Positions 1-64,000 of a stretch of DNA of 64,000 nucleotides are shown here, in pieces (the first letter of the stretch is position 1; every line of letters begins with the position of its first letter). This DNA comes from Candidatus Deferrimicrobiaceae bacterium (GTDB taxonomy: Bacteria; Desulfobacterota; Deferrimicrobia; Deferrimicrobiales; Deferrimicrobiaceae). Position numbers and translations under genes: made by a program. Location of the stretch: positions 1-64,000 of the forward strand of contig DASXVV010000008.1 of assembly GCA_036504035.1 (NCBI GenBank), given 5' to 3'. Under the pieces are notes generated by a model, which worked only from the letters and a program-made list of their open reading frames with translations, was not told where the DNA came from and did not search any database.

Positions 1-169
1 TGCTGACGCGCAGGTATTCGGCGAGGTCGAAATGGCCGGCGCCGGCCTCATCCTTGAACCAGGACGCCTGGGACGAACTGCGCCCCGAGAGCGTCATGGC
101 GCCGGCGGTCGACGAAAGACCGCACAGGACGAGGAGGGCCGACAAAAGTACTGCTGTGGACCTCTTCAT
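1..169 (-). CDS. N-terminus of an exported, probably outer-membrane protein (cut by window edge)
   Basis: The first 56 codons of a minus-strand gene run off the left edge. The start ATG at 169 follows a strong ribosome site (AAAGGAGG, about 6 nt away). The product begins with a signal peptide (MKRSTAVLLSALLVLCG, cleavage likely after STAGA). The mature part (SSSQASWFKDEAGAGHFDLA then EYLRVS) resembles the N-terminus of putative porin or beta-barrel proteins common in Geobacter relatives. That family resemblance is from memory and weak. The strand evidence, start and signal peptide are clear; the function is not. Confidence 0.6.
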   Translation of the reverse strand, partial: MKRSTAVLLSALLVLCGLSSTAGAMTLSGRSSSQASWFKDEAGAGHFDLAEYLRVS

Positions 170-378
170 TGCATAGTGCCTCCTTTCTCTTGAATTGACG
201 GTCACGTGCGAAAAAGTGCTTGGGCCTTACAGGTAACAGGAATCATTGTTCGCACACAGTATACATGTGCCGAAATGCGTTTGCTACCTATCGGCATTTC
301 GGCCTGAAATATTCAGTCCTATTTTCGGCGCAAGTCGAGAACGGTCTCGGCGGCGCCCGGAAGGCGGCCCATCATTCT

Positions 379-407
379 TTGCCAACGCCGGCGATTGCAC
401 GTATGAT
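379..407 (+). promoter_or_regulatory. Candidate sigma-70 promoter of acnB
   Basis: TTGCCA (379-384) is separated by 17 nt from TATGAT (402-407). Transcription would start near 414 and give a leader of about 80 nt before the acnB start at 495. The 325-nt gap 170-494 between the divergent genes holds nothing else that I can assign. Confidence 0.45.
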
Positions 408-494
408 ATGGAGGATTTACGTGACCGCAGCCCGATCGTCCTCATCGTTGGAACCGCATACGCATTGCCACCCACTTACTCAGGAGGAACTCCG

Positions 495-3041
495 ATGATC
501 GAAGCGTACCTGCAGCATGAGAAAGAACGTGCCAAGCTGGGCATTCCCGCCCTGCCGCTGACGCCCGACCAGACCGCCGACCTGTGCAAGCTGCTCCAGA
601 AGCCGCCCAAGGGGAAAGAGAAGTTCCTGCTCTCGCTCCTCAAGGACCGCGTCTCCCCCGGCGTCGATCCTGCCGCCAAGGTCAAGGCCGAGTTCCTCGC
701 GGGCATCGTTTCCGGCAAGGTCAAGTCTCCGCTGGTCGACGCGAAGGCCGCGATCGCGATGCTCGGCACCATGATCGGCGGATACAACGTGGCGCCGCTC
801 GTCGCTGCCCTCAAGGACAAGAAACTGGCCGATGACGCAGCGAAGGCGCTGTCCGGCATCACGCTCGTCTACGACGCGTTCGACGAGGTTTTAGCGTTGG
901 CCAAGGCCAAGAACGCCGCCGCCGCGGTCGTGCTCAAGTCGTGGGCCGAAGCCGAGTGGTTCACGAACCGCCCCGGCGTCCCCGAGACGATCAAGGTCAA
1001 GGTCTTCAAGGTCGACGGCGAGATCAATACCGACGACTTCTCCCCGGCGGGCGACGCGTTCAGCCGTCCCGACATCCCGCTCCACGCGCTGGCCATGGGC
1101 AAGACGCGCTTCAAGGGCGGCCTCGAGACGATCGCCAAGTTCCGCAAGGACGGCTACCGGGTCGCCTTCGTCGGCGACGTCGTCGGCACCGGCTCCTCCC
1201 GCAAGTCGGCGTGCAACAGCGTGCTGTGGCACATCGGCGAAGAGATCCCGTGCGTTCCCAACAAGAAGACGCGCGGCGTCATCATCGGCGGCGTCATCGC
1301 CCCGATCTTCTTCAATACGGCTCAGGACTCGGGCGCGCTTCCCCTGAAGGCCGACGTCGGCAACATGAAGACCGGCGACGTCATCGTGATCGACACGAAG
1401 AAGGGTGTCATCACCGACGAGAAGGGGAAGGAACTCTCGAAGTTCAAGATCGCCCCCAACACGCTGGCCGACGAATTCCGCGCCGGCGGCCGCATCCCGC
1501 TCATCATCGGCCGCGCCGTCACCGACAAGGCGAGGAAGGCGCTGGGCCTCAAGCCCACCACCGTCTTCACGCTGCCCGTCAACCCGAAGGCCAAGGCCGG
1601 CCAGGGCTACTCGCTTGCCCAGAAGATGGTCGGCGCGGCGTGCGGCCTGAAGAAAGGCGCGGGCGTCCTGCCCGGCACCGCCTGCGACCCCAGGATGACC
1701 ACGGTCGGCTCCCAGGACACGACCGGCCCGATGACCGCCGACGAGCTGAAGGAGCTGGCGTGCCTCAAGTTCCAGGCGCCCATGTTCATGCAGTCGTTCT
1801 GCCACACGGCGGCCTATCCCAAGGCGGCCGACGTCAAGATGCACAAGAACCTGCCCGGCTTCGTCTCCGAGCGTGGCGGCGTTGCGCTCAAGCCCGGCGA
1901 CGGCGTCATCCACTCGTGGCTCAACCGCCTGCTGCTCCCCGACACGGTCGGTACCGGCGGCGACTCGCACACCCGCTTCCCGATGGGCATCTCCTTCCCG
2001 GCCGGGTCCGGCCTCGTCGCCTTCGCGGGCGCCATGGGCTTCATGCCGCTCGACATGCCCGAGTCCGTGCTCGTCCGCTTCAAGGGCAAGCTCAACCCCG
2101 GCATGACGCTGCGTGACGTCGTCAACGCCATCCCCTACTTCGCCATCAAGAAGAAGCTGCTGACGGTCCCCAAGAAGAACAAGGTCAACATCTTCAACGG
2201 CCGCATCCTCGAGATGGAAGGGCTCCCCGACCTCACCGTCGAGCAGGCGTTCGAGCTCACCGACGCGGCGGCCGAGCGCTCCGCGGCTGCCGGCTGCATC
2301 CAGCTCTCCGAGAAGTCGGTCTCGACTTACCTGCGCTCCAACGTCGCCCTGATGAAGAAGATGATCAAGGACGGCTACTCCGACCCGCAGACGCTCGCGA
2401 ACCGGATCAAGGCCGTCGAGAAGTGGCTCAAGAAGCCCGAGCTGCTCAAGGCCGACACGAAGAACGTCGAGTATGCGGCCGTGCTCGAGATCGACCTGAA
2501 GGACATCAAGGAGCCGATCCTGGCGTGCCCCAACGACCCCGACGACGTCAAGCTGCTGTCGCAGGTCGCCGGCGAGAAGATCCAGGACGTGTTCCTCGGC
2601 TCCTGCATGACCAACATCGGCCACTTCCGCGCCGCGGCCGAGATCTGGAAGGGACAGAAGTTCAACGCCGATGTCCGCACCTGGATCTGCCCGCCGACCC
2701 GGATGGACCAGAAGCAGCTCAAGGAAGAGGCCGTCTTCTCGGTCTACAGCGCCTTCGGCGCCCGCATCGAGATCGCCGGCTGCTCGCTCTGCATGGGCAA
2801 CCAGGCGCGCGTTCCGGCCGGGGTCAACATGTTCTCGACCTCGACCCGCAACTTCGACGATCGCATCGGCGACGGCGCCCGAGTCTATCTGGGGTCCGCC
2901 GAGCTCGGCGCGGTGACCGCGCTAATGGGCAAGCTGCCCAAGCCGGCCGAGTACCTGGCCGTCTACAAGGAAAAGATCGCGCCCAACAGCGACAAGATCT
3001 ACAAGTACCTGCAGTTCGACGAGATGCCCGAGTACAAATAG
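495..3041 (+). CDS. acnB: Aconitate hydratase B
   Basis: This is aconitase of the AcnB type, which interconverts citrate and isocitrate in the TCA cycle in the cytosol. AcnB members often also dehydrate 2-methylisocitrate. The 848-residue length fits AcnB (about 865). The order is AcnB type too: N-terminal helical HEAT-like domain, swivel domain, then the three catalytic domains. The [4Fe-4S] ligands are visible as C704 (GSCMTN) and C763/C766 (GCSLCMGN), close to C710/C769/C772 of E. coli AcnB. The frame stays open upstream, but ATG 495 is chosen because AGGAGG lies 7-8 nt before it and homology starts there (MIEAYLQHEKERAKLG). The gene ends at a perfect bidirectional terminator. Citrate synthase is encoded 32 kb away in the same window. 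Confidence 0.97.
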   Translation: MIEAYLQHEKERAKLGIPALPLTPDQTADLCKLLQKPPKGKEKFLLSLLKDRVSPGVDPAAKVKAEFLAGIVSGKVKSPLVDAKAAIAMLGTMIGGYNVAPLVAALKDKKLADDAAKALSGITLVYDAFDEVLALAKAKNAAAAVVLKSWAEAEWFTNRPGVPETIKVKVFKVDGEINTDDFSPAGDAFSRPDIPLHALAMGKTRFKGGLETIAKFRKDGYRVAFVGDVVGTGSSRKSACNSVLWHIGEEIPCVPNKKTRGVIIGGVIAPIFFNTAQDSGALPLKADVGNMKTGDVIVIDTKKGVITDEKGKELSKFKIAPNTLADEFRAGGRIPLIIGRAVTDKARKALGLKPTTVFTLPVNPKAKAGQGYSLAQKMVGAACGLKKGAGVLPGTACDPRMTTVGSQDTTGPMTADELKELACLKFQAPMFMQSFCHTAAYPKAADVKMHKNLPGFVSERGGVALKPGDGVIHSWLNRLLLPDTVGTGGDSHTRFPMGISFPAGSGLVAFAGAMGFMPLDMPESVLVRFKGKLNPGMTLRDVVNAIPYFAIKKKLLTVPKKNKVNIFNGRILEMEGLPDLTVEQAFELTDAAAERSAAAGCIQLSEKSVSTYLRSNVALMKKMIKDGYSDPQTLANRIKAVEKWLKKPELLKADTKNVEYAAVLEIDLKDIKEPILACPNDPDDVKLLSQVAGEKIQDVFLGSCMTNIGHFRAAAEIWKGQKFNADVRTWICPPTRMDQKQLKEEAVFSVYSAFGARIEIAGCSLCMGNQARVPAGVNMFSTSTRNFDDRIGDGARVYLGSAELGAVTALMGKLPKPAEYLAVYKEKIAPNSDKIYKYLQFDEMPEYK

Positions 3042-3052
3042 GCATCCCTTCG

Positions 3053-3100
3053 CAACGGAAACGGCCCGCCGAGATCGATCTCGGCGGGCCGTTTCCGTTG
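3053..3100. terminator. Bidirectional terminator, perfect 24-bp palindrome
   Basis: The two 24-nt arms are exact reverse complements with no loop beyond the turn itself. The element sits 11 nt after the acnB stop and 15 nt before the stop of the convergent hemerythrin gene, so it can end transcription from both sides. Confidence 0.85.
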
Positions 3101-3115
3101 GAGCCGGTGCTGCGG

Positions 3116-3529
3116 TCAGGCGAGGAGCGTCCGCCCCGCGAACAGGAACTCGGCGTATTGCTTGTCTTCGGTGATGATGTGGTTCATGAACCAGTCCCGC
3201 ATGAATTCGAGGGCGCTGGCGCCGATGCGGGCGTCCCCGCTCTTATGGCGGGACTGCAGGAGACCGAGCTGCGAGGCGAAATACGCGTGTTCGCTGCGCT
3301 GTCGGGCGATCTCGGGAAAGCCGATGCCCTCCATCAACTTTTCCTCGTCGGCGAAGTGGATCCGGATATAGCGGTCGAGCTCGCGCAGCAGCGGGTCCAG
3401 GAAGTCTTCTTCACGGCGTTGCTCGATCGCCTGGTCGAGCTCGTTGAGGAGGTAGAAGAATTGTCGATGCTGGTTGTCGATGTGGTCGATCCCCATGCGA
3501 AAGCTTTCTTTCCAGGCGTACATGACCAT
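3116..3529 (-). CDS. Bacteriohemerythrin, with one iron-ligand position changed
   Basis: This is a single-domain hemerythrin of 137 residues, normal length for bacteriohemerythrin. The family binds O2 at a non-heme di-iron site inside a four-helix bundle. The pattern is clear: H21 in IDNQH, H58 and E62 in HFADEE, H81 in RSEH, and H117 with D122 in NHIITED. The position equivalent to the conserved H77 (HxxxH with H81) is glutamine here (ARQRSEH). The site therefore has one altered ligand and may bind O2 or metal differently. ATG 3529 is preferred over upstream starts because AAGGAGG lies 6 nt before it. A second ATG two codons on is possible. It converges on acnB. Confidence 0.93.
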   Translation of the reverse strand: MVMYAWKESFRMGIDHIDNQHRQFFYLLNELDQAIEQRREEDFLDPLLRELDRYIRIHFADEEKLMEGIGFPEIARQRSEHAYFASQLGLLQSRHKSGDARIGASALEFMRDWFMNHIITEDKQYAEFLFAGRTLLA

Positions 3530-3709
3530 GCTCCGCCTCCTTCCGCCGAAACGTATACGATTGAAATATCCCGAATGATGTAGCATTGCAGGTCTTCCCC
3601 CGGGGAGCAAGGGGGAAACTCGACAGGAGGGAACCCGACATGAAATGCTCGCCGCAACCGGTATCCGGCCACGGCGAGCGATGGCGTTCGAGAGACGACC
3701 GGCGCTTTT

Positions 3710-4975
3710 CTACCGGAACGGATACCCGTAATATCCGTAGTACTGATCCGAATACTGGTAGTCGAGCATCATCTTCGTTTTGGTGATGTCGGTCTGGTAT
3801 TGCTCGCGCTCCTTCTTGGCGCGCTCGAACTCGTTTCCGGCTTCCCGGGTGATCCGTTCTTCCTCCGCCTTGGCGTCGATGCGAATCTGGTCGATCACGC
3901 CCTTGTGGCTCGCGATGACCTTATTCACCTCGTCGTCCGAGATGTTCATGGCTACGACGAATCCGGGCTGTATCACGCCGTTGCCGACGTCGCCGGCGTC
4001 GATATAGGTCTCTTCCTCATAGATTCCGCTAACTTTCCCGTGCCCCACGAGGTTGCCGCTGGGGTCGAAGATCGAGACCTCGGCCGCCGGGCGGAAACGC
4101 CCGCTGATCGGAAGGACCAGGAACCGCTTGTTGGTCTGGGCCACCCGCGTCACCACGCCGGCAGACTGGACCGAACGGGATGCGGCGATCGTACCCTGCT
4201 CGTTCCCCTTGCCCTGGAACCATCTGTCGAGGATCTTGCGGAGCCCGTCGTTGCCGTTCAGTTCGGTCAGCGTCGCGTTCACGAACTCGAGGAGGCGGGC
4301 ATCCCCACGCCGGACCGCCATCCGGTAGCCTTCCTCGGAAAGCTTGACCGCTTCGGGGATCTCGTACTCCCCTTTCGGCAGGCCGGACAGGCACCCGTAC
4401 AGGTTGGATCCGGAAGCGGACAGTGCATCGACCTCTCCCTTCTGAAGCGCTTCCGTCGCCTTTCTGGAATCGGTAAAGAAATAGCAGACCGCGCCCGGAA
4501 CCTGCGCCTTGATCTCGCGCTCGGCTGCCGATCCCGGGCCGACGCCGACCTTCTTGCCTTCCAGCGCCTTGATCGTCGAAACCGTCCCGGTCTTCGCGAG
4601 GACCCGTTGCGACATGCGGAAATAGGGCTGGCTGAAGTCGGCGAGCTTTCCACGGTCCGGTGTCGCGGTGACCGTGGCGGCGACGAGGTCGACGTTTCCG
4701 TCGAGCAACTCAGGAATCCAACTGGTGGAGGTGACGGTCTTCAGGCGCAACTTGACGTCGAGCCGCTTCGCGATCGCCGTCGCCAAGTCGATATCCACGC
4801 CGACCGTTTCGCCCGTGTCCCGGTTGATGAAGCCGAACGGAGGCGCGTCGTCGCGGACTCCGACGATCAGGACGCCCCGGCTTCGTACATCCTGAAGCGT
4901 ATCCGCGCTCCAGGCGTAATGGTTGACGGCGAGCATCGCCACTAAAGCCATCAGGATCGCCATTCGGACCTTCAT
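3710..4975 (-). CDS. Family 3 periplasmic solute-binding protein with a C-terminal extension
   Basis: The 421-residue protein starts with a signal peptide (MKVRMAILMALVAML, cleavage near AWSA). A complete SBP_bac_3 domain follows (about residues 25-265: LRDVRSRGVLIVGV-like start, GVDIDLATAIAKRL, FSQPYF). This fold binds polar amino acids or acts as an extracellular sensor. Residues about 275-420 are unusual for the family: a beta-rich segment (VLPISGRFRPAAEVSIFDPS), then a charged helix (KAEEERITREAGNEFERAKK) and a tyrosine-rich end (DQYYGYYGYPFR). No ABC permease or ATPase is adjacent, so it may act as a sensor or partner rather than a transporter subunit. ATG 4975 is chosen for GGGAGGGAAGG just upstream and the signal peptide. 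Confidence 0.8.
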   Translation of the reverse strand: MKVRMAILMALVAMLAVNHYAWSADTLQDVRSRGVLIVGVRDDAPPFGFINRDTGETVGVDIDLATAIAKRLDVKLRLKTVTSTSWIPELLDGNVDLVAATVTATPDRGKLADFSQPYFRMSQRVLAKTGTVSTIKALEGKKVGVGPGSAAEREIKAQVPGAVCYFFTDSRKATEALQKGEVDALSASGSNLYGCLSGLPKGEYEIPEAVKLSEEGYRMAVRRGDARLLEFVNATLTELNGNDGLRKILDRWFQGKGNEQGTIAASRSVQSAGVVTRVAQTNKRFLVLPISGRFRPAAEVSIFDPSGNLVGHGKVSGIYEEETYIDAGDVGNGVIQPGFVVAMNISDDEVNKVIASHKGVIDQIRIDAKAEEERITREAGNEFERAKKEREQYQTDITKTKMMLDYQYSDQYYGYYGYPFR

Positions 4976-5109
4976 TATCCTTCCCTCCCGGTTATCTGCA
5001 TATCCGCCCATTAGGTGCCGCTAGGCCCGCTACGGATTCGTTCCCGAATACCCTTTTCGTGTGCTACCTTACGGGGTTGAATTACACCTGATAACCGGAG
5101 CCGGGAACC

Positions 5110-6687
5110 ATGATGCCGATTGCCGACCGCAAGGGCCTGACCGCGATAATCCTCTTCCTCGCACTTTCACTCCCGTCCTTCGCCGCCAAGGATGCTCCCT
5201 TGCCGCCACCCGCCGAGATCGAGGATGCGAGGCAAAGAATCCGCTTCCTCCGGGAATCGCTCGTAACGGTCGACGCCTGGGTCGAGTGGAACTGGGGGAC
5301 CGAATTCGACCGGAGCAACCCCGAGTTGTCGCGCGCTCCGGAAAAGGGGGCGAACGAGACGCCGGAGGCGTTCAAGGAACGGCAGATGAAGGTGCGGATG
5401 GCGATGTCCGACGTGAAGTCCAGGCTGCGCACGGATCGCAAGGAGTGGCTCGCGAAAGAATGGGATCGCGCCCTGGCCGCCGAGATCGAAGAGCCGCTGG
5501 CGGTGAAGCTGGGGCCGTACGACGGCGACCGGAAGCTGTTTCCGCTGCTGCTCGGCTTCGGCTGGCCGTCCGGCCTGTCGGTCAACCTGCGGATTCCCGA
5601 ACGGGAGCGGGCGGCGTTCGAGGCGCAATTTCCCGCGACGCTTCCCGCCACGTTCCGGGTCAACGAGCAGGGCGAGGTTCAGCTCCTGTCGATCGAGAGA
5701 CGGTGGGATACCGATGCCCAGGAGGTCTATGTCGCCCCGCCGGGGCCTCGCCTGGCCTGGCAGGCGGCGCATGCCTCCTGGGTGACGGCGGTCGCGGTCC
5801 GGGCCGACGGGTCGCAGGTGCTTTCGGCGGGTGCCGACGGCCTGATCGATTGCCGCGATGCCGAAAGCGGGAACCCGCTGTTCCAACTCGTGAAGGTGGA
5901 GATGGCGCTGGCGCTCGCCTATAGCCCCGACGGCATGACGTTCGCAACCGGCGGCGCCGACTCGGCGCTGCGCGTCCGAAGCGCGACGGACGGCCGCGAG
6001 ATCTGGAAGGTGCAGCAGAAAGGGATGATCATGGCGGTGGCGTACAGCCCGGATGGCCGCTACATCGCCACGGGAGACGACGCCGGCTTCCTGCGCATCC
6101 GGAACGCCGAAACGGGGGAGGAGCGAATCAAGGCCGAAGCGGGCATGCCCGTCCGCGCGGTCGATTTCACGAAGGGGGGCCGGGGGATCGTCGTCGGGGG
6201 CGAGGGGGAGCACGTCCTGCTGTGGGACATGGGAACCGAGCGTTTCGCCTGGCGAAAGAAGATCGAGTGGCCTGCCTACGCGGTCGCGGCGAGTCCTTCG
6301 GGAGGCCTCGTCGTCGTGGGGGGCGGCGGGAAAGAGCTCCTGATGCTGCGCGAAGCCGACGGGACCGAACTCTGGAACGCAAAGACCGAGGGCGAGGTGC
6401 GAGCGGTCCGCTTCGACCCCTCCGGACGGCTGTTGGCCGCGGGAGGCGCAGGCTACACGGCCCGGGTGTTTCCCGCCTCGGGAGGCGATTCCGTCTGGTC
6501 GGCGCAGATCGGCAATCCGATCCGGTCGCTGGGGTTCGGCGCCGACGGCCGGAAACTCTTCGTCGGCTCGGCCGATGGCGGCCTCCGGATGTTCAACATC
6601 GACGAGGGCGACCGCGTCCAGGCGGCGTTCGGGACGCCGGGCCGGATCTATGTCGAGCGGAAGCGGGTCGAAACGCTTTTCCGCTGA
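5110..6687 (+). CDS. Secreted WD40-repeat beta-propeller protein
   Basis: The 525-residue protein has a signal peptide (RKGLTAIILFLALSLPSFA). Residues about 28-205 form an alpha-rich charged region that I do not recognise. From about 210 to the end run WD40-like blades with repeated signatures (AVRADGSQVLSAGADG, AYSPDGMTFATGGADSAL, AYSPDGRYIATGDDAG, GVGADGRKLF-like). The propeller is probably a periplasmic or surface interaction scaffold; no catalytic motif is visible. It is divergent from the solute-binding gene. The start has a second ATG immediately after it. The ligand is unknown. Confidence 0.75.
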   Translation: MMPIADRKGLTAIILFLALSLPSFAAKDAPLPPPAEIEDARQRIRFLRESLVTVDAWVEWNWGTEFDRSNPELSRAPEKGANETPEAFKERQMKVRMAMSDVKSRLRTDRKEWLAKEWDRALAAEIEEPLAVKLGPYDGDRKLFPLLLGFGWPSGLSVNLRIPERERAAFEAQFPATLPATFRVNEQGEVQLLSIERRWDTDAQEVYVAPPGPRLAWQAAHASWVTAVAVRADGSQVLSAGADGLIDCRDAESGNPLFQLVKVEMALALAYSPDGMTFATGGADSALRVRSATDGREIWKVQQKGMIMAVAYSPDGRYIATGDDAGFLRIRNAETGEERIKAEAGMPVRAVDFTKGGRGIVVGGEGEHVLLWDMGTERFAWRKKIEWPAYAVAASPSGGLVVVGGGGKELLMLREADGTELWNAKTEGEVRAVRFDPSGRLLAAGGAGYTARVFPASGGDSVWSAQIGNPIRSLGFGADGRKLFVGSADGGLRMFNIDEGDRVQAAFGTPGRIYVERKRVETLFR

Positions 6688-6761
6688 GCGATCCGGTTTT
6701 CGATTCCCGCCGTGCTACGATAGAAAAAGAACCATTAGCCGGCAGGCATGGGGTGGGAACC

Positions 6762-6947
6762 GTGGGACGCGACGACTGGATGTACGACGAGGATTCGCTG
6801 GACGAAGCCGAAGAAGAGGGCAGCAAGCCCGAGCCGGCCGAGCGGCAATGCCCGAACTGCCAGCGTTACGTCCCTTCCGACGCGCCCTACTGCGCCTGGT
6901 GCTGCCGTCCGTTCCCCGAGAAGAAGGAGCCGCCCCGCCGGGGCTAG
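6762..6947 (+). CDS. Small zinc-ribbon protein
   Basis: This 61-residue acidic protein has a CPNC...CAWCC zinc ribbon (CPNCQRYVPSDAPYCAWCC) preceded by a stretch rich in Asp and Glu (DEDSLDEAEEEGSKPEPAE). It probably binds one zinc ion and may serve in protein-protein or nucleic-acid contact. The start is uncertain: GTG at 6762 or 6753, or ATG at 6780. The frame is also open far upstream, but that part overlaps the WD40 gene. The stop codon shares the four bases CTAG with the stop of the convergent helicase gene. Confidence 0.6.
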   Translation: MGRDDWMYDEDSLDEAEEEGSKPEPAERQCPNCQRYVPSDAPYCAWCCRPFPEKKEPPRRG

Positions 6948-8932
6948 TCGAACAGCGCGTAGCGCGGAAGCAGCTGCGCGGGGACCTCGTCGGCGAAGCG
7001 GGAGGGCAGCGAGAGTACCGTGCCCGTCGCGCGCTCGAAGATGTTCACGGGGTAGGTCATCGCCAGGATGTCCTTGGCTCGCGTCGCGGCGACATAGAAC
7101 AGCCGCCGTTCCTCCTCCATCTCGTCCTCATTCTCCGCAGCCCGCATCGACGGCAGCTTCCCATCGAGCACCCAGATGATGAAGACCGCCTTCCATTCGA
7201 GCCCCTTGGCCGAGTGGATCGTCGAAAGCGTCAGGTATTCCTCCTCGGTATCGGGTGCCGCCATGTCGCCTACCGAGGCCGTTGGCGGCTCGAGGGTGAT
7301 CTCGGCGAGGAACTCGGGCAGCGACCCGTGCCGGGCGCACAGCGATTCCATGTGCTCCAGGTCCTTGAGCCGGCGCGGAAAATCGTCGAAGCGCGCCTCG
7401 AGGATCGGCCGGTAATGCGCCAGCACGCGCGCTACCACCTCGGTCACCGCGATCCCGTGCTCCCCCGAGAGTCCCGATAGCAGCGCCGCCAGCTTCGCCG
7501 CCTCCTCGGACTTGCTCATCCGGGACAACCCCTCGATCACCGGCGCGAGCGACGCCTGCTCGTATGCCGCCCGCGCCAGATCGGCGCTCTTCTTCTTCCC
7601 GATCCCCGGCAACAGCGACAGGATGCGCGACACGCTCAGCGAGTCGCGCGGGTTGTCGATGGCGCGCAGGTGGGCCACGACATCCTTGACGTGTGCGGTC
7701 TCGAGGAATTTGAATCCGCCGAACTTCCGGTAGGGGATGTGCCGCTTCGCGAGCTCGACCTCGAGGTCGAAGGACAGGTAGGCGGCGCGGAACAGCACGG
7801 CGATCTCGGAGAGCGCGAGGCCCTGGTCCTCGATCAGCTCGACGATCCGGTCGGCGACGAAGAGCGACTGCGTCCGCTCGTTGGGGGCGGAGATGAGGGC
7901 GGGCCGGTCGCCGTCGACGCGGTTGGAGAACAGGCGCTTAGGGAATTTCTCGGACGCGTGCGCGATGACTTCGTTCGTGACGTCGAGGATCGGCTGCCGG
8001 CTGCGATAGTTCTCCTCGAGCCAGATCGTGCGGGCGCCGGGGAAGTCGGAGGTGAAGTCCATGATGTTGCGGAAGCGGGCGCCCCGGAAGGAATAGATGC
8101 TCTGGGCGTCGTCGCCGACCACGGTGATGTTGTCGTGCGCGTCGGCCAGAAGCCGGAGGATCTCGGCCTGGATCCGGTTGGTGTCCTGGTATTCGTCGAC
8201 CAGGATATGGCGATACGTCCCGGAGATCGTCCGCCGGATTCCGGGATTTTCCCGCAAGAGCGTCGCCAGGTGCAGAAGAAGGTCATCGTAGTCCATCAGG
8301 TTCCGCTCGCGCTTGGCAACGCGGTACAGCTCGGCGATCCGGACGATGTCGTCAACGCAATAGAGAAAGTGGGGGGCATCCCGAGTCACGACCTCCCCGA
8401 CCGATTCCTCACGGTTGGCGGCTCGGCTGAACAGGTCGGCCAGCGTCTCCTTCTTCGGGAAGCGCAGCGTCTTGTGGGAGACGTCGATCTCGTGACGCAT
8501 CAGCCCGACAAGCTCGCTGGAATCGGCCCGGTCGAGGATCGTGAAATTATCGCCGAACCCGATCGCGGCAGCGTGCCGCCGGAGCATGAGGTTGGCGAAG
8601 GAGTGGAAGGTGCCCCCGGACACCTTCTCGCAGCGGCGATCGAGCAGCACGGCGGCGCGCTGCAGCATCTCGGAGGCGGAGCGGCGCGTGAAGGTGAGGA
8701 GCAGGATCGAAGAGGGTGCGACGCCCTGCTCGACGAGGCGGGCCACCCGGTAGATGAGCGTTCGCGTCTTGCCCGTGCCCGCCCCGGCGACGATCAGCAG
8801 CGGCCCGTCGCCGTGCATCACGGCCTCGAGCTGGCGCTCGTTGAGCGCCTTCGCGTAGTCGATGCCCGCCCCGGGATCCGGAACCGGGCGGAGCGAATAT
8901 CTGCGAGGGGTCATGGGCGGTTGTTCAGGCAT
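6944..8932 (-). CDS. UvrD/Rep-type superfamily 1 DNA helicase
   Basis: This ATP-dependent 3'-5' DNA helicase has 662 residues. The motifs appear in order: Walker A AGAGTGKT (49-56), motif Ia LLLTFTRRSA, motif II DEYQDTN (near 250), motif III GDDAQSIYSFRGA, motif IV ENYRSRQ, motif V STIHSAKGLEW and motif VI YVAATRAKD. It is slightly shorter than UvrD/PcrA (about 720) and ends soon after the VI region, lacking the usual C-terminal PcrA/UvrD tail. The role is probably repair or replication restart. Start ATG 8932 has only a weak ribosome site; ATG at 8914 is an alternative. It shares CTAG with the stop of the convergent zinc-ribbon gene. Confidence 0.92.
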   Translation of the reverse strand: MPEQPPMTPRRYSLRPVPDPGAGIDYAKALNERQLEAVMHGDGPLLIVAGAGTGKTRTLIYRVARLVEQGVAPSSILLLTFTRRSASEMLQRAAVLLDRRCEKVSGGTFHSFANLMLRRHAAAIGFGDNFTILDRADSSELVGLMRHEIDVSHKTLRFPKKETLADLFSRAANREESVGEVVTRDAPHFLYCVDDIVRIAELYRVAKRERNLMDYDDLLLHLATLLRENPGIRRTISGTYRHILVDEYQDTNRIQAEILRLLADAHDNITVVGDDAQSIYSFRGARFRNIMDFTSDFPGARTIWLEENYRSRQPILDVTNEVIAHASEKFPKRLFSNRVDGDRPALISAPNERTQSLFVADRIVELIEDQGLALSEIAVLFRAAYLSFDLEVELAKRHIPYRKFGGFKFLETAHVKDVVAHLRAIDNPRDSLSVSRILSLLPGIGKKKSADLARAAYEQASLAPVIEGLSRMSKSEEAAKLAALLSGLSGEHGIAVTEVVARVLAHYRPILEARFDDFPRRLKDLEHMESLCARHGSLPEFLAEITLEPPTASVGDMAAPDTEEEYLTLSTIHSAKGLEWKAVFIIWVLDGKLPSMRAAENEDEMEEERRLFYVAATRAKDILAMTYPVNIFERATGTVLSLPSRFADEVPAQLLPRYALFD

Positions 8933-8946
8933 GGTTTCCCGGGGCG

Positions 8947-8983
8947 AAAAAAGGGCGGCCCGCGGCGAATGCGCGAGCCGCCC
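8947..8983 (-). terminator. Rho-independent terminator of the gap-tpiA-secG operon
   Basis: On the minus strand GGGCGGC...GCCGCCC forms a GC-rich stem with an inner CGCG/CGCG pair, followed directly by six T. It lies 28 nt after the secG stop and just upstream of the helicase gene. Confidence 0.85.
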
Positions 8984-9011
8984 GAAAGGGGCACGAAAAA
9001 GGTGCGACGCT

Positions 9012-9452
9012 CTATTTCGCGGGGGCCGCCGGAGCGGGCGTTCCCGCGGGCTGTGCAGGCGCGGAGGGCGCCGCGCCGCCCTTCTGGAACGGGTTGGGAA
9101 CCGGGCCGCCGGGCTGGCCGCCCGCCGCCCCCGGAGGCATCCCGCCCGGCATGCCCTGGGGCATCTGCTGGCGCATCGGGACGGCGCCCTTCATGAGGCT
9201 GCTCGAGGGGCGGTTGCCCGTGGAGTAGGCGAGGAAGAGCGACGTGAACATGAAGATGACGGCCGCGCCCGCGGTCAGCCGACTGAGGAAGCTTGTGGGG
9301 CCGCTCGAGCCGAAGAGCGTGTTGGAGCTGCCGCCGCCGAAGACTGCGCCGATGTCGGCGCCCTTCCCGGTCTGGAGAAGGATGATCAGGATGAGGGCGA
9401 TCGATACGATGACGTGGAACGTGACGACGATCGGATAGATGAAAGAAGGCAT
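9012..9452 (-). CDS. secG: Preprotein translocase subunit SecG
   Basis: SecG is the small accessory subunit of the SecYEG channel in the inner membrane. Two membrane segments are visible (about residues 7-27 and 57-77), linked by the conserved loop LLQTGKGADIGAVFGGGSSN. After residue about 85 a tail rich in Pro, Gly, Met and Ala extends the protein to 146 residues. This is longer than E. coli SecG (110) but common in this lineage. It lies last in the gap-tpiA-secG unit, 19 nt after tpiA, and is followed by a strong terminator. Confidence 0.95.
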   Translation of the reverse strand: MPSFIYPIVVTFHVIVSIALILIILLQTGKGADIGAVFGGGSSNTLFGSSGPTSFLSRLTAGAAVIFMFTSLFLAYSTGNRPSSSLMKGAVPMRQQMPQGMPGGMPPGAAGGQPGGPVPNPFQKGGAAPSAPAQPAGTPAPAAPAK

Positions 9453-9471
9453 GGGCTTGGCGGATCCTCCG

Positions 9472-10224
9472 TTATATGAACTTCACGATGTCTGCGAACG
9501 AATCGGGTTTGAGGCTGGCGCCTCCGACCAGGCCGCCGTCGATGTCGGGCTGCGACATGAGCGCCCGGATGTTGCCGGGATTGACCGAGCCGCCGTAAAT
9601 GATGCGGACGGATGCCGCGGCTTCGGCGCCCCACAACCCGGAAAGCAGGGTGCGGAGCCGGGCATGCACTTCCTGGGCCTGCTCGGGGGTCGCGGTCCGG
9701 CCGGTGCCGATGGCCCACACCGGTTCGTAGGCGACGATGATGCGGGAAGCTTCGGAGGCGGGAATGCCGTCGAGCCCGCCGTAAAGCTGCCGCTCGACGA
9801 CTTCAAACGTCTGGCCACCCTCGCGCTCGGCCAGCGTCTCGCCGAGGCACAGGATGGGGGTGAGCGGGGCGGCGAGCGCCGTCTTGACCTTGCGGTTGAC
9901 CGAGGCGTCGGTCTCGGCGAAGTACTGGCGCCGCTCGGAGTGGCCGATGATGGCGTGAGTGGCGCCAGCCTCGCGGAGCATCTTCGCGGACACCTCGCCG
10001 GTGAACGCACCCTCGGCCTCGAAGTGGAGATTCTGGGCCGCGACGGCGATGCGCGTGCCGGACGTCAGCGCGGCGACGGTGGACAGCGAGGTGAACGTCG
10101 GCGCGAGGACGACCTCGACGCCGGCGGCATCGACGATCATCGGCAGGAAGGCGCGGACGAAGGCCACGGCCTCGGCCGCAGTCTTGTACATCTTCCAGTT
10201 GCCGGCGATGACGGGCGTGCGCAA
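9472..10224 (-). CDS. tpiA: Triosephosphate isomerase
   Basis: This cytosolic TIM-barrel enzyme interconverts dihydroxyacetone phosphate and glyceraldehyde 3-phosphate. The 250-residue length is normal. The catalytic residues are visible: K11 in GNWKM, H95 in IIGHSERR and E167 in AYEPVWAIGTG; the phosphate-binding IYGGSV is near the end. It starts 13 nt after gap, clearly in the same transcript. The gene usually found between them, pgk, is missing here. Confidence 0.97.
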   Translation of the reverse strand: MRTPVIAGNWKMYKTAAEAVAFVRAFLPMIVDAAGVEVVLAPTFTSLSTVAALTSGTRIAVAAQNLHFEAEGAFTGEVSAKMLREAGATHAIIGHSERRQYFAETDASVNRKVKTALAAPLTPILCLGETLAEREGGQTFEVVERQLYGGLDGIPASEASRIIVAYEPVWAIGTGRTATPEQAQEVHARLRTLLSGLWGAEAAASVRIIYGGSVNPGNIRALMSQPDIDGGLVGGASLKPDSFADIVKFI

Positions 10225-10237
10225 GACGGTCCCTTTC

Positions 10238-11312
<1,075 letters not shown>

Positions 11313-11316
<4 letters not shown>

Positions 11317-11831
11317 TTTAGGCCGATCCCCATCCGCTTCAGGATGTAGAACAGGTCGTAGCTGCCGGTTTTCGAGAAGGGGATGCGGATCACGCTCCCG
11401 ATCGGCGTACGCAGCCCGACCGAGCCGTCGAATCCCCACGAGAGCGATTTCTTCGTGAGTACCTGCCGCGCAGCCGCCTCGAACGCTCCGGGCTTCAGCG
11501 AGATGGGCACCCGGACGGTCGTGACGCCGGACGAGGCGATATGGATGTCCTCGGCATTCTCCCCCTCGGCCACCACCTCGTTGCCGATCATGCCGGAATA
11601 AGCGATGCGCGCGGCGTTGAGCGCGTAGGGATTGGGGTTGTCGACCTTCAGCGTGACCATGAAGCGCCAAGCCGACAGGGGATTCTTCGTGGGGTCGGAG
11701 TCGAGCGTGACGTCGACCAGCTCGACCTTGGGCGTCTCGAACACTTGCTTCACCATCTGGCGGCAGCCCGTTGCCGGCAGGATGACGAGCAGCAGGATCC
11801 ACAGGAGGACTACTGATTTGGCCATTCGCAT
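11313..11831 (-). CDS. LEA-type lipoprotein
   Basis: The 172-residue protein begins with a lipoprotein signal (MRMAKSVVLLWILLLVILPA followed by TGC). The rest fits the LEA-2 / water-stress fold found in bacterial lipoproteins: ELVDVTLDSDPTKNPLSAWR, then LKVDNPNPYALNAARI. Such proteins are tethered to the periplasmic side of a membrane; their biochemical role is largely unknown. The start may be ATG 11831 or 11825; both give the lipobox. The open frame reaches 11933, but that part overlaps the divergent flavoprotein start and lacks a ribosome site. Confidence 0.75.
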
Positions 11832-11907
11832 GTCTGACATCCGGGTACCGCTGGATTTTTCGGAAAAGGCGCTGGCGTCGCGCTTCCTCACGATTATAAG
11901 CGTTCCC

Positions 11908-13413
11908 ATGCACGAGTTGACGCGATTTTCCATCGTCCGCCGCGGATTCGACGCGCGCGGGAAAGGGGGCGTGCGCCGCGTCTACGCGGTCGAGTGCGAG
12001 CTGGCCTCCGAGGCGCTCGAGGCGCGGGTGTGCGCCGCGGTTCCCGCCGCCCGCCGGTTCGAGCCTGAGCCCGACCCGTTCCCCGCCCGGTCCGTACCGC
12101 CGCCGGCCGTCCGGCCCGTGGTCGTCGGCGCCGGCCCCGCCGGCCTTTTTGCGGCGCTGACGCTCGCCCGGTTCGGGGCGCGTCCGCTGCTGCTCGAGCG
12201 GGGGCGCGCCGTCGGGCAGCGCTCGCGCGACGTCAGCGCCTTCTGGTCCTCCGGGGCGCTCGATCCCGAGAGCAACGTCCAGTTCGGCGAGGGGGGAGCG
12301 GGGACCTTCTCGGACGGGAAGCTGACCACGCGCATCGGTGATCCGCTGGTCGGGCACGTCCTCGACACGTTCGAGGACATGGCCGGGTTGCCCGGGTTGT
12401 CGATCGACGCGAAGCCGCACGTGGGCACCGACCGGCTGCTCCGCTTCTGCGGAAAGATGCGCGCCGAGCTTTCGGAGCTGGGCGCCGAGATCCGTTTCGG
12501 GGCGCGGGTCGACGACCTGCTGGCGGACGGCGGGCGGGTGCGCGCGGTCCGTCTCGCCTCGGGGGAGGAGATCCCGTGCGAGGCGCTCGTGCTGGCGGTA
12601 GGCCATTCGGCGCGCGACACCCTCCGGATGCTGCACGGGCATGGCATCGCGATGGCCGCCAAGCCCTTCGCGGTGGGATTCCGGGTCGAGCACAAGCAGC
12701 CGCTGATCGACCGGATCCAGTACGGCGATTCCGCGGGGCACCCGGCGCTCCCGCCGGCGGACTACCGGCTGGCCGCCACCGCCCCATCGGGCCGCAGCGT
12801 CTACTCGTTCTGCATGTGTCCGGGCGGCCGGGTGATCGCGGCGTCCTCGGAAGCGGGGGGGCTGCCGATCAACGGGATGAGCGCGAACCGACGCGATTCC
12901 GGGTTCGCCAACAGCGGCATCGTGGCCTCGGTCGGCCCCGAGGATTTCGGCGTCGACGGGGGGGCGCTTGCGGGCCTCGCATTCCAGGAACGGATCGAAC
13001 AGGCGGCTTTCCGGGCGGGCGGCGGGGGCTACGGCATCCCGGCAGCCAACCTGATGGCGTTCATCCATGGGCGCGACATCCCCCTGACGCGCACGGGCGC
13101 GCAGGCGGCATCCGTCGTGCCCTCCGATCTGCGCGGCATCCTCCCGGCGCCGATCGAGGACGACCTGCGCGCCGGCCTCCGGAAATTCGGCCAGTCGGTG
13201 CGCGGCTTCGCCACGGAAGGGGCCACGCTCTACGCCGTCGAGTCGCGCACGTCCGCCCCGGTCCGGTTTGCGCGGGAAAATTACGAGTCGATCACGATCA
13301 AAGGGTTGTATCCTGTAGGGGAAGGCGCCGGACACGCGGGGGGCATCGTTTCGTCGGCCGTCGACGGGATCCGCGCCGCGCTTCGCATCCTCGAAACACT
13401 CTCAAACAAATAA
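11908..13413 (+). CDS. FAD-dependent oxidoreductase, COG2509 family
   Basis: The 501-residue flavoprotein has an N-terminal extension of about 65 residues, then a dinucleotide-binding motif VVVGAGPAGLFAAL (71-84). Conserved family blocks follow (FGEGGAGTFSDGKLTTR, GHSARDT, and YPVGEGAGHAGGI at the C-terminus). This matches the uncharacterised FAD-dependent dehydrogenase group COG2509. The substrate is not known. ATG 11908 is chosen because upstream codons overlap the divergent lipoprotein gene. It is divergently transcribed from that gene across about 76 nt. Confidence 0.85.
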   Translation: MHELTRFSIVRRGFDARGKGGVRRVYAVECELASEALEARVCAAVPAARRFEPEPDPFPARSVPPPAVRPVVVGAGPAGLFAALTLARFGARPLLLERGRAVGQRSRDVSAFWSSGALDPESNVQFGEGGAGTFSDGKLTTRIGDPLVGHVLDTFEDMAGLPGLSIDAKPHVGTDRLLRFCGKMRAELSELGAEIRFGARVDDLLADGGRVRAVRLASGEEIPCEALVLAVGHSARDTLRMLHGHGIAMAAKPFAVGFRVEHKQPLIDRIQYGDSAGHPALPPADYRLAATAPSGRSVYSFCMCPGGRVIAASSEAGGLPINGMSANRRDSGFANSGIVASVGPEDFGVDGGALAGLAFQERIEQAAFRAGGGGYGIPAANLMAFIHGRDIPLTRTGAQAASVVPSDLRGILPAPIEDDLRAGLRKFGQSVRGFATEGATLYAVESRTSAPVRFARENYESITIKGLYPVGEGAGHAGGIVSSAVDGIRAALRILETLSNK

Positions 13414-13436
13414 TGCGACAAGGGGCAACGAAGGAA

Positions 13437-14402
13437 ATGGCATTGAAGGAGAAGTACGTCAAGGACATCAAGGAAGGCGAATACGTCAAGGACCTGTTCC
13501 TGGTCGGGAACAAGGCGCTGTTGTCCAGCAGCAACGGGAAACCGTACATGAGCCTGACGCTGCGCGACCGGACGGGACAGCTCGAGTGCCGCGTGTGGGA
13601 CCGCGCCGACGAGATCTCGAAGCGCTTCGAGCGCGACGACATCGTCGAGGCGTCCGGCATGGCGATCGTCTACCAGGGGCGCATGCAGATGAAGGTGAAC
13701 GACGTCCGCAAGGCCGACCTCGAGAAGGTCGACCTGGGCGAATTCCTCCCGGTGACGCGGCAGGGGATCGAGCCGTTGTGGACGAAGCTCCAGGAGCTGG
13801 TCGCGGGCGTCACGGACCCGGACCTGTCGACGCTGCTCCGTGCGGTTTTCCCCGATCCGCCCGAGACCGACATGGCGCGCCGCTTCCGGCAGGCGCCCGG
13901 CGGGAAGACGATGCACCACGACTATATCGGCGGGCTGATGGAGCACACGGTCTCGGCGGCGACGATCTGCCGCTTCCTCACCGGCCACTACGAGGGGTTG
14001 AACGGCGACCTGCTCGTCGCGGGCGCGCTGCTCCACGACATCGGCAAGGTCGAGGAGCTCTCGTACGCGGGCGCGTTCGACTACACCGACGAGGGGCGGC
14101 TGCTCGGGCACCTCTACATGGGCGCCGAGTGGGTTTCCCGGCAGTGCGACGCCATCCCCGGGTTCCCCCAGGACAAGCGGATCCTCCTCAAGCACATGAT
14201 CCTCTCCCACCACGGCGAGCTGGAATACGGCTCGCCCAAGCGGCCCAAGACGCTCGAGGCGATCCTGCTCCACTACGTCGAGAACATGGACGCGAAGGCT
14301 GCGGCCTTCTCCGACGCGATGGAAGAGATGCGCGAGGGCGCCCGCTGGACCGACTACCAGCGGATGTTCGAGCGGTACCTGTTCTCCGGAAAGTTCGAAT
14401 AG
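13437..14402 (+). CDS. YhaM-type 3'-5' exoribonuclease (OB fold + HD domain)
   Basis: Residues about 15-95 form an OB-fold nucleic-acid-binding domain (SSSNGKPYMSLTLRDRTGQL). Residues about 145-300 form an HD phosphohydrolase domain with HHDYIGGLMEHTVS, LLHDIGKVEEL and ILSHHGELEYGSPKRPKT. This arrangement is that of the YhaM family, metal-dependent 3'-5' exonucleases acting on RNA and DNA. At 321 residues it matches the usual length (about 315). The start is uncertain: ATG 13437 (weak GAAGG before it) or ATG 13413, which overlaps the stop of the flavoprotein gene. Confidence 0.88.
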   Translation: MALKEKYVKDIKEGEYVKDLFLVGNKALLSSSNGKPYMSLTLRDRTGQLECRVWDRADEISKRFERDDIVEASGMAIVYQGRMQMKVNDVRKADLEKVDLGEFLPVTRQGIEPLWTKLQELVAGVTDPDLSTLLRAVFPDPPETDMARRFRQAPGGKTMHHDYIGGLMEHTVSAATICRFLTGHYEGLNGDLLVAGALLHDIGKVEELSYAGAFDYTDEGRLLGHLYMGAEWVSRQCDAIPGFPQDKRILLKHMILSHHGELEYGSPKRPKTLEAILLHYVENMDAKAAAFSDAMEEMREGARWTDYQRMFERYLFSGKFE

Positions 14403-14408
14403 GGCCCG

Positions 14409-16568
14409 ATGACGGGGGTAAGTGTCGAACAGCTCAAGGCGCGTCTCGGCGTCTTCGTCGGGCTGATCCTCGCCGGCGTCGTCGCGGTGTCGTCCTGGAC
14501 CGTCGTCACCGAGCGGCTGGACACGATCGACCGGGCCGAACGACGGGCGTCCGGTTATGCCCGGGCGCTGGCGGAGCACAGCGAGAGTGCGTTCGCCGAG
14601 TCCGACCGGCTGCTGCGCGACCTGCTGCGGGAGATCCGCCGGGAGGGCGGCGCGGACCGGATAAACCCGCGGACGCTGTTTCAGGAGATGGGGGCCGAGG
14701 CCGCCGGCGCGTCCCAGGTGGGCGTCATATTTCTTGCCGACCGGCATGGGGTGATGTTCTCCAACTCGGGCGAATATCCCCCGAAGCCGGTCAACGTCGG
14801 GGATCGGGACTACTTCCGCCATTACGTCGATACCCCGGGCGCCGACCTGACGCTCGGGAAGCCGGTGATGAGCCGGCTGGTCGGGCGGTGGCGTTTCAAC
14901 CTGATGCGGCCGCTCAACGCGCCCGGGGCGCCGTTCGACGGCCTGGCCGCGGTCGCCTTCGAAGTCGACTATTTCAAGAAGTTCTTCGACGCCGACAGTC
15001 TCGGGCCGCACGGGCGCGTGATTCTCGTCCGCAACGACGGCGCGCCGCTGGTCTTCACGCCCTACGTCGACAACGCGTACCAGCGGAATTTCCGCGACTC
15101 GATGTTTTTCCGGGCGTTGCCGCCGGGAGTTCTTAGCGGTACCTACCGGGTGGCCCGAGGCCTGTCGGACAACTCCGCCCGGATCGTCTCCTGGCAACGG
15201 GTCGCCCGCTTCCCCGTAGTCGCGATGATCTCGCTCGCCGAGGAGGACGTGCTCGCCCCCTGGCGGAAACGAGCGTTGACCCAGGGCGCGCTGACGATCG
15301 GCCTGTGCCTCGTCATCCTGCTCCTGACCCGCATCATGTTTCAGCACCTCGACCGGTTGCGGGAGGCGCAGGCGACGCTCGCGGAGCAGCAGGAGCGGCA
15401 GCACCGGCTCGAGGAGCAGCTCCGCCACATCCAGAAAATCGAGGCGGTCGGGCAGTTGGCCGGCGGGGTGGCGCACGACTTCAACAACCTGTTGACGCCG
15501 ATCATCGTTTCCGCCGAGCTGGCCCGCAGCGCGATTTCCCCGGGCGATCCGCTGAATGGGCGGATGGAGGGCATCCTCTCCGCTGCCCACAAGGCGAAGG
15601 ATCTGACGCAGAAACTGCTCTCCGTCGCCCGCCGCCAGATGCTCTCCATGGCGCCGATCGACCTTAACCGTGTGGTGTCCGATCTCCGAGAGATCCTCCG
15701 GCGCACGATCCGGGAGGAGATCGAAATCGACATGCGCCTGTCTCCGGGGACGGCCTCCATCCTGGGCGATCAAGGGCAGATCGAGCAGATCCTGCTGAAC
15801 CTGGCGGTCAATGCGCAGGACGCCATCGCGGGGCACGGCCGCATCGCCATCGAGACCGGCCGGGTGACGATCGACGACGCGTTAGCGGAGCGCAATCCCG
15901 GAATGCGGACGGGTCCCCACGTCTTCCTCTCCTTCTCCGACACCGGTTGCGGCATGGAAGCGGACGTGGTGGCGCATGTGTTCGAGCCGTTCTTCACCAC
16001 GAAAGCGGTCGGCCAGGGCACGGGCTTGGGGCTGGCGACCGTCTACGGGATCGTGAAGCAGCACGAGGGCTACGTCCGCGTCGATAGCCGTTTGGGCGAG
16101 GGCACGACCTTTGTGATCTATTTCCCGGCGTGCAGCGCGGAGGAGGATCGCCGACCCGCTGCAGCGGCCCAAAACGAGCCGCCGAAGGCGCTTCCCGGGA
16201 ACTGCGAGGTGCTTGTCGTCGAGGACAACGAGATGGTCCGGGCGTTGATCGTCGGCATGCTGGGCACGTTCGGCTACAAGGTGACCGAAACCGGGTCGCC
16301 CCGGGATGCGATCCGGATCGCCGGAGAGACGGGCCGGAAGATCGACCTGCTGATCTCCGACATGATCATGCCCGAGATGAACGGCCGGCAGGTGTATGAC
16401 CTGATCCGGGCAACCCGCCCGTCGCTGCCGGCGCTCTTCATCTCCGGCTATACCCAGGACGCCTCGATCCCGGACGCCCAGCTCGGGAGGGGGGTCCGCT
16501 TCCTGAAGAAGCCGTTCACGGTCGGGGATTTTCTCGAGAACGTCCGGGCCTCCCTGGAGGGGCGTTGA
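14409..16568 (+). CDS. Membrane hybrid histidine kinase with extracytoplasmic sensor
   Basis: The 719-residue protein has a first membrane helix (about 13-33), a periplasmic Cache-type sensor (about 35-285; GDRDYFRHYVDTPGADLTLG is typical), a second helix (about 290-312) and a coiled linker. A HisKA phosphoacceptor (H356 in GGVAHDFNNLL), a HATPase (DTGCGME, TGLGLATV) and a C-terminal receiver with D651 (LISDMIMPEMNG) and K in FLKKPF complete it. It senses an unknown small ligand and autophosphorylates, then passes phosphate to its own receiver. No separate response regulator is adjacent, so the output is unclear. Its stop overlaps the tag start. Confidence 0.92.
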   Translation: MTGVSVEQLKARLGVFVGLILAGVVAVSSWTVVTERLDTIDRAERRASGYARALAEHSESAFAESDRLLRDLLREIRREGGADRINPRTLFQEMGAEAAGASQVGVIFLADRHGVMFSNSGEYPPKPVNVGDRDYFRHYVDTPGADLTLGKPVMSRLVGRWRFNLMRPLNAPGAPFDGLAAVAFEVDYFKKFFDADSLGPHGRVILVRNDGAPLVFTPYVDNAYQRNFRDSMFFRALPPGVLSGTYRVARGLSDNSARIVSWQRVARFPVVAMISLAEEDVLAPWRKRALTQGALTIGLCLVILLLTRIMFQHLDRLREAQATLAEQQERQHRLEEQLRHIQKIEAVGQLAGGVAHDFNNLLTPIIVSAELARSAISPGDPLNGRMEGILSAAHKAKDLTQKLLSVARRQMLSMAPIDLNRVVSDLREILRRTIREEIEIDMRLSPGTASILGDQGQIEQILLNLAVNAQDAIAGHGRIAIETGRVTIDDALAERNPGMRTGPHVFLSFSDTGCGMEADVVAHVFEPFFTTKAVGQGTGLGLATVYGIVKQHEGYVRVDSRLGEGTTFVIYFPACSAEEDRRPAAAAQNEPPKALPGNCEVLVVEDNEMVRALIVGMLGTFGYKVTETGSPRDAIRIAGETGRKIDLLISDMIMPEMNGRQVYDLIRATRPSLPALFISGYTQDASIPDAQLGRGVRFLKKPFTVGDFLENVRASLEGR

Positions 16569-17125
16569 TCCGCTGCCCCTGGGCGGGCGAAGATCCGGGG
16601 ATGGTCCGCTATCACGACGAGGAGTGGGGGACGCCCCAGCGCGACGACCGGGCGCTGTTCGAGTTCCTGATTCTCGAGGGGGCGCAGGCCGGGCTTTCCT
16701 GGTCCACGATCCTGCGCAAGCGCGAGGCCTACCGCCGGGCGTTCTTGGGGTTCGACCCGGAGAAGATCGCCCGGTATGCGGACGCCGATATGCTTCGGCT
16801 GCTTGCCGATCCCGGCATCGTGCGCAATCGTCTCAAGGTCAAGGGGGCGGTCCGCAACGCGCGCGCGACGCTGTCGCTGGTCGAGGAGCGGGGTTCGCTA
16901 TCGGATTTTCTCTGGGAATTCGTCGGGGGGGAGCCGGTCGTCAACGCATGGCGGTCGATGAGCGAGGTGCCCGCCCAGACCGACGCATCCCGGGCGATGA
17001 GCCGCGAACTTTTGCGCCGCAACTTCACCTTCGTGGGCCCCACGATCTGCTATGCCTTCATGCAGGCCACGGGCATGGTGAACGACCACCTGGTCGACTG
17101 CTTCCGCCATCCGCCGAGCCGTTAG
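16565..17125 (+). CDS. tag: DNA-3-methyladenine glycosylase I
   Basis: The enzyme excises 3-methyladenine from alkylated DNA (base-excision repair, cytosol). The 186-residue length is normal. All zinc ligands are in place with E. coli numbering: C4 and H17 at the N-terminus, H175 and C179 near the end (NDHLVDCFRH). E38 and W46 line the base pocket (LEGAQAGLSW). Translation appears to start at TTG 16565, overlapping the kinase stop by four bases (TTGA), which places C4 correctly. A second, truncated copy of this gene lies at 21618-21931. Confidence 0.95.
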   Translation: MIRCPWAGEDPGMVRYHDEEWGTPQRDDRALFEFLILEGAQAGLSWSTILRKREAYRRAFLGFDPEKIARYADADMLRLLADPGIVRNRLKVKGAVRNARATLSLVEERGSLSDFLWEFVGGEPVVNAWRSMSEVPAQTDASRAMSRELLRRNFTFVGPTICYAFMQATGMVNDHLVDCFRHPPSR

Positions 17126-17172
17126 GCGGATACCCGTAGGTCCATAAGCTTCGCGAGGGAGAATAAAAGCAA

Positions 17173-17202
17173 GGGGGGCTGCGACGCGTGTCGCAGCCCC
17201 CC
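17173..17202. terminator. Bidirectional terminator between tag and the octaheme cytochrome gene
   Basis: Two perfectly complementary 13-nt arms (GGGGGGCTGCGAC and its complement) flank a GCGT loop, with T-rich sequence on both outer sides. The flanking genes converge on it. Confidence 0.85.
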
Positions 17203-17221
17203 TTCTCGTTTGTGCGGCTGC

Positions 17222-19438
17222 TTATTTCACGATGCTCTTGCTGCAGTTCTGGGGATAGGTCGTGCCGTTGTACGTCAACTGCGTGACCTTGAAGACGTAG
17301 GTGCCCGTGGGCAGCGACGTCTTCGTGTACGGGAACGAGACGGTTCCGGCGTTGCCGGTCGTGCCGGAGAAGGCCACCGGAGTGGCGGTACCCGGGATTG
17401 TCAGCGACCCGGTGACGGTCACGTTTGGAAGTACTGCCTGCGTGGTCGAGTTCACGGCCGTCACGACGGTCGTGAGCGTCTGGTTTTTCCGCGTGCTCGT
17501 GAACGTCATGGCGATATTGCCGAGGCCCGGCGTGACCACCGGCGCCTCGATGTCGCCGTGCTTGGGATCGACGCGACCGTTGCCGTCCTTGTCGGGATAG
17601 CCGAGGTAGCCGAAGTCGACCCGCTTCGGTCCGACGGGAACTCGGCCCGCGTACTCGTCATCCGTCATGTGGCAGGTGTAGCACGGCTCGCCCATTTCCG
17701 CTCCGCCCTTGATGGCGTGGCTCGGAGTGATGAAGGAACCGACAGGAAAGCGCGGGTCGGCGCCCTTGCCCGGATCTGCCGGGTCCACCATGTTGGGAGG
17801 CACCCACATTCCGAAGAAGCTTTCCCCGGACCATGCCGCGCCCATTGCCGCCATCCCGGAGTCGATGGCCTTTTTGATGCCGGGGTAAGTGGCGCCGGTC
17901 TGCGGGCCGGGAATCGGGGTGCCGACGACGGTGCCGGCCTCGGACAGGTAGATCTTCCGGTCGAACATCAGCATCATCGGGAAGTTGTCGAGCATGGCCG
18001 CCATGTCCGGGCGCGCGACCCAGTAGGCTGCCGCATCGGCGTACTGCGGGTCGTTGAAGTTCATGCTCTGGAATATCTTCCAGTTTTTCTCGTAGAACCA
18101 CTTCATCGAGTACATGCGCGTGCCGGTGACGTTGTCTTTCGCGTTTGCGAGCCAGCCGCCGTCGAACAGCATGCCGCTGATGAACGGCTTGAGGGCGAAG
18201 AGCATGGAGCAGCCGCCGACGCTCTTCCGGGCGCCGTACGCGCCGGAAGGCTGCGCCAGCATGGACGCTTTTCCGTCGAACCAGCGGATCGCCGGCACGT
18301 TGTCGAGGATCTGGGAGTATTTGAAGGTCGTGTCGCGATGATCGTAAAGCTCTACGTAGGCATCCCACAGGCCGGGGTACTGGGTGCCGGTCGTGGTGGC
18401 CGGGGTGATGTCCCAGGCGCCCGTCACCGGGTTCATGGTAAACGGCGCCCAAGCGCGGGCGGCGATGTTGTTGTCGGCCGGCAGGACCGGCATGTGGCAC
18501 GCCTCGCAACGGACGTTGGTGGTGTGCTTGTTGAGATCCGCGGCGTTGGTCAGCGTGTGGGGCACCGTGCCGTGGCACGTCGCCGAAGCGCAGGAGAGGT
18601 CGACGTTGGGCAGGTCGTTGGCCACCATGTCGGTGACGAAGTTGCCGCGGGCGATCTTGTGCTGCTGCATTTGGTGGCACTGGCTGCAGTTGACGGCGGC
18701 CTTGGCATGGGCGTCATACTCGGGTTCGAACGGCGTGGCGCGTTTGTAGCCGGTGTAGCCGTGCTCGTGGCAGCGCAGGCAGTACTTGGTCTTCGGCAGG
18801 TTGCCGACCGACCCGGCGGTCTTGAGGCTGCGGTCCTGCGACCAGGTGAGGCCTGAATTGTCGGGCAGCGGGACAACCTTCCGGACGTGCGCTTCTGTGT
18901 TGGCGCCGTAGGTGGCGATGACAACGGCGTTGTCCCACTCGGCGCCGTAGTATTCGGCGTGGCAGCGTAGGCAGTCGATGTCGGGAATGGCGCTGTCGGC
19001 CGTCGGGTACATGATAGGAAGCTTGTAGGCGATGTGGCACTTGCCGCAGCCGTCTTCCTGCGTGTAGCCGGTCGGGCCGACGGCAATGTAGGCATAGTTG
19101 TTCGCCATCATCGTGCTGCCGGGCAGGCCGCAGGCGCGGTCGACCATCCCGTGGGCACCCCCGCCGGGCATGTCGATGAACGTGCTGAAGGTGCGGAACT
19201 GGAAGTGGGCCGAGTTGTAGACGTCTGTAGCGAGGTTGGAGCCCATCTTCGACGTGGTGTGGCAACCGAGGCAGGTCGAGGGGCCGTTGTACACGGAGAA
19301 CTTCCTCGTGTGATCGACTCCCCCGTAACTGGGCGGGGCCGTCTTCCCCCCGGCCGATGCCAGGGCCGGGAACAGCAGAACGGTGATCAGGAGCGGTACG
19401 GCGAGGCACGACTGGAGCTTGTACTTGCCTTTACGCAT
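17222..19438 (-). CDS. Exported octaheme c-type cytochrome with C-terminal Ig-like domain
   Basis: The 738-residue protein has a signal peptide (about 1-29, cleavage at ALASA). Seven CxxCH sites start at C56, C131, C156, C220, C251, C311 and C586. One CX4CH site (CASATCH at 283-289) makes eight likely c-hemes. Seven hemes sit within residues 56-315, and the last is isolated after a long heme-free stretch. Residues about 640-738 form a beta-rich Ig-like domain (VVTAVNSTTQAVLPNVTVTG). The product should be periplasmic, outer-membrane or extracellular and carry electrons, perhaps to extracellular acceptors (inference). ATG 19438 has an ideal AGGAGG. A -24/-12 promoter candidate lies just upstream, and a sigma-54 activator gene lies next door. 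Confidence 0.9.
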   Translation of the reverse strand: MRKGKYKLQSCLAVPLLITVLLFPALASAGGKTAPPSYGGVDHTRKFSVYNGPSTCLGCHTTSKMGSNLATDVYNSAHFQFRTFSTFIDMPGGGAHGMVDRACGLPGSTMMANNYAYIAVGPTGYTQEDGCGKCHIAYKLPIMYPTADSAIPDIDCLRCHAEYYGAEWDNAVVIATYGANTEAHVRKVVPLPDNSGLTWSQDRSLKTAGSVGNLPKTKYCLRCHEHGYTGYKRATPFEPEYDAHAKAAVNCSQCHQMQQHKIARGNFVTDMVANDLPNVDLSCASATCHGTVPHTLTNAADLNKHTTNVRCEACHMPVLPADNNIAARAWAPFTMNPVTGAWDITPATTTGTQYPGLWDAYVELYDHRDTTFKYSQILDNVPAIRWFDGKASMLAQPSGAYGARKSVGGCSMLFALKPFISGMLFDGGWLANAKDNVTGTRMYSMKWFYEKNWKIFQSMNFNDPQYADAAAYWVARPDMAAMLDNFPMMLMFDRKIYLSEAGTVVGTPIPGPQTGATYPGIKKAIDSGMAAMGAAWSGESFFGMWVPPNMVDPADPGKGADPRFPVGSFITPSHAIKGGAEMGEPCYTCHMTDDEYAGRVPVGPKRVDFGYLGYPDKDGNGRVDPKHGDIEAPVVTPGLGNIAMTFTSTRKNQTLTTVVTAVNSTTQAVLPNVTVTGSLTIPGTATPVAFSGTTGNAGTVSFPYTKTSLPTGTYVFKVTQLTYNGTTYPQNCSKSIVK

Positions 19439-19471
19439 GCAACACCTCCTGGAATGGTTACTCCGCATGTC

Positions 19472-19486
19472 GCAATTTCCGTTCCC
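19472..19486 (-). promoter_or_regulatory. Candidate sigma-54 (-24/-12) promoter of the octaheme cytochrome gene
   Basis: On the minus strand GGGAAC-N5-TTGC has the essential GG and GC dinucleotides at the required spacing, with mismatches to the TGGCAC element at two positions. Transcription would start near 19460 and leave a leader of about 22 nt that just includes the ribosome site. The adjacent activator gene supports it. A weaker alternative is CGGCAC-N5-TTTC at 19528-19542. The rest of the 305-nt gap (19439-19743) shows only minor inverted repeats that could be activator sites. Confidence 0.5.
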
Positions 19487-19743
19487 GCGTGTATATTCGC
19501 AAGTTGTCGATTCTATTTGGGTATTTTGAAAGTATCGTGCCGGCCGATGTTTCAGGATGGTTCAAGGAGACGCGGGTGGGAACCGGAAGTCCCTGGTCCC
19601 GGGCGGGCCGGTCGTCAGGAAAGCGGCGCGTGCCGCCGTGCTTCAAGGGAAAACGGGCAGATGCCCGCCCCACGGATGGGACGGGGATTGAAACCGGATG
19701 AAACAAGCTGCTCCGGGCGGCCGGGAGAGGGAAGCGATCCGGG

Positions 19744-21504
<1,761 letters not shown>

Positions 21505-21584
21505 GATATAGGCCTCCGGGGGAATGACAGCTGACGGTCTATATCAGGCAGTTTCCAGGCGGGAAGTCAACCCGCCCTCCGCGC

Positions 21585-21615
21585 TTACCCCACTTCGTCG
21601 TAGGGACGGCGACGG
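21585..21615. repeat. Duplicated 31-bp fragment of the tatD-fusion 3' end
   Basis: This segment matches 22615-22645, the last codons and stop of the TatD-radical SAM gene, with two mismatches, and in the same orientation. It sits directly before the truncated tag copy. Both pieces therefore look like parts of one rearranged segment. Confidence 0.7.
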
Positions 21616-21617
21616 AA

Positions 21618-21931
21618 CCGGGCTTTCCTGGTCCACGATCCTGCGCAAGCGCGAGGCCTACCGCCGCGCGTTCTCGGGGTTCGACCCGGAGAAAATCGCC
21701 CGGTACGCGGACGCCGATATGCTTCGGCTGCTTGCCGATCCCGGCATCGTGCGCAATCGCCTCAAGGTCAAAGGTGCGGTCCGCAACGCGCGCGCGACGC
21801 TGGCGCTGGTCGAGGAGCGGGGTTCGCTATCGGATTTTCTCTGGTTCGTGGGCCCCACGATCTGCTACGCCTTCATGCAGGCCACGGGCATGGTGAACGA
21901 CCACCTGGCCGACTGCTTCCGACATCCCTAG
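21618..21931 (+). pseudogene. Truncated second copy of tag with internal deletion
   Basis: From 21618 the sequence is nearly identical to tag from 16689 on. It lacks the first 41 codons (no C4, H17 or E38). At 21843/21844 it skips the equivalent of 16916-17029, an in-frame loss of 114 nt (38 codons). The frame then continues to the C-terminal NDHLADCFRH and a stop. Without the N-terminal zinc ligands and base pocket it cannot be a normal glycosylase. Only scattered substitutions separate the copies, so the duplication seems recent. An open frame from 21524 would add unrelated residues, and nothing shows it is expressed. Confidence 0.85.
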
Positions 21932-21940
21932 CCGCTCTGC

Positions 21941-22582
21941 TTATCTCACGGACTGGTGCATGGCCCCGACGGTGCCGTCCCGGAACAGATTCAGCTGCGA
22001 GACGACGGCGAATCCCTTGTCGTTGAAGCAGAAATCCTCTTCCCGCACGAAGGCCCGGCTGTACTCGAGACCGGGGAATTGATCGAACTCGAACTTGCCC
22101 AGCATCCCCGAGGGATCCTGCTGGAAACACCTTCCCTTGTATTCCAGGTCGATCCAAGCGTGGTCGGTCATGTAATCGGAGATGGCGACGTTCCCGGTGA
22201 CGACGCGGACCGCGGTATGGGGAAGTTTCATCGCCCGGTAAAGGCTGCAGAGGAGGGCGGCCTTCCCGAGGCAGCTTCCCTCGCCGTCCCGCAAGACCCT
22301 GGCCGCGGAGGCATTGGGGGAGGAGGGGACGAAGCGGATCCGGTCCCGGACGCAATTGTAGGCGGCTTCCGGGGTTCCAAGCTGCGCGGCGAGTGCGCGG
22401 ATCTGCTTGTCCGACGGATCGACGAGGGCCATGAGATCCCGGGTGTGATTGACCTGCATGTCGTGGTAGGCGGGGCGTTTGTTCAGAGGATGAGACCGGT
22501 TTCCGGCAAGGTAGCCGGCCCCGAAGGCGACAACGGGCAGAACCAGGGCCACGACAAGGATCCTGCGTTCCCGGGAGGTCAT
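21941..22582 (-). CDS. Membrane-anchored transglutaminase-like cysteine protein
   Basis: The 213-residue protein has an N-terminal membrane anchor (about 8-25) and then a transglutaminase-like core. The putative triad is Cys in EGSCLGKAALLCSLYR, His in DHAWIDLEYKG and Asp in FQQDPSG. The fold is used by bacterial proteases, peptidases and amidases in the periplasm; the substrate here is unknown. It starts 32 nt after the TatD-fusion gene on the same strand and probably belongs to the same transcript. The downstream end lies beside the tag remnant. Confidence 0.7.
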   Translation of the reverse strand: MTSRERRILVVALVLPVVAFGAGYLAGNRSHPLNKRPAYHDMQVNHTRDLMALVDPSDKQIRALAAQLGTPEAAYNCVRDRIRFVPSSPNASAARVLRDGEGSCLGKAALLCSLYRAMKLPHTAVRVVTGNVAISDYMTDHAWIDLEYKGRCFQQDPSGMLGKFEFDQFPGLEYSRAFVREEDFCFNDKGFAVVSQLNLFRDGTVGAMHQSVR

Positions 22583-22614
22583 AGGGAGACCTTTCCATCC
22601 CGAAGGATGCGGTT

Positions 22615-23985
22615 TTACCCCACTTCGTCGTAGGGGCGGAGACGGTAGGTGACGCCGGGGATCGATTCGGCCAGGCGGCGGGCCGCGTCGGTGTCGAGGC
22701 CGGGCAGCGCGACGACGGTCGCCGTGACCGAAGGGACGTGTTTCGGGGCCTCGCGCAGGAAGTCGATCAGCGCGGGGAACGAGGCGGCGCCGTACCGGTT
22801 GGGGCAGATCTTCGCGTAGGTCTCGGCGTCGCCCGCGTTCATCGAGACCGACAGGGCATCGACGAGGCCCGACAACTCAGGCAGCACGTTGCGCCCGTGG
22901 ACGAGCGACGCCAGCCCGTCGGTGTTGATCCGGATCGTCGCCCCCTTTTCCTTCAAAACCTTCGCGATCGACTTCACCTCTTCGAGCCGAAGCAGCGGCT
23001 CGCCGAAACCGCAGAAAACCACCTCGTCATAGCGGGTCGGATCGCCCACTTCGTCGAGGACCGCCCGGACCGTCGGCTCGTCGGCCAGTTGCAGCAGGTG
23101 CCCCTTGACGTGGAAATCGTGCCGTTTCGCGCAGAAGACGCAGGCGTTGGTGCAGCGGTTCGTCAGGTTGAGGTAGAGCGAATTGCGGATCTTGTAGGAG
23201 ATGCGAACCGCCTCGTCGACCGGCAGCCGAAACAGCCGCTTCGCGTTGAGGCTCGTCACCCGCCCGACATCCTCGGCCGTGACGCTCTTGAGCGCGGCGA
23301 TCTTGGCCGCGACCAGGGGAACATACGACGGCTCGTTTGGCTTGCCCCGATGCGGGATAGGTGCGAGGTAGGGGGAGTCGGTCTCGATCAGCAGCTTCTC
23401 GAGCGGCAGGCTGCGGACCACTTCGGCCAGCGTGTCGGCGTTCTTGTAGGTGACGGTGCCGGGGATCGAGACGAGGAAGTTCATCGAGACGACCTCGAAC
23501 GCCATCGCGAGGTCGCCGGAGAAGCAGTGGAGGACGCCGCCGACCTCGGGTGCGCCCTCGTCTTTCAGAATGGCGAGGACATCGTCGTGGGCGTCGCGGT
23601 CGTGGATGAGCACGGGCAGGCCGCAGCGGCGCGCCAGCCGGATCTGCGCGCGGAAGGCGGCCTGCTGGAGGTCGCGCGGGCAGCGGTCCCGATAGTAGTC
23701 GAGCCCGATCTCGCCGATCGCCACCACCTTGTCGCACGAGGCGAGTCGTTCGAGCTCGACGAGCGCGTCGGGCGTAAGCGTCGCCGCGTCGTGCGGGTGG
23801 ACGCCGACGGCCGCGTAGACGCCCTCGTGCCGGTGGGCGATCTCGATGGCGGCTGCGCTGCTCTCGAGGTCGATGCCGACGGCGAGGATGTGTCCGACGC
23901 CCGCGGCGCGGGCCCGGGCGACCACATCGCTTTCGGTTTCGCGCAGCGGGGAGATGTCGAGGTGGGCGTGCGTGTCGAAGAACAT
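22615..23985 (-). CDS. TatD-family metal-dependent hydrolase fused to a radical SAM domain
   Basis: The 456-residue protein joins two enzymes. Residues 1-255 are a TatD-type amidohydrolase barrel (H6 and H8 in DTHAHLD, E92 in IGEIGLDYY, HDRDAHDD, LHCFSGD, D203 in ETDSPYLAP), a family with DNase and D-aminoacyl-tRNA hydrolase activities. Residues about 265-456 are a radical SAM domain with CTNACVFC (C278, C282, C285) and a GFGEPLL segment. TatD-linked radical SAM proteins are a known but uncharacterised group, encoded as separate or fused genes. It is followed 14 nt later (genome coordinate) by metG; the order on the transcript is nrdJ-side genes first. Confidence 0.92.
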   Translation of the reverse strand: MFFDTHAHLDISPLRETESDVVARARAAGVGHILAVGIDLESSAAAIEIAHRHEGVYAAVGVHPHDAATLTPDALVELERLASCDKVVAIGEIGLDYYRDRCPRDLQQAAFRAQIRLARRCGLPVLIHDRDAHDDVLAILKDEGAPEVGGVLHCFSGDLAMAFEVVSMNFLVSIPGTVTYKNADTLAEVVRSLPLEKLLIETDSPYLAPIPHRGKPNEPSYVPLVAAKIAALKSVTAEDVGRVTSLNAKRLFRLPVDEAVRISYKIRNSLYLNLTNRCTNACVFCAKRHDFHVKGHLLQLADEPTVRAVLDEVGDPTRYDEVVFCGFGEPLLRLEEVKSIAKVLKEKGATIRINTDGLASLVHGRNVLPELSGLVDALSVSMNAGDAETYAKICPNRYGAASFPALIDFLREAPKHVPSVTATVVALPGLDTDAARRLAESIPGVTYRLRPYDEVG

Positions 23986-23999
23986 GGGCGGAAGGGGCG

Positions 24000-25547
24000 T
24001 TACGCCGGCTCCTCTTCGATGCGTGGGAAGGCGATCGCGGACTTCTCGAGCGTGACGCCGGCTTCAAGGCCGCCCCACGCGCCGGAGGCCGCAAGCGTCG
24101 TCCCGGCCACGGGGGTGTCGCATCCCAGCGCGGCCCACATCTTTTGCGCGGCGGCCGGGATGACGGGGGAGGTGAGCAGCACGCAGATGCGCGCCGCCTC
24201 GAGCGCGTTGTAGAGCACGGTGCCGAGACGCCCCTTCATGGCCGGGTCCTTGGCCAGCTTCCATGGCTCGGTCGTGTCGATATACTTGTTTGCGGCGTCG
24301 ACCAGCTCCCAGATCGACTCGAGCGCCCGGCTGAACTCGAGCTCGTTCATGTGCGCGTCGACGGACGAGACGACCGAGGCCGCCTTCGCGGCCAGCGCCG
24401 CGTCGAGGTCGCCCTCGGGCGCCGGCGCCTGCACGACGCCGCCGAAATTCTTGCCGAGCATGCCCAGCGTCCGGTTGAGCAGGTTGCCGAAGGCGTTCGA
24501 GAGGTCGGCGTTGATCCGGTGCACCATCGACTTCTTCGAGAAGTCGCCGTCCTTGCCGAACGGCACCTCGCGCAAAAGGAAATAGCGGAAGGCGTCGGCG
24601 CCGTAGGCTTCGACCATCTCGTAGGGGTCGACGACATTCCCCAGCGACTTGCTCATCTTCTGGCCCTCGACGGTCCACCACCCGTGGGCGAAGACGCCCT
24701 TGGGCGGTGCGATCCCCGCTGACATCAGGAACGCGGGCCAGTAGACGCAATGGAACTTGATGATGTCCTTGCCGACGAGGTGGATGTCGGCCGGCCAGAA
24801 CGTGTCGACCTGAGCGGGGTTCGCGTCGGGGTAGCCCAGGCCTGTAAGGTAATTGGTGAGCGCGTCGTACCAGACGTAGATGACGTGCGCCGGGTCGCCG
24901 GGCACCGGGATGCCCCAGGACAGCGAGGTGCGCGAGATGGACAGGTCGTTCAGGCCCCCCTCGACGAACGAGACGATCTCGTTGCGCCGCGCCTCGGGGC
25001 GGATGAACTTCGGGTTCGCCTTGTAATACGCGAGCAGCCGGTCCTGGTATTTCGACAGGCGGAAGAAGTAGGACGGCTCGGAGCGCTTCTCGGCCGGCCG
25101 CTTGCAATCGGGGCATAGCCCCCCGTCGAGCAGCTGGAGCTCGGTCCAGAACGACTCGCAAGGCGTGCAGTACCAGCCCTCGTAGGCGCCGAGGTAGATG
25201 TCGCCGTTCGCGAGGGAGATCTCGAACAGCTTCGAAACCGCCGCGTAGTGGCGGGGCTCGGAGGTGCGGATGAAGTCGTCGTTGGTGATCTCGAGTGCGG
25301 GAGTGAGCCCCTGGAAGCGGGTGACGACCCGGTCGGCCAGTTCCCGCGGCTGGAGTCCCAGCTTCGCGGCGCTCTTCTGCACCTTCTCGCCGTGCTCGTC
25401 GGTGCCGGTCAGGAAAAACACCTGGCGCCCTTTGAGCCGGTTATAGCGCGCAAGCGTATCGGCCGCGACCGTCGTGTAGGCGTGACCGATGTGCGGCACG
25501 TCGTTGACGTAGTAGATGGGCGTGGTGATGTAGAACGTGTCGCTCAC
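24000..25547 (-). CDS. metG: Methionyl-tRNA synthetase
   Basis: The enzyme charges tRNA-Met in the cytosol. The 515-residue class I synthetase shows HIGH (19-22), a zinc knuckle (CTPC ... CPDC), KMSKS (GQKMSKSLGN) and an anticodon-binding helical domain. It ends there and lacks the C-terminal EMAP/Trbp111 tRNA-binding domain carried by longer MetG forms. The start is GTG 25547, which overlaps the ricT stop (GTGA) and begins MSDTFYITTPIYYVND. A longer frame upstream belongs to another reading frame of ricT. Confidence 0.96.
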   Translation of the reverse strand: MSDTFYITTPIYYVNDVPHIGHAYTTVAADTLARYNRLKGRQVFFLTGTDEHGEKVQKSAAKLGLQPRELADRVVTRFQGLTPALEITNDDFIRTSEPRHYAAVSKLFEISLANGDIYLGAYEGWYCTPCESFWTELQLLDGGLCPDCKRPAEKRSEPSYFFRLSKYQDRLLAYYKANPKFIRPEARRNEIVSFVEGGLNDLSISRTSLSWGIPVPGDPAHVIYVWYDALTNYLTGLGYPDANPAQVDTFWPADIHLVGKDIIKFHCVYWPAFLMSAGIAPPKGVFAHGWWTVEGQKMSKSLGNVVDPYEMVEAYGADAFRYFLLREVPFGKDGDFSKKSMVHRINADLSNAFGNLLNRTLGMLGKNFGGVVQAPAPEGDLDAALAAKAASVVSSVDAHMNELEFSRALESIWELVDAANKYIDTTEPWKLAKDPAMKGRLGTVLYNALEAARICVLLTSPVIPAAAQKMWAALGCDTPVAGTTLAASGAWGGLEAGVTLEKSAIAFPRIEEEPA

Positions 25548-26416
25548 TCCGTCACCTCGGGGCCGGGGGTGGCCGGTGCCGAAGTCGTGCCGGCGTCGGG
25601 GGGAATTTCCGGCGCCGCAACGGTCGCCGTCGCGGCCTCTTGCGGGGGAGCCGTCCTGGAAGGATTCGCCTTGTCGGCGGGTGCGGCTTCCCGCGGCCGG
25701 CCCTGCGGGCCCGGCTTGCCGCCGGTGTCGCGGCGTCCGCCCTTGCCGCCACAAGCACCGCCCTTGCACCCGTACGATTCGTGTTCGTAGATCAGGCAGC
25801 ACATGAGGCGGCCGCACACGCCCGACAGCTTGGCGGGGTTGAGCGACAGCCGCTGGTCCTTCGCCATCTTGACCGTGATCGGCTCGAAGTCGGTCAAAAA
25901 CGAGGCGCAGCAAAGCTCCTTGCCGCACGGACCGATACCGCCGATGACGCGCGCCTCGTCGCGGACGCCGATCTGCCGCATCTCGATGCGGGTCCGGAGC
26001 TCGTGGGCAAGATCCTTGACCAGCTCCCGGAAGTCGATCCGGCCGTCGGCCGTGAAGTAGAAGATGGCCTTGCTCCGGTCGAGCAGGATCTCGGTGCGTA
26101 CGAGCTTCATGTCGAGACCGCGGGCCGCGATCCGGTCGACGCAGACGTCGTGTGCGTCGCTCTCGCGCTTCTCGTTTTCCTTGTGGATGCGCAGGTCGTC
26201 GGCCGTGGCGACGCGCAGGACGCGGGGCCACGTGGTTTTCTCCCCCGTCGGGGTGAAGTCGCGGAGGCGCCGGTCGACTTCGCCCAAGGCGACGCCCCGC
26301 TCGGTCGACACCACCGCGAAATCGCCCTTTTCGAGCGGAACGTCGGTGCAGTCGAAATGGTATATCTTGCAAACGCCGCGCAGCTTGACTCCGGCGAGCT
26401 CCATAGACTGGGTCAT
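25544..26416 (-). CDS. ricT: PSP1-domain protein, RicT/YaaT family
   Basis: The PSP1 C-terminal domain (about residues 5-225 of the 290) carries family cysteines in GPCGKELCCASFL and GVCGRLMCCLIYE. In Bacillus, RicT forms the iron-sulfur RicAFT complex needed for RNA processing; elsewhere the role is inferred. After residue about 235 a low-complexity tail rich in Pro, Ala, Gly and Lys (with CKGGACGGKGG) extends to the end. ATG 26416 overlaps the holB stop (ATGA); ATG 26404 is also possible. The setting between holB and metG (tmk-holB-ricT-metG-tatD) is the conserved order seen in many bacteria. Confidence 0.9.
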   Translation of the reverse strand: MTQSMELAGVKLRGVCKIYHFDCTDVPLEKGDFAVVSTERGVALGEVDRRLRDFTPTGEKTTWPRVLRVATADDLRIHKENEKRESDAHDVCVDRIAARGLDMKLVRTEILLDRSKAIFYFTADGRIDFRELVKDLAHELRTRIEMRQIGVRDEARVIGGIGPCGKELCCASFLTDFEPITVKMAKDQRLSLNPAKLSGVCGRLMCCLIYEHESYGCKGGACGGKGGRRDTGGKPGPQGRPREAAPADKANPSRTAPPQEAATATVAAPEIPPDAGTTSAPATPGPEVTE

Positions 26417-27402
26417 TCCTTTCCGTGGGAACGAAAGATCAGCGACTCGATGGCGAGCCGCCGCTGGAACTGTTTGGGGGGCATGCGGGATGTTTCGAGC
26501 AGCATCTTCATGGCCCGCGCCCAAGCCGAGGCCGGCTTTCGCCTTGCGACCGAGTCGAGCTCACCAAGCAGATCCTGATTCATTATAACCCCGTTCGCCC
26601 CGGAAGATAAGAGGAGCAGGTCTCGCAGGAGCGACAGCGGCACGGCGAAGGCGTCGTCGCGCTCCTCGGCCTTCTTCCAGAGGTCGGTGAACTTGAAAGT
26701 GGCGGCCGGGTCGAACTTGTAGAGCAGCCGAAGCCAGTCCTTCCGGTTTTCGTCGCCGGCGGAAAGCATGGCGAGCGCGCGTCCCGGGCTGCCGCCCGAG
26801 CAGGCCACCGCGGTGCGCAACGCTTCCTCGGGGTATTTCCCTTCGATCTCGCCGGAAGCGAGCAGGATTCGCTCGACGATATCGGGCGAAAGCGGCGAGA
26901 AAGGGATCTTCTGGCAGCGCGAGAGGATCGTCGCCGGCACCTTGGACAGCCGGTGCGCGACCAGCAGCAGGTGGGTGTTGGGGGGCGGCTCCTCGAGCGT
27001 CTTGAGCAGTGCATTGGCGGCCGGAAGCTGCAGGTCGTCGGCGGGCAGGAAAAGGATGACGCGGGGCCGGTCGGAGAACGCCTTGAGCGACAGCTCTTCC
27101 CAAAGCGACCGGATGCTGTCGATCGGGATGGAGGCCTTGTCCTCGGGGCGTGTGACGAAGAACAGGCTGGGATGCCCCCCGCCGGCGAGCAGCATGCAGT
27201 CGCGGCAATGCCCGCAGGCGCCGTCGTCGCCGGGCTCCCGGCAGATCAGCGCCTCGGCGAAGGCGCGCGCGGCCATCTCCTTGCCGATCCCCTCCTCGCC
27301 GTGGAACAGGAAGCCGGCCGCTTTCCCGTCGGCCGCGGCGTATCGGCGCAGCAGTCCCATTGCGCGCTCCTGCCCGAGGATTGCGGAAAAAGCCGTCACC
27401 AC
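26413..27402 (-). CDS. holB: DNA polymerase III delta' subunit
   Basis: This AAA+ clamp-loader subunit (329 residues) shows GEEGIGKE in the P-loop position, a zinc module (CGHCRDCMLLAGG with an upstream Cys), sensor LEEPPPNTH and the SRC motif (LSRCQKIPF). It works with DnaX and delta to load the sliding clamp during replication. The start ATG 27402 overlaps the end of tmk by seven bases, and its stop overlaps ricT, so all three are likely coupled. Confidence 0.93.
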   Translation of the reverse strand: MVTAFSAILGQERAMGLLRRYAAADGKAAGFLFHGEEGIGKEMAARAFAEALICREPGDDGACGHCRDCMLLAGGGHPSLFFVTRPEDKASIPIDSIRSLWEELSLKAFSDRPRVILFLPADDLQLPAANALLKTLEEPPPNTHLLLVAHRLSKVPATILSRCQKIPFSPLSPDIVERILLASGEIEGKYPEEALRTAVACSGGSPGRALAMLSAGDENRKDWLRLLYKFDPAATFKFTDLWKKAEERDDAFAVPLSLLRDLLLLSSGANGVIMNQDLLGELDSVARRKPASAWARAMKMLLETSRMPPKQFQRRLAIESLIFRSHGKE

Positions 27403-28025
27403 GCGAAACGCTCCGCGACCACGGCGAGCACGGCGTCATGCACCCGGTCGGGGGAGGGCGTGGCGTCGATGACGACGATGCGGCCGGGCTCGCGCGCTGC
27501 GAGCTCGAGATAGCCCTCGCGGACCCGCTCGTGGAATCGGTGCGATTCGCTTTCGAGGCGGTCGGGGGCGCCGCCGCGTGCCGAGACGCGGGCGAAGCCG
27601 ACCGCGACCGGCACGTCGAACAGCAGCGTGAGCGCGGGTTTCGCCTCGCCGGCCGCATAGGCGTTGAGCCAGTCGATCGCCGCGCGGTCGAGTCCCCGGG
27701 CCGCGCCCTGGTAAGCGCAGGTCGCATCGAGGAAGCGGTCGCACAGCACGGGCAACCGGCCTGCCAGCGCCGGCAGGACGACGCTGCGGACGTGTTGGGC
27801 GCGCGACGCGGCGTAGAGCAACAGCTCGGTCTCGGAACAGACCTCTTCCTCGCGCGGGGAGAGCAGCAGCGACCGGATCTGGTCGGCGAGCGGGGTGCCG
27901 CCCGGTTCGCGCGTGGTCCGGTGGACGATGCCGCGACGGGTCAGGTGTTGCGACAAGCGCGCCAACTGCGTGCTTTTTCCCGAGCCCTCGATTCCTTCGA
28001 ACGTGACGAACGGCGTGTCGGCCAA
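27396..28025 (-). CDS. tmk: Thymidylate kinase
   Basis: The enzyme phosphorylates dTMP to dTDP. The 209-residue protein has the P-loop FEGIEGSGKST, the TREPGGT motif, the CDRFLDATCAYQG region and the LID-type RLESES segment. It opens the tmk-holB-ricT-metG-tatD run; nrdJ, another dNTP-supply gene, lies upstream beyond a terminator. Confidence 0.96.
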   Translation of the reverse strand: MADTPFVTFEGIEGSGKSTQLARLSQHLTRRGIVHRTTREPGGTPLADQIRSLLLSPREEEVCSETELLLYAASRAQHVRSVVLPALAGRLPVLCDRFLDATCAYQGAARGLDRAAIDWLNAYAAGEAKPALTLLFDVPVAVGFARVSARGGAPDRLESESHRFHERVREGYLELAAREPGRIVVIDATPSPDRVHDAVLAVVAERFAW

Positions 28026-28045
28026 TGGGTCCTCTTTCGGGGGAT

Positions 28046-28074
28046 AAAAAAAGGGGGACGCTGCGGCGTCCCCC
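28046..28074 (-). terminator. Rho-independent terminator of nrdJ
   Basis: On the minus strand GGGGGACGC pairs with GCGTCCCCC around a 4-nt loop, followed by seven T. It separates nrdJ from tmk. Confidence 0.88.
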
Positions 28075-28112
28075 CGGTGCTTCGTCGGGTCGATCGGTGC
28101 GCTTTCCCTATA

Positions 28113-30575
28113 TTAGCATTCGGAGAAGCCGCAGGAGCGGCACTTGAGGCAGCCCTCCTGCCGCTCGACCTGGCTGCCGCAGTCGGGGCAGGCGCCGCGC
28201 GCGATCTCGTCGCTGGCGTTGCGCTTGCGGGGAGACGTGGCGCTCGCGGCGGCCGCGGCCACTTCGCCGGGGGACATCGCGGCGGCGCCCGCGAACAGCT
28301 TGTCGACGCTTTCGACGTACCACTCGATGGCCTTGGCGACCGCGTCGGCGCAGGAGAGGATCTTGTCGCCGTTGCCGCCCCACGACGGCAGGTGGCACGA
28401 GATGCCCTTGAGCTGCTTGATGATCGTGTCGGGCTGGACGCCGGAGCGCAGCGCCAGCGACACCAGCCGGCCGATCGCCTCGGACTGGGAGGCCGCGCAG
28501 CCGCCCGCCTTGCCCATCTGGTTGAACACCTCGAAGATGCCCTTTTCGTCGCGGTTGATCGTGACGTAGAGCTTCCCGCAGCTCGTGGCGATCTCGCGCG
28601 TGACCCCGATCAGCGTGTCGGGGCGGGGGCGGGGGGAGACGTAGATGCCTCCGTCGTCGGTTGCGGGCGCGATTGCCGCGACGTCCTCGCCGGCTTCCTT
28701 CTTGTTGACGCCGCCGATGTTGAGCACCTGCTCGTCGCGGCTCTTGTCGCGGTAGACCGTGACGCCCTTGCACCCCAGCTTGTAGGCGAGGACGAACACC
28801 TTGCGGATGTCGTCGCGCGTGGCGTCGGCAGGAAAGTTGACGGTCTTGGAGACGGCGTTGTCGACGTATTTCTGGTAGGCCGCCTGCATCCGCAGGTGCG
28901 CCTCGGGCGAGATGTCGTGCGCGGTGACGTAGACGCGCTGCAATTCCTCGGGGATGTCTTCGAGGCCGTGGAGCGTGCCCGCCTCGGACACCTTGCGCAT
29001 CAGGTCGAGCGTGTAGAGCCCGCGCCGCTTCATCTCGGCCTCGAAGAGCGGGTGCCCCTCGACCAGGTGGTCCTTGTCCATTACGTTGCGGATATAGGAC
29101 AGGGCGAAGACCGGCTCGATGCCGCTGGAGACGCCGGCGATGATGCTGATCGTGCCGGTCGGCGCGATCGTCGTCGTGGTGGCGTTGCGGCGCGGCACGT
29201 CGGACCGCTCGGGGAAGACGCTGACCGGGTAGTTGGGGAACGCCCCCCGCTCGCGCGCGAGGTTGGCCGACGCGGCCTGCGATTCCTCCTGGATGAAGCT
29301 CATCAGTTCCTGGCCGATGGCGAGCGCCTCGTCGGAGTCGTAGGGGATGCCCAGCCGGATCAGCATGTCGGCGAAGCCCATGACGCCCAGGCCGATCTTG
29401 CGGTTGCCCACCGTCATCTGCCGGATCTCGGGCAGGGGGTAGTTGTTCATGTCGATGACGTTGTCGAGGAAATGGACGGAATCGTGGACCGTATTCTTCA
29501 GCTTGTCGTAGTCGATGCGGGTGGAGCCGTTCTCGCCGGCCAGCATCGCGAGCAGGTTGATCGAGCCCAGGTTGCAGCTTTCGTAGGGGAGCAGCGGCTG
29601 CTCGCCGCACGGGTTGGTGCTCTCGATGGCGCCGATCTTGGGCGTGGGGTTGTCGCGGTTGATCCGGTCGATGAAGATCATGCCCGGCTCGCCGTTCTTC
29701 CAGGCCGAGTCGACCATCTTCTCGAACACCTCGCGCGCCTTGAGCGTGCCCTCGGCCTGCTTCGAGTGCGGGTTGACCAGGCTGTACTCGCTGTCGGCCT
29801 CGACCGCCTTCATGAAATCCTCGGTCAGCGCGATCGAGATGTTGAAGTTGTTGAGCCGGTCGTTCTTGGCCTTGCAGGAGATGAATTCCATGACGTCGGG
29901 ATGGTCGACGCGCAGGATGCCCATGTTGGCGCCGCGCCGCGTGCCGCCCTGCTTGATGGTCTCGGTGGCCGCGTCGAAGACGGTCATGAACGAGATGGGG
30001 CCCGAGGAGATACCCTTGGTGGACTTGACGACGTCGTTCTTGGGACGCAGCCGCGAGAACGAGAAGCCGGTGCCCCCGCCGCTCTTGTGGATGAGGGCGG
30101 TGTGCTTGACCGCGTCGAAGATCGAGTCCATCGAGTCTTCGACCGGCAGGACGAAGCAGGCCGAGAGCTGCTGCAGCTCGCGCCCGGCGTTCATCAGCGT
30201 GGGGGAGTTGGGCAGGAACGCGAGCGACGAGATCATGGCATAGAACGTCTCGGCCCCGCGCAGCACGACCTCGGGGATGGCGCCGTAATAGAGGCCGTCG
30301 GCGAGCGCGATGTTGTAGGCGACGCGGGCGACCATCTCCTCGGGCGTCTCGACCGGCGTGCCATGGTTGTCTTTCTTGAGGTAGCGCCGCTCGAGCACGG
30401 TGCGTGCGTTGTCGCTGATCGGCATGGGGCCGTACTTGGCGGCCATGGCCGCCACCCACTCGGCGGGCGGCTGGTCGTGCCCCCCCAAGCCGGCGGCGCG
30501 ATGCGATATTTCCGCGCCGGCGACGGACACCGGCGACGTGGAAAGGGAAAGGTTCATCTCCATGGTTCGCTCCAT
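28113..30575 (-). CDS. nrdJ: Adenosylcobalamin-dependent (class II) ribonucleotide reductase
   Basis: The enzyme reduces ribonucleotides to deoxyribonucleotides with a B12 radical and works with or without oxygen. The 820-residue protein has the first reductant cysteine (C140, LSACFVLPV), N321/C323/E325 in NPCGEQPLL, PTGTISIIAGVSSGIEP and a C-terminal redox zinc region (CPDCGSQVERQEGCLKCRSC). ATG 30575 is the first start. ATG 30563 has a better spaced GGAG and may be the real one. No class I or III reductase is seen in the window. A sigma-70 promoter with NrdR-like boxes lies upstream. I saw no cobalamin riboswitch in the short leader. Confidence 0.96.
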   Translation of the reverse strand: MERTMEMNLSLSTSPVSVAGAEISHRAAGLGGHDQPPAEWVAAMAAKYGPMPISDNARTVLERRYLKKDNHGTPVETPEEMVARVAYNIALADGLYYGAIPEVVLRGAETFYAMISSLAFLPNSPTLMNAGRELQQLSACFVLPVEDSMDSIFDAVKHTALIHKSGGGTGFSFSRLRPKNDVVKSTKGISSGPISFMTVFDAATETIKQGGTRRGANMGILRVDHPDVMEFISCKAKNDRLNNFNISIALTEDFMKAVEADSEYSLVNPHSKQAEGTLKAREVFEKMVDSAWKNGEPGMIFIDRINRDNPTPKIGAIESTNPCGEQPLLPYESCNLGSINLLAMLAGENGSTRIDYDKLKNTVHDSVHFLDNVIDMNNYPLPEIRQMTVGNRKIGLGVMGFADMLIRLGIPYDSDEALAIGQELMSFIQEESQAASANLARERGAFPNYPVSVFPERSDVPRRNATTTTIAPTGTISIIAGVSSGIEPVFALSYIRNVMDKDHLVEGHPLFEAEMKRRGLYTLDLMRKVSEAGTLHGLEDIPEELQRVYVTAHDISPEAHLRMQAAYQKYVDNAVSKTVNFPADATRDDIRKVFVLAYKLGCKGVTVYRDKSRDEQVLNIGGVNKKEAGEDVAAIAPATDDGGIYVSPRPRPDTLIGVTREIATSCGKLYVTINRDEKGIFEVFNQMGKAGGCAASQSEAIGRLVSLALRSGVQPDTIIKQLKGISCHLPSWGGNGDKILSCADAVAKAIEWYVESVDKLFAGAAAMSPGEVAAAAASATSPRKRNASDEIARGACPDCGSQVERQEGCLKCRSCGFSEC

Positions 30576-30581
30576 CCGGGC

Positions 30582-30597
30582 GGTTCCTGCGGGAACC
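30582..30597 (-). promoter_or_regulatory. Hairpin over the nrdJ ribosome-binding site
   Basis: GGTTCC and GGAACC form a six-base-pair stem with a four-base loop in the nrdJ leader. The right arm contains AGGA, the only purine-rich sequence near ATG 30575. It could weaken initiation there and favour ATG 30563. Confidence 0.4.
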
Positions 30598-30625
30598 GGC
30601 CCCTGATCTTATTATATTGGATATT

Positions 30626-30670
30626 ATCGCCTATATTGTGGTCTTCGATGACAGGGATACAAGATATGGG
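30626..30670 (-). promoter_or_regulatory. Candidate pair of NrdR boxes
   Basis: On the minus strand CCCATATCTTGTATCC (30655-30670) and CCACAATATAGGCGAT (30626-30641) resemble the NrdR box (acaCwATATCTwGtgt as I recall it). Their centres are 29 bp apart and the first overlaps the -10 box. NrdR is the usual ATP/dATP-sensing repressor of reductase genes. Confidence 0.4.
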
Positions 30671-30689
30671 GGCTGTCCGGCGCTGTCAA
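30661..30689 (-). promoter_or_regulatory. Sigma-70 promoter of nrdJ
   Basis: On the minus strand a consensus TTGACA (30684-30689) is followed after 17 nt by TATCTT (30661-30666). Transcription should start near 30654. The divergent intergenic region (30576-30991) also holds the cytochrome promoter; 30690-30898 shows nothing firm, only two CTGTGGA half-sites. Confidence 0.7.
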
Positions 30690-30898
30690 GGGAAAGGAAA
30701 TCGCCCGCCGAGGAAATTTATAACCCTGCGGATTCCCGCCTATTTTGACGCAGGCCCCGGGGTGCGACGGCTGTGGAGAGCGGTGGAAATCCCTGTGGAC
30801 CGGCAGGGGCCGGATCGGTTAACCGCACGGAACTCCACGGAAAGTTCGCCGGACCCCCCTGTCCGATGCCGTCCTGCGGCGCCCGCGGAAATTTCGAC

Positions 30899-30928
30899 TT
30901 GATTCGCCCGGTGATTGTGCTGTATTTA
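30899..30928 (+). promoter_or_regulatory. Candidate promoter of the cytochrome c/b fusion gene
   Basis: TTGATT (30899-30904) and TATTTA (30923-30928) are separated by 18 nt and embedded in AT-rich sequence. The start of transcription would be near 30935, giving a leader of about 57 nt. Confidence 0.4.
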
Positions 30929-30991
30929 TTACTGTTCGAAAATCCTCATCGATACCTAACCCAACATATTCTTAAGGAGAAGGGAGAAGCA

Positions 30992-32977
30992 ATGTCCCCC
31001 AGTAACACGAGGCGCGCAACGCGTCGCATCGGACTGGCCGCCCTGCTCGCGTTCGGCCTGGCCATGCTGCCCGCCGTCGCGATGGCGGTCAGCAACGACG
31101 ATTGTTTCGGCTGCCACAGCGAAAAGAGCATGTCGGCTTCCGATGCGGGGCTGAAGGAGGGCGGGCCCGCGGCGATCAAGCGCGACGTCCCCGAGAGCCC
31201 CGTCATCACCTTCCAGGTCGACAAGGACAAGTTCGCCAAGTCCGTCCACGCCGGCATGTCGTGCACCGACTGCCACACCGACATCGGCGGCGCGCTGCCC
31301 CACACGGCGCACCTCAAGCAGGTCGACTGCTCCGGCTGCCATGCCGAAGCCGCGAAGGTGTTCTCCCAGAGCCGTCACGTCGTGCTGCACGCCGGCGTCA
31401 ACGCAGCCAACCCGCCGCGCTGCGCCGACTGCCACGGCGCCCACGACATCCTCAAGGCCAAGGACGACAATTCGCACGTCAGCTTCAAGAACGTGTCCAA
31501 GACCTGCATGCGTTGCCACGGCGCCACCGAGGCGGCGCGGCGCTCCGGCATCCCGATCCCGGGCGCCGGCAAGATGTACGCGCAGAGTGTCCATTACAAG
31601 AAGCTGCTCGCGGGCGACACCTCGGTTCCCACCTGCGTGTCGTGCCACGGGTCCCATGACGTGAAGGACCGCCTCGACCCGGCCTCGCCGGTCTTCCGCT
31701 CCAACGTTCCCAAGACGTGCGGCCAGTGCCACGACACCGGCGACTGGGCCCAGAGCATCCACGGCACCTCGTTCGAACGCGGCGTTCCCGACGCGCCGGG
31801 CTGCATCGACTGCCACGGCGACCACAACATCAGGGGCAAGGAAGGCAAGGTCACCATCGCCGCCATCGTCTCCGAGAAGGCTTGCCCCTCGTGCCACGGC
31901 GCCGACAAGATGGCCGCCAAGTACGGCGTATCGGTCGAGAAGGTCAAGGGCTACCAGGACAGCTTCCACGGCCTTTCCGAAGCGCTCGGCGACGCCCGCG
32001 TCGCCACCTGCGCCGACTGCCACACCGGCCACAAGGTCTATCCCGAGAGCGACGCCCGTTCCTCGATCAACGACAACAACCTCAAGGTCACCTGCGGGAA
32101 GTGCCACCCCGGCGTCAACGACTTCGTCGCCCAGGGCAACATCCACGTCGGCCCCGGCGGCACCGGCGCCTGGATCAAGGACTTCGTCAAGAAGCTCTAC
32201 TTCGTGCTGATCCTCGGCACCATCGGCGGCATGGCGGCGCACAACGGCCTCGACTTCTTCCGCAAGATGCGCATCCGCTACCTGGCCCGGCGCAACGCCC
32301 CCGGCTACTTCGAGCGGCTCAACAAGCCCGAGCGGCTGCAGCATTTCCTGACGCTGTCGACGTTCATCACGCTGGTCATCACCGGCTTCGCCCTGAAATA
32401 CAAGTGGTCGCTGCCGTTCGCCTCCGACGCGGTCAACTCGATCGGCCGCGGCCTGCTTCACAGGACGGCCGCCGTCATCATGATCTTCGCCTCGCTTTCG
32501 CACGTGTGGTACATCATCACGACCGAGCGCGGCCGCAAGCAGTTCTACCAGATGCTGCCGGCGCCCAAGGATCTGCGCGACATCTTCGACATGATGCAGT
32601 TCTACCTCGGCATCAAGGACCACGGTCCGCGCTGCGGCCGCTTCAGCTACATCGAGAAGATGGAATACCTCGCGCTGCTGTGGGGCACCATCGTCATGAT
32701 CGTCACCGGCTTCATGCTCTGGTTCGCCACCGCGGCGCTCAAGCACCTGCCGATGTGGGCACTCGACATCGCGACGCTGATCCACTACTACGAGGCGATC
32801 CTGGCCACGCTGGCCATCATCGTCTGGCACTTCTACTATGTGTTCATCAACCCCGACTTCTCGCCGATGGCCTTCACCTGGCTCGACGGGAAGCTGTCGA
32901 TGGAGCAGATGGAGCACGAGCACCCGCTCGAGCTCGAAGAGGTCCAGGGCAAGAAGCCCGGCTCCTCGCACCACTGA
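30992..32977 (+). CDS. Undecaheme cytochrome c fused to a membrane cytochrome b-type domain (CbcL-like)
   Basis: The 661-residue protein has a signal peptide (about 1-32). Eleven CxxCH sites follow, starting at C38, C91, C113, C144, C172, C215, C243, C271, C298, C340 and C368. A C-terminal membrane domain has about five helices (402-418, 452-470, 488-508, 556-580, 597-618) with histidines placed as in cytochrome b561/HydB-type domains (LLHRTAAVI, SHVWYI, IHYYEAI, WHFYYVF). The architecture resembles CbcL-type quinol:cytochrome c oxidoreductases of Geobacter, which pass electrons from menaquinol to periplasmic cytochromes. That function is an inference. The start is ATG 30992, after AAGGAGAAGGGAG. 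It is monocistronic with its own terminator. Confidence 0.9.
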   Translation: MSPSNTRRATRRIGLAALLAFGLAMLPAVAMAVSNDDCFGCHSEKSMSASDAGLKEGGPAAIKRDVPESPVITFQVDKDKFAKSVHAGMSCTDCHTDIGGALPHTAHLKQVDCSGCHAEAAKVFSQSRHVVLHAGVNAANPPRCADCHGAHDILKAKDDNSHVSFKNVSKTCMRCHGATEAARRSGIPIPGAGKMYAQSVHYKKLLAGDTSVPTCVSCHGSHDVKDRLDPASPVFRSNVPKTCGQCHDTGDWAQSIHGTSFERGVPDAPGCIDCHGDHNIRGKEGKVTIAAIVSEKACPSCHGADKMAAKYGVSVEKVKGYQDSFHGLSEALGDARVATCADCHTGHKVYPESDARSSINDNNLKVTCGKCHPGVNDFVAQGNIHVGPGGTGAWIKDFVKKLYFVLILGTIGGMAAHNGLDFFRKMRIRYLARRNAPGYFERLNKPERLQHFLTLSTFITLVITGFALKYKWSLPFASDAVNSIGRGLLHRTAAVIMIFASLSHVWYIITTERGRKQFYQMLPAPKDLRDIFDMMQFYLGIKDHGPRCGRFSYIEKMEYLALLWGTIVMIVTGFMLWFATAALKHLPMWALDIATLIHYYEAILATLAIIVWHFYYVFINPDFSPMAFTWLDGKLSMEQMEHEHPLELEEVQGKKPGSSHH

Positions 32978-33004
32978 TCGCCGGCCTGATACGGCCCAGT
33001 AACG

Positions 33005-33038
33005 AAAGGGGCGCTCCCGTAAGGGGGCGCCCCTTTTT
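33005..33038 (+). terminator. Rho-independent terminator after the cytochrome c/b gene
   Basis: AAAGGGGCGC-TCCC pairs with GGGG-GCGCCCCTTT around GTAA, followed by more T. It lies 27 nt after the stop codon. Confidence 0.85.
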
Positions 33039-33299
33039 CGTGACGGGAACATGCGACAGTGTGCAGCCGGGCGGAGACCCTCGGTCCCTCGGCGTCATCG
33101 GAGGGGGCATTTCGCTCAGACCCCCTACCTTCTTCCGCTGTCGGGACCGAGGGCGAACGCCCTGGGGATAGCTGCGATCGTATCTCTTGCCGACTCCCGG
33201 CGAGCGCCACGCGGGGGCTCCCTTCCCGGACCGCATCAGAGCCGGCTCACGCTCGGACATCCTGACCTCGCTGCCGCCGAATCGCGGGAGCGCTCTCCT

Positions 33300-33415
33300 T
33301 CGGGGACGGCGCATCCGGCACATCCATGCGCCGGATGCGCCTCGGATGACCCTCGCGCCGCCATCCATGGCGGCTCAAACCGCTCGGGCCATACGCCCCA
33401 TCGGAGTGCACCCCC
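33300..33415 (+). repeat. Interspersed palindromic repeat, copy 1
   Basis: This copy shares with 37047-37165 the blocks CCATCCATGG, CCCTCGCGCCGCC, TCCATGGCGGC, CCGCTCGGG and a CATA flanked by GC-rich arms. The block GCCGCCATCCATGGCGGC can fold into a hairpin. The left part is more diverged than the right. Confidence 0.65.
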
Positions 33416-33723
33416 GCGATTCGACTCCGCCGGGGTTCGCCTTCCGCCGTGACGCCTCCGGTGAACCTTTCCCGCAACCTTCGTTTCGCCGGAATCCATT
33501 CCGGCTCACTGCCATGTCCCCGCTCACGACATCCGTGTCTCCGCGGGGCCATATGGCCGCCGATAGGGATAGTTTCACCGAAGGCGAAAATCTCGGGGTG
33601 GGATGCCGTTAGGGTGGGGAATATTCGAACCATAAAGGTGAAGGCCGACGATGCACGATGTATCAGGTTGCCCTGCGTCCGGGGGTGTGACCGAGGCCTC
33701 CCGATCCCCGGCGTAAGCCTAAG

Positions 33724-33838
33724 CGGGGGGGCCCTGGACGGGGGCCTCTGAGGCGATCCGGGAGCCATGGACGGCGGAGGATCGCCGAAGGGAGTCGCAG
33801 ACGGCCCATGGATGGGCCGGCAAGACGTCCCCCGGGAA
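33724..33838 (-). repeat. Interspersed palindromic repeat, copy 2 (inverted)
   Basis: Read on the minus strand it matches copy 3 from CCCGGGGGACGTCTTGC through GCCCATCCATGG and CTGCGACTCC to GAGGCCCCCGTCC. The right part is more diverged than in copies 1 and 3. Confidence 0.65.
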
Positions 33839-33987
33839 GGGCGCCCCCCGCGTGGCTCTAGACGGGGATCTTCGGGCCCGCCGACAATTAATCGTCAGTC
33901 GACAGGCATGCGGGATATCCGGGCGCGGGGATGGGTATCGCCGAGGAAAAGTTGTTCGGGGAACGGGAGAGCCGGTCGGTGAGGTCG

Positions 33988-34365
33988 CTAGTCTTCGTTG
34001 AACTCGTCGTACTCTTCGGACGTCATCAGGTGGTCGATCTCGGAGGGGTCGTTCAGTTCGATCTCGATCAGCCATCCCTTGCCGTAGGGATCGACGTTGA
34101 TGATGGACGGGTCCTCGACGACTTCGTCGTTGATCGCCCGCACCGTGCCGGTGACGGGGCAGGGCAACTCGACGACGGTCTTCTGGGACTCGACCTCGCC
34201 CAGCGGATCGCCGGGTTCGAGGAGAAGCCCGACCTCGGTCGCCGTGAAAGCGACGATCTCGCCCAACTGCTCCTGGGCGTAGTCGGAAAGCCCGACCCGG
34301 GCACAATCACCCATGTCGAGCACCCATACATGCTCTTCGGAAAACCGAACGCTTTGATCATCCAT
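33988..34365 (-). CDS. gcvH: Glycine cleavage system H protein (lipoyl carrier)
   Basis: This lipoyl-domain protein of 125 residues matches GcvH: SEEHVWV at the N-terminus, GLSDYAQEQLGEIVAF, and the lipoyl lysine K62 in ESQKTVVELPCPVTG. In most H proteins the segment after the lysine reads closer to K-A-A/S-D/E, so this copy diverges around the attachment site. GcvH carries the aminomethyl group of glycine, and such proteins can also serve lipoate transfer. No gcvT, gcvP or lipoate ligase lies nearby. MetF is the next gene, which suggests a one-carbon context. Confidence 0.88.
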   Translation of the reverse strand: MDDQSVRFSEEHVWVLDMGDCARVGLSDYAQEQLGEIVAFTATEVGLLLEPGDPLGEVESQKTVVELPCPVTGTVRAINDEVVEDPSIINVDPYGKGWLIEIELNDPSEIDHLMTSEEYDEFNED

Positions 34366-34436
34366 GAGATTGATTCTCGACGACCGGAAGGGGCGATGTC
34401 AACCAAGGGTTTCCGCACGTCCGGAGCGGAATTCCG

Positions 34437-35348
34437 TTAGCGCGCCAGGGCGTCTAGGATGGCGACGGCGGATTCGAGGGGGCCGGTGGGCATGATGTGG
34501 ACGCCGGCGGCGAATTCGCCCAGCTCGCGCGCGAGCCCCGAGGCGATCCGGATCCCCTCGGCCGCCGCTTCGGATTCCGGGACGGAGGAGAGGCGGTCGA
34601 GTACCGGGGCCGGGATCCGGATCCCGGGGACGTTCTCGTCGAGGTATCTTGCGAAGGCGAGGCTTTTCAGCGGCATCACGCCGAACACGATCGGGGCCGT
34701 CACACCCGCGGCCAGCGTCGCTTCGCGGAAGGCGCGCGCTTCCGGGGCGTCGAAGACGGGCTGAGAGAGGAAGTAGCAGGCGCCTGCCTCCGCTTTCCGG
34801 ACCGTTTCGCGGATCTCGGTCTCGACCGACAGGGCGGAAGGGCAGCAGACCGCCCCCGGGAAGAGCATCGAGCCGCCCGCCGGTAGCGCCTTCCCCGCAT
34901 GGTCGGTGCCGGCGTTCAGCGCGCGCACCAGCTTGAGCAGTCCGCCGGAGTTGAACTCGAACACCCCCCGCGCCTCTTTCCAGTCGCCGAGGGAAGTGGG
35001 GTCGCCCGTGACGCACAGGACGTTGCGCAAGTCAAGCGCATGCGCCCCGAGCAGGTCGGCGTGAAGCGCGATCAGGTTCCGGTCGCGGCAGGTGAAGTTG
35101 AAGATGGTTTCGATGCCCGTCCGGCGCTCGATGACGGCAGAAGCCGCGATCGCGCTCATCCGGGCCTTCGCCATCGGGCTGTCGGTCACGTTGATCGCAT
35201 CGATGCGTCCGGCGAAGGGGGCGAGTCGGGTCAAAACGGGCGAGAGATCGCCGCCTTTCGGGGGGTTGCATTCGAGCGTAACGATGAATCGGCGTGCGAT
35301 TATTTTCTGTTCGAACGTCTCCATTCCGGTCTTGGCCTTTCCGATCAT
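34437..35348 (-). CDS. metF: Methylenetetrahydrofolate reductase
   Basis: The FAD-dependent TIM-barrel enzyme (303 residues) converts methylene- to methyl-tetrahydrofolate for methionine synthesis or C1 pathways. Features include TLECNPPKGGD near the start, INVTDSP, TCRDRNLIAL, NVLCVTGDP and YFLSQPVFD. The start is ATG 35348 or ATG 35324 (METFEQKI); neither has a strong ribosome site. It lies upstream of gcvH on the same strand, 71 nt away. Confidence 0.93.
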   Translation of the reverse strand: MIGKAKTGMETFEQKIIARRFIVTLECNPPKGGDLSPVLTRLAPFAGRIDAINVTDSPMAKARMSAIAASAVIERRTGIETIFNFTCRDRNLIALHADLLGAHALDLRNVLCVTGDPTSLGDWKEARGVFEFNSGGLLKLVRALNAGTDHAGKALPAGGSMLFPGAVCCPSALSVETEIRETVRKAEAGACYFLSQPVFDAPEARAFREATLAAGVTAPIVFGVMPLKSLAFARYLDENVPGIRIPAPVLDRLSSVPESEAAAEGIRIASGLARELGEFAAGVHIMPTGPLESAVAILDALAR

Positions 35349-35412
35349 GATCGAGGTAAGCCGCTAATCCTACAAGGGAAATCGGCACAAGTCAAACGCC
35401 ATTTCTTCCCAC

Positions 35413-35442
35413 TTGACGATTGCAAAACTTTCTTGCTATAAC
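35413..35442 (+). promoter_or_regulatory. Sigma-70 promoter of the citrate synthase gene
   Basis: TTGACG (35413-35418) and TATAAC (35437-35442) are 18 nt apart. Transcription should start near 35449, with a leader of about 115 nt before ATG 35566. Confidence 0.65.
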
Positions 35443-35565
35443 CACGGACAGAGTGTATACCGTATTCAATCCGCAGTTTCGAATCAAACGGGATTTGTTC
35501 CTGTTTTGCGCGCAGTTGTCTCCACCATATACATCCCAAAGGGATGAAAAGGGGGTACTAACGGT

Positions 35566-36894
35566 ATGGGCCTGAAGGAAACGTTGGCACAGAAGATCAC
35601 GGATTGGCGTCCCCGCACACAGAAGCTGGTGAAGGAGTTCGGCAAGGTCAAGATCGACGAGGTCACGATCGACCAGTGCATCGGTGGTGCGCGCGACATT
35701 CGCAGTTTGGTCACCGACATCTCCTACCTCGACCCGCAGGAAGGCATCCGCTTCCGCGGCAAGACCATCCCCGAGACGTTCGAAGCGCTGCCGAAGGCGC
35801 CCGGCTCCAAGTACCCGACCGTCGAGTCGTTCTGGTACTTCCTGCTGACGGGCGAGATCCCGACCGCCGCGCAGGTCGCAGAAGTCGTCGCCGAGTTCAA
35901 GACGCGCCAGGTCGTTCCCGAATACGTGTTCAAGGCCGTCCGTGCGATGCCCGCCGAAAGCCACCCGATGGTCATGCTGTCCGCCGGCCTCTTGATGATG
36001 CAGAAGGATTCCAAGTTCGCCGCCTTCTACAACTCCGGCAAGTTCAACAAGATGACCGCGTGGGAATCCGTCTATGAAGACGCCACCGACATCGTTGCCC
36101 GCATCCCGATCCTCGCGGCGTTCATCTACAACCTGAAGTACCGTGGCGACAAGCAGATCGCGATCGACCCGACGCTTGACATGGGCGCCAACTTCGCCCA
36201 CATGATCGGCCAGAGCGAGACCTACAAGGACGTGGCCCGGATGTACTTCATCCTCCACTCCGATCACGAGTCGGGCAACGTTTCCGCCCACACGACCCAC
36301 CTGGTCCACTCGGCGCTTTCCGATCCCTACTATTCCTACTCGGCCGGCCTCAACGGTCTCGCGGGTCCGCTCCACGGCCTGGCCAACCAGGAAGTGCTCG
36401 ACTGGACCATCAAGTTCCAGGAGAAGTACTGCAAGGGCGTCGAGCCCACGAAGGAACTCATCACGAAGGCGCTGTGGGATACGCTCAACGCCGGCCAGGT
36501 CATCCCGGGCTACGGCCACGCCGTGCTCCGCAAGACCGACCCCCGCTACATGGCGCAGCGCGAGTTCTGCCTCAGCACCCCCGGCCTCAAGGACGATGCG
36601 CTGTTCAAGCTGGTTTCCATGATCTTCGAAGTCGCCCCGGGCGTCCTCACCGAGCACGGCAAGACCAAGAACCCGTGGCCGAACGTCGATGCGCAGTCGG
36701 GCGTCATCCAGTACTACTACGGCCTCAAGGAATGGGACTTCTACACCGTCCTGTTCGGCGTCGGCCGCGCGTTGGGCTGCATGGCCAACATCACGTGGGA
36801 CCGCGGTCTCGGCTACGCGATCGAGCGCCCGAAGTCCGTCACCACGCCGATGCTCGAGAAGTGGGCTGCCGAAGGCGGCCGCAAGCTGGCGTAA
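35566..36894 (+). CDS. gltA: Citrate synthase, eukaryote-type
   Basis: The enzyme condenses oxaloacetate and acetyl-CoA, the entry step of the TCA cycle. The 442-residue protein resembles mitochondrial citrate synthases rather than the usual bacterial hexameric GltA: HSDHESGNVSAHTTHLVHSA, SAGLNGLAGPLHGLANQEVL, GYGHAVLRKTDPR and WPNVDAQSG. The triad is H270, H318 and D375. A eukaryote-type citrate synthase is a known trait of Geobacteraceae. ATG 35566 fits the family start (MGLKETLAQKI). It has its own promoter and terminator. Confidence 0.95.
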   Translation: MGLKETLAQKITDWRPRTQKLVKEFGKVKIDEVTIDQCIGGARDIRSLVTDISYLDPQEGIRFRGKTIPETFEALPKAPGSKYPTVESFWYFLLTGEIPTAAQVAEVVAEFKTRQVVPEYVFKAVRAMPAESHPMVMLSAGLLMMQKDSKFAAFYNSGKFNKMTAWESVYEDATDIVARIPILAAFIYNLKYRGDKQIAIDPTLDMGANFAHMIGQSETYKDVARMYFILHSDHESGNVSAHTTHLVHSALSDPYYSYSAGLNGLAGPLHGLANQEVLDWTIKFQEKYCKGVEPTKELITKALWDTLNAGQVIPGYGHAVLRKTDPRYMAQREFCLSTPGLKDDALFKLVSMIFEVAPGVLTEHGKTKNPWPNVDAQSGVIQYYYGLKEWDFYTVLFGVGRALGCMANITWDRGLGYAIERPKSVTTPMLEKWAAEGGRKLA

Positions 36895-36927
36895 GCCGGC
36901 AAGCAACCACGCAATCTGGTTCGATCC

Positions 36928-36962
36928 AAGCCGGGGGCGGGCAACCGCTCCCGGCTTTTTTT
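36928..36962 (+). terminator. Rho-independent terminator of citrate synthase
   Basis: AAGCCGGGGGCGG pairs with CCGCTCCCGGCTT around GCAA and runs into a T tract, 33 nt after the stop. Confidence 0.88.
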
Positions 36963-37046
36963 GCGTTCGCTGCCCAGTTGTCCCGACTTGTGGTTTTGTG
37001 TTCTCCCGCGAATCCCCGTCGCTTGACGCGCTCCGGGTATCCCCTC

Positions 37047-37165
37047 CCGGGGGACGTCTTGCTGGGCCATCCATGGCCTCCCTGCGACTCCATACCCCTC
37101 GCGCCGCCTTCCATGGCGGCTAAATCCGCTCGGGGCATAGGCCCCCGTCCGGGGACACCCGGATC
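37047..37165 (+). repeat. Interspersed palindromic repeat, copy 3
   Basis: This is the clearest copy. In order it holds TCCCGGGGGACGTCTTGC, GGCCATCCATGGCC, CTGCGACTCC, the hairpin GCCGCCTTCCATGGCGGC, and GGGGCATAGGCCCC. It fills much of the 385-nt gap 36895-37279 between the citrate synthase and Fur-family genes; I see nothing else in that gap apart from the terminator. Confidence 0.7.
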
Positions 37166-37279
37166 CGCTGCGCGCTGGGGAATGATGAGGGAGGTGACCC
37201 GTGCCCAGTCGCCCCTTATTCGGGCGAGATGACGGACGGATACGAGGAGGGCATTGGCGGGGGAGCTTGCTGTTGCGGG

Positions 37280-37702
37280 TCAGGCCCCGGCGTGCATCGG
37301 GGAGGGAGCGCAGCCGGCGCAGGCGCCGATTACGTGCAGCTCGAGTTCGTTGATCGAAGAGATGTGCTCGCTGCATTCCCATCCGAAATCGTACAGCGTT
37401 TCGGGTAGGGGAATATCGACCACGAGGTCGCAATGGCAGCAGTGGAAATGGGCGTGCGGGGGAATCGCCGCCTCGAAGCGGGAGCCGGTGGAGATGGCCG
37501 CCCGGATCTCCTTGACCATGCCCTGATCGCGCAGAAAGCCGAGGTTGCGGTAGACCGTGCCGAGGCTGATGTTCGGAAGCTTCTTGCGCGCCTCGCGATA
37601 GATTGCCTCGGCGGAAGGATGGGAACGGGTCTGCCGAAGGATATCGAGAATGACCGTCCGCTGCCGAGTGTTGCGTGATTTTTTCAGGGCATTCGGTTCC
37701 AC
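37280..37702 (-). CDS. Fur-family regulator, PerR-like
   Basis: The 140-residue protein has a winged helix (about 10-80, SLGTVYRNLGFLRDQGMV) and a metal-binding dimerisation domain (HAHFHCCHCDLVVDI, then CAGC near the end, a structural zinc site). The short form with CxxC pairs resembles PerR more than Fur; the metal and target are not shown. Translation seems to start at GTG 37700-37702, as no nearby ATG exists. A possible promoter, TTGACA-N18-TAGGAT (37709-37738, minus strand), would place the transcript start at this GTG. It is divergent from tolQ. Confidence 0.88.
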   Translation of the reverse strand: MEPNALKKSRNTRQRTVILDILRQTRSHPSAEAIYREARKKLPNISLGTVYRNLGFLRDQGMVKEIRAAISTGSRFEAAIPPHAHFHCCHCDLVVDIPLPETLYDFGWECSEHISSINELELHVIGACAGCAPSPMHAGA

Positions 37703-37819
37703 GCCCCTATCCTATGTAAACACTGGCGATCTTGTCAATGATTTCGGCGGGCATTGATTCCCTCGCGGGAATCGGTTATACAGATGTGTTACTACCGACT
37801 CGAGGAGGTTTCTCGACAG

Positions 37820-38539
37820 ATGTTTTCCTTCACCTTGGCTGCGGCGGCGATGCCCGTCACGACGGCCGGCATGTTCGACACCGAAGTGTTCAAGCACGTC
37901 ATGCTCGCGGGGCCTATCGTCAAGCTGATCCTCTTGATGCTCGTCCTCTCGTCCGTCGTCTCCTGGGCCGTCATTTTCATGAAGTTCAAGCTGTTCAAGG
38001 GGATCGAAGTCCAGCAGCGCGTGTTCCGCAAGAGCTTCGACGACTCGAAGATGTCGTCCCTCTACGAGCAGGTCGACTCGTTCGAACGCACCCCGATGAG
38101 CGAGGTTTTCCGCCGCGGCTATGTCGAGCTGACGCGCATTCAGCGAGGCCGCACCGAGCCGGGGTCGCCGTTCCCGCTCGAGAACATCGGCCGGACCATG
38201 CGCATCGCCATCAACGAAGAGATCGAGCAGATGGAAAGCTACCTGCCTTTCCTGGCGACTGTCGGCAGCGCCAGCCCGTTCATCGGCCTCTTCGGCACCG
38301 TCTGGGGCATCATGAACGCCTTCACCGGCATCGCCGCTAGCGGTAACGCCACGCTGTCCACCGTCGCCCCCGGTATCGCCGAGGCGCTCGTCGCCACCGC
38401 GGCCGGCCTCGCGGCCGCTATCCCGTCGGTCATGGCCTACAACTATTTCGTCAATCGCGTCCGCCTGATCGCCACGACGCTCGACGGCATGGCCGCCGAC
38501 TTCGTCAACCTGGTCGAACGCAAGATCGAGCGGAACTGA
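37820..38539 (+). CDS. tolQ: Tol-Pal proton channel subunit TolQ
   Basis: TolQ (239 residues) is an inner-membrane MotA/TolQ/ExbB-family protein that uses proton flow to energise the Tol-Pal envelope-constriction system. The first membrane helix is about 35-55. The conserved pair of later helices includes LATVGSASPFIGLFGTVWGI and EALVATAAGLAAAIPSV. ATG 37820 is used because GAGGAGG lies 11 nt upstream; ATG 37784 in the same frame is an alternative. It opens the tolQRAB-pal-cpoB operon. Confidence 0.94.
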   Translation: MFSFTLAAAAMPVTTAGMFDTEVFKHVMLAGPIVKLILLMLVLSSVVSWAVIFMKFKLFKGIEVQQRVFRKSFDDSKMSSLYEQVDSFERTPMSEVFRRGYVELTRIQRGRTEPGSPFPLENIGRTMRIAINEEIEQMESYLPFLATVGSASPFIGLFGTVWGIMNAFTGIAASGNATLSTVAPGIAEALVATAAGLAAAIPSVMAYNYFVNRVRLIATTLDGMAADFVNLVERKIERN

Positions 38540-38543
38540 CGCC

Positions 38544-38975
38544 ATGGGCATGGGCATAGGAGGAGGCGGCGACGACCATCGCCGGATCCCGAGGGCGATG
38601 TCCGAGATCAACGTGACGCCGCTCGTCGACGTCATGCTTGTTCTTCTCATCATCTTCATGGTCACGGCCCCCATGCTGACGCAGGGGGTCGATGTCAACC
38701 TGCCGCAGGCCAACGCCAAGGCGTTGCACGCGGAAGAAGAGCGGCTCGTCGTCACCGTCGACGCCAACAGCCGCATTTTCATCGGAAAGCAGGGGGTCGA
38801 GTTCAACCGGCTCAGTCCCGTGCTCAAGGAGGTCGTATCCCGACGCGTCGACCGCCAGGTCTATTTCCGGGCCGATCGCAGCGTGCCATACGGTTTCGTG
38901 GTCAAGGTGATCGCCGAGATACGGAACTCCGGGATCGAAAAACTTGGGATGGTCACAGAACCGCTCGAGCGTTAG
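38544..38975 (+). CDS. tolR: Tol-Pal subunit TolR
   Basis: This ExbD/TolR-family protein of 143 residues has one membrane helix with the essential proton-path Asp (EINVTPLVDVMLVLLIIFMV) and a periplasmic domain. It starts 4 nt after tolQ and partners with it in the proton channel. Confidence 0.95.
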   Translation: MGMGIGGGGDDHRRIPRAMSEINVTPLVDVMLVLLIIFMVTAPMLTQGVDVNLPQANAKALHAEEERLVVTVDANSRIFIGKQGVEFNRLSPVLKEVVSRRVDRQVYFRADRSVPYGFVVKVIAEIRNSGIEKLGMVTEPLER

Positions 38976-39837
38976 GGGCCGCCGGGTACAAGCCCCCGTA
39001 TTCAGGCCTTTCCGCGAGCAGAACCTGGGATTCATGGTGCTGCTGTCGGTCGTGCTGCATTTTGCATTGGCCGGCCTCGGCGCCGCCTGGATGAAGTGGG
39101 GAGCGTCCCCGCTCCTCAGCCTCACGCCAGTTACGGTCGTCGATCTCGTCGGGCTCGTCCCTGCGGGTCCCGCGGCGCCCGCACCCGCGCCTGCCGAAGA
39201 GGCGCTTCCGAAGCCCGCCGAGCCTCCTCGCGGAAAGAAGGCCGCTCCGAAGGCATCCGCGCCGAAGAAAGCCGCATCGCCCGCCAGCCCCACCGCCATG
39301 GCGACGCACGACGCGAAGCCCGATGTGCACCAGGTCCGCGACGCGGTCAATGCGTTGCGCGCCCGGAAGACGGCCGAGGCGAATGCCGGGAAGGCGATCG
39401 AGGAAAAGCGGGCACAGGTGGAGCTCAACGAGATGCTCCGCAAGATGCGCGACCGGGCCTCCCACCAGGTCAACCTGGCCGCGATGGGGCCCGTCACGGG
39501 GTACGGGCCGGTCTCGGGCCGAAAGCCCGACGCCAATTCCGAGGAGCTCAAGTACGCGCGGGCGCTCGACGAGAGGATCCGGGCCAACTGGACGCAGCCG
39601 GTCGGCGACGCGAAGGCGCTGGTGGCCACCGTCGTCATCATGATTCAGCGCGATGGCTATGTTCCCTCGGCCGGCGTCGAGATCATCCGGAGGTCGGGCA
39701 ACTTCTATTTCGACGAGTCGGTCAAGCGGGCGATCATGAAGGCGAGCCCGCTTCCCAGTCCTCCCGAAGCGCTGATTCTCGGCGAGACCCATTTTCAGGT
39801 GTCCTTCAACTTTTACGGTTCAGGAGGGGTCTATTGA
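38944..39837 (+). CDS. tolA: Tol-Pal periplasmic-spanning protein TolA
   Basis: The 297-residue protein has one membrane helix (about 29-50), a Pro/Ala/Lys-rich spacer (about 70-120), a charged helical region (about 125-175) and a C-terminal TonB/TolA-type domain (ALDERIRANWTQPVGDAK, GYVPSAGVEIIRRSGN). It transmits energy from TolQR to TolB-Pal. ATG 38944 overlaps tolR by 32 nt. No other good start precedes the membrane helix, so the exact start is uncertain. Confidence 0.88.
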   Translation: MGWSQNRSSVRGRRVQAPVFRPFREQNLGFMVLLSVVLHFALAGLGAAWMKWGASPLLSLTPVTVVDLVGLVPAGPAAPAPAPAEEALPKPAEPPRGKKAAPKASAPKKAASPASPTAMATHDAKPDVHQVRDAVNALRARKTAEANAGKAIEEKRAQVELNEMLRKMRDRASHQVNLAAMGPVTGYGPVSGRKPDANSEELKYARALDERIRANWTQPVGDAKALVATVVIMIQRDGYVPSAGVEIIRRSGNFYFDESVKRAIMKASPLPSPPEALILGETHFQVSFNFYGSGGVY

Positions 39838-41156
39838 AGCTCCGTCTTGCAGCCGCCCTGGTGGCGCTGGTGGTCATGACCGCATTCGCCGGGCCCGCAC
39901 GGGCGATCCTCTCCATCGACATCAACGCGTCGGGTGGCCGGAGGATGCCGGTTGCGATCCCCCCGTTCGTCGTCGCGTCGGGCGACCCGGCGCTCGGCAA
40001 GGTCCTCCCCAAGGTCATCTCCGGCGACCTCGCCATGACCTCCATCTTCGACGTCATCGGCTCCGAGGCCTACCTCGAGCGGGTGCTGCCGACCCATTTC
40101 GAGCGCGGCGGGGCGCCGCTTGCGTTCCCCTCCTGGAAACTGATCGGCGCCGAGGCCATCGTCATCGGCAAGGTCGACGTGCGCGGCGACCAGGTCACGC
40201 TCGAGATGCGGCTCTACGACGCGACGCTGGGCACGCTGATGATCGGCAAGCGCTACACGGGTCCGGTGCGACGCATCCGGATGATGGGGCACAAGTTCGC
40301 GAATGAAGTCCTCAACGCATTCACCGGCGTCCGGGGCGTCTTCGACACCGACATCGCCTTCTCGGCGCATCCGGGCCGGGGCAGCGCCGACAAGGGCAAA
40401 GAGATTTACCTCATCGGCATCGACGGCGAGGACCTGCGCAAGGTCACCGACAACAAGAGCTTCAACCTGTTTCCCCGCTGGGCCTCCGACGGGCAGCGCC
40501 TCGCGTTCACCTCCTATCGGTCCGGCCTCCCCCTGATCTACATCCGCAATCTCATGGACGGCCGGGAGATGACCGCCGTGAAGTTCGGCAGCTCCAAGAC
40601 GCCGGGCTGCTTTTCTCCGGCGGGCGACATCCTCTACTTCTCCGCCAGCGCCTCCGGCGATTCCGACATCTATTCCATGAACCTTGCCACGGGCACCATG
40701 AACCGGGAAGTGGGCGGCGGCGGCATCGATGTCTCCCCCTCTGTCTCCCCCGACGGCAAGCGGATGGCGTTCGTCTCCGACCGGGGCGGATCTCCCCAGG
40801 TCTACGTCAAGGATATCGGCGGCGGCGCCGAGACGCGCGTCTCCCACGTGGGCTCCTATTCGACTTCGCCTTCCTGGTCGGCCCAGGGCAACCTGATCGC
40901 CTTCACCTCGCTCAGCGGGGGGCGGTACTCGATCTACACCGTCAGGCCCGACGGATCCGACCAGAAACTGCTCGCTTCCGGGTCGGGCGATTGCCTTGAC
41001 CCGTGCTTCTCGCCGGACGGCCGCTACGTTGTTTACTCCTTTCAGAAAAAAGACTACTCTGACCTGAAAATCATTTCGCTGGATGGTCGTTACGAACGCA
41101 AATTGTTCTCCGGTCTCACGGGGATCGGCTCACCTTCCTGGTCACCACGACGATAA
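39834..41156 (+). CDS. tolB: Tol-Pal periplasmic beta-propeller TolB
   Basis: The 440-residue exported protein has a signal peptide (about 1-24, AGPARA), an N-terminal alpha/beta domain (about 25-165) and a six-bladed propeller of DPP-type repeats (FNLFPRWASDGQRLAFTSYR, IDVSPSVSPDGKRMAFVSDR, CLDPCFSPDGRYVVYS). It binds Pal and TolA. The start is TTG 39834, which overlaps the tolA stop (TTGA) and follows CAGGAGGGG. Confidence 0.95.
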   Translation: MKLRLAAALVALVVMTAFAGPARAILSIDINASGGRRMPVAIPPFVVASGDPALGKVLPKVISGDLAMTSIFDVIGSEAYLERVLPTHFERGGAPLAFPSWKLIGAEAIVIGKVDVRGDQVTLEMRLYDATLGTLMIGKRYTGPVRRIRMMGHKFANEVLNAFTGVRGVFDTDIAFSAHPGRGSADKGKEIYLIGIDGEDLRKVTDNKSFNLFPRWASDGQRLAFTSYRSGLPLIYIRNLMDGREMTAVKFGSSKTPGCFSPAGDILYFSASASGDSDIYSMNLATGTMNREVGGGGIDVSPSVSPDGKRMAFVSDRGGSPQVYVKDIGGGAETRVSHVGSYSTSPSWSAQGNLIAFTSLSGGRYSIYTVRPDGSDQKLLASGSGDCLDPCFSPDGRYVVYSFQKKDYSDLKIISLDGRYERKLFSGLTGIGSPSWSPRR

Positions 41157-41158
41157 TC

Positions 41159-41173
41159 TTTTATCAGATAAAA
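41159..41173. promoter_or_regulatory. Short AT-rich palindrome in the tolB-pal gap
   Basis: TTTTATC-A-GATAAAA is a perfect 7-bp inverted repeat in the 40-nt gap between tolB and pal. It could tune expression of pal relative to tolB; nothing more can be said. Confidence 0.3.
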
Positions 41174-41196
41174 CCATTTCGTACGGAGGGCATGTC

Positions 41197-41844
41197 ATGA
41201 GAAACAGCTGGGTTATCCTGCTTTTGACGTTATTGCTGGCTGCGTCCGTCGGTTGCGCGAAGAAGCAGACCGTTCGCGGAGGCGACGAGGCGTCCGGGGC
41301 GGCCGGCACGGCGGGCGTCGGCGGAGCGGCGGGGCAGGGCGCCAACGGCGGGTCCGACGCCATCTCGAGCGAGACGCTGAAGGGCGAGGCCGGCACCAAG
41401 ACCGCGCGCAACGGGGCCGGCGGCGGGAAGAACGGCACCGGCGCCGTGGGTTCCGACAACCGCCTGGCGATGGCCGAAGCCCAGGCCGGCGTCGGCGCGA
41501 CCCAGGAAAAGGCCTCACCGTTCCAGGACATCCTGTTCGAGTTCGACCAGTCCTCCATCCGCGACGACGCCAAGCCCATCCTGGCGGGAATCGCCGCCTA
41601 CATGTCCAAGAACAAAGTGGGGATGCTCATCATCGAGGGGCATTGCGACTCCCGCGGCACCGCCGAATACAACATGGCGCTCGGCGAGCGGCGTGCGGAA
41701 TCGGCCAAGAAATACCTCGCGGCGCTCGGGGTCAATTCGACCGCGCTGCAGACGGTCTCTTATGGCAAGGAAAAGCCGGCCGTGCAGGGCGAGACCGAAG
41801 AGGCGTGGGCCAGGAACCGCCGCGGTCATTTCCTGGTGCGCTAA
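41197..41844 (+). CDS. pal: Peptidoglycan-associated lipoprotein Pal
   Basis: The 215-residue outer-membrane lipoprotein has the lipobox LLAASVGC, a Gly/Ala-rich linker (about 25-100) and an OmpA-type peptidoglycan-binding domain (ILFEFDQSSIRDDAKPILA, IEGHCDSRGTAEYNMALGER, NRRGHFLVR). The linker is longer than in E. coli Pal (about 173 residues in total). ATG 41197 follows ACGGAGGG. Confidence 0.95.
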   Translation: MRNSWVILLLTLLLAASVGCAKKQTVRGGDEASGAAGTAGVGGAAGQGANGGSDAISSETLKGEAGTKTARNGAGGGKNGTGAVGSDNRLAMAEAQAGVGATQEKASPFQDILFEFDQSSIRDDAKPILAGIAAYMSKNKVGMLIIEGHCDSRGTAEYNMALGERRAESAKKYLAALGVNSTALQTVSYGKEKPAVQGETEEAWARNRRGHFLVR

Positions 41845-41868
41845 TAACCTAGGGGGGCAACCGATCCC

Positions 41869-42765
41869 ATGATCACGCTCCGGAAGATCGCTTCCATCCT
41901 CTGCCTTGCGGGTTTCGCGGCAGCGGGCGGTTGCGCCGTCGCAGACACGGGTTCATTTGTCCGTCTCCAGGAAGAGGTCGAAGGGCTCAAGCAGGAGATG
42001 GCCGCCGCCAAGCGCGCGACCGCAGCGGCGCCCGCTCCCGCCATCCAGCCTCCAGAGGGGCAGGCGGTGCTTCGGGCCAACCCCGAGGAGATCCTGGCGC
42101 TCCGCAAGGACCTCGCCGACCTCACCAACTCGCTCGACGGCGTCAAGTCCGAGTTGCGCGCCGCCGACACCCGGATCGACGAGAACAAGGTCGACGTCCA
42201 AAAGGAGATCAGCCGCCTCAACGGCAAGACCGACGAAGGCGCCATCGTCCTCCAGGAGATCAAGGCGAAGGCCGGCAAGATCGGTGAGGTCGACCGTCGC
42301 CTGGCATCGCTCGAGGAGCGCCTCGAGAAGGTGCTGCCGCCATCGAGTCGCGGCGCGGCGCAGGCGGCGCCCGCGACCCCGCAGGAATGGAAAAGCGCTG
42401 AGGATATGTACGACTATGCCCTCGGGACCCTCAAGGGGGGCGACGCCGGGCGCGCGCGTTCCGTGTTCGAAGCCTTCCTCTCGAAATATCCCGGCCACAA
42501 GCTGACGCCCAACGTCTATTACTGGCGGGGCGAGAGCTACTACACCGAGAAAGACCACGAGAACGCGATCATCGCCTTCCAGGACGTCATCGACAAGTTC
42601 CCGTCCTCCGAGAAGGCGGCCGATGCGATGTACAAGCAGGGGCTTTCATTCCTGGCTCTCAACGACAAGAAAAACGCGAAGACGCTGTTCGACCTGCTGC
42701 TCTCGAAGCACCCGAAATCGCCCGTCGCCGAAAAGGCGCGCCTGAAGCTGTCCGAAATCAAATAA
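41869..42765 (+). CDS. cpoB: Cell division coordinator CpoB (YbgF)
   Basis: The 298-residue exported protein starts with a signal (lipobox-like FAAAGGC), then a coiled coil (about 28-150; LVRLQEEVEGLKQEM-like heptads) and three C-terminal TPR repeats (about 175-298). CpoB links Tol-Pal to peptidoglycan synthesis during constriction. It ends the tol operon; phoH follows 13 nt later and may be co-transcribed. Confidence 0.92.
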   Translation: MITLRKIASILCLAGFAAAGGCAVADTGSFVRLQEEVEGLKQEMAAAKRATAAAPAPAIQPPEGQAVLRANPEEILALRKDLADLTNSLDGVKSELRAADTRIDENKVDVQKEISRLNGKTDEGAIVLQEIKAKAGKIGEVDRRLASLEERLEKVLPPSSRGAAQAAPATPQEWKSAEDMYDYALGTLKGGDAGRARSVFEAFLSKYPGHKLTPNVYYWRGESYYTEKDHENAIIAFQDVIDKFPSSEKAADAMYKQGLSFLALNDKKNAKTLFDLLLSKHPKSPVAEKARLKLSEIK

Positions 42766-42778
42766 CCCGGGAGGCCGG

Positions 42779-44119
42779 ATGATCAAGAATTTCGTGCTGG
42801 ACACCAATGTCCTGCTGCACGACCCCACCGCCATTTTCAAATTCCAGGATAACCAGGTCATCATTCCGATCATGGTGATCGAAGAGCTCGATCACTTCAA
42901 AAAAGATCTCAACATGCTGGGGCGGAACGCCCGCACCGTCTCCAAGATCATCGACCGGCTGCGCCTCGAGGGGAATCTGGCGATCGGGGTCCCGCTCGAG
43001 AACGGAGGCACCCTCCGTGTCGCGTTCGGCGGGGATGGCGAGGCGCTGCTGCCGGCCGAGCTCCACGGCACCAAGGAGGACAACCACATCCTCGCGGTCG
43101 CGCTGAGCGTCCGGGGCCTCGAGATGGACGTTCCCGTGGTGGTCATCTCCAAGGACACCAACCTGCGGATCAAGGCCGACGCCCTCGGGCTGGCGGCCGA
43201 AGATTTCGAGAACGACCGCGTCGAGATCGAGGAGCTCTACAAGGGCTACCAGGAGCGCGAGGCTTCCAAGTCGACGATCGACGCCTTCTACGCCAGCGGC
43301 GAGATTGCTGCCGAACCGCCCGCCTTCTTTCCCAACGAATACGTCGTCTATCGCGACAGCGTCACGCAGGCGTCGGCGCTCGGGCGGTACGACGGCCCGA
43401 ACAATCGCATCAAGCTTCTGCCGGCGATGAAGGAAGAGATCTGGGGCATCCGGCCCAAGAACAAGGAACAGCACTTCGCGCTCGACATCCTGCTCGACGA
43501 TTCGGTCAAGCTGGTCACGCTTGCCGGCAAGGCGGGCACCGGCAAGACGCTGCTGGCGATCGCGGCGGGGCTGCGCAAGATCACCGACGAGGAAGTCTAT
43601 TCCCGGATGCTGGTCTCGCGCCCGGTGCTCCCGATGGGCAAGGACATCGGCTTCCTCCCCGGCGACCTCGAAGAGAAGCTCAAGCCCTGGATGCAGCCCA
43701 TCTTCGACAACGTCGAGTACCTGTTCGGTTCCAACAAGGACAAGCGGTCGCGCCAGGGGCAGGGCGGCCAGGCGCAGGGAATCCGCGGCTACCAGGAGCT
43801 GATCAACATGGGCATCCTCGAGATCGAGGCGCTCACCTACATCCGCGGCCGGTCGATCCCGAACCAGTTCATCATCATCGACGAGGCTCAGAACCTCACC
43901 CTGCACGAGGTCAAGACGATCCTGACCCGCGCGGGCGAGAACAGCAAGGTCGTCCTCACCGGCGACCCGTACCAGATCGACAATCCTTTTGTCGATTCGG
44001 CGAGCAACGGGCTGTCGTGCGCCGTCGAACGGTTCAAGGGCGAGCAGATGGCCGGCCACGTTCTCCTGGTCAAGGGCGAGCGCTCCCCGCTCGCCGAGCT
44101 GGCGGCCAACCTCCTGTGA
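42779..44119 (+). CDS. PIN-PhoH family protein
   Basis: The 446-residue protein combines a PIN ribonuclease domain (about 1-125, VLDTNVLLHDP) with a PhoH-type ATPase (about 225-446; Walker A GKAGTGKT at 250-257, Walker B FIIIDEAQNL, TGDPYQID). PhoH2-type proteins of this arrangement act as RNA helicase/RNases in tested cases. The biological role here is open. ATG 42779 follows GGGAGG. Confidence 0.92.
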   Translation: MIKNFVLDTNVLLHDPTAIFKFQDNQVIIPIMVIEELDHFKKDLNMLGRNARTVSKIIDRLRLEGNLAIGVPLENGGTLRVAFGGDGEALLPAELHGTKEDNHILAVALSVRGLEMDVPVVVISKDTNLRIKADALGLAAEDFENDRVEIEELYKGYQEREASKSTIDAFYASGEIAAEPPAFFPNEYVVYRDSVTQASALGRYDGPNNRIKLLPAMKEEIWGIRPKNKEQHFALDILLDDSVKLVTLAGKAGTGKTLLAIAAGLRKITDEEVYSRMLVSRPVLPMGKDIGFLPGDLEEKLKPWMQPIFDNVEYLFGSNKDKRSRQGQGGQAQGIRGYQELINMGILEIEALTYIRGRSIPNQFIIIDEAQNLTLHEVKTILTRAGENSKVVLTGDPYQIDNPFVDSASNGLSCAVERFKGEQMAGHVLLVKGERSPLAELAANLL

Positions 44120-44142
44120 ACGGCTGAAGCCGAGGTTTTCCC

Positions 44143-45141
44143 GTGCGTGTCCTCGGCATCGAAAGCTCATGCGACGAGACGGCCGCGGCGGTCTACGACT
44201 CCGAGGCGGGGCTCCGCTCGAACGTCGTCTCTTCCCAGGTCGCGGTCCACGCCCCCTACGGCGGCGTGGTGCCCGAGCTCGCGTCGCGGGAGCACATCCG
44301 CACGGTCTGGCCCGCGGCCCGGCAGGCGCTCGACGCGGCGGGCTGCGAGGGGTCCTCGATCGACGGCGTTGCGGCCACGGCAGGGCCCGGGCTCATCGGC
44401 GCGGTGCTGGTGGGGCTGAGCTTCGCGCGGGCGCTGGGCTACGCCTGGCAAAAGCCGGTTTACGGCGTCGATCACCTCGAGGCGCACATCTACGCGGCCT
44501 TCCTCGAGCATGACATCCCCTTCCCCTACGTCTCCCTGCTCGTCTCGGGCGGCCACACCTCGCTGTTCCTGGTCTCGTCGTGGAACGAGGCGCGCTGCCT
44601 CGGGGCCACCCGCGACGATGCGGCCGGCGAGGCGTTCGACAAGGCGGCCAAGATGATGGGGCTGGGATATCCCGGGGGCGTCCTCATCGACCGGATGGCG
44701 TCCGAGGGCGACCGGGCCCGCATCCGCTTTCCCCGCGCCCGCGTTTCGGGCGCGCCGCTCGATTTCTCCTTCTCAGGCCTCAAGACCGCCCTCCGCCTGT
44801 TCCTCGAATCGCCCGAGGGCGAGGCGACGCCCAGGGTCGACGTCGCGGCTTCCTTCCAGGAGGCGATCGTCGACGCGCTTGTCTCCAGGGCGATCGCAGC
44901 GGCGCGCAGCCAGGGGGTCCCGCGCGTGGTGCTGGCGGGCGGCGTCTCGGCGAATTCGAGGCTGCGCGACCGGATGACGTCCGAGGGCGAAAAGGCGGGT
45001 GTCCGCGTCTACCTCCCCGCGCGGGTCTTCTGCACCGACAACGCGGCGATGGTCGCGCTCCTGGGCGCGCACCGCCTGGCTTCCGGCCACGCGTCGGGGC
45101 TCGACCTTTCCGCTTATGCCTCCTCTCGATTTTCGAGCTAG
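44143..45141 (+). CDS. tsaD: tRNA N6-threonylcarbamoyladenosine transferase TsaD
   Basis: TsaD (332 residues) transfers threonylcarbamoyl from TC-AMP to A37 of ANN-decoding tRNAs. It shows IESSCDETAAAV at the start, metal ligands H111 and H115 in DHLEAHIYA, LLVSGGHTSL and AGGVSANSRLR. The start is GTG 44143. It lies 23 nt after phoH and 3 nt before rsmA. Confidence 0.96.
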   Translation: MRVLGIESSCDETAAAVYDSEAGLRSNVVSSQVAVHAPYGGVVPELASREHIRTVWPAARQALDAAGCEGSSIDGVAATAGPGLIGAVLVGLSFARALGYAWQKPVYGVDHLEAHIYAAFLEHDIPFPYVSLLVSGGHTSLFLVSSWNEARCLGATRDDAAGEAFDKAAKMMGLGYPGGVLIDRMASEGDRARIRFPRARVSGAPLDFSFSGLKTALRLFLESPEGEATPRVDVAASFQEAIVDALVSRAIAAARSQGVPRVVLAGGVSANSRLRDRMTSEGEKAGVRVYLPARVFCTDNAAMVALLGAHRLASGHASGLDLSAYASSRFSS

Positions 45142-45144
45142 CCC

Positions 45145-46023
45145 ATGACCGGCCGCTCCGCCGAGCATCCGGGCAAGCTGCTCGCCGACCTGGGGTTCGC
45201 CCCCCTCAAGGCGTTCGGGCAGAATTTCCTGCACGACCGCAACGTCTGCCGGAAGATCGTGGCCGAGGCCGAAACGCTGGGGCCCCCCTATCTCGAGATC
45301 GGCCCCGGCCTGGCGGGACTCACCGACCTCCTTGCCGAGACGGGAGCGCCCGTGACGGCCGTCGAACTCGATCGCGGCTTGGCGGGCTGGCTGCGCAACC
45401 GCTTTGCGGAAAGTAACGTCGAGATTTTGGAATCCGATTTCCTCGCGCTTCCCGAGGACGCGTTGCGGCGCCGGTTTCCTTCCGGCGGAACGGTGGTCGG
45501 CAACCTGCCCTACTCGGTCTCCTCCCAGATGCTGCTGCGGTTGATCGCGCTGCGCGAGATCTTCCCGAGGGCGGTCCTCATGCTGCAAAAGGAGATGGTC
45601 GAGCGGCTGTGCGCGCCGCCCGGGTGCAAGGCGTACGGAATCCTTTCGGTATACGTCGCCGTGCTGGGCTCGGCGCGGCAGGCGTTCGTCGTCAGGCGCG
45701 GATGCTTCACTCCGGCGCCCGAAGTCGATTCGGCCGTCTTCACGCTTCGCTTCCTCCCGGGCACGTCCGCCCTGTTCGTCCGTGCGCTTCAGGCGGTCGT
45801 CCGCACCGCATTCGCGCAGCGGCGCAAGACGCTCCGCAATGCGCCCTCCACCTTCCTTCCCGGGGAGGCCGCCGACTGGCTCCATCTGTTGGTCGAGGCC
45901 GGGATCGACCCGTCGGCCCGCGCCGAAACGGTCCCGCCCGAAGGCTATCGTCGACTGGCCGAAGGACTGCTCGCCCGGGGCCCGTTCGAAAAATCGGTGG
46001 AATCCGCCGTCCCGTCCGAATAG
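45145..46023 (+). CDS. rsmA: 16S rRNA dimethyladenosine transferase RsmA/KsgA
   Basis: The SAM-dependent enzyme dimethylates two adenosines in helix 45 of 16S rRNA. The 292-residue protein has AFGQNFLHD, EIGPGLAGLT (SAM), ELDRGLAG and NLPYSVSSQM (target base motif), and the C-terminal FAQRRKTLRN. It is tightly spaced after tsaD. Confidence 0.95.
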   Translation: MTGRSAEHPGKLLADLGFAPLKAFGQNFLHDRNVCRKIVAEAETLGPPYLEIGPGLAGLTDLLAETGAPVTAVELDRGLAGWLRNRFAESNVEILESDFLALPEDALRRRFPSGGTVVGNLPYSVSSQMLLRLIALREIFPRAVLMLQKEMVERLCAPPGCKAYGILSVYVAVLGSARQAFVVRRGCFTPAPEVDSAVFTLRFLPGTSALFVRALQAVVRTAFAQRRKTLRNAPSTFLPGEAADWLHLLVEAGIDPSARAETVPPEGYRRLAEGLLARGPFEKSVESAVPSE

Positions 46024-46035
46024 AATGAGATTTCG

Positions 46036-46692
46036 ATGACCGAGACGAACACCCATCCGCGATACATCGCCATCGAAGGTCCCATCGGCGTCGGAAAGTC
46101 CTCGCTTGCCAAAAGCCTGGCGGCCGCGTTCAACGCCCGTCTCGTCCGGGAAAAGACCGAGTCCAACCCCTTCCTCGACCGCTTCTACGAAGACCCGCGC
46201 ACGTTCGCGTTCCAGACGCAGCTGTTCTTCCTGATCTCGCGCTACCGCCAGCAGCAGGTCGAGCTGGCCCAGGGCGACCTGTTCGAGCAGAGCGTCGTCT
46301 CCGACTACATCCTGGCAAAGGACAAGATCTTCGCCCTCATCAACCTCGAGGAGGACGAGATCTCGCTCTATGATTCGATCTACAAGCTCCTTTCGCCCAA
46401 CGTGCCCAAGCCCGACCTGGTGATCTACCTCAACGCGCGCCCCGAGGTGCTGCTCAACCGGGTTCGGAAGCGGGGCATCGGCTACGAGCGGAACATCTCG
46501 CTTGACTACCTCAAGACGCTGAGCGATGCTTATAACGAGTACTTCTTTCATTACAACGAGACGCCGCTCCTGGTGGTCAACACGAGCGAGATCGATTTCG
46601 TTGGGAAGCCGCGCGACTTGGACCATCTCGTCAGAGAGGTCAAAAGCATGAAGCGCGGCACGCAACACTACATACCGCTGGGATCCGGCTAG
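46036..46692 (+). CDS. Deoxynucleoside kinase
   Basis: This dNK/Dck-family kinase (218 residues) phosphorylates deoxynucleosides for salvage. The P-loop is [10 protein letters not shown], with the family ERS-like motif replaced by [12 protein letters not shown] and the LID arginines in [12 protein letters not shown]. Substrate preference (dA, dG or dC) cannot be read from the sequence. It ends the tsaD-rsmA run. Confidence 0.88.
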
Positions 46693-46780
46693 CCGGACCA
46701 AGACGGAATCGCAAGATGGAGACGCGTCGCCTCGGGGTTTATGCCCTCAAGCGGCTGCGGGTCCGTGCATCGCTTATCGC

Positions 46781-46818
46781 ACGGCCTTTCCGGACTCGGT
46801 TCCGGGAAGGCCGTTTTT
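46781..46818 (+). terminator. Rho-independent terminator upstream of panB
   Basis: ACGGCCTTTCCGG pairs with CCGGGAAGGCCGT around an 8-nt loop and is followed by T5. It closes the transcript ending with the kinase gene and sits only 25 nt before the panB start, so it could also act as an attenuator. Confidence 0.75.
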
Positions 46819-46843
46819 CTTTGGGGATGAATCGGAGGGGCAA

Positions 46844-47641
46844 GTGGCCGACAAGCTGACTATTCTCGATTTCGCGAAGATGAAGGACGACGGGCGCAAG
46901 ATCGTCATGATCACCGCGTACGACGCCACGTTCGCCGGCATCTTCGACGAGGCCGGCGTCGACATGCTCCTCGTCGGCGACTCGCTGGGCATCGTCGTCT
47001 ACGGGCAACCCGACACGCTCTCCGTCACGATGGACGACATGATCCGGCACACCGGCGCCGCGGCCCGCGGCCGGAAGCGTTCCTTCCTCGTGGCCGACAT
47101 GCCCTTCCTTTCTTACCAGGCGAGCGCTTCCGATGCTGTGCGCAACGCGGGACGCCTGCTGCAGGCGGGCGCCGAGGCGGTCAAGCTCGAGGGGGGGCGT
47201 GCGATGGAGGCCACGATCCGTGCGATCGCGTCATGCGACATCCCGGTCATGGGGCACATCGGGCTGACGCCCCAGTCGGTCCACCGCATGGGGGGCTACA
47301 AGGTCCAGGGCAAGTCCGAAGGCCAGGCGGCTCGTTTGCTCGACGATGCGATGGCCGTGCAGGACGCGGGCGCGTTCGCGGTCGTGCTCGAGGGGATGCC
47401 GGCCGGGCTGGCTTCCGTTGTGACCGAACGGTTGTCGATTCCCACCATCGGGATCGGCGCGGGAGCGGGCTGCGACGGGCAGGTTCTGGTGATGCACGAT
47501 TTGCTCGGGCTGTTCGACGCGTTCCGGCCGAAGTTCGTGAAGCGGTTCGGCGAGCTTAAGGACCCGGTGAAGGACGCGGTGACCGCCTACGCCGAGGCGG
47601 TGCGTTCGGGGGCGTTCCCCGACAAGGAGCATTCTTTCTGA
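46844..47641 (+). CDS. panB: 3-methyl-2-oxobutanoate hydroxymethyltransferase
   Basis: PanB makes ketopantoate in pantothenate (CoA) synthesis. The 265-residue barrel has [34 protein letters not shown] and [15 protein letters not shown]. The start is GTG 46844 after GGAGGGG. The stop overlaps the panC start by one base. Confidence 0.96.
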
Positions 47642-48495
47642 TGGAGATCCTGCGCACACCGGGCGAGATGCGCGCCTGGACCGACGTTCGCCGGAGCCTG
47701 GGGCGGCGGATCGGCTTCGCCCCCACGATGGGCTTCCTGCACGCGGGGCACACGAGCCTTTACGACGTCCTGCGGGCGCACGGCTGCAACGCGATCGCCG
47801 CCTCGATCTTCGTCAACCCGATCCAGTTCGGGCCCGGCGAGGACTTCGAGACGTATCCGCGCGACGAGGCGCGCGACCTCGAAACGCTGCGCGGGGCCGG
47901 GGTCCACGCGGTGTTCCTGCCGAGCGTAGCCGACATGTACCCCGAGAGCAGCCAGACGTTCGTCGAGGTGACCGGCGTCTCGCAAGGACTGTGCGGCGAG
48001 CGGCGCCCCGGCCATTTCCGGGGGGTCGCTACGATCGTCGCCAAGCTGTTCAACCTCGTCCGGCCGCACGTCGCCGCCTTCGGCGAGAAGGATTTCCAGC
48101 AGCTCGCCGTCCTCCGCCGGATGGCGCGCGACCTCGACTTCGGCATCGAGGTCGTGGGGGCGCCCATCGTTCGCGAGCCCGACGGGCTGGCGATGAGCTC
48201 CCGGAACAAGTACCTCGCGGGCGACGACCGGATCGCCGCGCTCTGCCTGTCGCGCGGGCTGTCCCGGGCGCAGGCGCTGTATTCCGCGGGCGAGCGCGAT
48301 CCGCAGGCGCTGGTCGCCGTCGTCCGCCGCGAGATCGAAGGGGAGCCGCGCGCCGCGCTCGAGTACGTCGAGGCGCGCGATCCCGAGACACTGGCGCCGC
48401 TCTCCGTTCCGTCGGGGGCGATCACCTTGCTTGTGGCCGCACAGTTGGGTCCCGCGCGGCTGATCGACAACACCACGCTTCATCAGGGGGGATGA
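47641..48495 (+). CDS. panC: Pantothenate synthetase
   Basis: PanC joins pantoate and beta-alanine with ATP. The 284-residue protein has PTMGFLHAGHTSL, FVNPIQFGPGEDF, FGEKDFQQL and the KMSKS-like MSSRNKYL. It overlaps panB by one base (TGATG). Confidence 0.96.
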   Translation: MEILRTPGEMRAWTDVRRSLGRRIGFAPTMGFLHAGHTSLYDVLRAHGCNAIAASIFVNPIQFGPGEDFETYPRDEARDLETLRGAGVHAVFLPSVADMYPESSQTFVEVTGVSQGLCGERRPGHFRGVATIVAKLFNLVRPHVAAFGEKDFQQLAVLRRMARDLDFGIEVVGAPIVREPDGLAMSSRNKYLAGDDRIAALCLSRGLSRAQALYSAGERDPQALVAVVRREIEGEPRAALEYVEARDPETLAPLSVPSGAITLLVAAQLGPARLIDNTTLHQGG

Positions 48496-48498
48496 AAG

Positions 48499-48912
48499 AT
48501 GAACCGTACCATGCTCAAGTGCAAGATCCACCGGGCCACCGTCACCGAGGCGGTGCTGCATTACGAAGGGAGCATCACCATCGACGAGACGCTGATGGAA
48601 GCGTCCGGCCTGGTCGAGTACGAGCAGGTTCACATCTACAACATCGACAACGGCAACCGCTTCTCGACCTACGCCATCAAGGGCGAGCGCGACTCGGGGG
48701 TCATCTGCCTCAACGGCGCGGCGGCGCGGCAGGTCAGCAAGGGCGACCTCATCATCATCGCCAACTACGCCAGTTACGACGAGAAGGAGCTGGCCGACTT
48801 CCAGCCCACGCTCGTCTACGTCGACAAGAACAACGCGATCACGAACGTCAAGCGGAAGGTCGAGTCCGAAAGCCAGCGTCCCCGCGTCGCGGCCTGCTGC
48901 GGCCAGCACTAG
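48499..48912 (+). CDS. panD: Aspartate 1-decarboxylase proenzyme
   Basis: PanD makes beta-alanine from aspartate and self-cleaves between G24 and S25 (HYEGSITID) to form the pyruvoyl group. It is 137 residues, starting with [18 protein letters not shown]. It completes panBCD, so the cell can make pantothenate from ketoisovalerate and aspartate. The tail ends with Cys-Cys. Confidence 0.96.
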
Positions 48913-48921
48913 CCCGCCGGG

Positions 48922-49137
48922 ATGCCTTCGATGAAGGGGCTTTTCCTCCTCGATGTCGAGGAGGAAAAGCAGGCGCGGCGCGCAAGGGACGAGGCGGCCC
49001 GGGCGGGAACGGGTGCCGCGCCCGAATCCGCCGCCGACAAGGACGAGTCTTCCGGCCCGGCGCCGGCCGGGAAGCCGCTCGAGGACTACCTGGCGCGGTG
49101 GCACGGCAACTGGCGCGGCTCGTCGTCCGTGAAATGA
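48922..49137 (+). CDS. Small hypothetical protein between panD and the amidohydrolase
   Basis: The 71-residue charged protein (MPSMKGLFLLDVEEEKQAR...) has an acidic start, an Ala/Gly-rich middle and an aromatic end (LEDYLARWHGNWRG). It has no known domain that I recognise. Its stop overlaps the start of the next gene (ATGA), which suggests it is translated. It starts 10 nt after panD. Confidence 0.5.
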   Translation: MPSMKGLFLLDVEEEKQARRARDEAARAGTGAAPESAADKDESSGPAPAGKPLEDYLARWHGNWRGSSSVK

Positions 49138-50432
49138 CCGCCTCCGAACCGCTTTTGCTCGTCGCGTCACGCCTGGTCGCCGAAGCCGATACCGTGTTCT
49201 CGCCGGGGGCGCTCGCCGTCTCCGGCGAGCGCGTCCTGGCCGCCGGCCGCCCGGCCGACGCGGCCGACGCCCTTCCGGGCGGCTTCCGCCGGATCGACCT
49301 GCCCGGCTGCGCCATTCTTCCCGGGCTCGTCAACGCCCACACGCACCTGCAGATCCCGCCGGTCGGTTTTCCCGACGAGGAAGAGGCTGCCGCGGCCGGC
49401 TCCCCGTTCGTCGCCTGGCTCCTGCGGCTGATCGCGTGGCGGCGGGGCGCGAACCCCGCCGATTTCGGTCTGCATTTCCGGATCGCCGCCGCCGAGGCGC
49501 TGTCCTTCGGTACGACCGCCGTGGGCGAGATCGCCGGCGCCGACCTGTCCGTCTACGACCAAAGCCCGCTGCGCGCCCGCGTATACGCCGAGTCCATCGG
49601 CTTCGCGCCCGAGGCGGCCGAGAGGGCCGGGGAATTGGCCGTCGCCTCCCTTTCGCGGTTGAGGGAGGCAGCGGGGCGAAATCCCCTCGTATTGCCCGGG
49701 GTCTCTCCCCACACCCCGTACACGGTCGGCGGGTCGCTGCTGCGGGCGCTGGGCGCGCTGGCCGGGCGGGAAGGCGTGCCGCTGGCGCTGCACCTGGCGG
49801 AATCGCCCGAAGAGATCGAATTCCTCCGGAGCGGGACCGGGCCGATCGCCTCCGCCCTGTTTCCGGCGGTGGGGCAGGACGTCTCCTGGTTCCGCGGCAT
49901 CGGAATGCCGCTCCCCGAATACCTGGCACGCACGGGCATTTTGCGGGAGGGCGCGCTGATGGTGCATAATGTCCGGCTGCGGCGCGACGAGATCGACGCG
50001 CTCCGCGCGGCCGGCAGCCGGTTCGTCCTGTGCCCCCGCAGCAACGACGCCCACGGCAACGGTTCTCCCGACGTCACGCACTTCGTCGACTCGGGCATCC
50101 CGTTCGCGCTGGGCACCGACAGCCGGGCCTCCGTGCCGGGCCTTTCCCTGTGGGACGAGATCCGCGCGGCCGCCGACCTCTACCGGGGTGACCTGGGCGG
50201 GCCGGGGCTGCTCGCGGCGCTTTTCCGTGCGGCGACGGTGAACGGTTCGGCCGCGCTCGGGCTTCCCGGCGGGGCGCTTGCCGCCGGCATGCCCGCGGAT
50301 TTCTGCGTGGCGGGCGACCCCGGAGGGCCAGACGCCGGGCTCCTTACCCGCCTGATCGAGGCGACCGGCGGACGCGAGATCCGGGCGACGGTCGTCGGCG
50401 GAATCTGCCGCCACGGCGCACTGGATCCATAG
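49134..50432 (+). CDS. Amidohydrolase-family deaminase
   Basis: The 432-residue metal-dependent hydrolase of the TRZ/ATZ/MtaD group has an N-terminal beta domain, then LVNAHTHL (H69, H71), HLAESPEEIEF, HNVRLRRDEI, CPRSND and LGTDSRAS. These residues bind the metal and activate water for deamination of purine-like rings. Candidate substrates include aminodeoxyfutalosine (menaquinone route), S-adenosylhomocysteine or guanine-like bases; I cannot choose. The start is ATG 49134, overlapping the small gene before it. Confidence 0.82.
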   Translation: MTASEPLLLVASRLVAEADTVFSPGALAVSGERVLAAGRPADAADALPGGFRRIDLPGCAILPGLVNAHTHLQIPPVGFPDEEEAAAAGSPFVAWLLRLIAWRRGANPADFGLHFRIAAAEALSFGTTAVGEIAGADLSVYDQSPLRARVYAESIGFAPEAAERAGELAVASLSRLREAAGRNPLVLPGVSPHTPYTVGGSLLRALGALAGREGVPLALHLAESPEEIEFLRSGTGPIASALFPAVGQDVSWFRGIGMPLPEYLARTGILREGALMVHNVRLRRDEIDALRAAGSRFVLCPRSNDAHGNGSPDVTHFVDSGIPFALGTDSRASVPGLSLWDEIRAAADLYRGDLGGPGLLAALFRAATVNGSAALGLPGGALAAGMPADFCVAGDPGGPDAGLLTRLIEATGGREIRATVVGGICRHGALDP

Positions 50433-50458
50433 ACTGACATTAAAGAAGGAAGAGACGC

Positions 50459-50956
50459 TTGGCCGAACAGCCCGCTAAGACGATGACCGAGAAGACCGTC
50501 GCGCTCAACCGGCGCGCGCGGCACGAGTTCTTCATCCTCGACACGGTCGAGTGCGGGATCGTGCTGCATGGCTACGAGGTCAAGTCGATCCGTCAGGGGC
50601 GGATCAACCTGTCCGACGCCTACGCGACCGTCCGCGGCAACGAGCTGTTCATCGAGAATCTCCACATCACCCCTTATTCCCACGGCGATACCCGGGTGAT
50701 CGACCCGCTGCGCAGCCGCAAGCTGCTGCTCCACCGGCGCCAGATCGATCAGCTCTACGCGAAGATGCGCGAGCAGGGGCTCACCCTCGTCCCGCTCAAG
50801 CTCTATTTCAAGGGGCCCAACGTCAAGGTCGAGATCGGGCTGGCCAAGGGCAAGAAACTCTACGACAAGCGCCAGGACATGGCCGAACGCGACGCCAAGC
50901 GCGACATCGACCGGGTGGTCCGCGGCAAGGGGCCGAACCGCCGCGCCGAGGACTGA
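50459..50956 (+). CDS. smpB: SsrA-binding protein SmpB
   Basis: SmpB (165 residues) brings tmRNA to stalled ribosomes. It has NRRARHEFFILDTVECGIVL, GYEVKSIRQGRINLSDAY and the C-terminal KGKKLYDKRQDMAERDAKRD tail. The start is probably TTG 50459, after AAGGAAGAG; ATG 50483 would shorten it by eight residues. The partner RNA gene ssrA is at the right edge of the window. Confidence 0.96.
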   Translation: MAEQPAKTMTEKTVALNRRARHEFFILDTVECGIVLHGYEVKSIRQGRINLSDAYATVRGNELFIENLHITPYSHGDTRVIDPLRSRKLLLHRRQIDQLYAKMREQGLTLVPLKLYFKGPNVKVEIGLAKGKKLYDKRQDMAERDAKRDIDRVVRGKGPNRRAED

Positions 50957-51066
50957 AGGGTTGGGGGGGGGAGGCGCCCCGCCCAATTTTCCGTTATATT
51001 ACGGCTTGTTACGGGAATATCCTGCTAACTAATTGATATTATTAATGATTTTACGGCGTTATTTTC

Positions 51067-51095
51067 TTGGTTGACATGGACCCGCGTGGTATCAT
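51067..51095 (+). promoter_or_regulatory. Candidate promoter of the envelope acyl-transfer operon
   Basis: TTGGTT (51067-51072) is followed after 17 nt by an extended -10 (TGGTATCAT, -10 hexamer at 51090-51095). The 50-nt stretch upstream is markedly AT-rich against a GC-rich background, as in an UP element. Transcription should start near 51102. Confidence 0.55.
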
Positions 51096-51120
51096 GCCCC
51101 AATCGAACTGACCGAACGAG

Positions 51121-51149
51121 GGTGCGCTCCGTGGGGGAGCATAGGCACC
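51121..51149 (+). promoter_or_regulatory. Leader stem-loop before the LysM gene
   Basis: GGTGC-GCTCC pairs with GGAGC and GCACC, with a 5-nt loop and a 4-nt bulge, in the leader of about 78 nt. It does not match a riboswitch family I know. Part of it resembles the right end of the interspersed palindromic repeat. Confidence 0.35.
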
Positions 51150-51179
51150 CGCCATTCGGGGGGCACGGCCAATTATCCG

Positions 51180-52610
51180 ATGCGAAAACAATCACACATA
51201 ATCCTGCTGCTCGTTGCGCTGATCGCGTTGGGAACCGGAGTTGCGTCTGCCGCAACCTACAAGGTCCGCAAGGGCGACAGCCTTGCGCGCATCGCCAAGC
51301 GGCAGCATGTCAGCGTCGGGGCGCTCCGCGAGACCAACGGGCTGGAGGGCGACGCCCTCAAGCCGGGCATGAAACTGACCCTTCCGTCCAAGGGCAAGGC
51401 CGCGAAGGTCGCCAAGGTCGACAAGGTCGACAAGGTCGAAAAGGCCGAAGCGCCCGAACCCGTCCCCGCGCCTGCCGCCGCGGCCGTACCGGTCCGTTCC
51501 GCACAGGTGTCGGCTTCGACCACCGAATGGGCGGGCTACCACACCGTCGCCAAGGGCGATACCCTCGCGACGATCGCCCACGCCAACGACCTTTCCCTGG
51601 AAGCGTTGAAAAAGCTCAACCCCGGGAAAAATGCCCGTCGGCTCAAGATCGGGATGCGGCTTCGCGTCAAGCCCGCCTCCGAGACGGCTGCTGCGGCTTC
51701 CCCGGCGCTTGCAAGGGCCGCCGTCGAGGCGCCCGTGGCGCACGCCTCGGGGAAAACGCCCGAAAAGATGGCAGCAAAGCCGCCCGTCCAGACCGCGGTC
51801 GCCGAGAAGCACCCGGCCGAACCGGTCGCGGCTCCGGTTGTCGCCTGCGATGTCGCGGCAGCCCCGGTCTACCACAAGGTGCGCAAGGGCGATACGCTCG
51901 CTTCGGTCGCTTCGAAATACGGCCTGTCGCTCAAGTCGCTCAAGCAGCTCAACCACGTCAAGAAGGCCAAAAAGCTCAAGCCCGGCAGCCAATTGCTGGT
52001 TCGCCGCGGCGGCGGGGGAGGGAGGGGGAGAGGCGGCTCCATCACCGCCGATCGCCGGCGCGAGCTCGAGAAGATCCTGCAGAACGAGGCCTCCATGACG
52101 GCCGCGGGGGCTGCCGCGGCGTCCGCAAAAGTCGCCGAGCTGGCGCCCGAGCTATTGTCCGCGGCCTCGGTCGACAACGGCATGTTGGGCCCCATCATCG
52201 AGGAAGACCAGCCGGTCGGCCTCACCGGCCGCGTCATCAAGATCGCCAAGCTCATGCTCGACCTGCCTTACCGGTTCGGCGGCACGTCGCTGACCGGCAT
52301 CGATTGCTCCGGATACGTCCAGAAGGTGTTCGGCTTCCTCAACATCCCCTTGCCGCGCAGCGCGCGCGAGCAGTTCGCCAAGGGAGAAAAGATCGAGAAA
52401 GAGGAGCTTGCGACCGGCGATCTGGTCTTCTTCAAGACCTACGCCCGCTTCCCGTCGCACGTCGGCATCTATCTGGGCGACAACAAGTTCATCCACGCCT
52501 CGTCGGGCGACCACAAGGTCAAGATCGACAGCCTCGACGCCCCCTACTTCCTGCGCCGCTACATCGGCGCACGCCGCCTGGTTCCCGACCAGAAGGACGA
52601 CGGAGAGTAG
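51180..52610 (+). CDS. LysM-repeat NlpC/P60 cell-wall peptidase
   Basis: The 476-residue exported protein has a signal peptide (about 1-25). Three LysM peptidoglycan-binding repeats lie at about 26-69, 119-163 and 230-274, separated by Lys/Ala/Pro-rich linkers. After a glycine/arginine patch (about 276-287) comes an NlpC/P60 domain (about 345-470) with C376 (GIDCSGYV), H427 (SHVGIYLG) and H439 (FIHASSG). It should cut peptide stems of peptidoglycan in the periplasm. It is the first gene of the operon that encodes the SGNH, MBOAT and carrier proteins. Confidence 0.92.
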   Translation: MRKQSHIILLLVALIALGTGVASAATYKVRKGDSLARIAKRQHVSVGALRETNGLEGDALKPGMKLTLPSKGKAAKVAKVDKVDKVEKAEAPEPVPAPAAAAVPVRSAQVSASTTEWAGYHTVAKGDTLATIAHANDLSLEALKKLNPGKNARRLKIGMRLRVKPASETAAAASPALARAAVEAPVAHASGKTPEKMAAKPPVQTAVAEKHPAEPVAAPVVACDVAAAPVYHKVRKGDTLASVASKYGLSLKSLKQLNHVKKAKKLKPGSQLLVRRGGGGGRGRGGSITADRRRELEKILQNEASMTAAGAAAASAKVAELAPELLSAASVDNGMLGPIIEEDQPVGLTGRVIKIAKLMLDLPYRFGGTSLTGIDCSGYVQKVFGFLNIPLPRSAREQFAKGEKIEKEELATGDLVFFKTYARFPSHVGIYLGDNKFIHASSGDHKVKIDSLDAPYFLRRYIGARRLVPDQKDDGE

Positions 52611-52616
52611 ATTGCC

Positions 52617-53141
52617 ATGACAACCAGGGTTCGCAAAGCCGTATCAGGGACGCTGCTGATCGGAACGCTGCTGTTGGTCCAGGGAGGCAGCCACCTCCCG
52701 GCGCCGGTGTTTCCCTCCGTTCCCTTTACCGCGCTGCCGCCGCCCGAGCTGCGCGAGCCGGCCGCGGCCGGGGCCGACACCGTTCTCCTTTGGGAGCTGG
52801 TCAAGCGCTACACCCTGAAATACCGGATTCCCGACCAGGCGGCCAAGATCTACAAGGTCATCTTCGAGGAAAGCCGCTTTACCGACGACGTGCGCTCCGA
52901 GGGGGGCGAGTACCTCGGCATGTGCCAGTTCAAGCCGAGCACCTTCTACCAGAACGTCCGCGAGATGAAGGAGCTGATGCTGCTCCCCCGGAATGTCCGC
53001 TTTTCCCCGTTCAATCCGGAGCATGCCATCCACGTCATGACCTGGATGTGGAGCCAGGGCTACAAGGACCACTGGGGCCCCACCCGTTTTGTCGAGCGTC
53101 AGGTCGACGACGATACCGGAGAAGGCGCATCGGGCCGGTGA
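52617..53141 (+). CDS. Exported lytic transglycosylase-like protein
   Basis: The 174-residue protein has a signal or anchor segment (about 9-24) and then a compact lysozyme-like domain: helix with the putative catalytic Glu (KVIFEESRFTDDVRSEG), then YLGMCQFKPSTFYQN and a C-terminal YKDHWGPTRFV. The order resembles SLT-type glycan strand-cleaving enzymes, but it is shorter and divergent, so activity is inferred. It begins 6 nt after the LysM gene and its end overlaps the next gene. Confidence 0.7.
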   Translation: MTTRVRKAVSGTLLIGTLLLVQGGSHLPAPVFPSVPFTALPPPELREPAAAGADTVLLWELVKRYTLKYRIPDQAAKIYKVIFEESRFTDDVRSEGGEYLGMCQFKPSTFYQNVREMKELMLLPRNVRFSPFNPEHAIHVMTWMWSQGYKDHWGPTRFVERQVDDDTGEGASGR

Positions 53142-54442
53142 AGGCGCTTTTCGCCCTCCTGGTGCTGGCGCTGCTGGTGCCTGCCCCCGGCTGTCCCGCT
53201 TCGGATTCCCCCCTGCGCATCCTCCATTTCGGCGATTCCCATGTGGCCTCCGATTCGCTGACTGCTTCCGCGCGCGAGACGCTCGCGGGCGCGTTCGGGG
53301 ACGGCGGGCCGGGCGTCATGATGCCTTGGGCGACGCCGAAGACATTCCGGCGCCCCGGCGTCGCCGCCGGAGCGACCGATGGCTGGCGGCGCCATGTGCC
53401 TTCTTCCGCCGGCGGGTTGGAGGATGCCGGGCTCTCGGGATGCTTCATCGAGGCGGAGGGCGTGGGAGAAGAGGCCTGGATCCGGGCCGACGCGGTTGTT
53501 TTCCGCGTGGCTTTCCTGCGGCAGCCGGGCGGCGGGACGATCGATTTCCTGGTCGACGGGAGGCTCGCGGGGCGCGAATCGACGGCATCGGCCGCCCCGG
53601 AGGCGTCCATCGCCCGCTTCCGCGCCGATGGCGGTGTCGCACCCCATCGGCTGACGATCCGGGCGGCGGGGGGCGGCAAGGTGCGGTTGCTCGGCGTCTC
53701 GGCCGAGAACGGCGCGCCCGGCGTCGTTTACAGCCCGCTCGGGGTGGTGGGAGCCCGGGCCGAGTCGCTGCTCAGGATTCGTCCCGAGATCTTCGACCGG
53801 CTGCTCGCGGCCGAATCGCCCGACCTGGTTCTCCTCGGCTTCGGAACCAACGAGGCCGCTTCCGCCGGATTCGACCCGGCGGCTTACGAAACGACGCTGG
53901 CGCGGGTCGTCGACCGGATCCGCTCCGCGGCGCCCCGGGCGGCGGTCATCCTCCTGACGCCCCCCGACCGGTCGGACCGGCAGCCGGCGACGGCTGCCCG
54001 CAGCCGGCAAGCGCTGTCGCAGGTCGTCGAGATCCAGCGGATCGTGGCCGCGCGGGCGGGTCTCCCGCTGATCGACCTCTTTTCGCTGATGGGAGGCGCC
54101 GGGACCGCCGACCGGTGGAGGTTGGCTACGCCGCCGCTGGCGCAGACGGACGGGACGCACTTCACGAAAGCGGGCTATGCGCAGCTCGGCCGCATCGTCG
54201 GCCGGGAGCTCTTGTCGCTGCGCGCGGAGGATCGGGTCGCCTGGCCGCCGCTGACCGCGAAGGCGCCCGTGCCGCCGCCGGCCGCGAAGCGCATTCTCTA
54301 TTTCGTCAAACCGGACGGCTCGCTGCTCCTCACCGATGACCCGAAGCGCGGCGTCGAGGAGGGCGGGCGCCCGATGAGCGACGCCGAGTTCCGGAAGTTC
54401 GTCAATGCCGGCTTGCCGGAAGGGGAGGCGGAGACGCCATGA
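53138..54442 (+). CDS. Exported SGNH hydrolase/acyltransferase 1
   Basis: The 434-residue protein has a signal peptide (possibly lipoprotein, VPAPGC). The SGNH motifs are block I S34 in FGDSHVASD, block III N238 in GFGTNEA, and block V D338/H341 in DGTHFTKAGY. Between blocks I and III an inserted beta domain of about 170 residues resembles the carbohydrate-binding insertion of AlgX/Ape1-like enzymes. The C-terminal 45 residues add a small module (RILYFVKPDGSLLLTDDP). It should add or remove ester-linked acyl groups on an envelope glycan. The start is GTG 53138, overlapping the previous stop (GTGA). Confidence 0.82.
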   Translation: MKALFALLVLALLVPAPGCPASDSPLRILHFGDSHVASDSLTASARETLAGAFGDGGPGVMMPWATPKTFRRPGVAAGATDGWRRHVPSSAGGLEDAGLSGCFIEAEGVGEEAWIRADAVVFRVAFLRQPGGGTIDFLVDGRLAGRESTASAAPEASIARFRADGGVAPHRLTIRAAGGGKVRLLGVSAENGAPGVVYSPLGVVGARAESLLRIRPEIFDRLLAAESPDLVLLGFGTNEAASAGFDPAAYETTLARVVDRIRSAAPRAAVILLTPPDRSDRQPATAARSRQALSQVVEIQRIVAARAGLPLIDLFSLMGGAGTADRWRLATPPLAQTDGTHFTKAGYAQLGRIVGRELLSLRAEDRVAWPPLTAKAPVPPPAAKRILYFVKPDGSLLLTDDPKRGVEEGGRPMSDAEFRKFVNAGLPEGEAETP

Positions 54443-55851
54443 TCTTTTCCCGGGCGACGATTGCCCGCTTTTCGCTTCTGCTGTGCCTGCTGCTTCCGGT
54501 CCTCTGGATGGATGCCGCCGGTGCGGTCAAGAAAAGGAAGCCGGCCAGGCCGCCCCATGGGGCGGTCCACCCGAAGAAGGGGAAGGCGAATCGCCCTGCA
54601 CGCCCCGCGCATCCTGCGCGTCCAAAGCGTTCGGCCAGGCCCTCCCGCGTTCGGCGGACAGCGCCGCGCCCGAAGCCGGCGATCGCCTTGGTCCCGCTCG
54701 ATGCGGAGAAGATCCCCCCCGTGGATCTCGAGATGCCCCGGGGGGCGCTCGACCCGTTCTTCCGCGACCTGTCCGCCCTCGAGACGCCGGCGGGAGACAA
54801 CGGGGCGGTGCGCGTGGTCCGCATCCTTCACCTGGGGGATTCCCACGTGGCGGCCGACTACTGGACCGGCGAAATCCGACGACGGCTCCAGGAGCGGTTC
54901 GGCGATGGAGGGGCGGGCATCGTCATGCCCGGACGCCCCTGGAAATATTTCCGCCACGCGCAGGCCAAGTCGCTCGACGGCGACGGATGGCACACGTCCG
55001 GGCTGAAGGACGCGCCCGCGGACGGTGTGCTCGGCCTGTCGGGCGTGGCGATGGCCCCGCGCGGGAACGCGCCCGCCTCGGTGCTGGCGCCCGGGCGCCG
55101 CTTCAACGTGTTGCTGGCCTCCGAGACCGACCGCGCCGCCGTCCGGCTCTTTCTGGACGGCGTCCCGTTCGACAACGTTTCAATCCGGACGCGCTGGCTC
55201 AACTCGGGGGGGAGCGATATCGCCCTCGTGACGATCTCCAACCGGGAACCGCTGCCCGACGCCCATGGAAAACTGTCCGTGGTGGCGGCCCCCGACAGCG
55301 GTATCCGCCTCCTGGGAGCCGAGTTCTTCAGCGGCCGCAGCGGGGTCGTGGTGGACACGCTGGGGCTGAACGGCGCGCGGATGACCGCCCTCGACAAGTG
55401 GTCCCCCCGGATGCGTCAGCAGCTTCTCCAGGAAGCGAAGCCGTCGCTCATCATCGTGTCGTACGGAACCAACGAGATCGCCACACCGCATTTCACGTTC
55501 GAGGCGTTCCGGGCCGACTGCGTCCGCGTGCTGCGGGCGCTTCGGGAGGATTCCGGGGGGACGGCCGTCCTCGTGACCGGGCCGATCGACCGGGCGATCC
55601 GGAAGAAGAGGGCGCGGATATCGATGGCCGACGCCGAGCGGCCGGTCGTCCGGGCGCTGCGGGAGGCGGCGGCCGAGACGGGCTGCGCCTTCTGGGACGC
55701 GCAGCAGGCGATGGGCGGGGAGGGGGCGATCCTGTCCTGGATGCGGGCGGGGCTCGCCCGGAACGACGGCGTCCACCTGACCCAGCAAGGCTACGAGCTT
55801 CAAGGGAAGATGCTGTTCGACCGCCTGATGTCGGCCTACGCGGCTCGATGA
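54439..55851 (+). CDS. Exported SGNH hydrolase/acyltransferase 2
   Basis: The 470-residue protein has a signal/anchor (about 7-28) and a very basic Pro/Arg/Lys-rich linker (about 31-80) that could contact acidic polymers or the wall. An SGNH domain follows with S135 (HLGDSHVAAD), N345 (SYGTNEIAT) and D443/H446 (NDGVHLTQQGY). As in the first SGNH protein, a beta insertion separates blocks I and III. ATG 54439 overlaps the previous gene by four bases (ATGA), and its own stop overlaps the MBOAT start. Confidence 0.85.
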   Translation: MIFSRATIARFSLLLCLLLPVLWMDAAGAVKKRKPARPPHGAVHPKKGKANRPARPAHPARPKRSARPSRVRRTAPRPKPAIALVPLDAEKIPPVDLEMPRGALDPFFRDLSALETPAGDNGAVRVVRILHLGDSHVAADYWTGEIRRRLQERFGDGGAGIVMPGRPWKYFRHAQAKSLDGDGWHTSGLKDAPADGVLGLSGVAMAPRGNAPASVLAPGRRFNVLLASETDRAAVRLFLDGVPFDNVSIRTRWLNSGGSDIALVTISNREPLPDAHGKLSVVAAPDSGIRLLGAEFFSGRSGVVVDTLGLNGARMTALDKWSPRMRQQLLQEAKPSLIIVSYGTNEIATPHFTFEAFRADCVRVLRALREDSGGTAVLVTGPIDRAIRKKRARISMADAERPVVRALREAAAETGCAFWDAQQAMGGEGAILSWMRAGLARNDGVHLTQQGYELQGKMLFDRLMSAYAAR

Positions 55852-57275
55852 GCCCGACCGGCACCGTCTACCTCGCGTTCCTGCTGATCGCCGTCGCGGC
55901 CTACCGGCTGACCGGGGGCGTGCGCCGCTTCCACCTGGCGACGATCCTGCTCCTGTCGTTCCTCTTCTACGCGTCCTGGAATCCCGTCTACTGCGTCCCG
56001 CTGGCCGTCACGGCGATGCTCGACTTCAACACCGCCCGGTACGTGTCCCGCCGCCGTGGCCGCCGCGCGGCCCGGGTTGCCCTGGCCGCGGACATCGCCG
56101 CCAACCTGTGCATTCTCGCGGCCTTCAAGTATTTCAACTTCATGGCCGACAATGCGGTCGCGCTGGCGTCGGCCATCGGCTATTCCCTGCCGCCCGTGCC
56201 GATCCGCGTCGTGTTCGGGGTCGGCATCTCCTTCTACACCTTCCAGTCGATGAGCTATGTCATCGACGTCCACCGGGGCGACGCCGAGCCCGCCCGCAGC
56301 TTCGCCGACTACTTGGCGTTCGTCGCCTTCTTCCCGACGCTTCTCGCCGGGCCGATCACGCGCGCCTCCGTCCTGCTGCCGCAGCTCGAGCGGCCGGCCC
56401 CCCCCATCACGGCCGAGCAAGGGGGGCGCGCCCTCTTCCTCATCGCGCTTGGCTTCATCAAGAAAATCGTCGTGGCCGACTACCTGGCCGTCAACCTGGT
56501 CAACCGGGTCTTCGAGCTGCCCGGCATGTACTCGTCCGCCGAGCTGCTCGCCGGCATCTACGGCTACGCGGCCCAGATCTACTGCGACTTCTCCGGGTAC
56601 AGCGACATCGCGATCGGCTCGGCGCTCCTGCTCGGGATCGGGCTGAAGGATAATTTCAACGCGCCCTACCGGTCCAGGGACCTGCCGGAGTTCTGGCGCC
56701 GTTGGCATATCTCGCTCTCGACCTGGCTTCGCGACTACCTGTTCTTCTCCCTTCCGAAGAACCGTTCGTCGAAATGGGCGCCTTACTTCAACACGTTGGT
56801 CACCTTTGCACTGGGGGGGCTCTGGCACGGCGCCTCCTGGACCTTCCTCGCCTGGGGGGCGCTGCACGGCACCGGCCTCGCCGTGGCGCGCTTCTTCGAC
56901 GTGCGCCGCCCGCGCGGCCGGAACGCGAAGCCGGTTCCCCGCTGGCGGCAGTTCGCGGGCGTGTTCGTCACTTTCCATTTCGTCTGCCTGACGTGGGTCT
57001 TCTTCCGGTGCGATTCGGTCGACCAGGCCTTCGGGGTGCTCCAGGGGCTGGGCCGGTTGAGCGGAAACGCAGCCAACATCACCTGGCCGATCGCCGGGCT
57101 GACGCTGGCGGGGATCGTGCTCCAGTGGCTTCCCGAGACCGTGTTTCCCCGCCTCCAGGCACGATTCATCGCCCTTCCATCGCCCGTGCAGTGCGCGCTG
57201 CTGGCGGGAACGGCGGTGGCGGTCGCACGCGTCTCGGGCTCCTCCGTCTCGCAATTCATCTACTTCAACTTCTAG
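55848..57275 (+). CDS. MBOAT-family membrane acyltransferase
   Basis: The 475-residue polytopic membrane protein belongs to the AlgI/DltB/PatA branch of MBOAT enzymes. About ten to eleven helices are visible. The conserved blocks are FFPTLLAGPI, YCDFSGYSDIAIG, FWRRWHISLSTWLRDY (H287) and GLWHGASWTFLAWG (H327, the catalytic His). Such proteins take an acyl group from a cytoplasmic donor and present it to the periplasmic side for esterification of a glycan. With an adjacent carrier protein the donor is probably acyl-ACP rather than acyl-CoA (inference). It sits between SGNH genes 2 and 3. Confidence 0.93.
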   Translation: MSPTGTVYLAFLLIAVAAYRLTGGVRRFHLATILLLSFLFYASWNPVYCVPLAVTAMLDFNTARYVSRRRGRRAARVALAADIAANLCILAAFKYFNFMADNAVALASAIGYSLPPVPIRVVFGVGISFYTFQSMSYVIDVHRGDAEPARSFADYLAFVAFFPTLLAGPITRASVLLPQLERPAPPITAEQGGRALFLIALGFIKKIVVADYLAVNLVNRVFELPGMYSSAELLAGIYGYAAQIYCDFSGYSDIAIGSALLLGIGLKDNFNAPYRSRDLPEFWRRWHISLSTWLRDYLFFSLPKNRSSKWAPYFNTLVTFALGGLWHGASWTFLAWGALHGTGLAVARFFDVRRPRGRNAKPVPRWRQFAGVFVTFHFVCLTWVFFRCDSVDQAFGVLQGLGRLSGNAANITWPIAGLTLAGIVLQWLPETVFPRLQARFIALPSPVQCALLAGTAVAVARVSGSSVSQFIYFNF

Positions 57276-57286
57276 GGACGCCAAAG

Positions 57287-58789
57287 TTGACGAAGATTCC
57301 GAAAAGCTGGGTGACCGTCGTCCTGCTCCTCGCATGCGCCGCGGTCCCCTCCCTGGTCCCCGGGCTGTCCAGGTACCGGGTTATCGACCCGATGCGCCTG
57401 CTCGAGACGCTGGCCGCCCCGTGGCGTGGAAACCCGGTCGCGAAGGTGTTCCGGAGCCGTGAAGCGCCGCGCCCGGCGAGGCCCTCGGCTGCCGACAATG
57501 CCGCATCCACCCGGATTGCGCCGCTCCCGACGCCAACCCTTCCGGCCGTCCCGTCGGGTCTCGGCGACGACTGGCCCTCCGGCGACGAGGAGAACGCGTA
57601 TGCCGCCGCCGTCACCGGCGAGGTCGCGATCGAGGACTACGGAAGCGTGCTGCCGGGGTTCTTCGCACGGCTCGGCCGCACCGAGCGGAAGGCGCCGGGC
57701 GCGATCACGCGGATCAGCCATTTCGGCGACAGCCCCGTAACGGGCGACCTGATTGCAGGCGACGCGCGCGCCCGGTTACAAGCCCGTTTCGGCGACGCCG
57801 GCCACGGATGGATCTTCGTCGATCGTCCTTGGGAATGGTACAACCACCGCGGCGTGCGGCTTTCCGGGGGCGGCTGGAGCGCCCGCTCGGCGATGATCCC
57901 TCCGGGGAAGCCCGGCAACGACGGGTTCGGCGGCGTCAGCTTTTCCGCATCCGGACCGGGCGCGCAAAGCCGGATCGCGACCGCCGCACGCGGTCGCGGG
58001 TCCGCCGTCTCCCGCTTCGACATCCATTTCCAGGCCGGATCGCGGGGAGGAACGCTGCTCGCGTCGGTCGACGGGGAGGCGGCGACCGAGATCCCGACCG
58101 CGGCACAACCGGGGGAGGGCGGGCTGGTCGTCCATTCGCTCGCCGTGCCCGATGGGGGGCACGAGCTGAGGTTGCGCCCGAAGGGGGACGGTCCGGTCCG
58201 GTTGTTCGGCGTCGTGCTCGAGCGGAATCTTCCGGGCGTCGTCTACGACACCGTGGGCGCCAACGGCGCGACGATCCGCCACCTGGCGCGTTTCGACCGC
58301 AAGGGCTGGATGGACGCCCTGCGGCGGCGCGGCCCCGACCTCGTCATCCTGAACTACGGGACCAACGAGAGCGGATACAACGTGCTGTCGTATCCCGCCT
58401 ACGTCCGGGACTATCGCGAGGTGATCCGCCGGATCCGCGAGGCGCTTCCGGGCTGCGCGATCCTGGTCATGGCGCCGATGGACCGCGGCGTGCGCGGCTC
58501 GGGAGGGGGGATCGAGACGGCAGCTTCCATTCCGCGGCTGGTGGCCGCCCAGCGGCTCATCGCGCGCTCGGAGAAGGTCGCCTTCTTCGATACCTATGCC
58601 GCGATGGGCGGAGCCGGGACGATGGCCGACTGGTACGAGCGCTCGCCCCGCCTCGTCTCCGGCGACTTCACGCACCCGACGCACCAGGGGGCGTCGATCG
58701 TGGGAGACCTGCTTGTCGACGCGCTTCTGAAAGGTTACGCTAGTCGAACGCAGTTCGAATCTCCCGGCCCGGAAGGAGCAACTCCATGA
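57287..58789 (+). CDS. Exported SGNH hydrolase/acyltransferase 3
   Basis: The 500-residue protein has an N-terminal anchor (about 8-26), a low-complexity linker (about 55-100) and an SGNH domain. Block I reads FGDSPVTGD (S149), with Pro where the other two paralogs have His. Block III is NYGTNES (N360) and block V is D460/H463 (SGDFTHPTHQG). The triad is complete and a beta insertion is again present. The start is TTG 57287, 11 nt after MBOAT, the only visible gap after the LysM-transglycosylase junction. Its stop overlaps the carrier protein start (ATGA). Confidence 0.82.
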   Translation: MTKIPKSWVTVVLLLACAAVPSLVPGLSRYRVIDPMRLLETLAAPWRGNPVAKVFRSREAPRPARPSAADNAASTRIAPLPTPTLPAVPSGLGDDWPSGDEENAYAAAVTGEVAIEDYGSVLPGFFARLGRTERKAPGAITRISHFGDSPVTGDLIAGDARARLQARFGDAGHGWIFVDRPWEWYNHRGVRLSGGGWSARSAMIPPGKPGNDGFGGVSFSASGPGAQSRIATAARGRGSAVSRFDIHFQAGSRGGTLLASVDGEAATEIPTAAQPGEGGLVVHSLAVPDGGHELRLRPKGDGPVRLFGVVLERNLPGVVYDTVGANGATIRHLARFDRKGWMDALRRRGPDLVILNYGTNESGYNVLSYPAYVRDYREVIRRIREALPGCAILVMAPMDRGVRGSGGGIETAASIPRLVAAQRLIARSEKVAFFDTYAAMGGAGTMADWYERSPRLVSGDFTHPTHQGASIVGDLLVDALLKGYASRTQFESPGPEGATP

Positions 58790-59025
58790 GCACGAACGAG
58801 CAGGTCCGCAGCGCGTTGGAGGCGTTTGCCAGAGCGCCGGTCCCGGCGGACGACGACGCGTCGCTCTTCGACGCCGGCGTCCTCGATTCCTTCGGGCTGA
58901 TGGAATTCATCGGGGAGCTCGAGCAGCAGTTCGGCGTCAAGGTTCCCGACGAGGAGCTCACGCCCCGGAAGTTCGAGACGGTCGCCAAGGTCGCGGCTTG
59001 GTTCGACGCCCGGAGGCGCGCCTGA
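58786..59025 (+). CDS. Acyl carrier protein
   Basis: The 79-residue carrier has the phosphopantetheine site S35 in GVLDSFGLMEFI and the usual helical pattern. The DSFGLME context and the MBOAT/SGNH neighbours recall DltC-type carriers; housekeeping AcpP is more acidic and reads DSLDTVE. No ligase of the DltA type is present. It presumably carries an acyl group for the adjacent MBOAT protein. ATG 58786 follows GGAAGGAG and overlaps the previous stop. Its own stop overlaps the next start (TGATG). Confidence 0.88.
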   Translation: MSTNEQVRSALEAFARAPVPADDDASLFDAGVLDSFGLMEFIGELEQQFGVKVPDEELTPRKFETVAKVAAWFDARRRA

Positions 59026-59960
59026 TGCCCTCGATCGCCGGGTTCGGGCACGACCTGCCCGAGGGCGTCATCGACAACGCGGCGCTGGCGGCCGAGCTGG
59101 GCGTGACGGAAGACTGGATTTTCCAGGTCTCGGGCATCCGGACGCGGCGATGCCTCGCCCCCGGCGAGACGGCCTGCGACCTGGCGCACCGGGCCGCGCT
59201 GGCGTGCCTGGCCGACGCCGGCATGACTCCGGCCGACCTGGGCGGCATCGTGGTCGGCACCGGCACGCCGCCCAGGCAGTTCCCGGGCGTCTCCGCCGAT
59301 CTTCAGAAGCGGATGTCCGTGCCCGGGATCCCGGCGTTCGACATCCACCTGGCCAGCGTCGGCGGTTTTTTTGCGCTGGCGACGGCTTCGGCGCTTTGCG
59401 CGCAATACGGCCCGATCCTGGCCGTCGGCGCAGAGGCGATGACGACGGTGATGGCGCGCGCCCCGCGTGTCAAGGAGACGGCCATCCTGTTCGGCGACGG
59501 GGCGGGCGCCGCCCTCGTTTGCCCCGGGGATGGCCCGATCATGATCGAGGATATCCGGATCGCGAGCGACGGCACCTTCGCCGACTCGCTGAGCATGGAC
59601 TTCGGCGAGACGCTCCGCATGGACGGGCGCACCGTCATCCTGCAAGCCAACCGCAAGTTGAAGGCCTCGATATCGGAGCTGCTGTCGCGCAACGGCCTGG
59701 CGGTCGAAGATGTCGGCCTCTTCCTGTTCCACCAGGCGAACCTCAACCTGCTCAGGCAGGTGGGAAACGCGCTCAAGATCGATCCCGAAAAGGTCTTCGT
59801 CGATATCGACAAATACGGGAACACTTCGGCCGCGTCGCTGCTGATCGCGATGTCCGAGGCGAAAGCGGAAGGCCGTTTATCTCCCGGCACCCGCGTCGTC
59901 CTGGCGGCGTTCGGCGCCGGCATGGGGTGGGGCGCCGCGCTCCTTTCCTGCCGGGCCTGA
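59025..59960 (+). CDS. KAS III (FabH)-like enzyme with Ser in place of the active-site Cys
   Basis: This thiolase-fold protein of 311 residues matches FabH in length and motifs: GIRTRRCLAPGE, GTGTPPRQFPG, FLFHQANLNLL (H236) and KYGNTSAASLL (N266). The nucleophile position (C112 in E. coli FabH, within AACxGF) reads HLASVGGF, giving S111. Ser variants of this fold (for example DpsC) act in acyl transfer or starter priming. It could load an acyl group from CoA onto the carrier encoded just before it (inference). It is the last gene of the operon. ATG 59025 overlaps the carrier stop by one base; a frame from 58998 is too long. Confidence 0.88.
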   Translation: MPSIAGFGHDLPEGVIDNAALAAELGVTEDWIFQVSGIRTRRCLAPGETACDLAHRAALACLADAGMTPADLGGIVVGTGTPPRQFPGVSADLQKRMSVPGIPAFDIHLASVGGFFALATASALCAQYGPILAVGAEAMTTVMARAPRVKETAILFGDGAGAALVCPGDGPIMIEDIRIASDGTFADSLSMDFGETLRMDGRTVILQANRKLKASISELLSRNGLAVEDVGLFLFHQANLNLLRQVGNALKIDPEKVFVDIDKYGNTSAASLLIAMSEAKAEGRLSPGTRVVLAAFGAGMGWGAALLSCRA

Positions 59961-59979
59961 ACCGGAGGGCAAAGCTGCC

Positions 59980-60027
59980 GAAACGACAACGGCCACCCGG
60001 ATCGCTCCGGGTGGCCGTTGTCGTTTC
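59980..60027. terminator. Bidirectional terminator, perfect 22-bp stem
   Basis: GAAACGACAACGGCCACC and the following four bases (CGGA) pair perfectly with the right arm around a TCGC loop. It ends the acyl-transfer operon and the convergent chemoreceptor gene. Confidence 0.88.
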
Positions 60028-60049
60028 AAACTGCCGGCGAGCCGGCCGC

Positions 60050-61678
60050 TCAGAAGCCGTTCATGTCGTCGTTTTCAAGCGGGAAGACATCTTCGGGATT
60101 GTTTTTGGCCGGCGCTTTCGCCACCGGCTTCCGGGGGGCGGTCCGGTTGGCCGCGACCCGGCCGGACGGGGAGGAAAGCGCGGCCGGGCGGGAGGATGTC
60201 CGCCGAGCGGTGGCCCTTGGGGCGGCCGGCGGGGGACTTCCGGCTTCGCCGCCGCGCACCAGGTCGCGGATCTGCCGCACGATGTCCTGCATCGCGATCG
60301 ATTGGGCGGACAGTTCCTCGGTCGAGGAGGCGATCTCCTCGGCATTCGCCGCCGTCTGCTGGGTGACCTTGTCCATCTGGGAGATGGCGCTGCCCACCTC
60401 GGTGATGCCGCGCGCCTGCTCGGAGGAAGCGGCCGAGATTTCCCCGACCAGCTCGTTGACCTTCTTGACCGAGTTCGCCACTTCCTGGAAATCCATGTTG
60501 GTACGCTCGACGAGCGCCGTGCCGTCCTTGATCTTCTGGACGGTGGCCTCGATCAGGTCGGAAGTGCTCTTCGCGGCGACCGCCGACCGCTGCGCGAGGT
60601 TGCGAACCTCGTCGGCGACGACCGCGAATCCGGCGCCCGCCTCGCCCGCGCGCGCCGCCTCGACGGCTGCGTTGAGCGCCAGCAGGTTGGTCTGGAAGGC
60701 GATCTCGTCGATCGTCTTGATGATCTTTCCGACCTCCTGCCCCATCGACGAGATCTCGGCCATCGAGCCGACCATCGACCCCATCGAGGCGTTGGCCTTG
60801 TCGACGTTGCCGCCCGCCACCTCGGCCAGCGACCGCGCCTGGCCGGCGTTCTCGGCGTTCTGATGCGTCATGGCGGACATCTCTTCCATCGCGGAGGAGG
60901 ATTCCTCGAGCGATGCGGCCGATTCGGAAGCCCCCTCGGCAAGCGCCTGCGCCGCGGACGAGAGCTGGGTCGATGCGGAGGAAACCTGGCCGGCGCCCTC
61001 GTCGAGCGAATTGACGGCACGGTTGAGTGACGAGGAGATCGAGCGCGACAGGTAGAATCCGAGGGCGAGGGCGGCGCTGACGCAGAGGAGCACCAGGACG
61101 ACCATGGAGGTGCGCGCCGCGTCGACCGATTTCGTATTGGCTGCATCGGTCTCCTTTGCGGCTTTTTCCTTGATGCGCACCATCTTGTCGATGCTGTCCT
61201 GGACGATTAATCGTTGCTTGTCACCCTCGTTTTCGATCAGAGCAAACGCTTCGGCGTTCTTCCCCTCCGTGAGGAGGGCGTGGGTCTGATCGATCAGGCC
61301 GCTGTACGCGGTCAGCGACGTCACCGCATCCTTGAAGAGGACTTTCCCCTCGTCGGTGATGAGCGTTTTTTCGAAGGACGCCATGAGCTCGTCGACCGAC
61401 TTCCGCCGTTCCTTGATCTTATCGTTGAGGATCTTATCCCGGCTGCCGGCATCCTTGGCCATGATCATCTCAAGAACGTTGCAGCGCATGCGCTGGAAGT
61501 GGGTGGAAGCATCTCCGACTTCCCCCAGGGGAACCGTGATCCTTTGAAAAAGGTAATCCTGCGCTTTTTCGGACTTGTTCAGATTGACGACCCCGATGAT
61601 CCCGACGAACCCGCAAATGAGCGCGACGAGGACGAATGCGGCAATCAGCTTGCCGCCCAAAGACAGGTTCCGGAACAT
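60050..61678 (-). CDS. Methyl-accepting chemotaxis protein
   Basis: The 542-residue protein has two membrane helices (about 11-31 and 191-212) around a periplasmic four-helix-bundle sensor (4HB type). A long cytoplasmic coiled coil follows, with the signalling tip DEIAFQTNLLALNAAVEAAR. The HAMP region is short or atypical. The C-terminus is Pro/Ala/Arg-rich and lacks the usual receptor pentapeptide. The ligand is unknown. ATG 61678 is chosen for GGAGG and because a sigma-28 promoter places the transcript start below an upstream in-frame ATG at 61741. Confidence 0.93.
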   Translation of the reverse strand: MFRNLSLGGKLIAAFVLVALICGFVGIIGVVNLNKSEKAQDYLFQRITVPLGEVGDASTHFQRMRCNVLEMIMAKDAGSRDKILNDKIKERRKSVDELMASFEKTLITDEGKVLFKDAVTSLTAYSGLIDQTHALLTEGKNAEAFALIENEGDKQRLIVQDSIDKMVRIKEKAAKETDAANTKSVDAARTSMVVLVLLCVSAALALGFYLSRSISSSLNRAVNSLDEGAGQVSSASTQLSSAAQALAEGASESAASLEESSSAMEEMSAMTHQNAENAGQARSLAEVAGGNVDKANASMGSMVGSMAEISSMGQEVGKIIKTIDEIAFQTNLLALNAAVEAARAGEAGAGFAVVADEVRNLAQRSAVAAKSTSDLIEATVQKIKDGTALVERTNMDFQEVANSVKKVNELVGEISAASSEQARGITEVGSAISQMDKVTQQTAANAEEIASSTEELSAQSIAMQDIVRQIRDLVRGGEAGSPPPAAPRATARRTSSRPAALSSPSGRVAANRTAPRKPVAKAPAKNNPEDVFPLENDDMNGF

Positions 61679-61716
61679 GGGTGAGATCCTCCAACGTAAG
61701 GAATTTATCCATATCT

Positions 61717-61743
61717 TTATCGGCAGAAACGCGCAAAACATTA
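61717..61743 (-). promoter_or_regulatory. Sigma-28 (FliA) promoter of the chemoreceptor gene
   Basis: On the minus strand TAATGTTT (61736-61743), an 11-nt spacer and GCCGATAA (61717-61724) match the FliA consensus (TAAAGTTT-N11-GCCGATAA) at all but one position. The transcript should start near 61710, about 32 nt before the ATG. Confidence 0.82.
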
Positions 61744-61825
61744 GACGGAAATTGCAGCGACAGCGGCTTGCCTTTGCACCGACTCCCGGCGAGAATGCGT
61801 CCTACAGCGTGAGGAGGAAGAGACG

Positions 61826-62578
61826 ATGGCCAGGTTCGACAGCGATTACGTTCCCGCATCCGCGATGGGCATCTTTGCGCATCCCGACGACGCCGAGTTC
61901 ACGGTCGCGGGTACGCTTGCGCGGTGGGCCGCGGCCGGGTGCGAGGTCACGCTGGTGCTGCTGACCAGCGGGAACGTCGGCACCCACGACGTCACGCTCA
62001 CACGTGAGAAGCTCGCGGAGATCCGGGAGCGCGAGGAACGCGCCTCGGCCGGGAAGCTCGGCGTCAAGAACATCGTGTTCCTCGGGCACGACGACTGCGA
62101 GTTGCAGCCGACGATGGCGATCCGCCGCGAGCTGGTCCGGGAGATCCGCCGATTCCGGCCCGAGGTCGTCCTCTGCAACGATCCGCAGTCGCTCTTCATC
62201 GAGGAGCACTACGTCAACCATCCCGACCACCGGGCCGCTGGAACCGTCGCGATCGACGCCGTCTTCCCGTGCGTCGAGATGGAGCTTCTTTGGCCCGAGC
62301 TGGGGCCGGTCCACAAGGTGCACGCCCTCTACGTCAGCTCGACGCAGGCCCCTAACCGCTGGATCGACGTAACCGCCACGCTCGGGTTGAAGATTGCGGC
62401 GCTCAACGAGCACCGGAGCCAGTTGGGCGAACGTGATATCTCCGACATGATCCGGGAATGGGCGATCGCGACCGCCGCCGCGGGACGCTGGGATGCGGAA
62501 CCGGGCGCGCGCCCGAAATACGCCGAGGCGTTTCGCGTGATGAAACTTTTCAGGGAAGAAAAGGCGGGGGGCGGCTAA
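61826..62578 (+). CDS. PIG-L/LmbE-family deacetylase
   Basis: The 250-residue zinc-dependent de-N-acetylase has the metal motif AHPDDAE (19-25), LTSGNVGTHDV, VFLGHDD and the second metal motif NHPDHRAAG. The family removes acetyl from N-acetylglucosaminyl compounds (for example in bacillithiol or mycothiol synthesis) or other glycans; the substrate is not evident. The start follows GAGGAGGAAGAG. The stop overlaps that of the convergent CapA gene. Confidence 0.88.
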   Translation: MARFDSDYVPASAMGIFAHPDDAEFTVAGTLARWAAAGCEVTLVLLTSGNVGTHDVTLTREKLAEIREREERASAGKLGVKNIVFLGHDDCELQPTMAIRRELVREIRRFRPEVVLCNDPQSLFIEEHYVNHPDHRAAGTVAIDAVFPCVEMELLWPELGPVHKVHALYVSSTQAPNRWIDVTATLGLKIAALNEHRSQLGERDISDMIREWAIATAAAGRWDAEPGARPKYAEAFRVMKLFREEKAGGG

Positions 62579-63753
62579 CGGATCGAGGCGGCCGGCGCCT
62601 TCGCGACATTCTGCGGCAGCGGGCAAAGCGTGCCGTCGTCCCGGATGACGGCGCCGGTCGTCGGAAGGTCTTTGGCAGACAGGCGCCGAATGAGGCGCGT
62701 CGCCCTGCCTGCCGGGTCCGGAAGCGGGATGCCCCGGCCCGATAGCGTCATCGGCATGATTCTCCCCGACAGGAAATTCCCCGTTTCGGGGTCGAGGTCG
62801 GCCCGCAGGGCGTAGCCGAGGCCGCTGGCCCCCTTCAAGTTGAATCGCCCGAAGCCGAGGAAGTTGCCGAGCGAGTAAGCGATCAGCTTCCCCCGGTAGA
62901 TCTCGATGGCGCGCGGGACGTGGGGGCCATGGCCGAGCACCGCGGCGGCGCCTGCGTCGATGGCCGCGTGCGCGAACCGTTCGACGTCGCCTCTCTTTTC
63001 CCCCGCGAACATTTCCATCTCGCCCGTCAGGTGGAGCGCATCCTTGCCTTCGGCGCCGCCGTGGAACGAGACGAGGACGAGGTCGTTCTCGGAGACCGCC
63101 TTCCGGATGCGCGCCTCGGCTGCCGCGATGTTCAGGATCGAGGCGCTGTAGGGGGAGGAGTGCGAGTAGGAGAAGCCGAGGATGGCCACCCGCTTGCCGC
63201 CGACGTCGATGCGGGCGACGTGATCCCCGCCGACCGGCTGGATGCCGAGTCCCGAGAGGACGGCCACCGTGTTGTCGATCCCTTCCCGGCCGAAGTCGAA
63301 CGCGTGGTTGTTCGCGATGTTCAGTGCGTTGAAGCCGGCGTCCTTCAGGTAGCGGCCATAGCGGGTCGGGGTGCGGAAGGCGAAGCACAGCTTCGGGTTG
63401 GGCGCCTTGTCGCACTTGTTTGCGACGCCGTTGTCGAGCAGCGGCCCCTCGAGGTTCCCAAACACAACGTCCCGGTCGCGCAACGCCCGGGCCGTGCGAC
63501 GGAAGAGGTCGCGACCGTCGTCGGGGGGCAGCATCCCTTCGGGCCATGCCGTCCCCATCATGATGTCGCCGACGGCGACGATGCCGATGACGGAAGGCGA
63601 CGGCGCCTCCGCCGGACGGCCGGTGATCGCGGCGATGCTCCAGCCGTTGCCCCAGGCGCCGGCGACATCCGCAAGGATCGCGGTCGCCAGCAGGACAATG
63701 AGAAAACTCGCGACGGGGAGGGAAGGGCGTTTCGAGGTGGATCGGGACGGCAT
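62575..63753 (-). CDS. CapA-type calcineurin-like metallophosphatase-fold protein
   Basis: The 392-residue protein has an N-terminal membrane segment (about 14-33) and a CapA/PgsA domain: IVAVGDIMMG, VFGNLEGPL, NALNIANNHAFDFG, VLVSFHGGAE and VLGHGPHVPRAIE. In Bacillus CapA/PgsA belongs to poly-gamma-glutamate synthesis or export; elsewhere members act on capsule or as membrane hydrolases. No capB/capC genes are next to it, so that role is not supported here. ATG 63753 is chosen for AGGA 7 nt before it; the longer frame to 63960 enters the ssrA promoter region. Confidence 0.85.
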   Translation of the reverse strand: MPSRSTSKRPSLPVASFLIVLLATAILADVAGAWGNGWSIAAITGRPAEAPSPSVIGIVAVGDIMMGTAWPEGMLPPDDGRDLFRRTARALRDRDVVFGNLEGPLLDNGVANKCDKAPNPKLCFAFRTPTRYGRYLKDAGFNALNIANNHAFDFGREGIDNTVAVLSGLGIQPVGGDHVARIDVGGKRVAILGFSYSHSSPYSASILNIAAAEARIRKAVSENDLVLVSFHGGAEGKDALHLTGEMEMFAGEKRGDVERFAHAAIDAGAAAVLGHGPHVPRAIEIYRGKLIAYSLGNFLGFGRFNLKGASGLGYALRADLDPETGNFLSGRIMPMTLSGRGIPLPDPAGRATRLIRRLSAKDLPTTGAVIRDDGTLCPLPQNVAKAPAASIR

Positions 63754-63852
63754 GGATATCCTGTCCGGCGCCCGGTATCGGAGAGGGCGACCGCATCTTT
63801 CAGTATACGTGAACCGGCGTCCGGCAGCGACCGCGGGGGCGGGGGAGATTGA

Positions 63853-63861
63853 TGGTATAAT
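63853..63861 (+). promoter_or_regulatory. Extended -10 promoter of ssrA
   Basis: TGGTATAAT, a consensus -10 with the upstream TG, lies 14 nt before the first G of the tmRNA. No clear -35 box is seen. Confidence 0.6.
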
Positions 63862-63875
63862 AGAAAAGTCATCAC

Positions 63876-64000
63876 GGGGGCGAAACGGATTCGACGTGGA
63901 CGTCGATGCTCCTGGGTTGCGTGCCGAGGCCCCGTTGTCCTCGTTAAAAGCGGGAACCAATAGTCGCCAACGACTATAGCTACGCTCTCGCGGCTTAGGC
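63876..64000 (+). ncRNA. ssrA: tmRNA (5' part, cut by window edge)
   Basis: The sequence begins GGGGGCGAAACGGATTCGAC, the conserved 5' end of tmRNA that pairs with the 3' tRNA-like half (outside the window). The tag reading frame starts at GCC 63966 and reads ANDYSYALAA, then TAG (63996-63998). The ALAA end is the usual signal for ClpXP/ClpAP degradation. The rescue partner SmpB is encoded at 50459-50956. Confidence 0.95.

Follow-up and report, generated by a model that had tools for sequence, protein, structure and literature searches.

Operon structure

The window, the whole 64,000-nucleotide stretch of a Candidatus Deferrimicrobiaceae contig (phylum Desulfobacterota) that was analysed, contained eight consecutive genes on one strand between positions 51180 and 59960 (Table 1). 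Domain matches to LysM (three copies) with NlpC/P60, SLT, GDSL/SGNH (three proteins), MBOAT, PP-binding and KAS III confirmed the identities given in an initial annotation. Most of the seven junctions overlapped or touched, as had been stated there, with distances of 6, -4, -4, -4, +11, -4 and -1 bases in gene order. The strong terminator described behind the operon was recovered as a perfect stem and is a probable two-way terminator. The terminator scan did not list it because of its position between convergent genes and the lack of a long T-run. The claim of a promoter in front of the operon was not supported, the candidate being weak. The hexamers TTGACA (51071-51076) and TATCAT (51090-51095) were spaced by 13 bases only, and the promoter scan gave no sigma-70 site upstream of the operon. 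The leader had no Rfam match. With 68.7% G+C in the operon versus 66.0% in the window, base composition was uninformative as a sign of transfer.

Table 1. Genes and inverted repeat of the operon region, with positions in the window.
Feature	Position	Strand	Evidence
Exported LysM(x3)-NlpC/P60 peptidoglycan hydrolase, 476 aa	51180..52610	+	LysM 8.2e-39, NLPC_P60 2.2e-30
Exported SLT lytic-transglycosylase-like protein, 174 aa	52617..53141	+	PF01464 24.3 bits, cut-off 21.3
SGNH1, Ape1-like, N-terminus lipoprotein-like, GDSH motif	53138..54442	+	GDSL_2 3.2e-20
SGNH2, Ape1-like, with signal peptide, GDSH motif	54439..55851	+	Best PDB match Ape1 4k3u, 2.8e-27
MBOAT, 475 aa, C-terminal FIYFNF motif	55848..57275	+	PF03062 101 bits
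SGNH3, membrane-anchored, Ape1 fold, GDSP motif	57287..58789	+	Predicted structure, fold comparison
DltC-like carrier protein, 79 aa	58786..59025	+	PF00550 5.1e-12; NF003464 DltC 43.7 bits
Serine KAS III-like enzyme, 311 aa	59025..59960	+	ACP_syn_III_C 5.5e-31
22-bp inverted repeat between convergent genes	59980..60027		85 nt folding at -57.3 kcal/mol (z -7.15)

MBOAT and SGNH proteins

The MBOAT carried the catalytic His327 and, within its C-terminal motif, Tyr472. In an alignment of 21 sequences, H327, F470, Y472 and F475 were all invariant. The structure model (pLDDT 85.8) had DltB as its best fold match, with Z 28.6 over residues 1-396, and the score against the DltB model TIGR04091 was 192.2 bits, below the cut-off of 375 bits. 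PatA auto-acetylates the tyrosine of an FXYXXF motif and takes acetyl-CoA as donor without a carrier, and a carrier supplies DltB (PMC12148441). The MBOAT's own FXYXXF acyl-shuttle motif, as in PatA and DltX, had been missed in the initial annotation.

Catalytic residues were Ser34, Asp338 and His341 in SGNH1, Ser135, Asp443 and His446 in SGNH2, and Ser149, Asp460 and His463 in SGNH3, each triad being invariant in the alignment of relatives. The GDSP motif was present in 18 of 19 SGNH3 relatives. The initial annotation had cited PatB, AlgJ, AlgX and DltD as known SGNH partners of MBOATs. All three operon SGNHs were instead closest to Ape1 by sequence, including SGNH1 with Ape1 4k3u as best PDB match (1e-19), and SGNH3 was so by fold as well: its model (pLDDT 78) matched Ape1 with Z 39.0 versus Z 15.6 for PatB 8tlb. 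An Ape1-type SGNH esterase of the Pat system would accordingly be represented, judged from sequence and the predicted SGNH3 fold.

A PatB or DltD partner in the operon was rejected. Against the PatB family (DUF459, PF04311, cut-off 27.2), SGNH1 and SGNH2 reached 12.7 and 14.0 bits and SGNH3 had no match. The whole genome gave no PatB match either, while control genomes did. No operon SGNH matched DltD at E 0.1. The AlgX/AlgJ-family SGNH model (PF16822) matched nothing in the operon or genome, and gave no match in the control genomes either. Since PatB is absent from the genome, an Ape1-fold protein would need to serve as transferase. To our knowledge, such a role has not been described for this fold.

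Carrier protein and serine KAS III

The 4'-phosphopantetheine site of the carrier was the serine within LDSF, and DSF was present in every cassette carrier, the cassette being the set of MBOAT, SGNH, carrier and serine KAS III genes. The score against the DltC model remained below its cut-off of 68 and was the highest among the carrier models listed.

In the KAS III-like enzyme, Ser111 occupied the expected cysteine position, and His236 and Asn266 were retained. Serine was found at the catalytic position in 18 of 21 cassette enzymes, versus cysteine in 30/30 other relatives. The histidine and asparagine were present in all 21 cassette enzymes, and an arginine held by all 30 FabH-type relatives was lost in all 21. 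The enzyme scored 220.8 bits against the FabH model TIGR00747, below the cut-off of 292.1, and 252.6 against the NCBIfam KAS3 subfamily model, above the cut-off of 249. Two further KAS IIIs, both with cysteine, were encoded elsewhere in the genome. An ordinary FabH was rejected on the serine exchange, the loss of the arginine and a separate clade in the tree. No DltA D-alanine ligase was found by domain search of the operon. No biochemical study of a Cys-to-Ser exchange in FabH was found in the literature searched.

Conservation and co-occurrence

Conservation of the MBOAT, SGNH, carrier and serine KAS III genes in relatives had been set as a test. All three genomes of the genus had the set, and so did scattered Acidobacteria. 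Its recurrence in two phyla argues against chance. Within the genus the operon as such was conserved, with the LysM-NlpC/P60 gene retained in both sister genomes. SGNH1 was missing from both and is therefore dispensable for the set. In the window's own phylum, close MBOAT relatives were confined to the genus, and SGNH3 had one distant match beyond it among 395 genomes. The surroundings (about 7 kb) of 38 other MBOAT loci of this phylum contained one carrier-like gene and no KAS III, LysM, SLT or Ape1-like SGNH relatives.

The acidobacterial sets showed several gene orders and were sometimes divided between two loci. MBOAT and SGNH3 were accompanied by SGNH1 and/or SGNH2 and by the carrier-KAS III pair, which lay in the operon, convergently or on another contig. 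Peptidoglycan hydrolase genes were not part of most acidobacterial cassettes. SLT or SLT-LysM genes adjoined the set in the genus, in the acidobacterial genome G587, with an SLT relative (100 bits) immediately upstream of SGNH1, and in the sister lineage G419. No glycan-synthesis genes recurred beside the cassette in the neighbourhoods examined, nor was the carrier-KAS III pair seen with any other recurrent biosynthetic gene.

A KAS III at E<=1e-70 was present in 7 of 297 acidobacterial genomes. All seven had an MBOAT within 6 kb, and six of them one of the cassette clade (p 1.3e-8). When weaker relatives were included, MBOAT and KAS III co-occurred in 12/13. Two genomes without a local pair encoded the carrier and serine KAS III elsewhere, as predicted beforehand. 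Cassette KAS IIIs formed one clade (100/99), as did cassette MBOATs (100/99), and the two trees had the same main groups and similar branching. In G511, a carrier and serine KAS III lay near an MBOAT outside the cassette clade, with no SGNH adjoining.

Proposed pathway and alternative explanations

Conservation, agreement of the gene trees and genome-level co-occurrence give good support to one part of the O-acylation system proposed in the initial annotation, namely MBOAT-SGNH acylation with a dedicated carrier and KAS III; peptidoglycan as its target gained indirect support. The operon probably encodes a self-contained pathway that acylates hydroxyl groups in the envelope, with peptidoglycan as the most likely polymer. 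We infer the acyl group, donor and acceptor as follows. The KAS III-like enzyme would load a short acyl group (acetyl being the likeliest) onto the phosphopantetheine arm of the carrier, either by transfer from a thioester donor via Ser111 or by decarboxylation of malonyl-carrier. Transacylation is one of two routes because the enzyme retains the His and Asn of condensing and decarboxylating enzymes; condensation would also fit these residues. By homology, the MBOAT, with His327 as catalyst, would receive the acyl group via its membrane funnel from the carrier and hand it to Tyr472. SGNH3 would then act as transferase, accepting the acyl group on Ser149 and setting it on the polymer. SGNH2, plus SGNH1 where encoded, would remove acyl groups, and the adjoining NlpC/P60 protein and lytic transglycosylase would remodel the wall under the control of acylation. 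Peptidoglycan is suggested as target by Ape1 as the closest match of the SGNHs, by the SLT/LysM genes next to the set and by the cooperation of LtgA with Ape1 in Neisseria (PMC7083599).

Carrier-fed acylation of another exported polymer, such as capsule, exopolysaccharide or O-antigen, with the wall hydrolases as mere neighbours, is unlikely but deserves the most weight among the alternatives. It would explain why most acidobacterial copies lack the SLT/LysM neighbours. MBOAT-SGNH pairs are known to target alginate, cellulose and secondary wall polymers (PMC12148441), and an insert in the SGNHs resembles carbohydrate-binding modules, e.g. CBM35. However, the similarity of the SGNHs to the peptidoglycan esterase Ape1 extends over their full length, and the hydrolase genes next to the set in the genus, G587 and G419, together with the lack of recurrent glycan-synthesis neighbours, also speak for peptidoglycan.

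It is rather improbable that carrier and KAS III form a separate small pathway, resembling a fatty-acid or polyketide starter, while the MBOAT uses acyl-CoA directly. The carrier-free use of acetyl-CoA by PatA (PMC12148441), the distance of the pair from the MBOAT in several genomes and the retained condensing residues would agree with it, but co-occurrence persisted for unlinked genes, and the pair was found, as predicted, in the two genomes without a local copy. The carrier was moreover DltC-like, and the pair had no recurrent biosynthetic companion. Least probable by far is a regular FabH in a standard Pat-type acetylation cluster that contains additional genes. The KAS3 subfamily score and the Pat-like MBOAT and Ape1-like genes are what it can draw on, against the substituted serine, the lost arginine, the separate clade, the two cysteine-bearing KAS IIIs elsewhere and the missing PatB.

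The preferred reading, acylation through the dedicated carrier, allows a more specific and tentative proposal, which we consider possible though somewhat short of an even chance: the operon may represent a second carrier-fed route of wall decoration, in which a KAS III carrier-loader replaces the Dlt ligase and feeds a PatA-type MBOAT, with an Ape1-fold SGNH as transferase. The acyl group on this route may be other than acetyl.

Comparison with known systems

That no described system has this gene set, as the initial annotation supposed, agrees with searches of the open-access literature, which found no such cassette; most subscription journals lie outside this coverage. No KAS III class tied to envelope decoration was found in the literature searched. 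Non-Dlt MBOAT-SGNH systems are stated in a 2025 paper to lack a carrier (PMC12148441). The acyl source of described systems is either acyl-CoA (PatA) or a ligase-loaded carrier (Dlt). The operon breaks this split and joins parts that are kept apart there, namely a PatA-type fused shuttle motif, a carrier and a KAS III. With it, three questions become testable: can a KAS III fold load carriers that serve wall modification, can an Ape1-fold protein be a transferase, and do the walls of these bacteria, most of them uncultured, contain unusual acyl esters?

With PatA/PatB/Ape1 the operon shares an MBOAT that keeps the conserved histidine and carries a C-terminal FXYXXF motif, the Ape1-fold SGNHs and the likely peptidoglycan target. 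It differs in having up to three Ape1-like proteins, no PatB (DUF459) and a dedicated KAS III-like enzyme and carrier, the carrier gene co-occurring across genomes, whereas Pat draws on acyl-CoA and has no dedicated carrier. The Dlt system (DltA/B/C/D/X) is similar in its DltB-like MBOAT, the presumed feeding by a DltC-like carrier, the acyl-Tyr shuttle and the SGNH transferase. The shuttle tyrosine is fused to the operon MBOAT but lies in DltX in Dlt, the operon has a serine KAS III and no DltA ligase, and the SGNHs are Ape1-like instead of DltD. AlgI/AlgJ/AlgX likewise combines an MBOAT with periplasmic SGNH proteins; the operon differs by its carrier and KAS III, and none of its SGNHs matched the AlgJ/AlgX family. 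ChlB3, CerJ and DpsC also partner a KAS III fold with a carrier, and DpsC has the same exchange of Cys for Ser, yet these enzymes belong to antibiotic biosynthesis. Their triads are Cys-His-Asp in ChlB3 and CerJ and given as Ser-His-His in DpsC (PMC9573744), unlike the Ser-His-Asn of the operon enzyme.

Operon structure

Gene calls and domain matches identified all eight genes that the initial annotation had placed in the operon. Mostly overlapping junctions were also recovered, with spacings of 6, -4, -4, -4, 11, -4 and -1 bases in gene order. A strong hairpin with a perfect 22-bp stem (z -7.15) lay behind the operon, as described. Support for the promoter assigned to its front was weak, with hexamers 13 bases apart and no site there in the promoter scan. 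Rfam families had no match in the operon region. Downstream (window 60053-63960) are a methyl-accepting chemotaxis gene in convergent orientation, a gene for a PIG-L deacetylase and one of PGA_cap capsule type; no link to the operon was seen.

Genes of the operon (window 51180-59960)
Gene	Position	Strand	Start codon
LysM-NlpC/P60	51180-52610	+	
SLT	52617-53141	+	
SGNH1	53138-54442	+	GTG
SGNH2	54439-55851	+	
MBOAT	55848-57275	+	
SGNH3	57287-58789	+	TTG
Carrier	58786-59025	+	
KAS III	59025-59960	+	

Distribution and phylogeny

The combination of MBOAT, SGNH, carrier and Ser-type KAS III genes, initially read as a self-contained envelope O-acylation operon, co-occurred in genomes of the window's genus and of Acidobacteria. 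Conservation of gene order held in part: both sister genomes of the genus kept the operon without SGNH1 (L032, L033), and the order varied in Acidobacteria. No MBOAT relative was detectable in other sampled members of the family. A KAS III scan of 84,980 species genomes yielded one genus match and seven loci from Acidobacteria (60-64% identity); identity then fell to 40% or less. All six acidobacterial genomes behind these loci held a close MBOAT (55-61% identity), one being a fragment at a contig end with SGNH1 and SGNH2 upstream.

Carrier and KAS III were neighbours in every locus of sufficient length. G587 showed SLT-SGNH1-SGNH2-MBOAT-SGNH3 facing KAS III-carrier, and G569 the same arrangement without SLT. 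The order was MBOAT-SGNH3-SGNH-carrier-KAS III in G514, G613 and G550 and SGNH-MBOAT-SGNH3-carrier-KAS III, with a Cys-type KAS III, in G474 and G486. The carrier-KAS III pair was not beside the MBOAT in G598 and G700; a later search located carrier-Ser-KAS III elsewhere in both genomes. The sole exception to the set was G511 (L218:2123-8057). Its carrier-Ser-KAS III lay near an MBOAT outside the cassette clade; a CBS-nucleotidyltransferase stood between them, and there was no SGNH.

Among 297 acidobacterial genomes, MBOAT and KAS III overlapped in 12/13 (p 2e-19); this figure is inflated in part, since the weaker KAS IIIs were sought in genomes already known to have the MBOAT. The unbiased subset gave 6/7 (p 1.3e-8). 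At 38 other MBOAT loci of the window's phylum, some short, no such neighbours were found except one carrier-like gene. In G039 of this phylum, an Ape1-like SGNH lay near an MBOAT (L236:6498-10426); the 16-kb stretch yielded neither a carrier nor a KAS III.

Cassette KAS IIIs formed a single clade (support 100/99), as did cassette MBOATs (100/99), with subgroups matching the KAS III tree. In both trees, the window's genus fell within the diversity of Acidobacteria, a placement that suggests horizontal transfer. The MBOAT of acidobacterial G419 (FIYFQF) branched just outside the cassette clade (88/77). It lies in a row with two SGNHs resembling Ape1 and an SLT-LysM protein (L230:7101-13112), and neither a carrier nor a KAS III adjoins the row; this arrangement may represent a carrier-free ancestor.

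MBOAT and SGNH proteins

The 3.17-Mb genome yielded no MBOAT besides that of the operon. In sequence, this MBOAT came closest to DltB (192 bits, cut-off 375), as it did in model fold (Z 28.6, residues 1-396), and it matched PDB entries 6bug/8jem at about 1e-34. Past residue 400, the predicted model has extra helices terminating in FIYFNF, an FXYXXF acyl-shuttle motif. F470, Y472, F475 and His327 were invariant in 21 aligned sequences. In PatA, the motif Tyr is auto-acetylated from acetyl-CoA (PMC12148441).

The top solved-structure match of SGNH1, SGNH2 and SGNH3 was the peptidoglycan O-acetylesterase Ape1 (4k3u; 1e-19, 2.8e-27 and 2.3e-21, respectively), and each catalytic triad was invariant in its own alignment. 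The SGNH3 AlphaFold model (pLDDT 78.3) matched Ape1 with Z 39.0 across 347 residues, including a beta-rich insert inside the SGNH domain, and PatB (8tlb) with Z 15.6 across 189 residues. A Pfam model search found no PatB-family protein in the genome. SGNH3 has an N-terminal membrane helix and the motif GDSP (18/19 sequences; GDSV in one), whereas SGNH1 and SGNH2 retain GDSH; SGNH3 would thus be the transferase and SGNH2 and SGNH1 de-acylases.

KAS III and carrier

The operon KAS III has the triad Ser111-His236-Asn266. The catalytic position was Ser in 18/21 cassette enzymes and Cys in 30/30 other relatives, as in two further KAS IIIs elsewhere in the genome. The two most distant MBOAT-adjacent cassette enzymes (L225:11475-12476, L226:11357-12358) retain Cys, in the unusual context ACCN, not ACxGF; the Ser change was therefore gained or lost within the cassette lineage. 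An Arg invariant in the 30 other relatives was missing from all 21 cassette enzymes. By our reading of the alignment it is Arg36 of E. coli FabH, which lies beside the CoA path, so the donor may be other than free CoA. The carrier was closest to DltC (43.7 bits, cut-off 68), and all cassette carriers had a DSF-type site. ChlB3 is a KAS III fold that transfers acyl groups to a carrier (PMC9573744). With His and Asn kept, malonyl-carrier decarboxylation would in principle also be allowed; a different protein, YiiD, reportedly has malonyl-ACP decarboxylase activity that feeds the envelope (PMC8666670).

Target polymer and relation to known systems

Peptidoglycan is the favoured target on three grounds: the SGNHs resemble Ape1; SLT or LysM genes lie next to the set in the window's genus, G587 and the sister lineage G419; and in Neisseria, Ape1 and the lytic transglycosylase LtgA each stimulate the other (PMC7083599). 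Most acidobacterial copies of the set are missing SLT/LysM neighbours, which is consistent with another polymer; this reading is not favoured over peptidoglycan. The donor, acyl group, acceptor and individual SGNH roles are proposed assignments.

No published description of such a cassette was found in the open-access literature searched. According to PMC12148441, MBOAT-SGNH pathways other than Dlt have no carrier protein, whereas the operon has both a carrier and a fused shuttle motif. In DltX, the FXYXXF motif is on a separate peptide (PMC12148441), unlike the fusion to the operon MBOAT. Compared with Dlt, the operon has a KAS III in place of the ligase, and its SGNHs are all of the Ape1 fold, with no other SGNH type.
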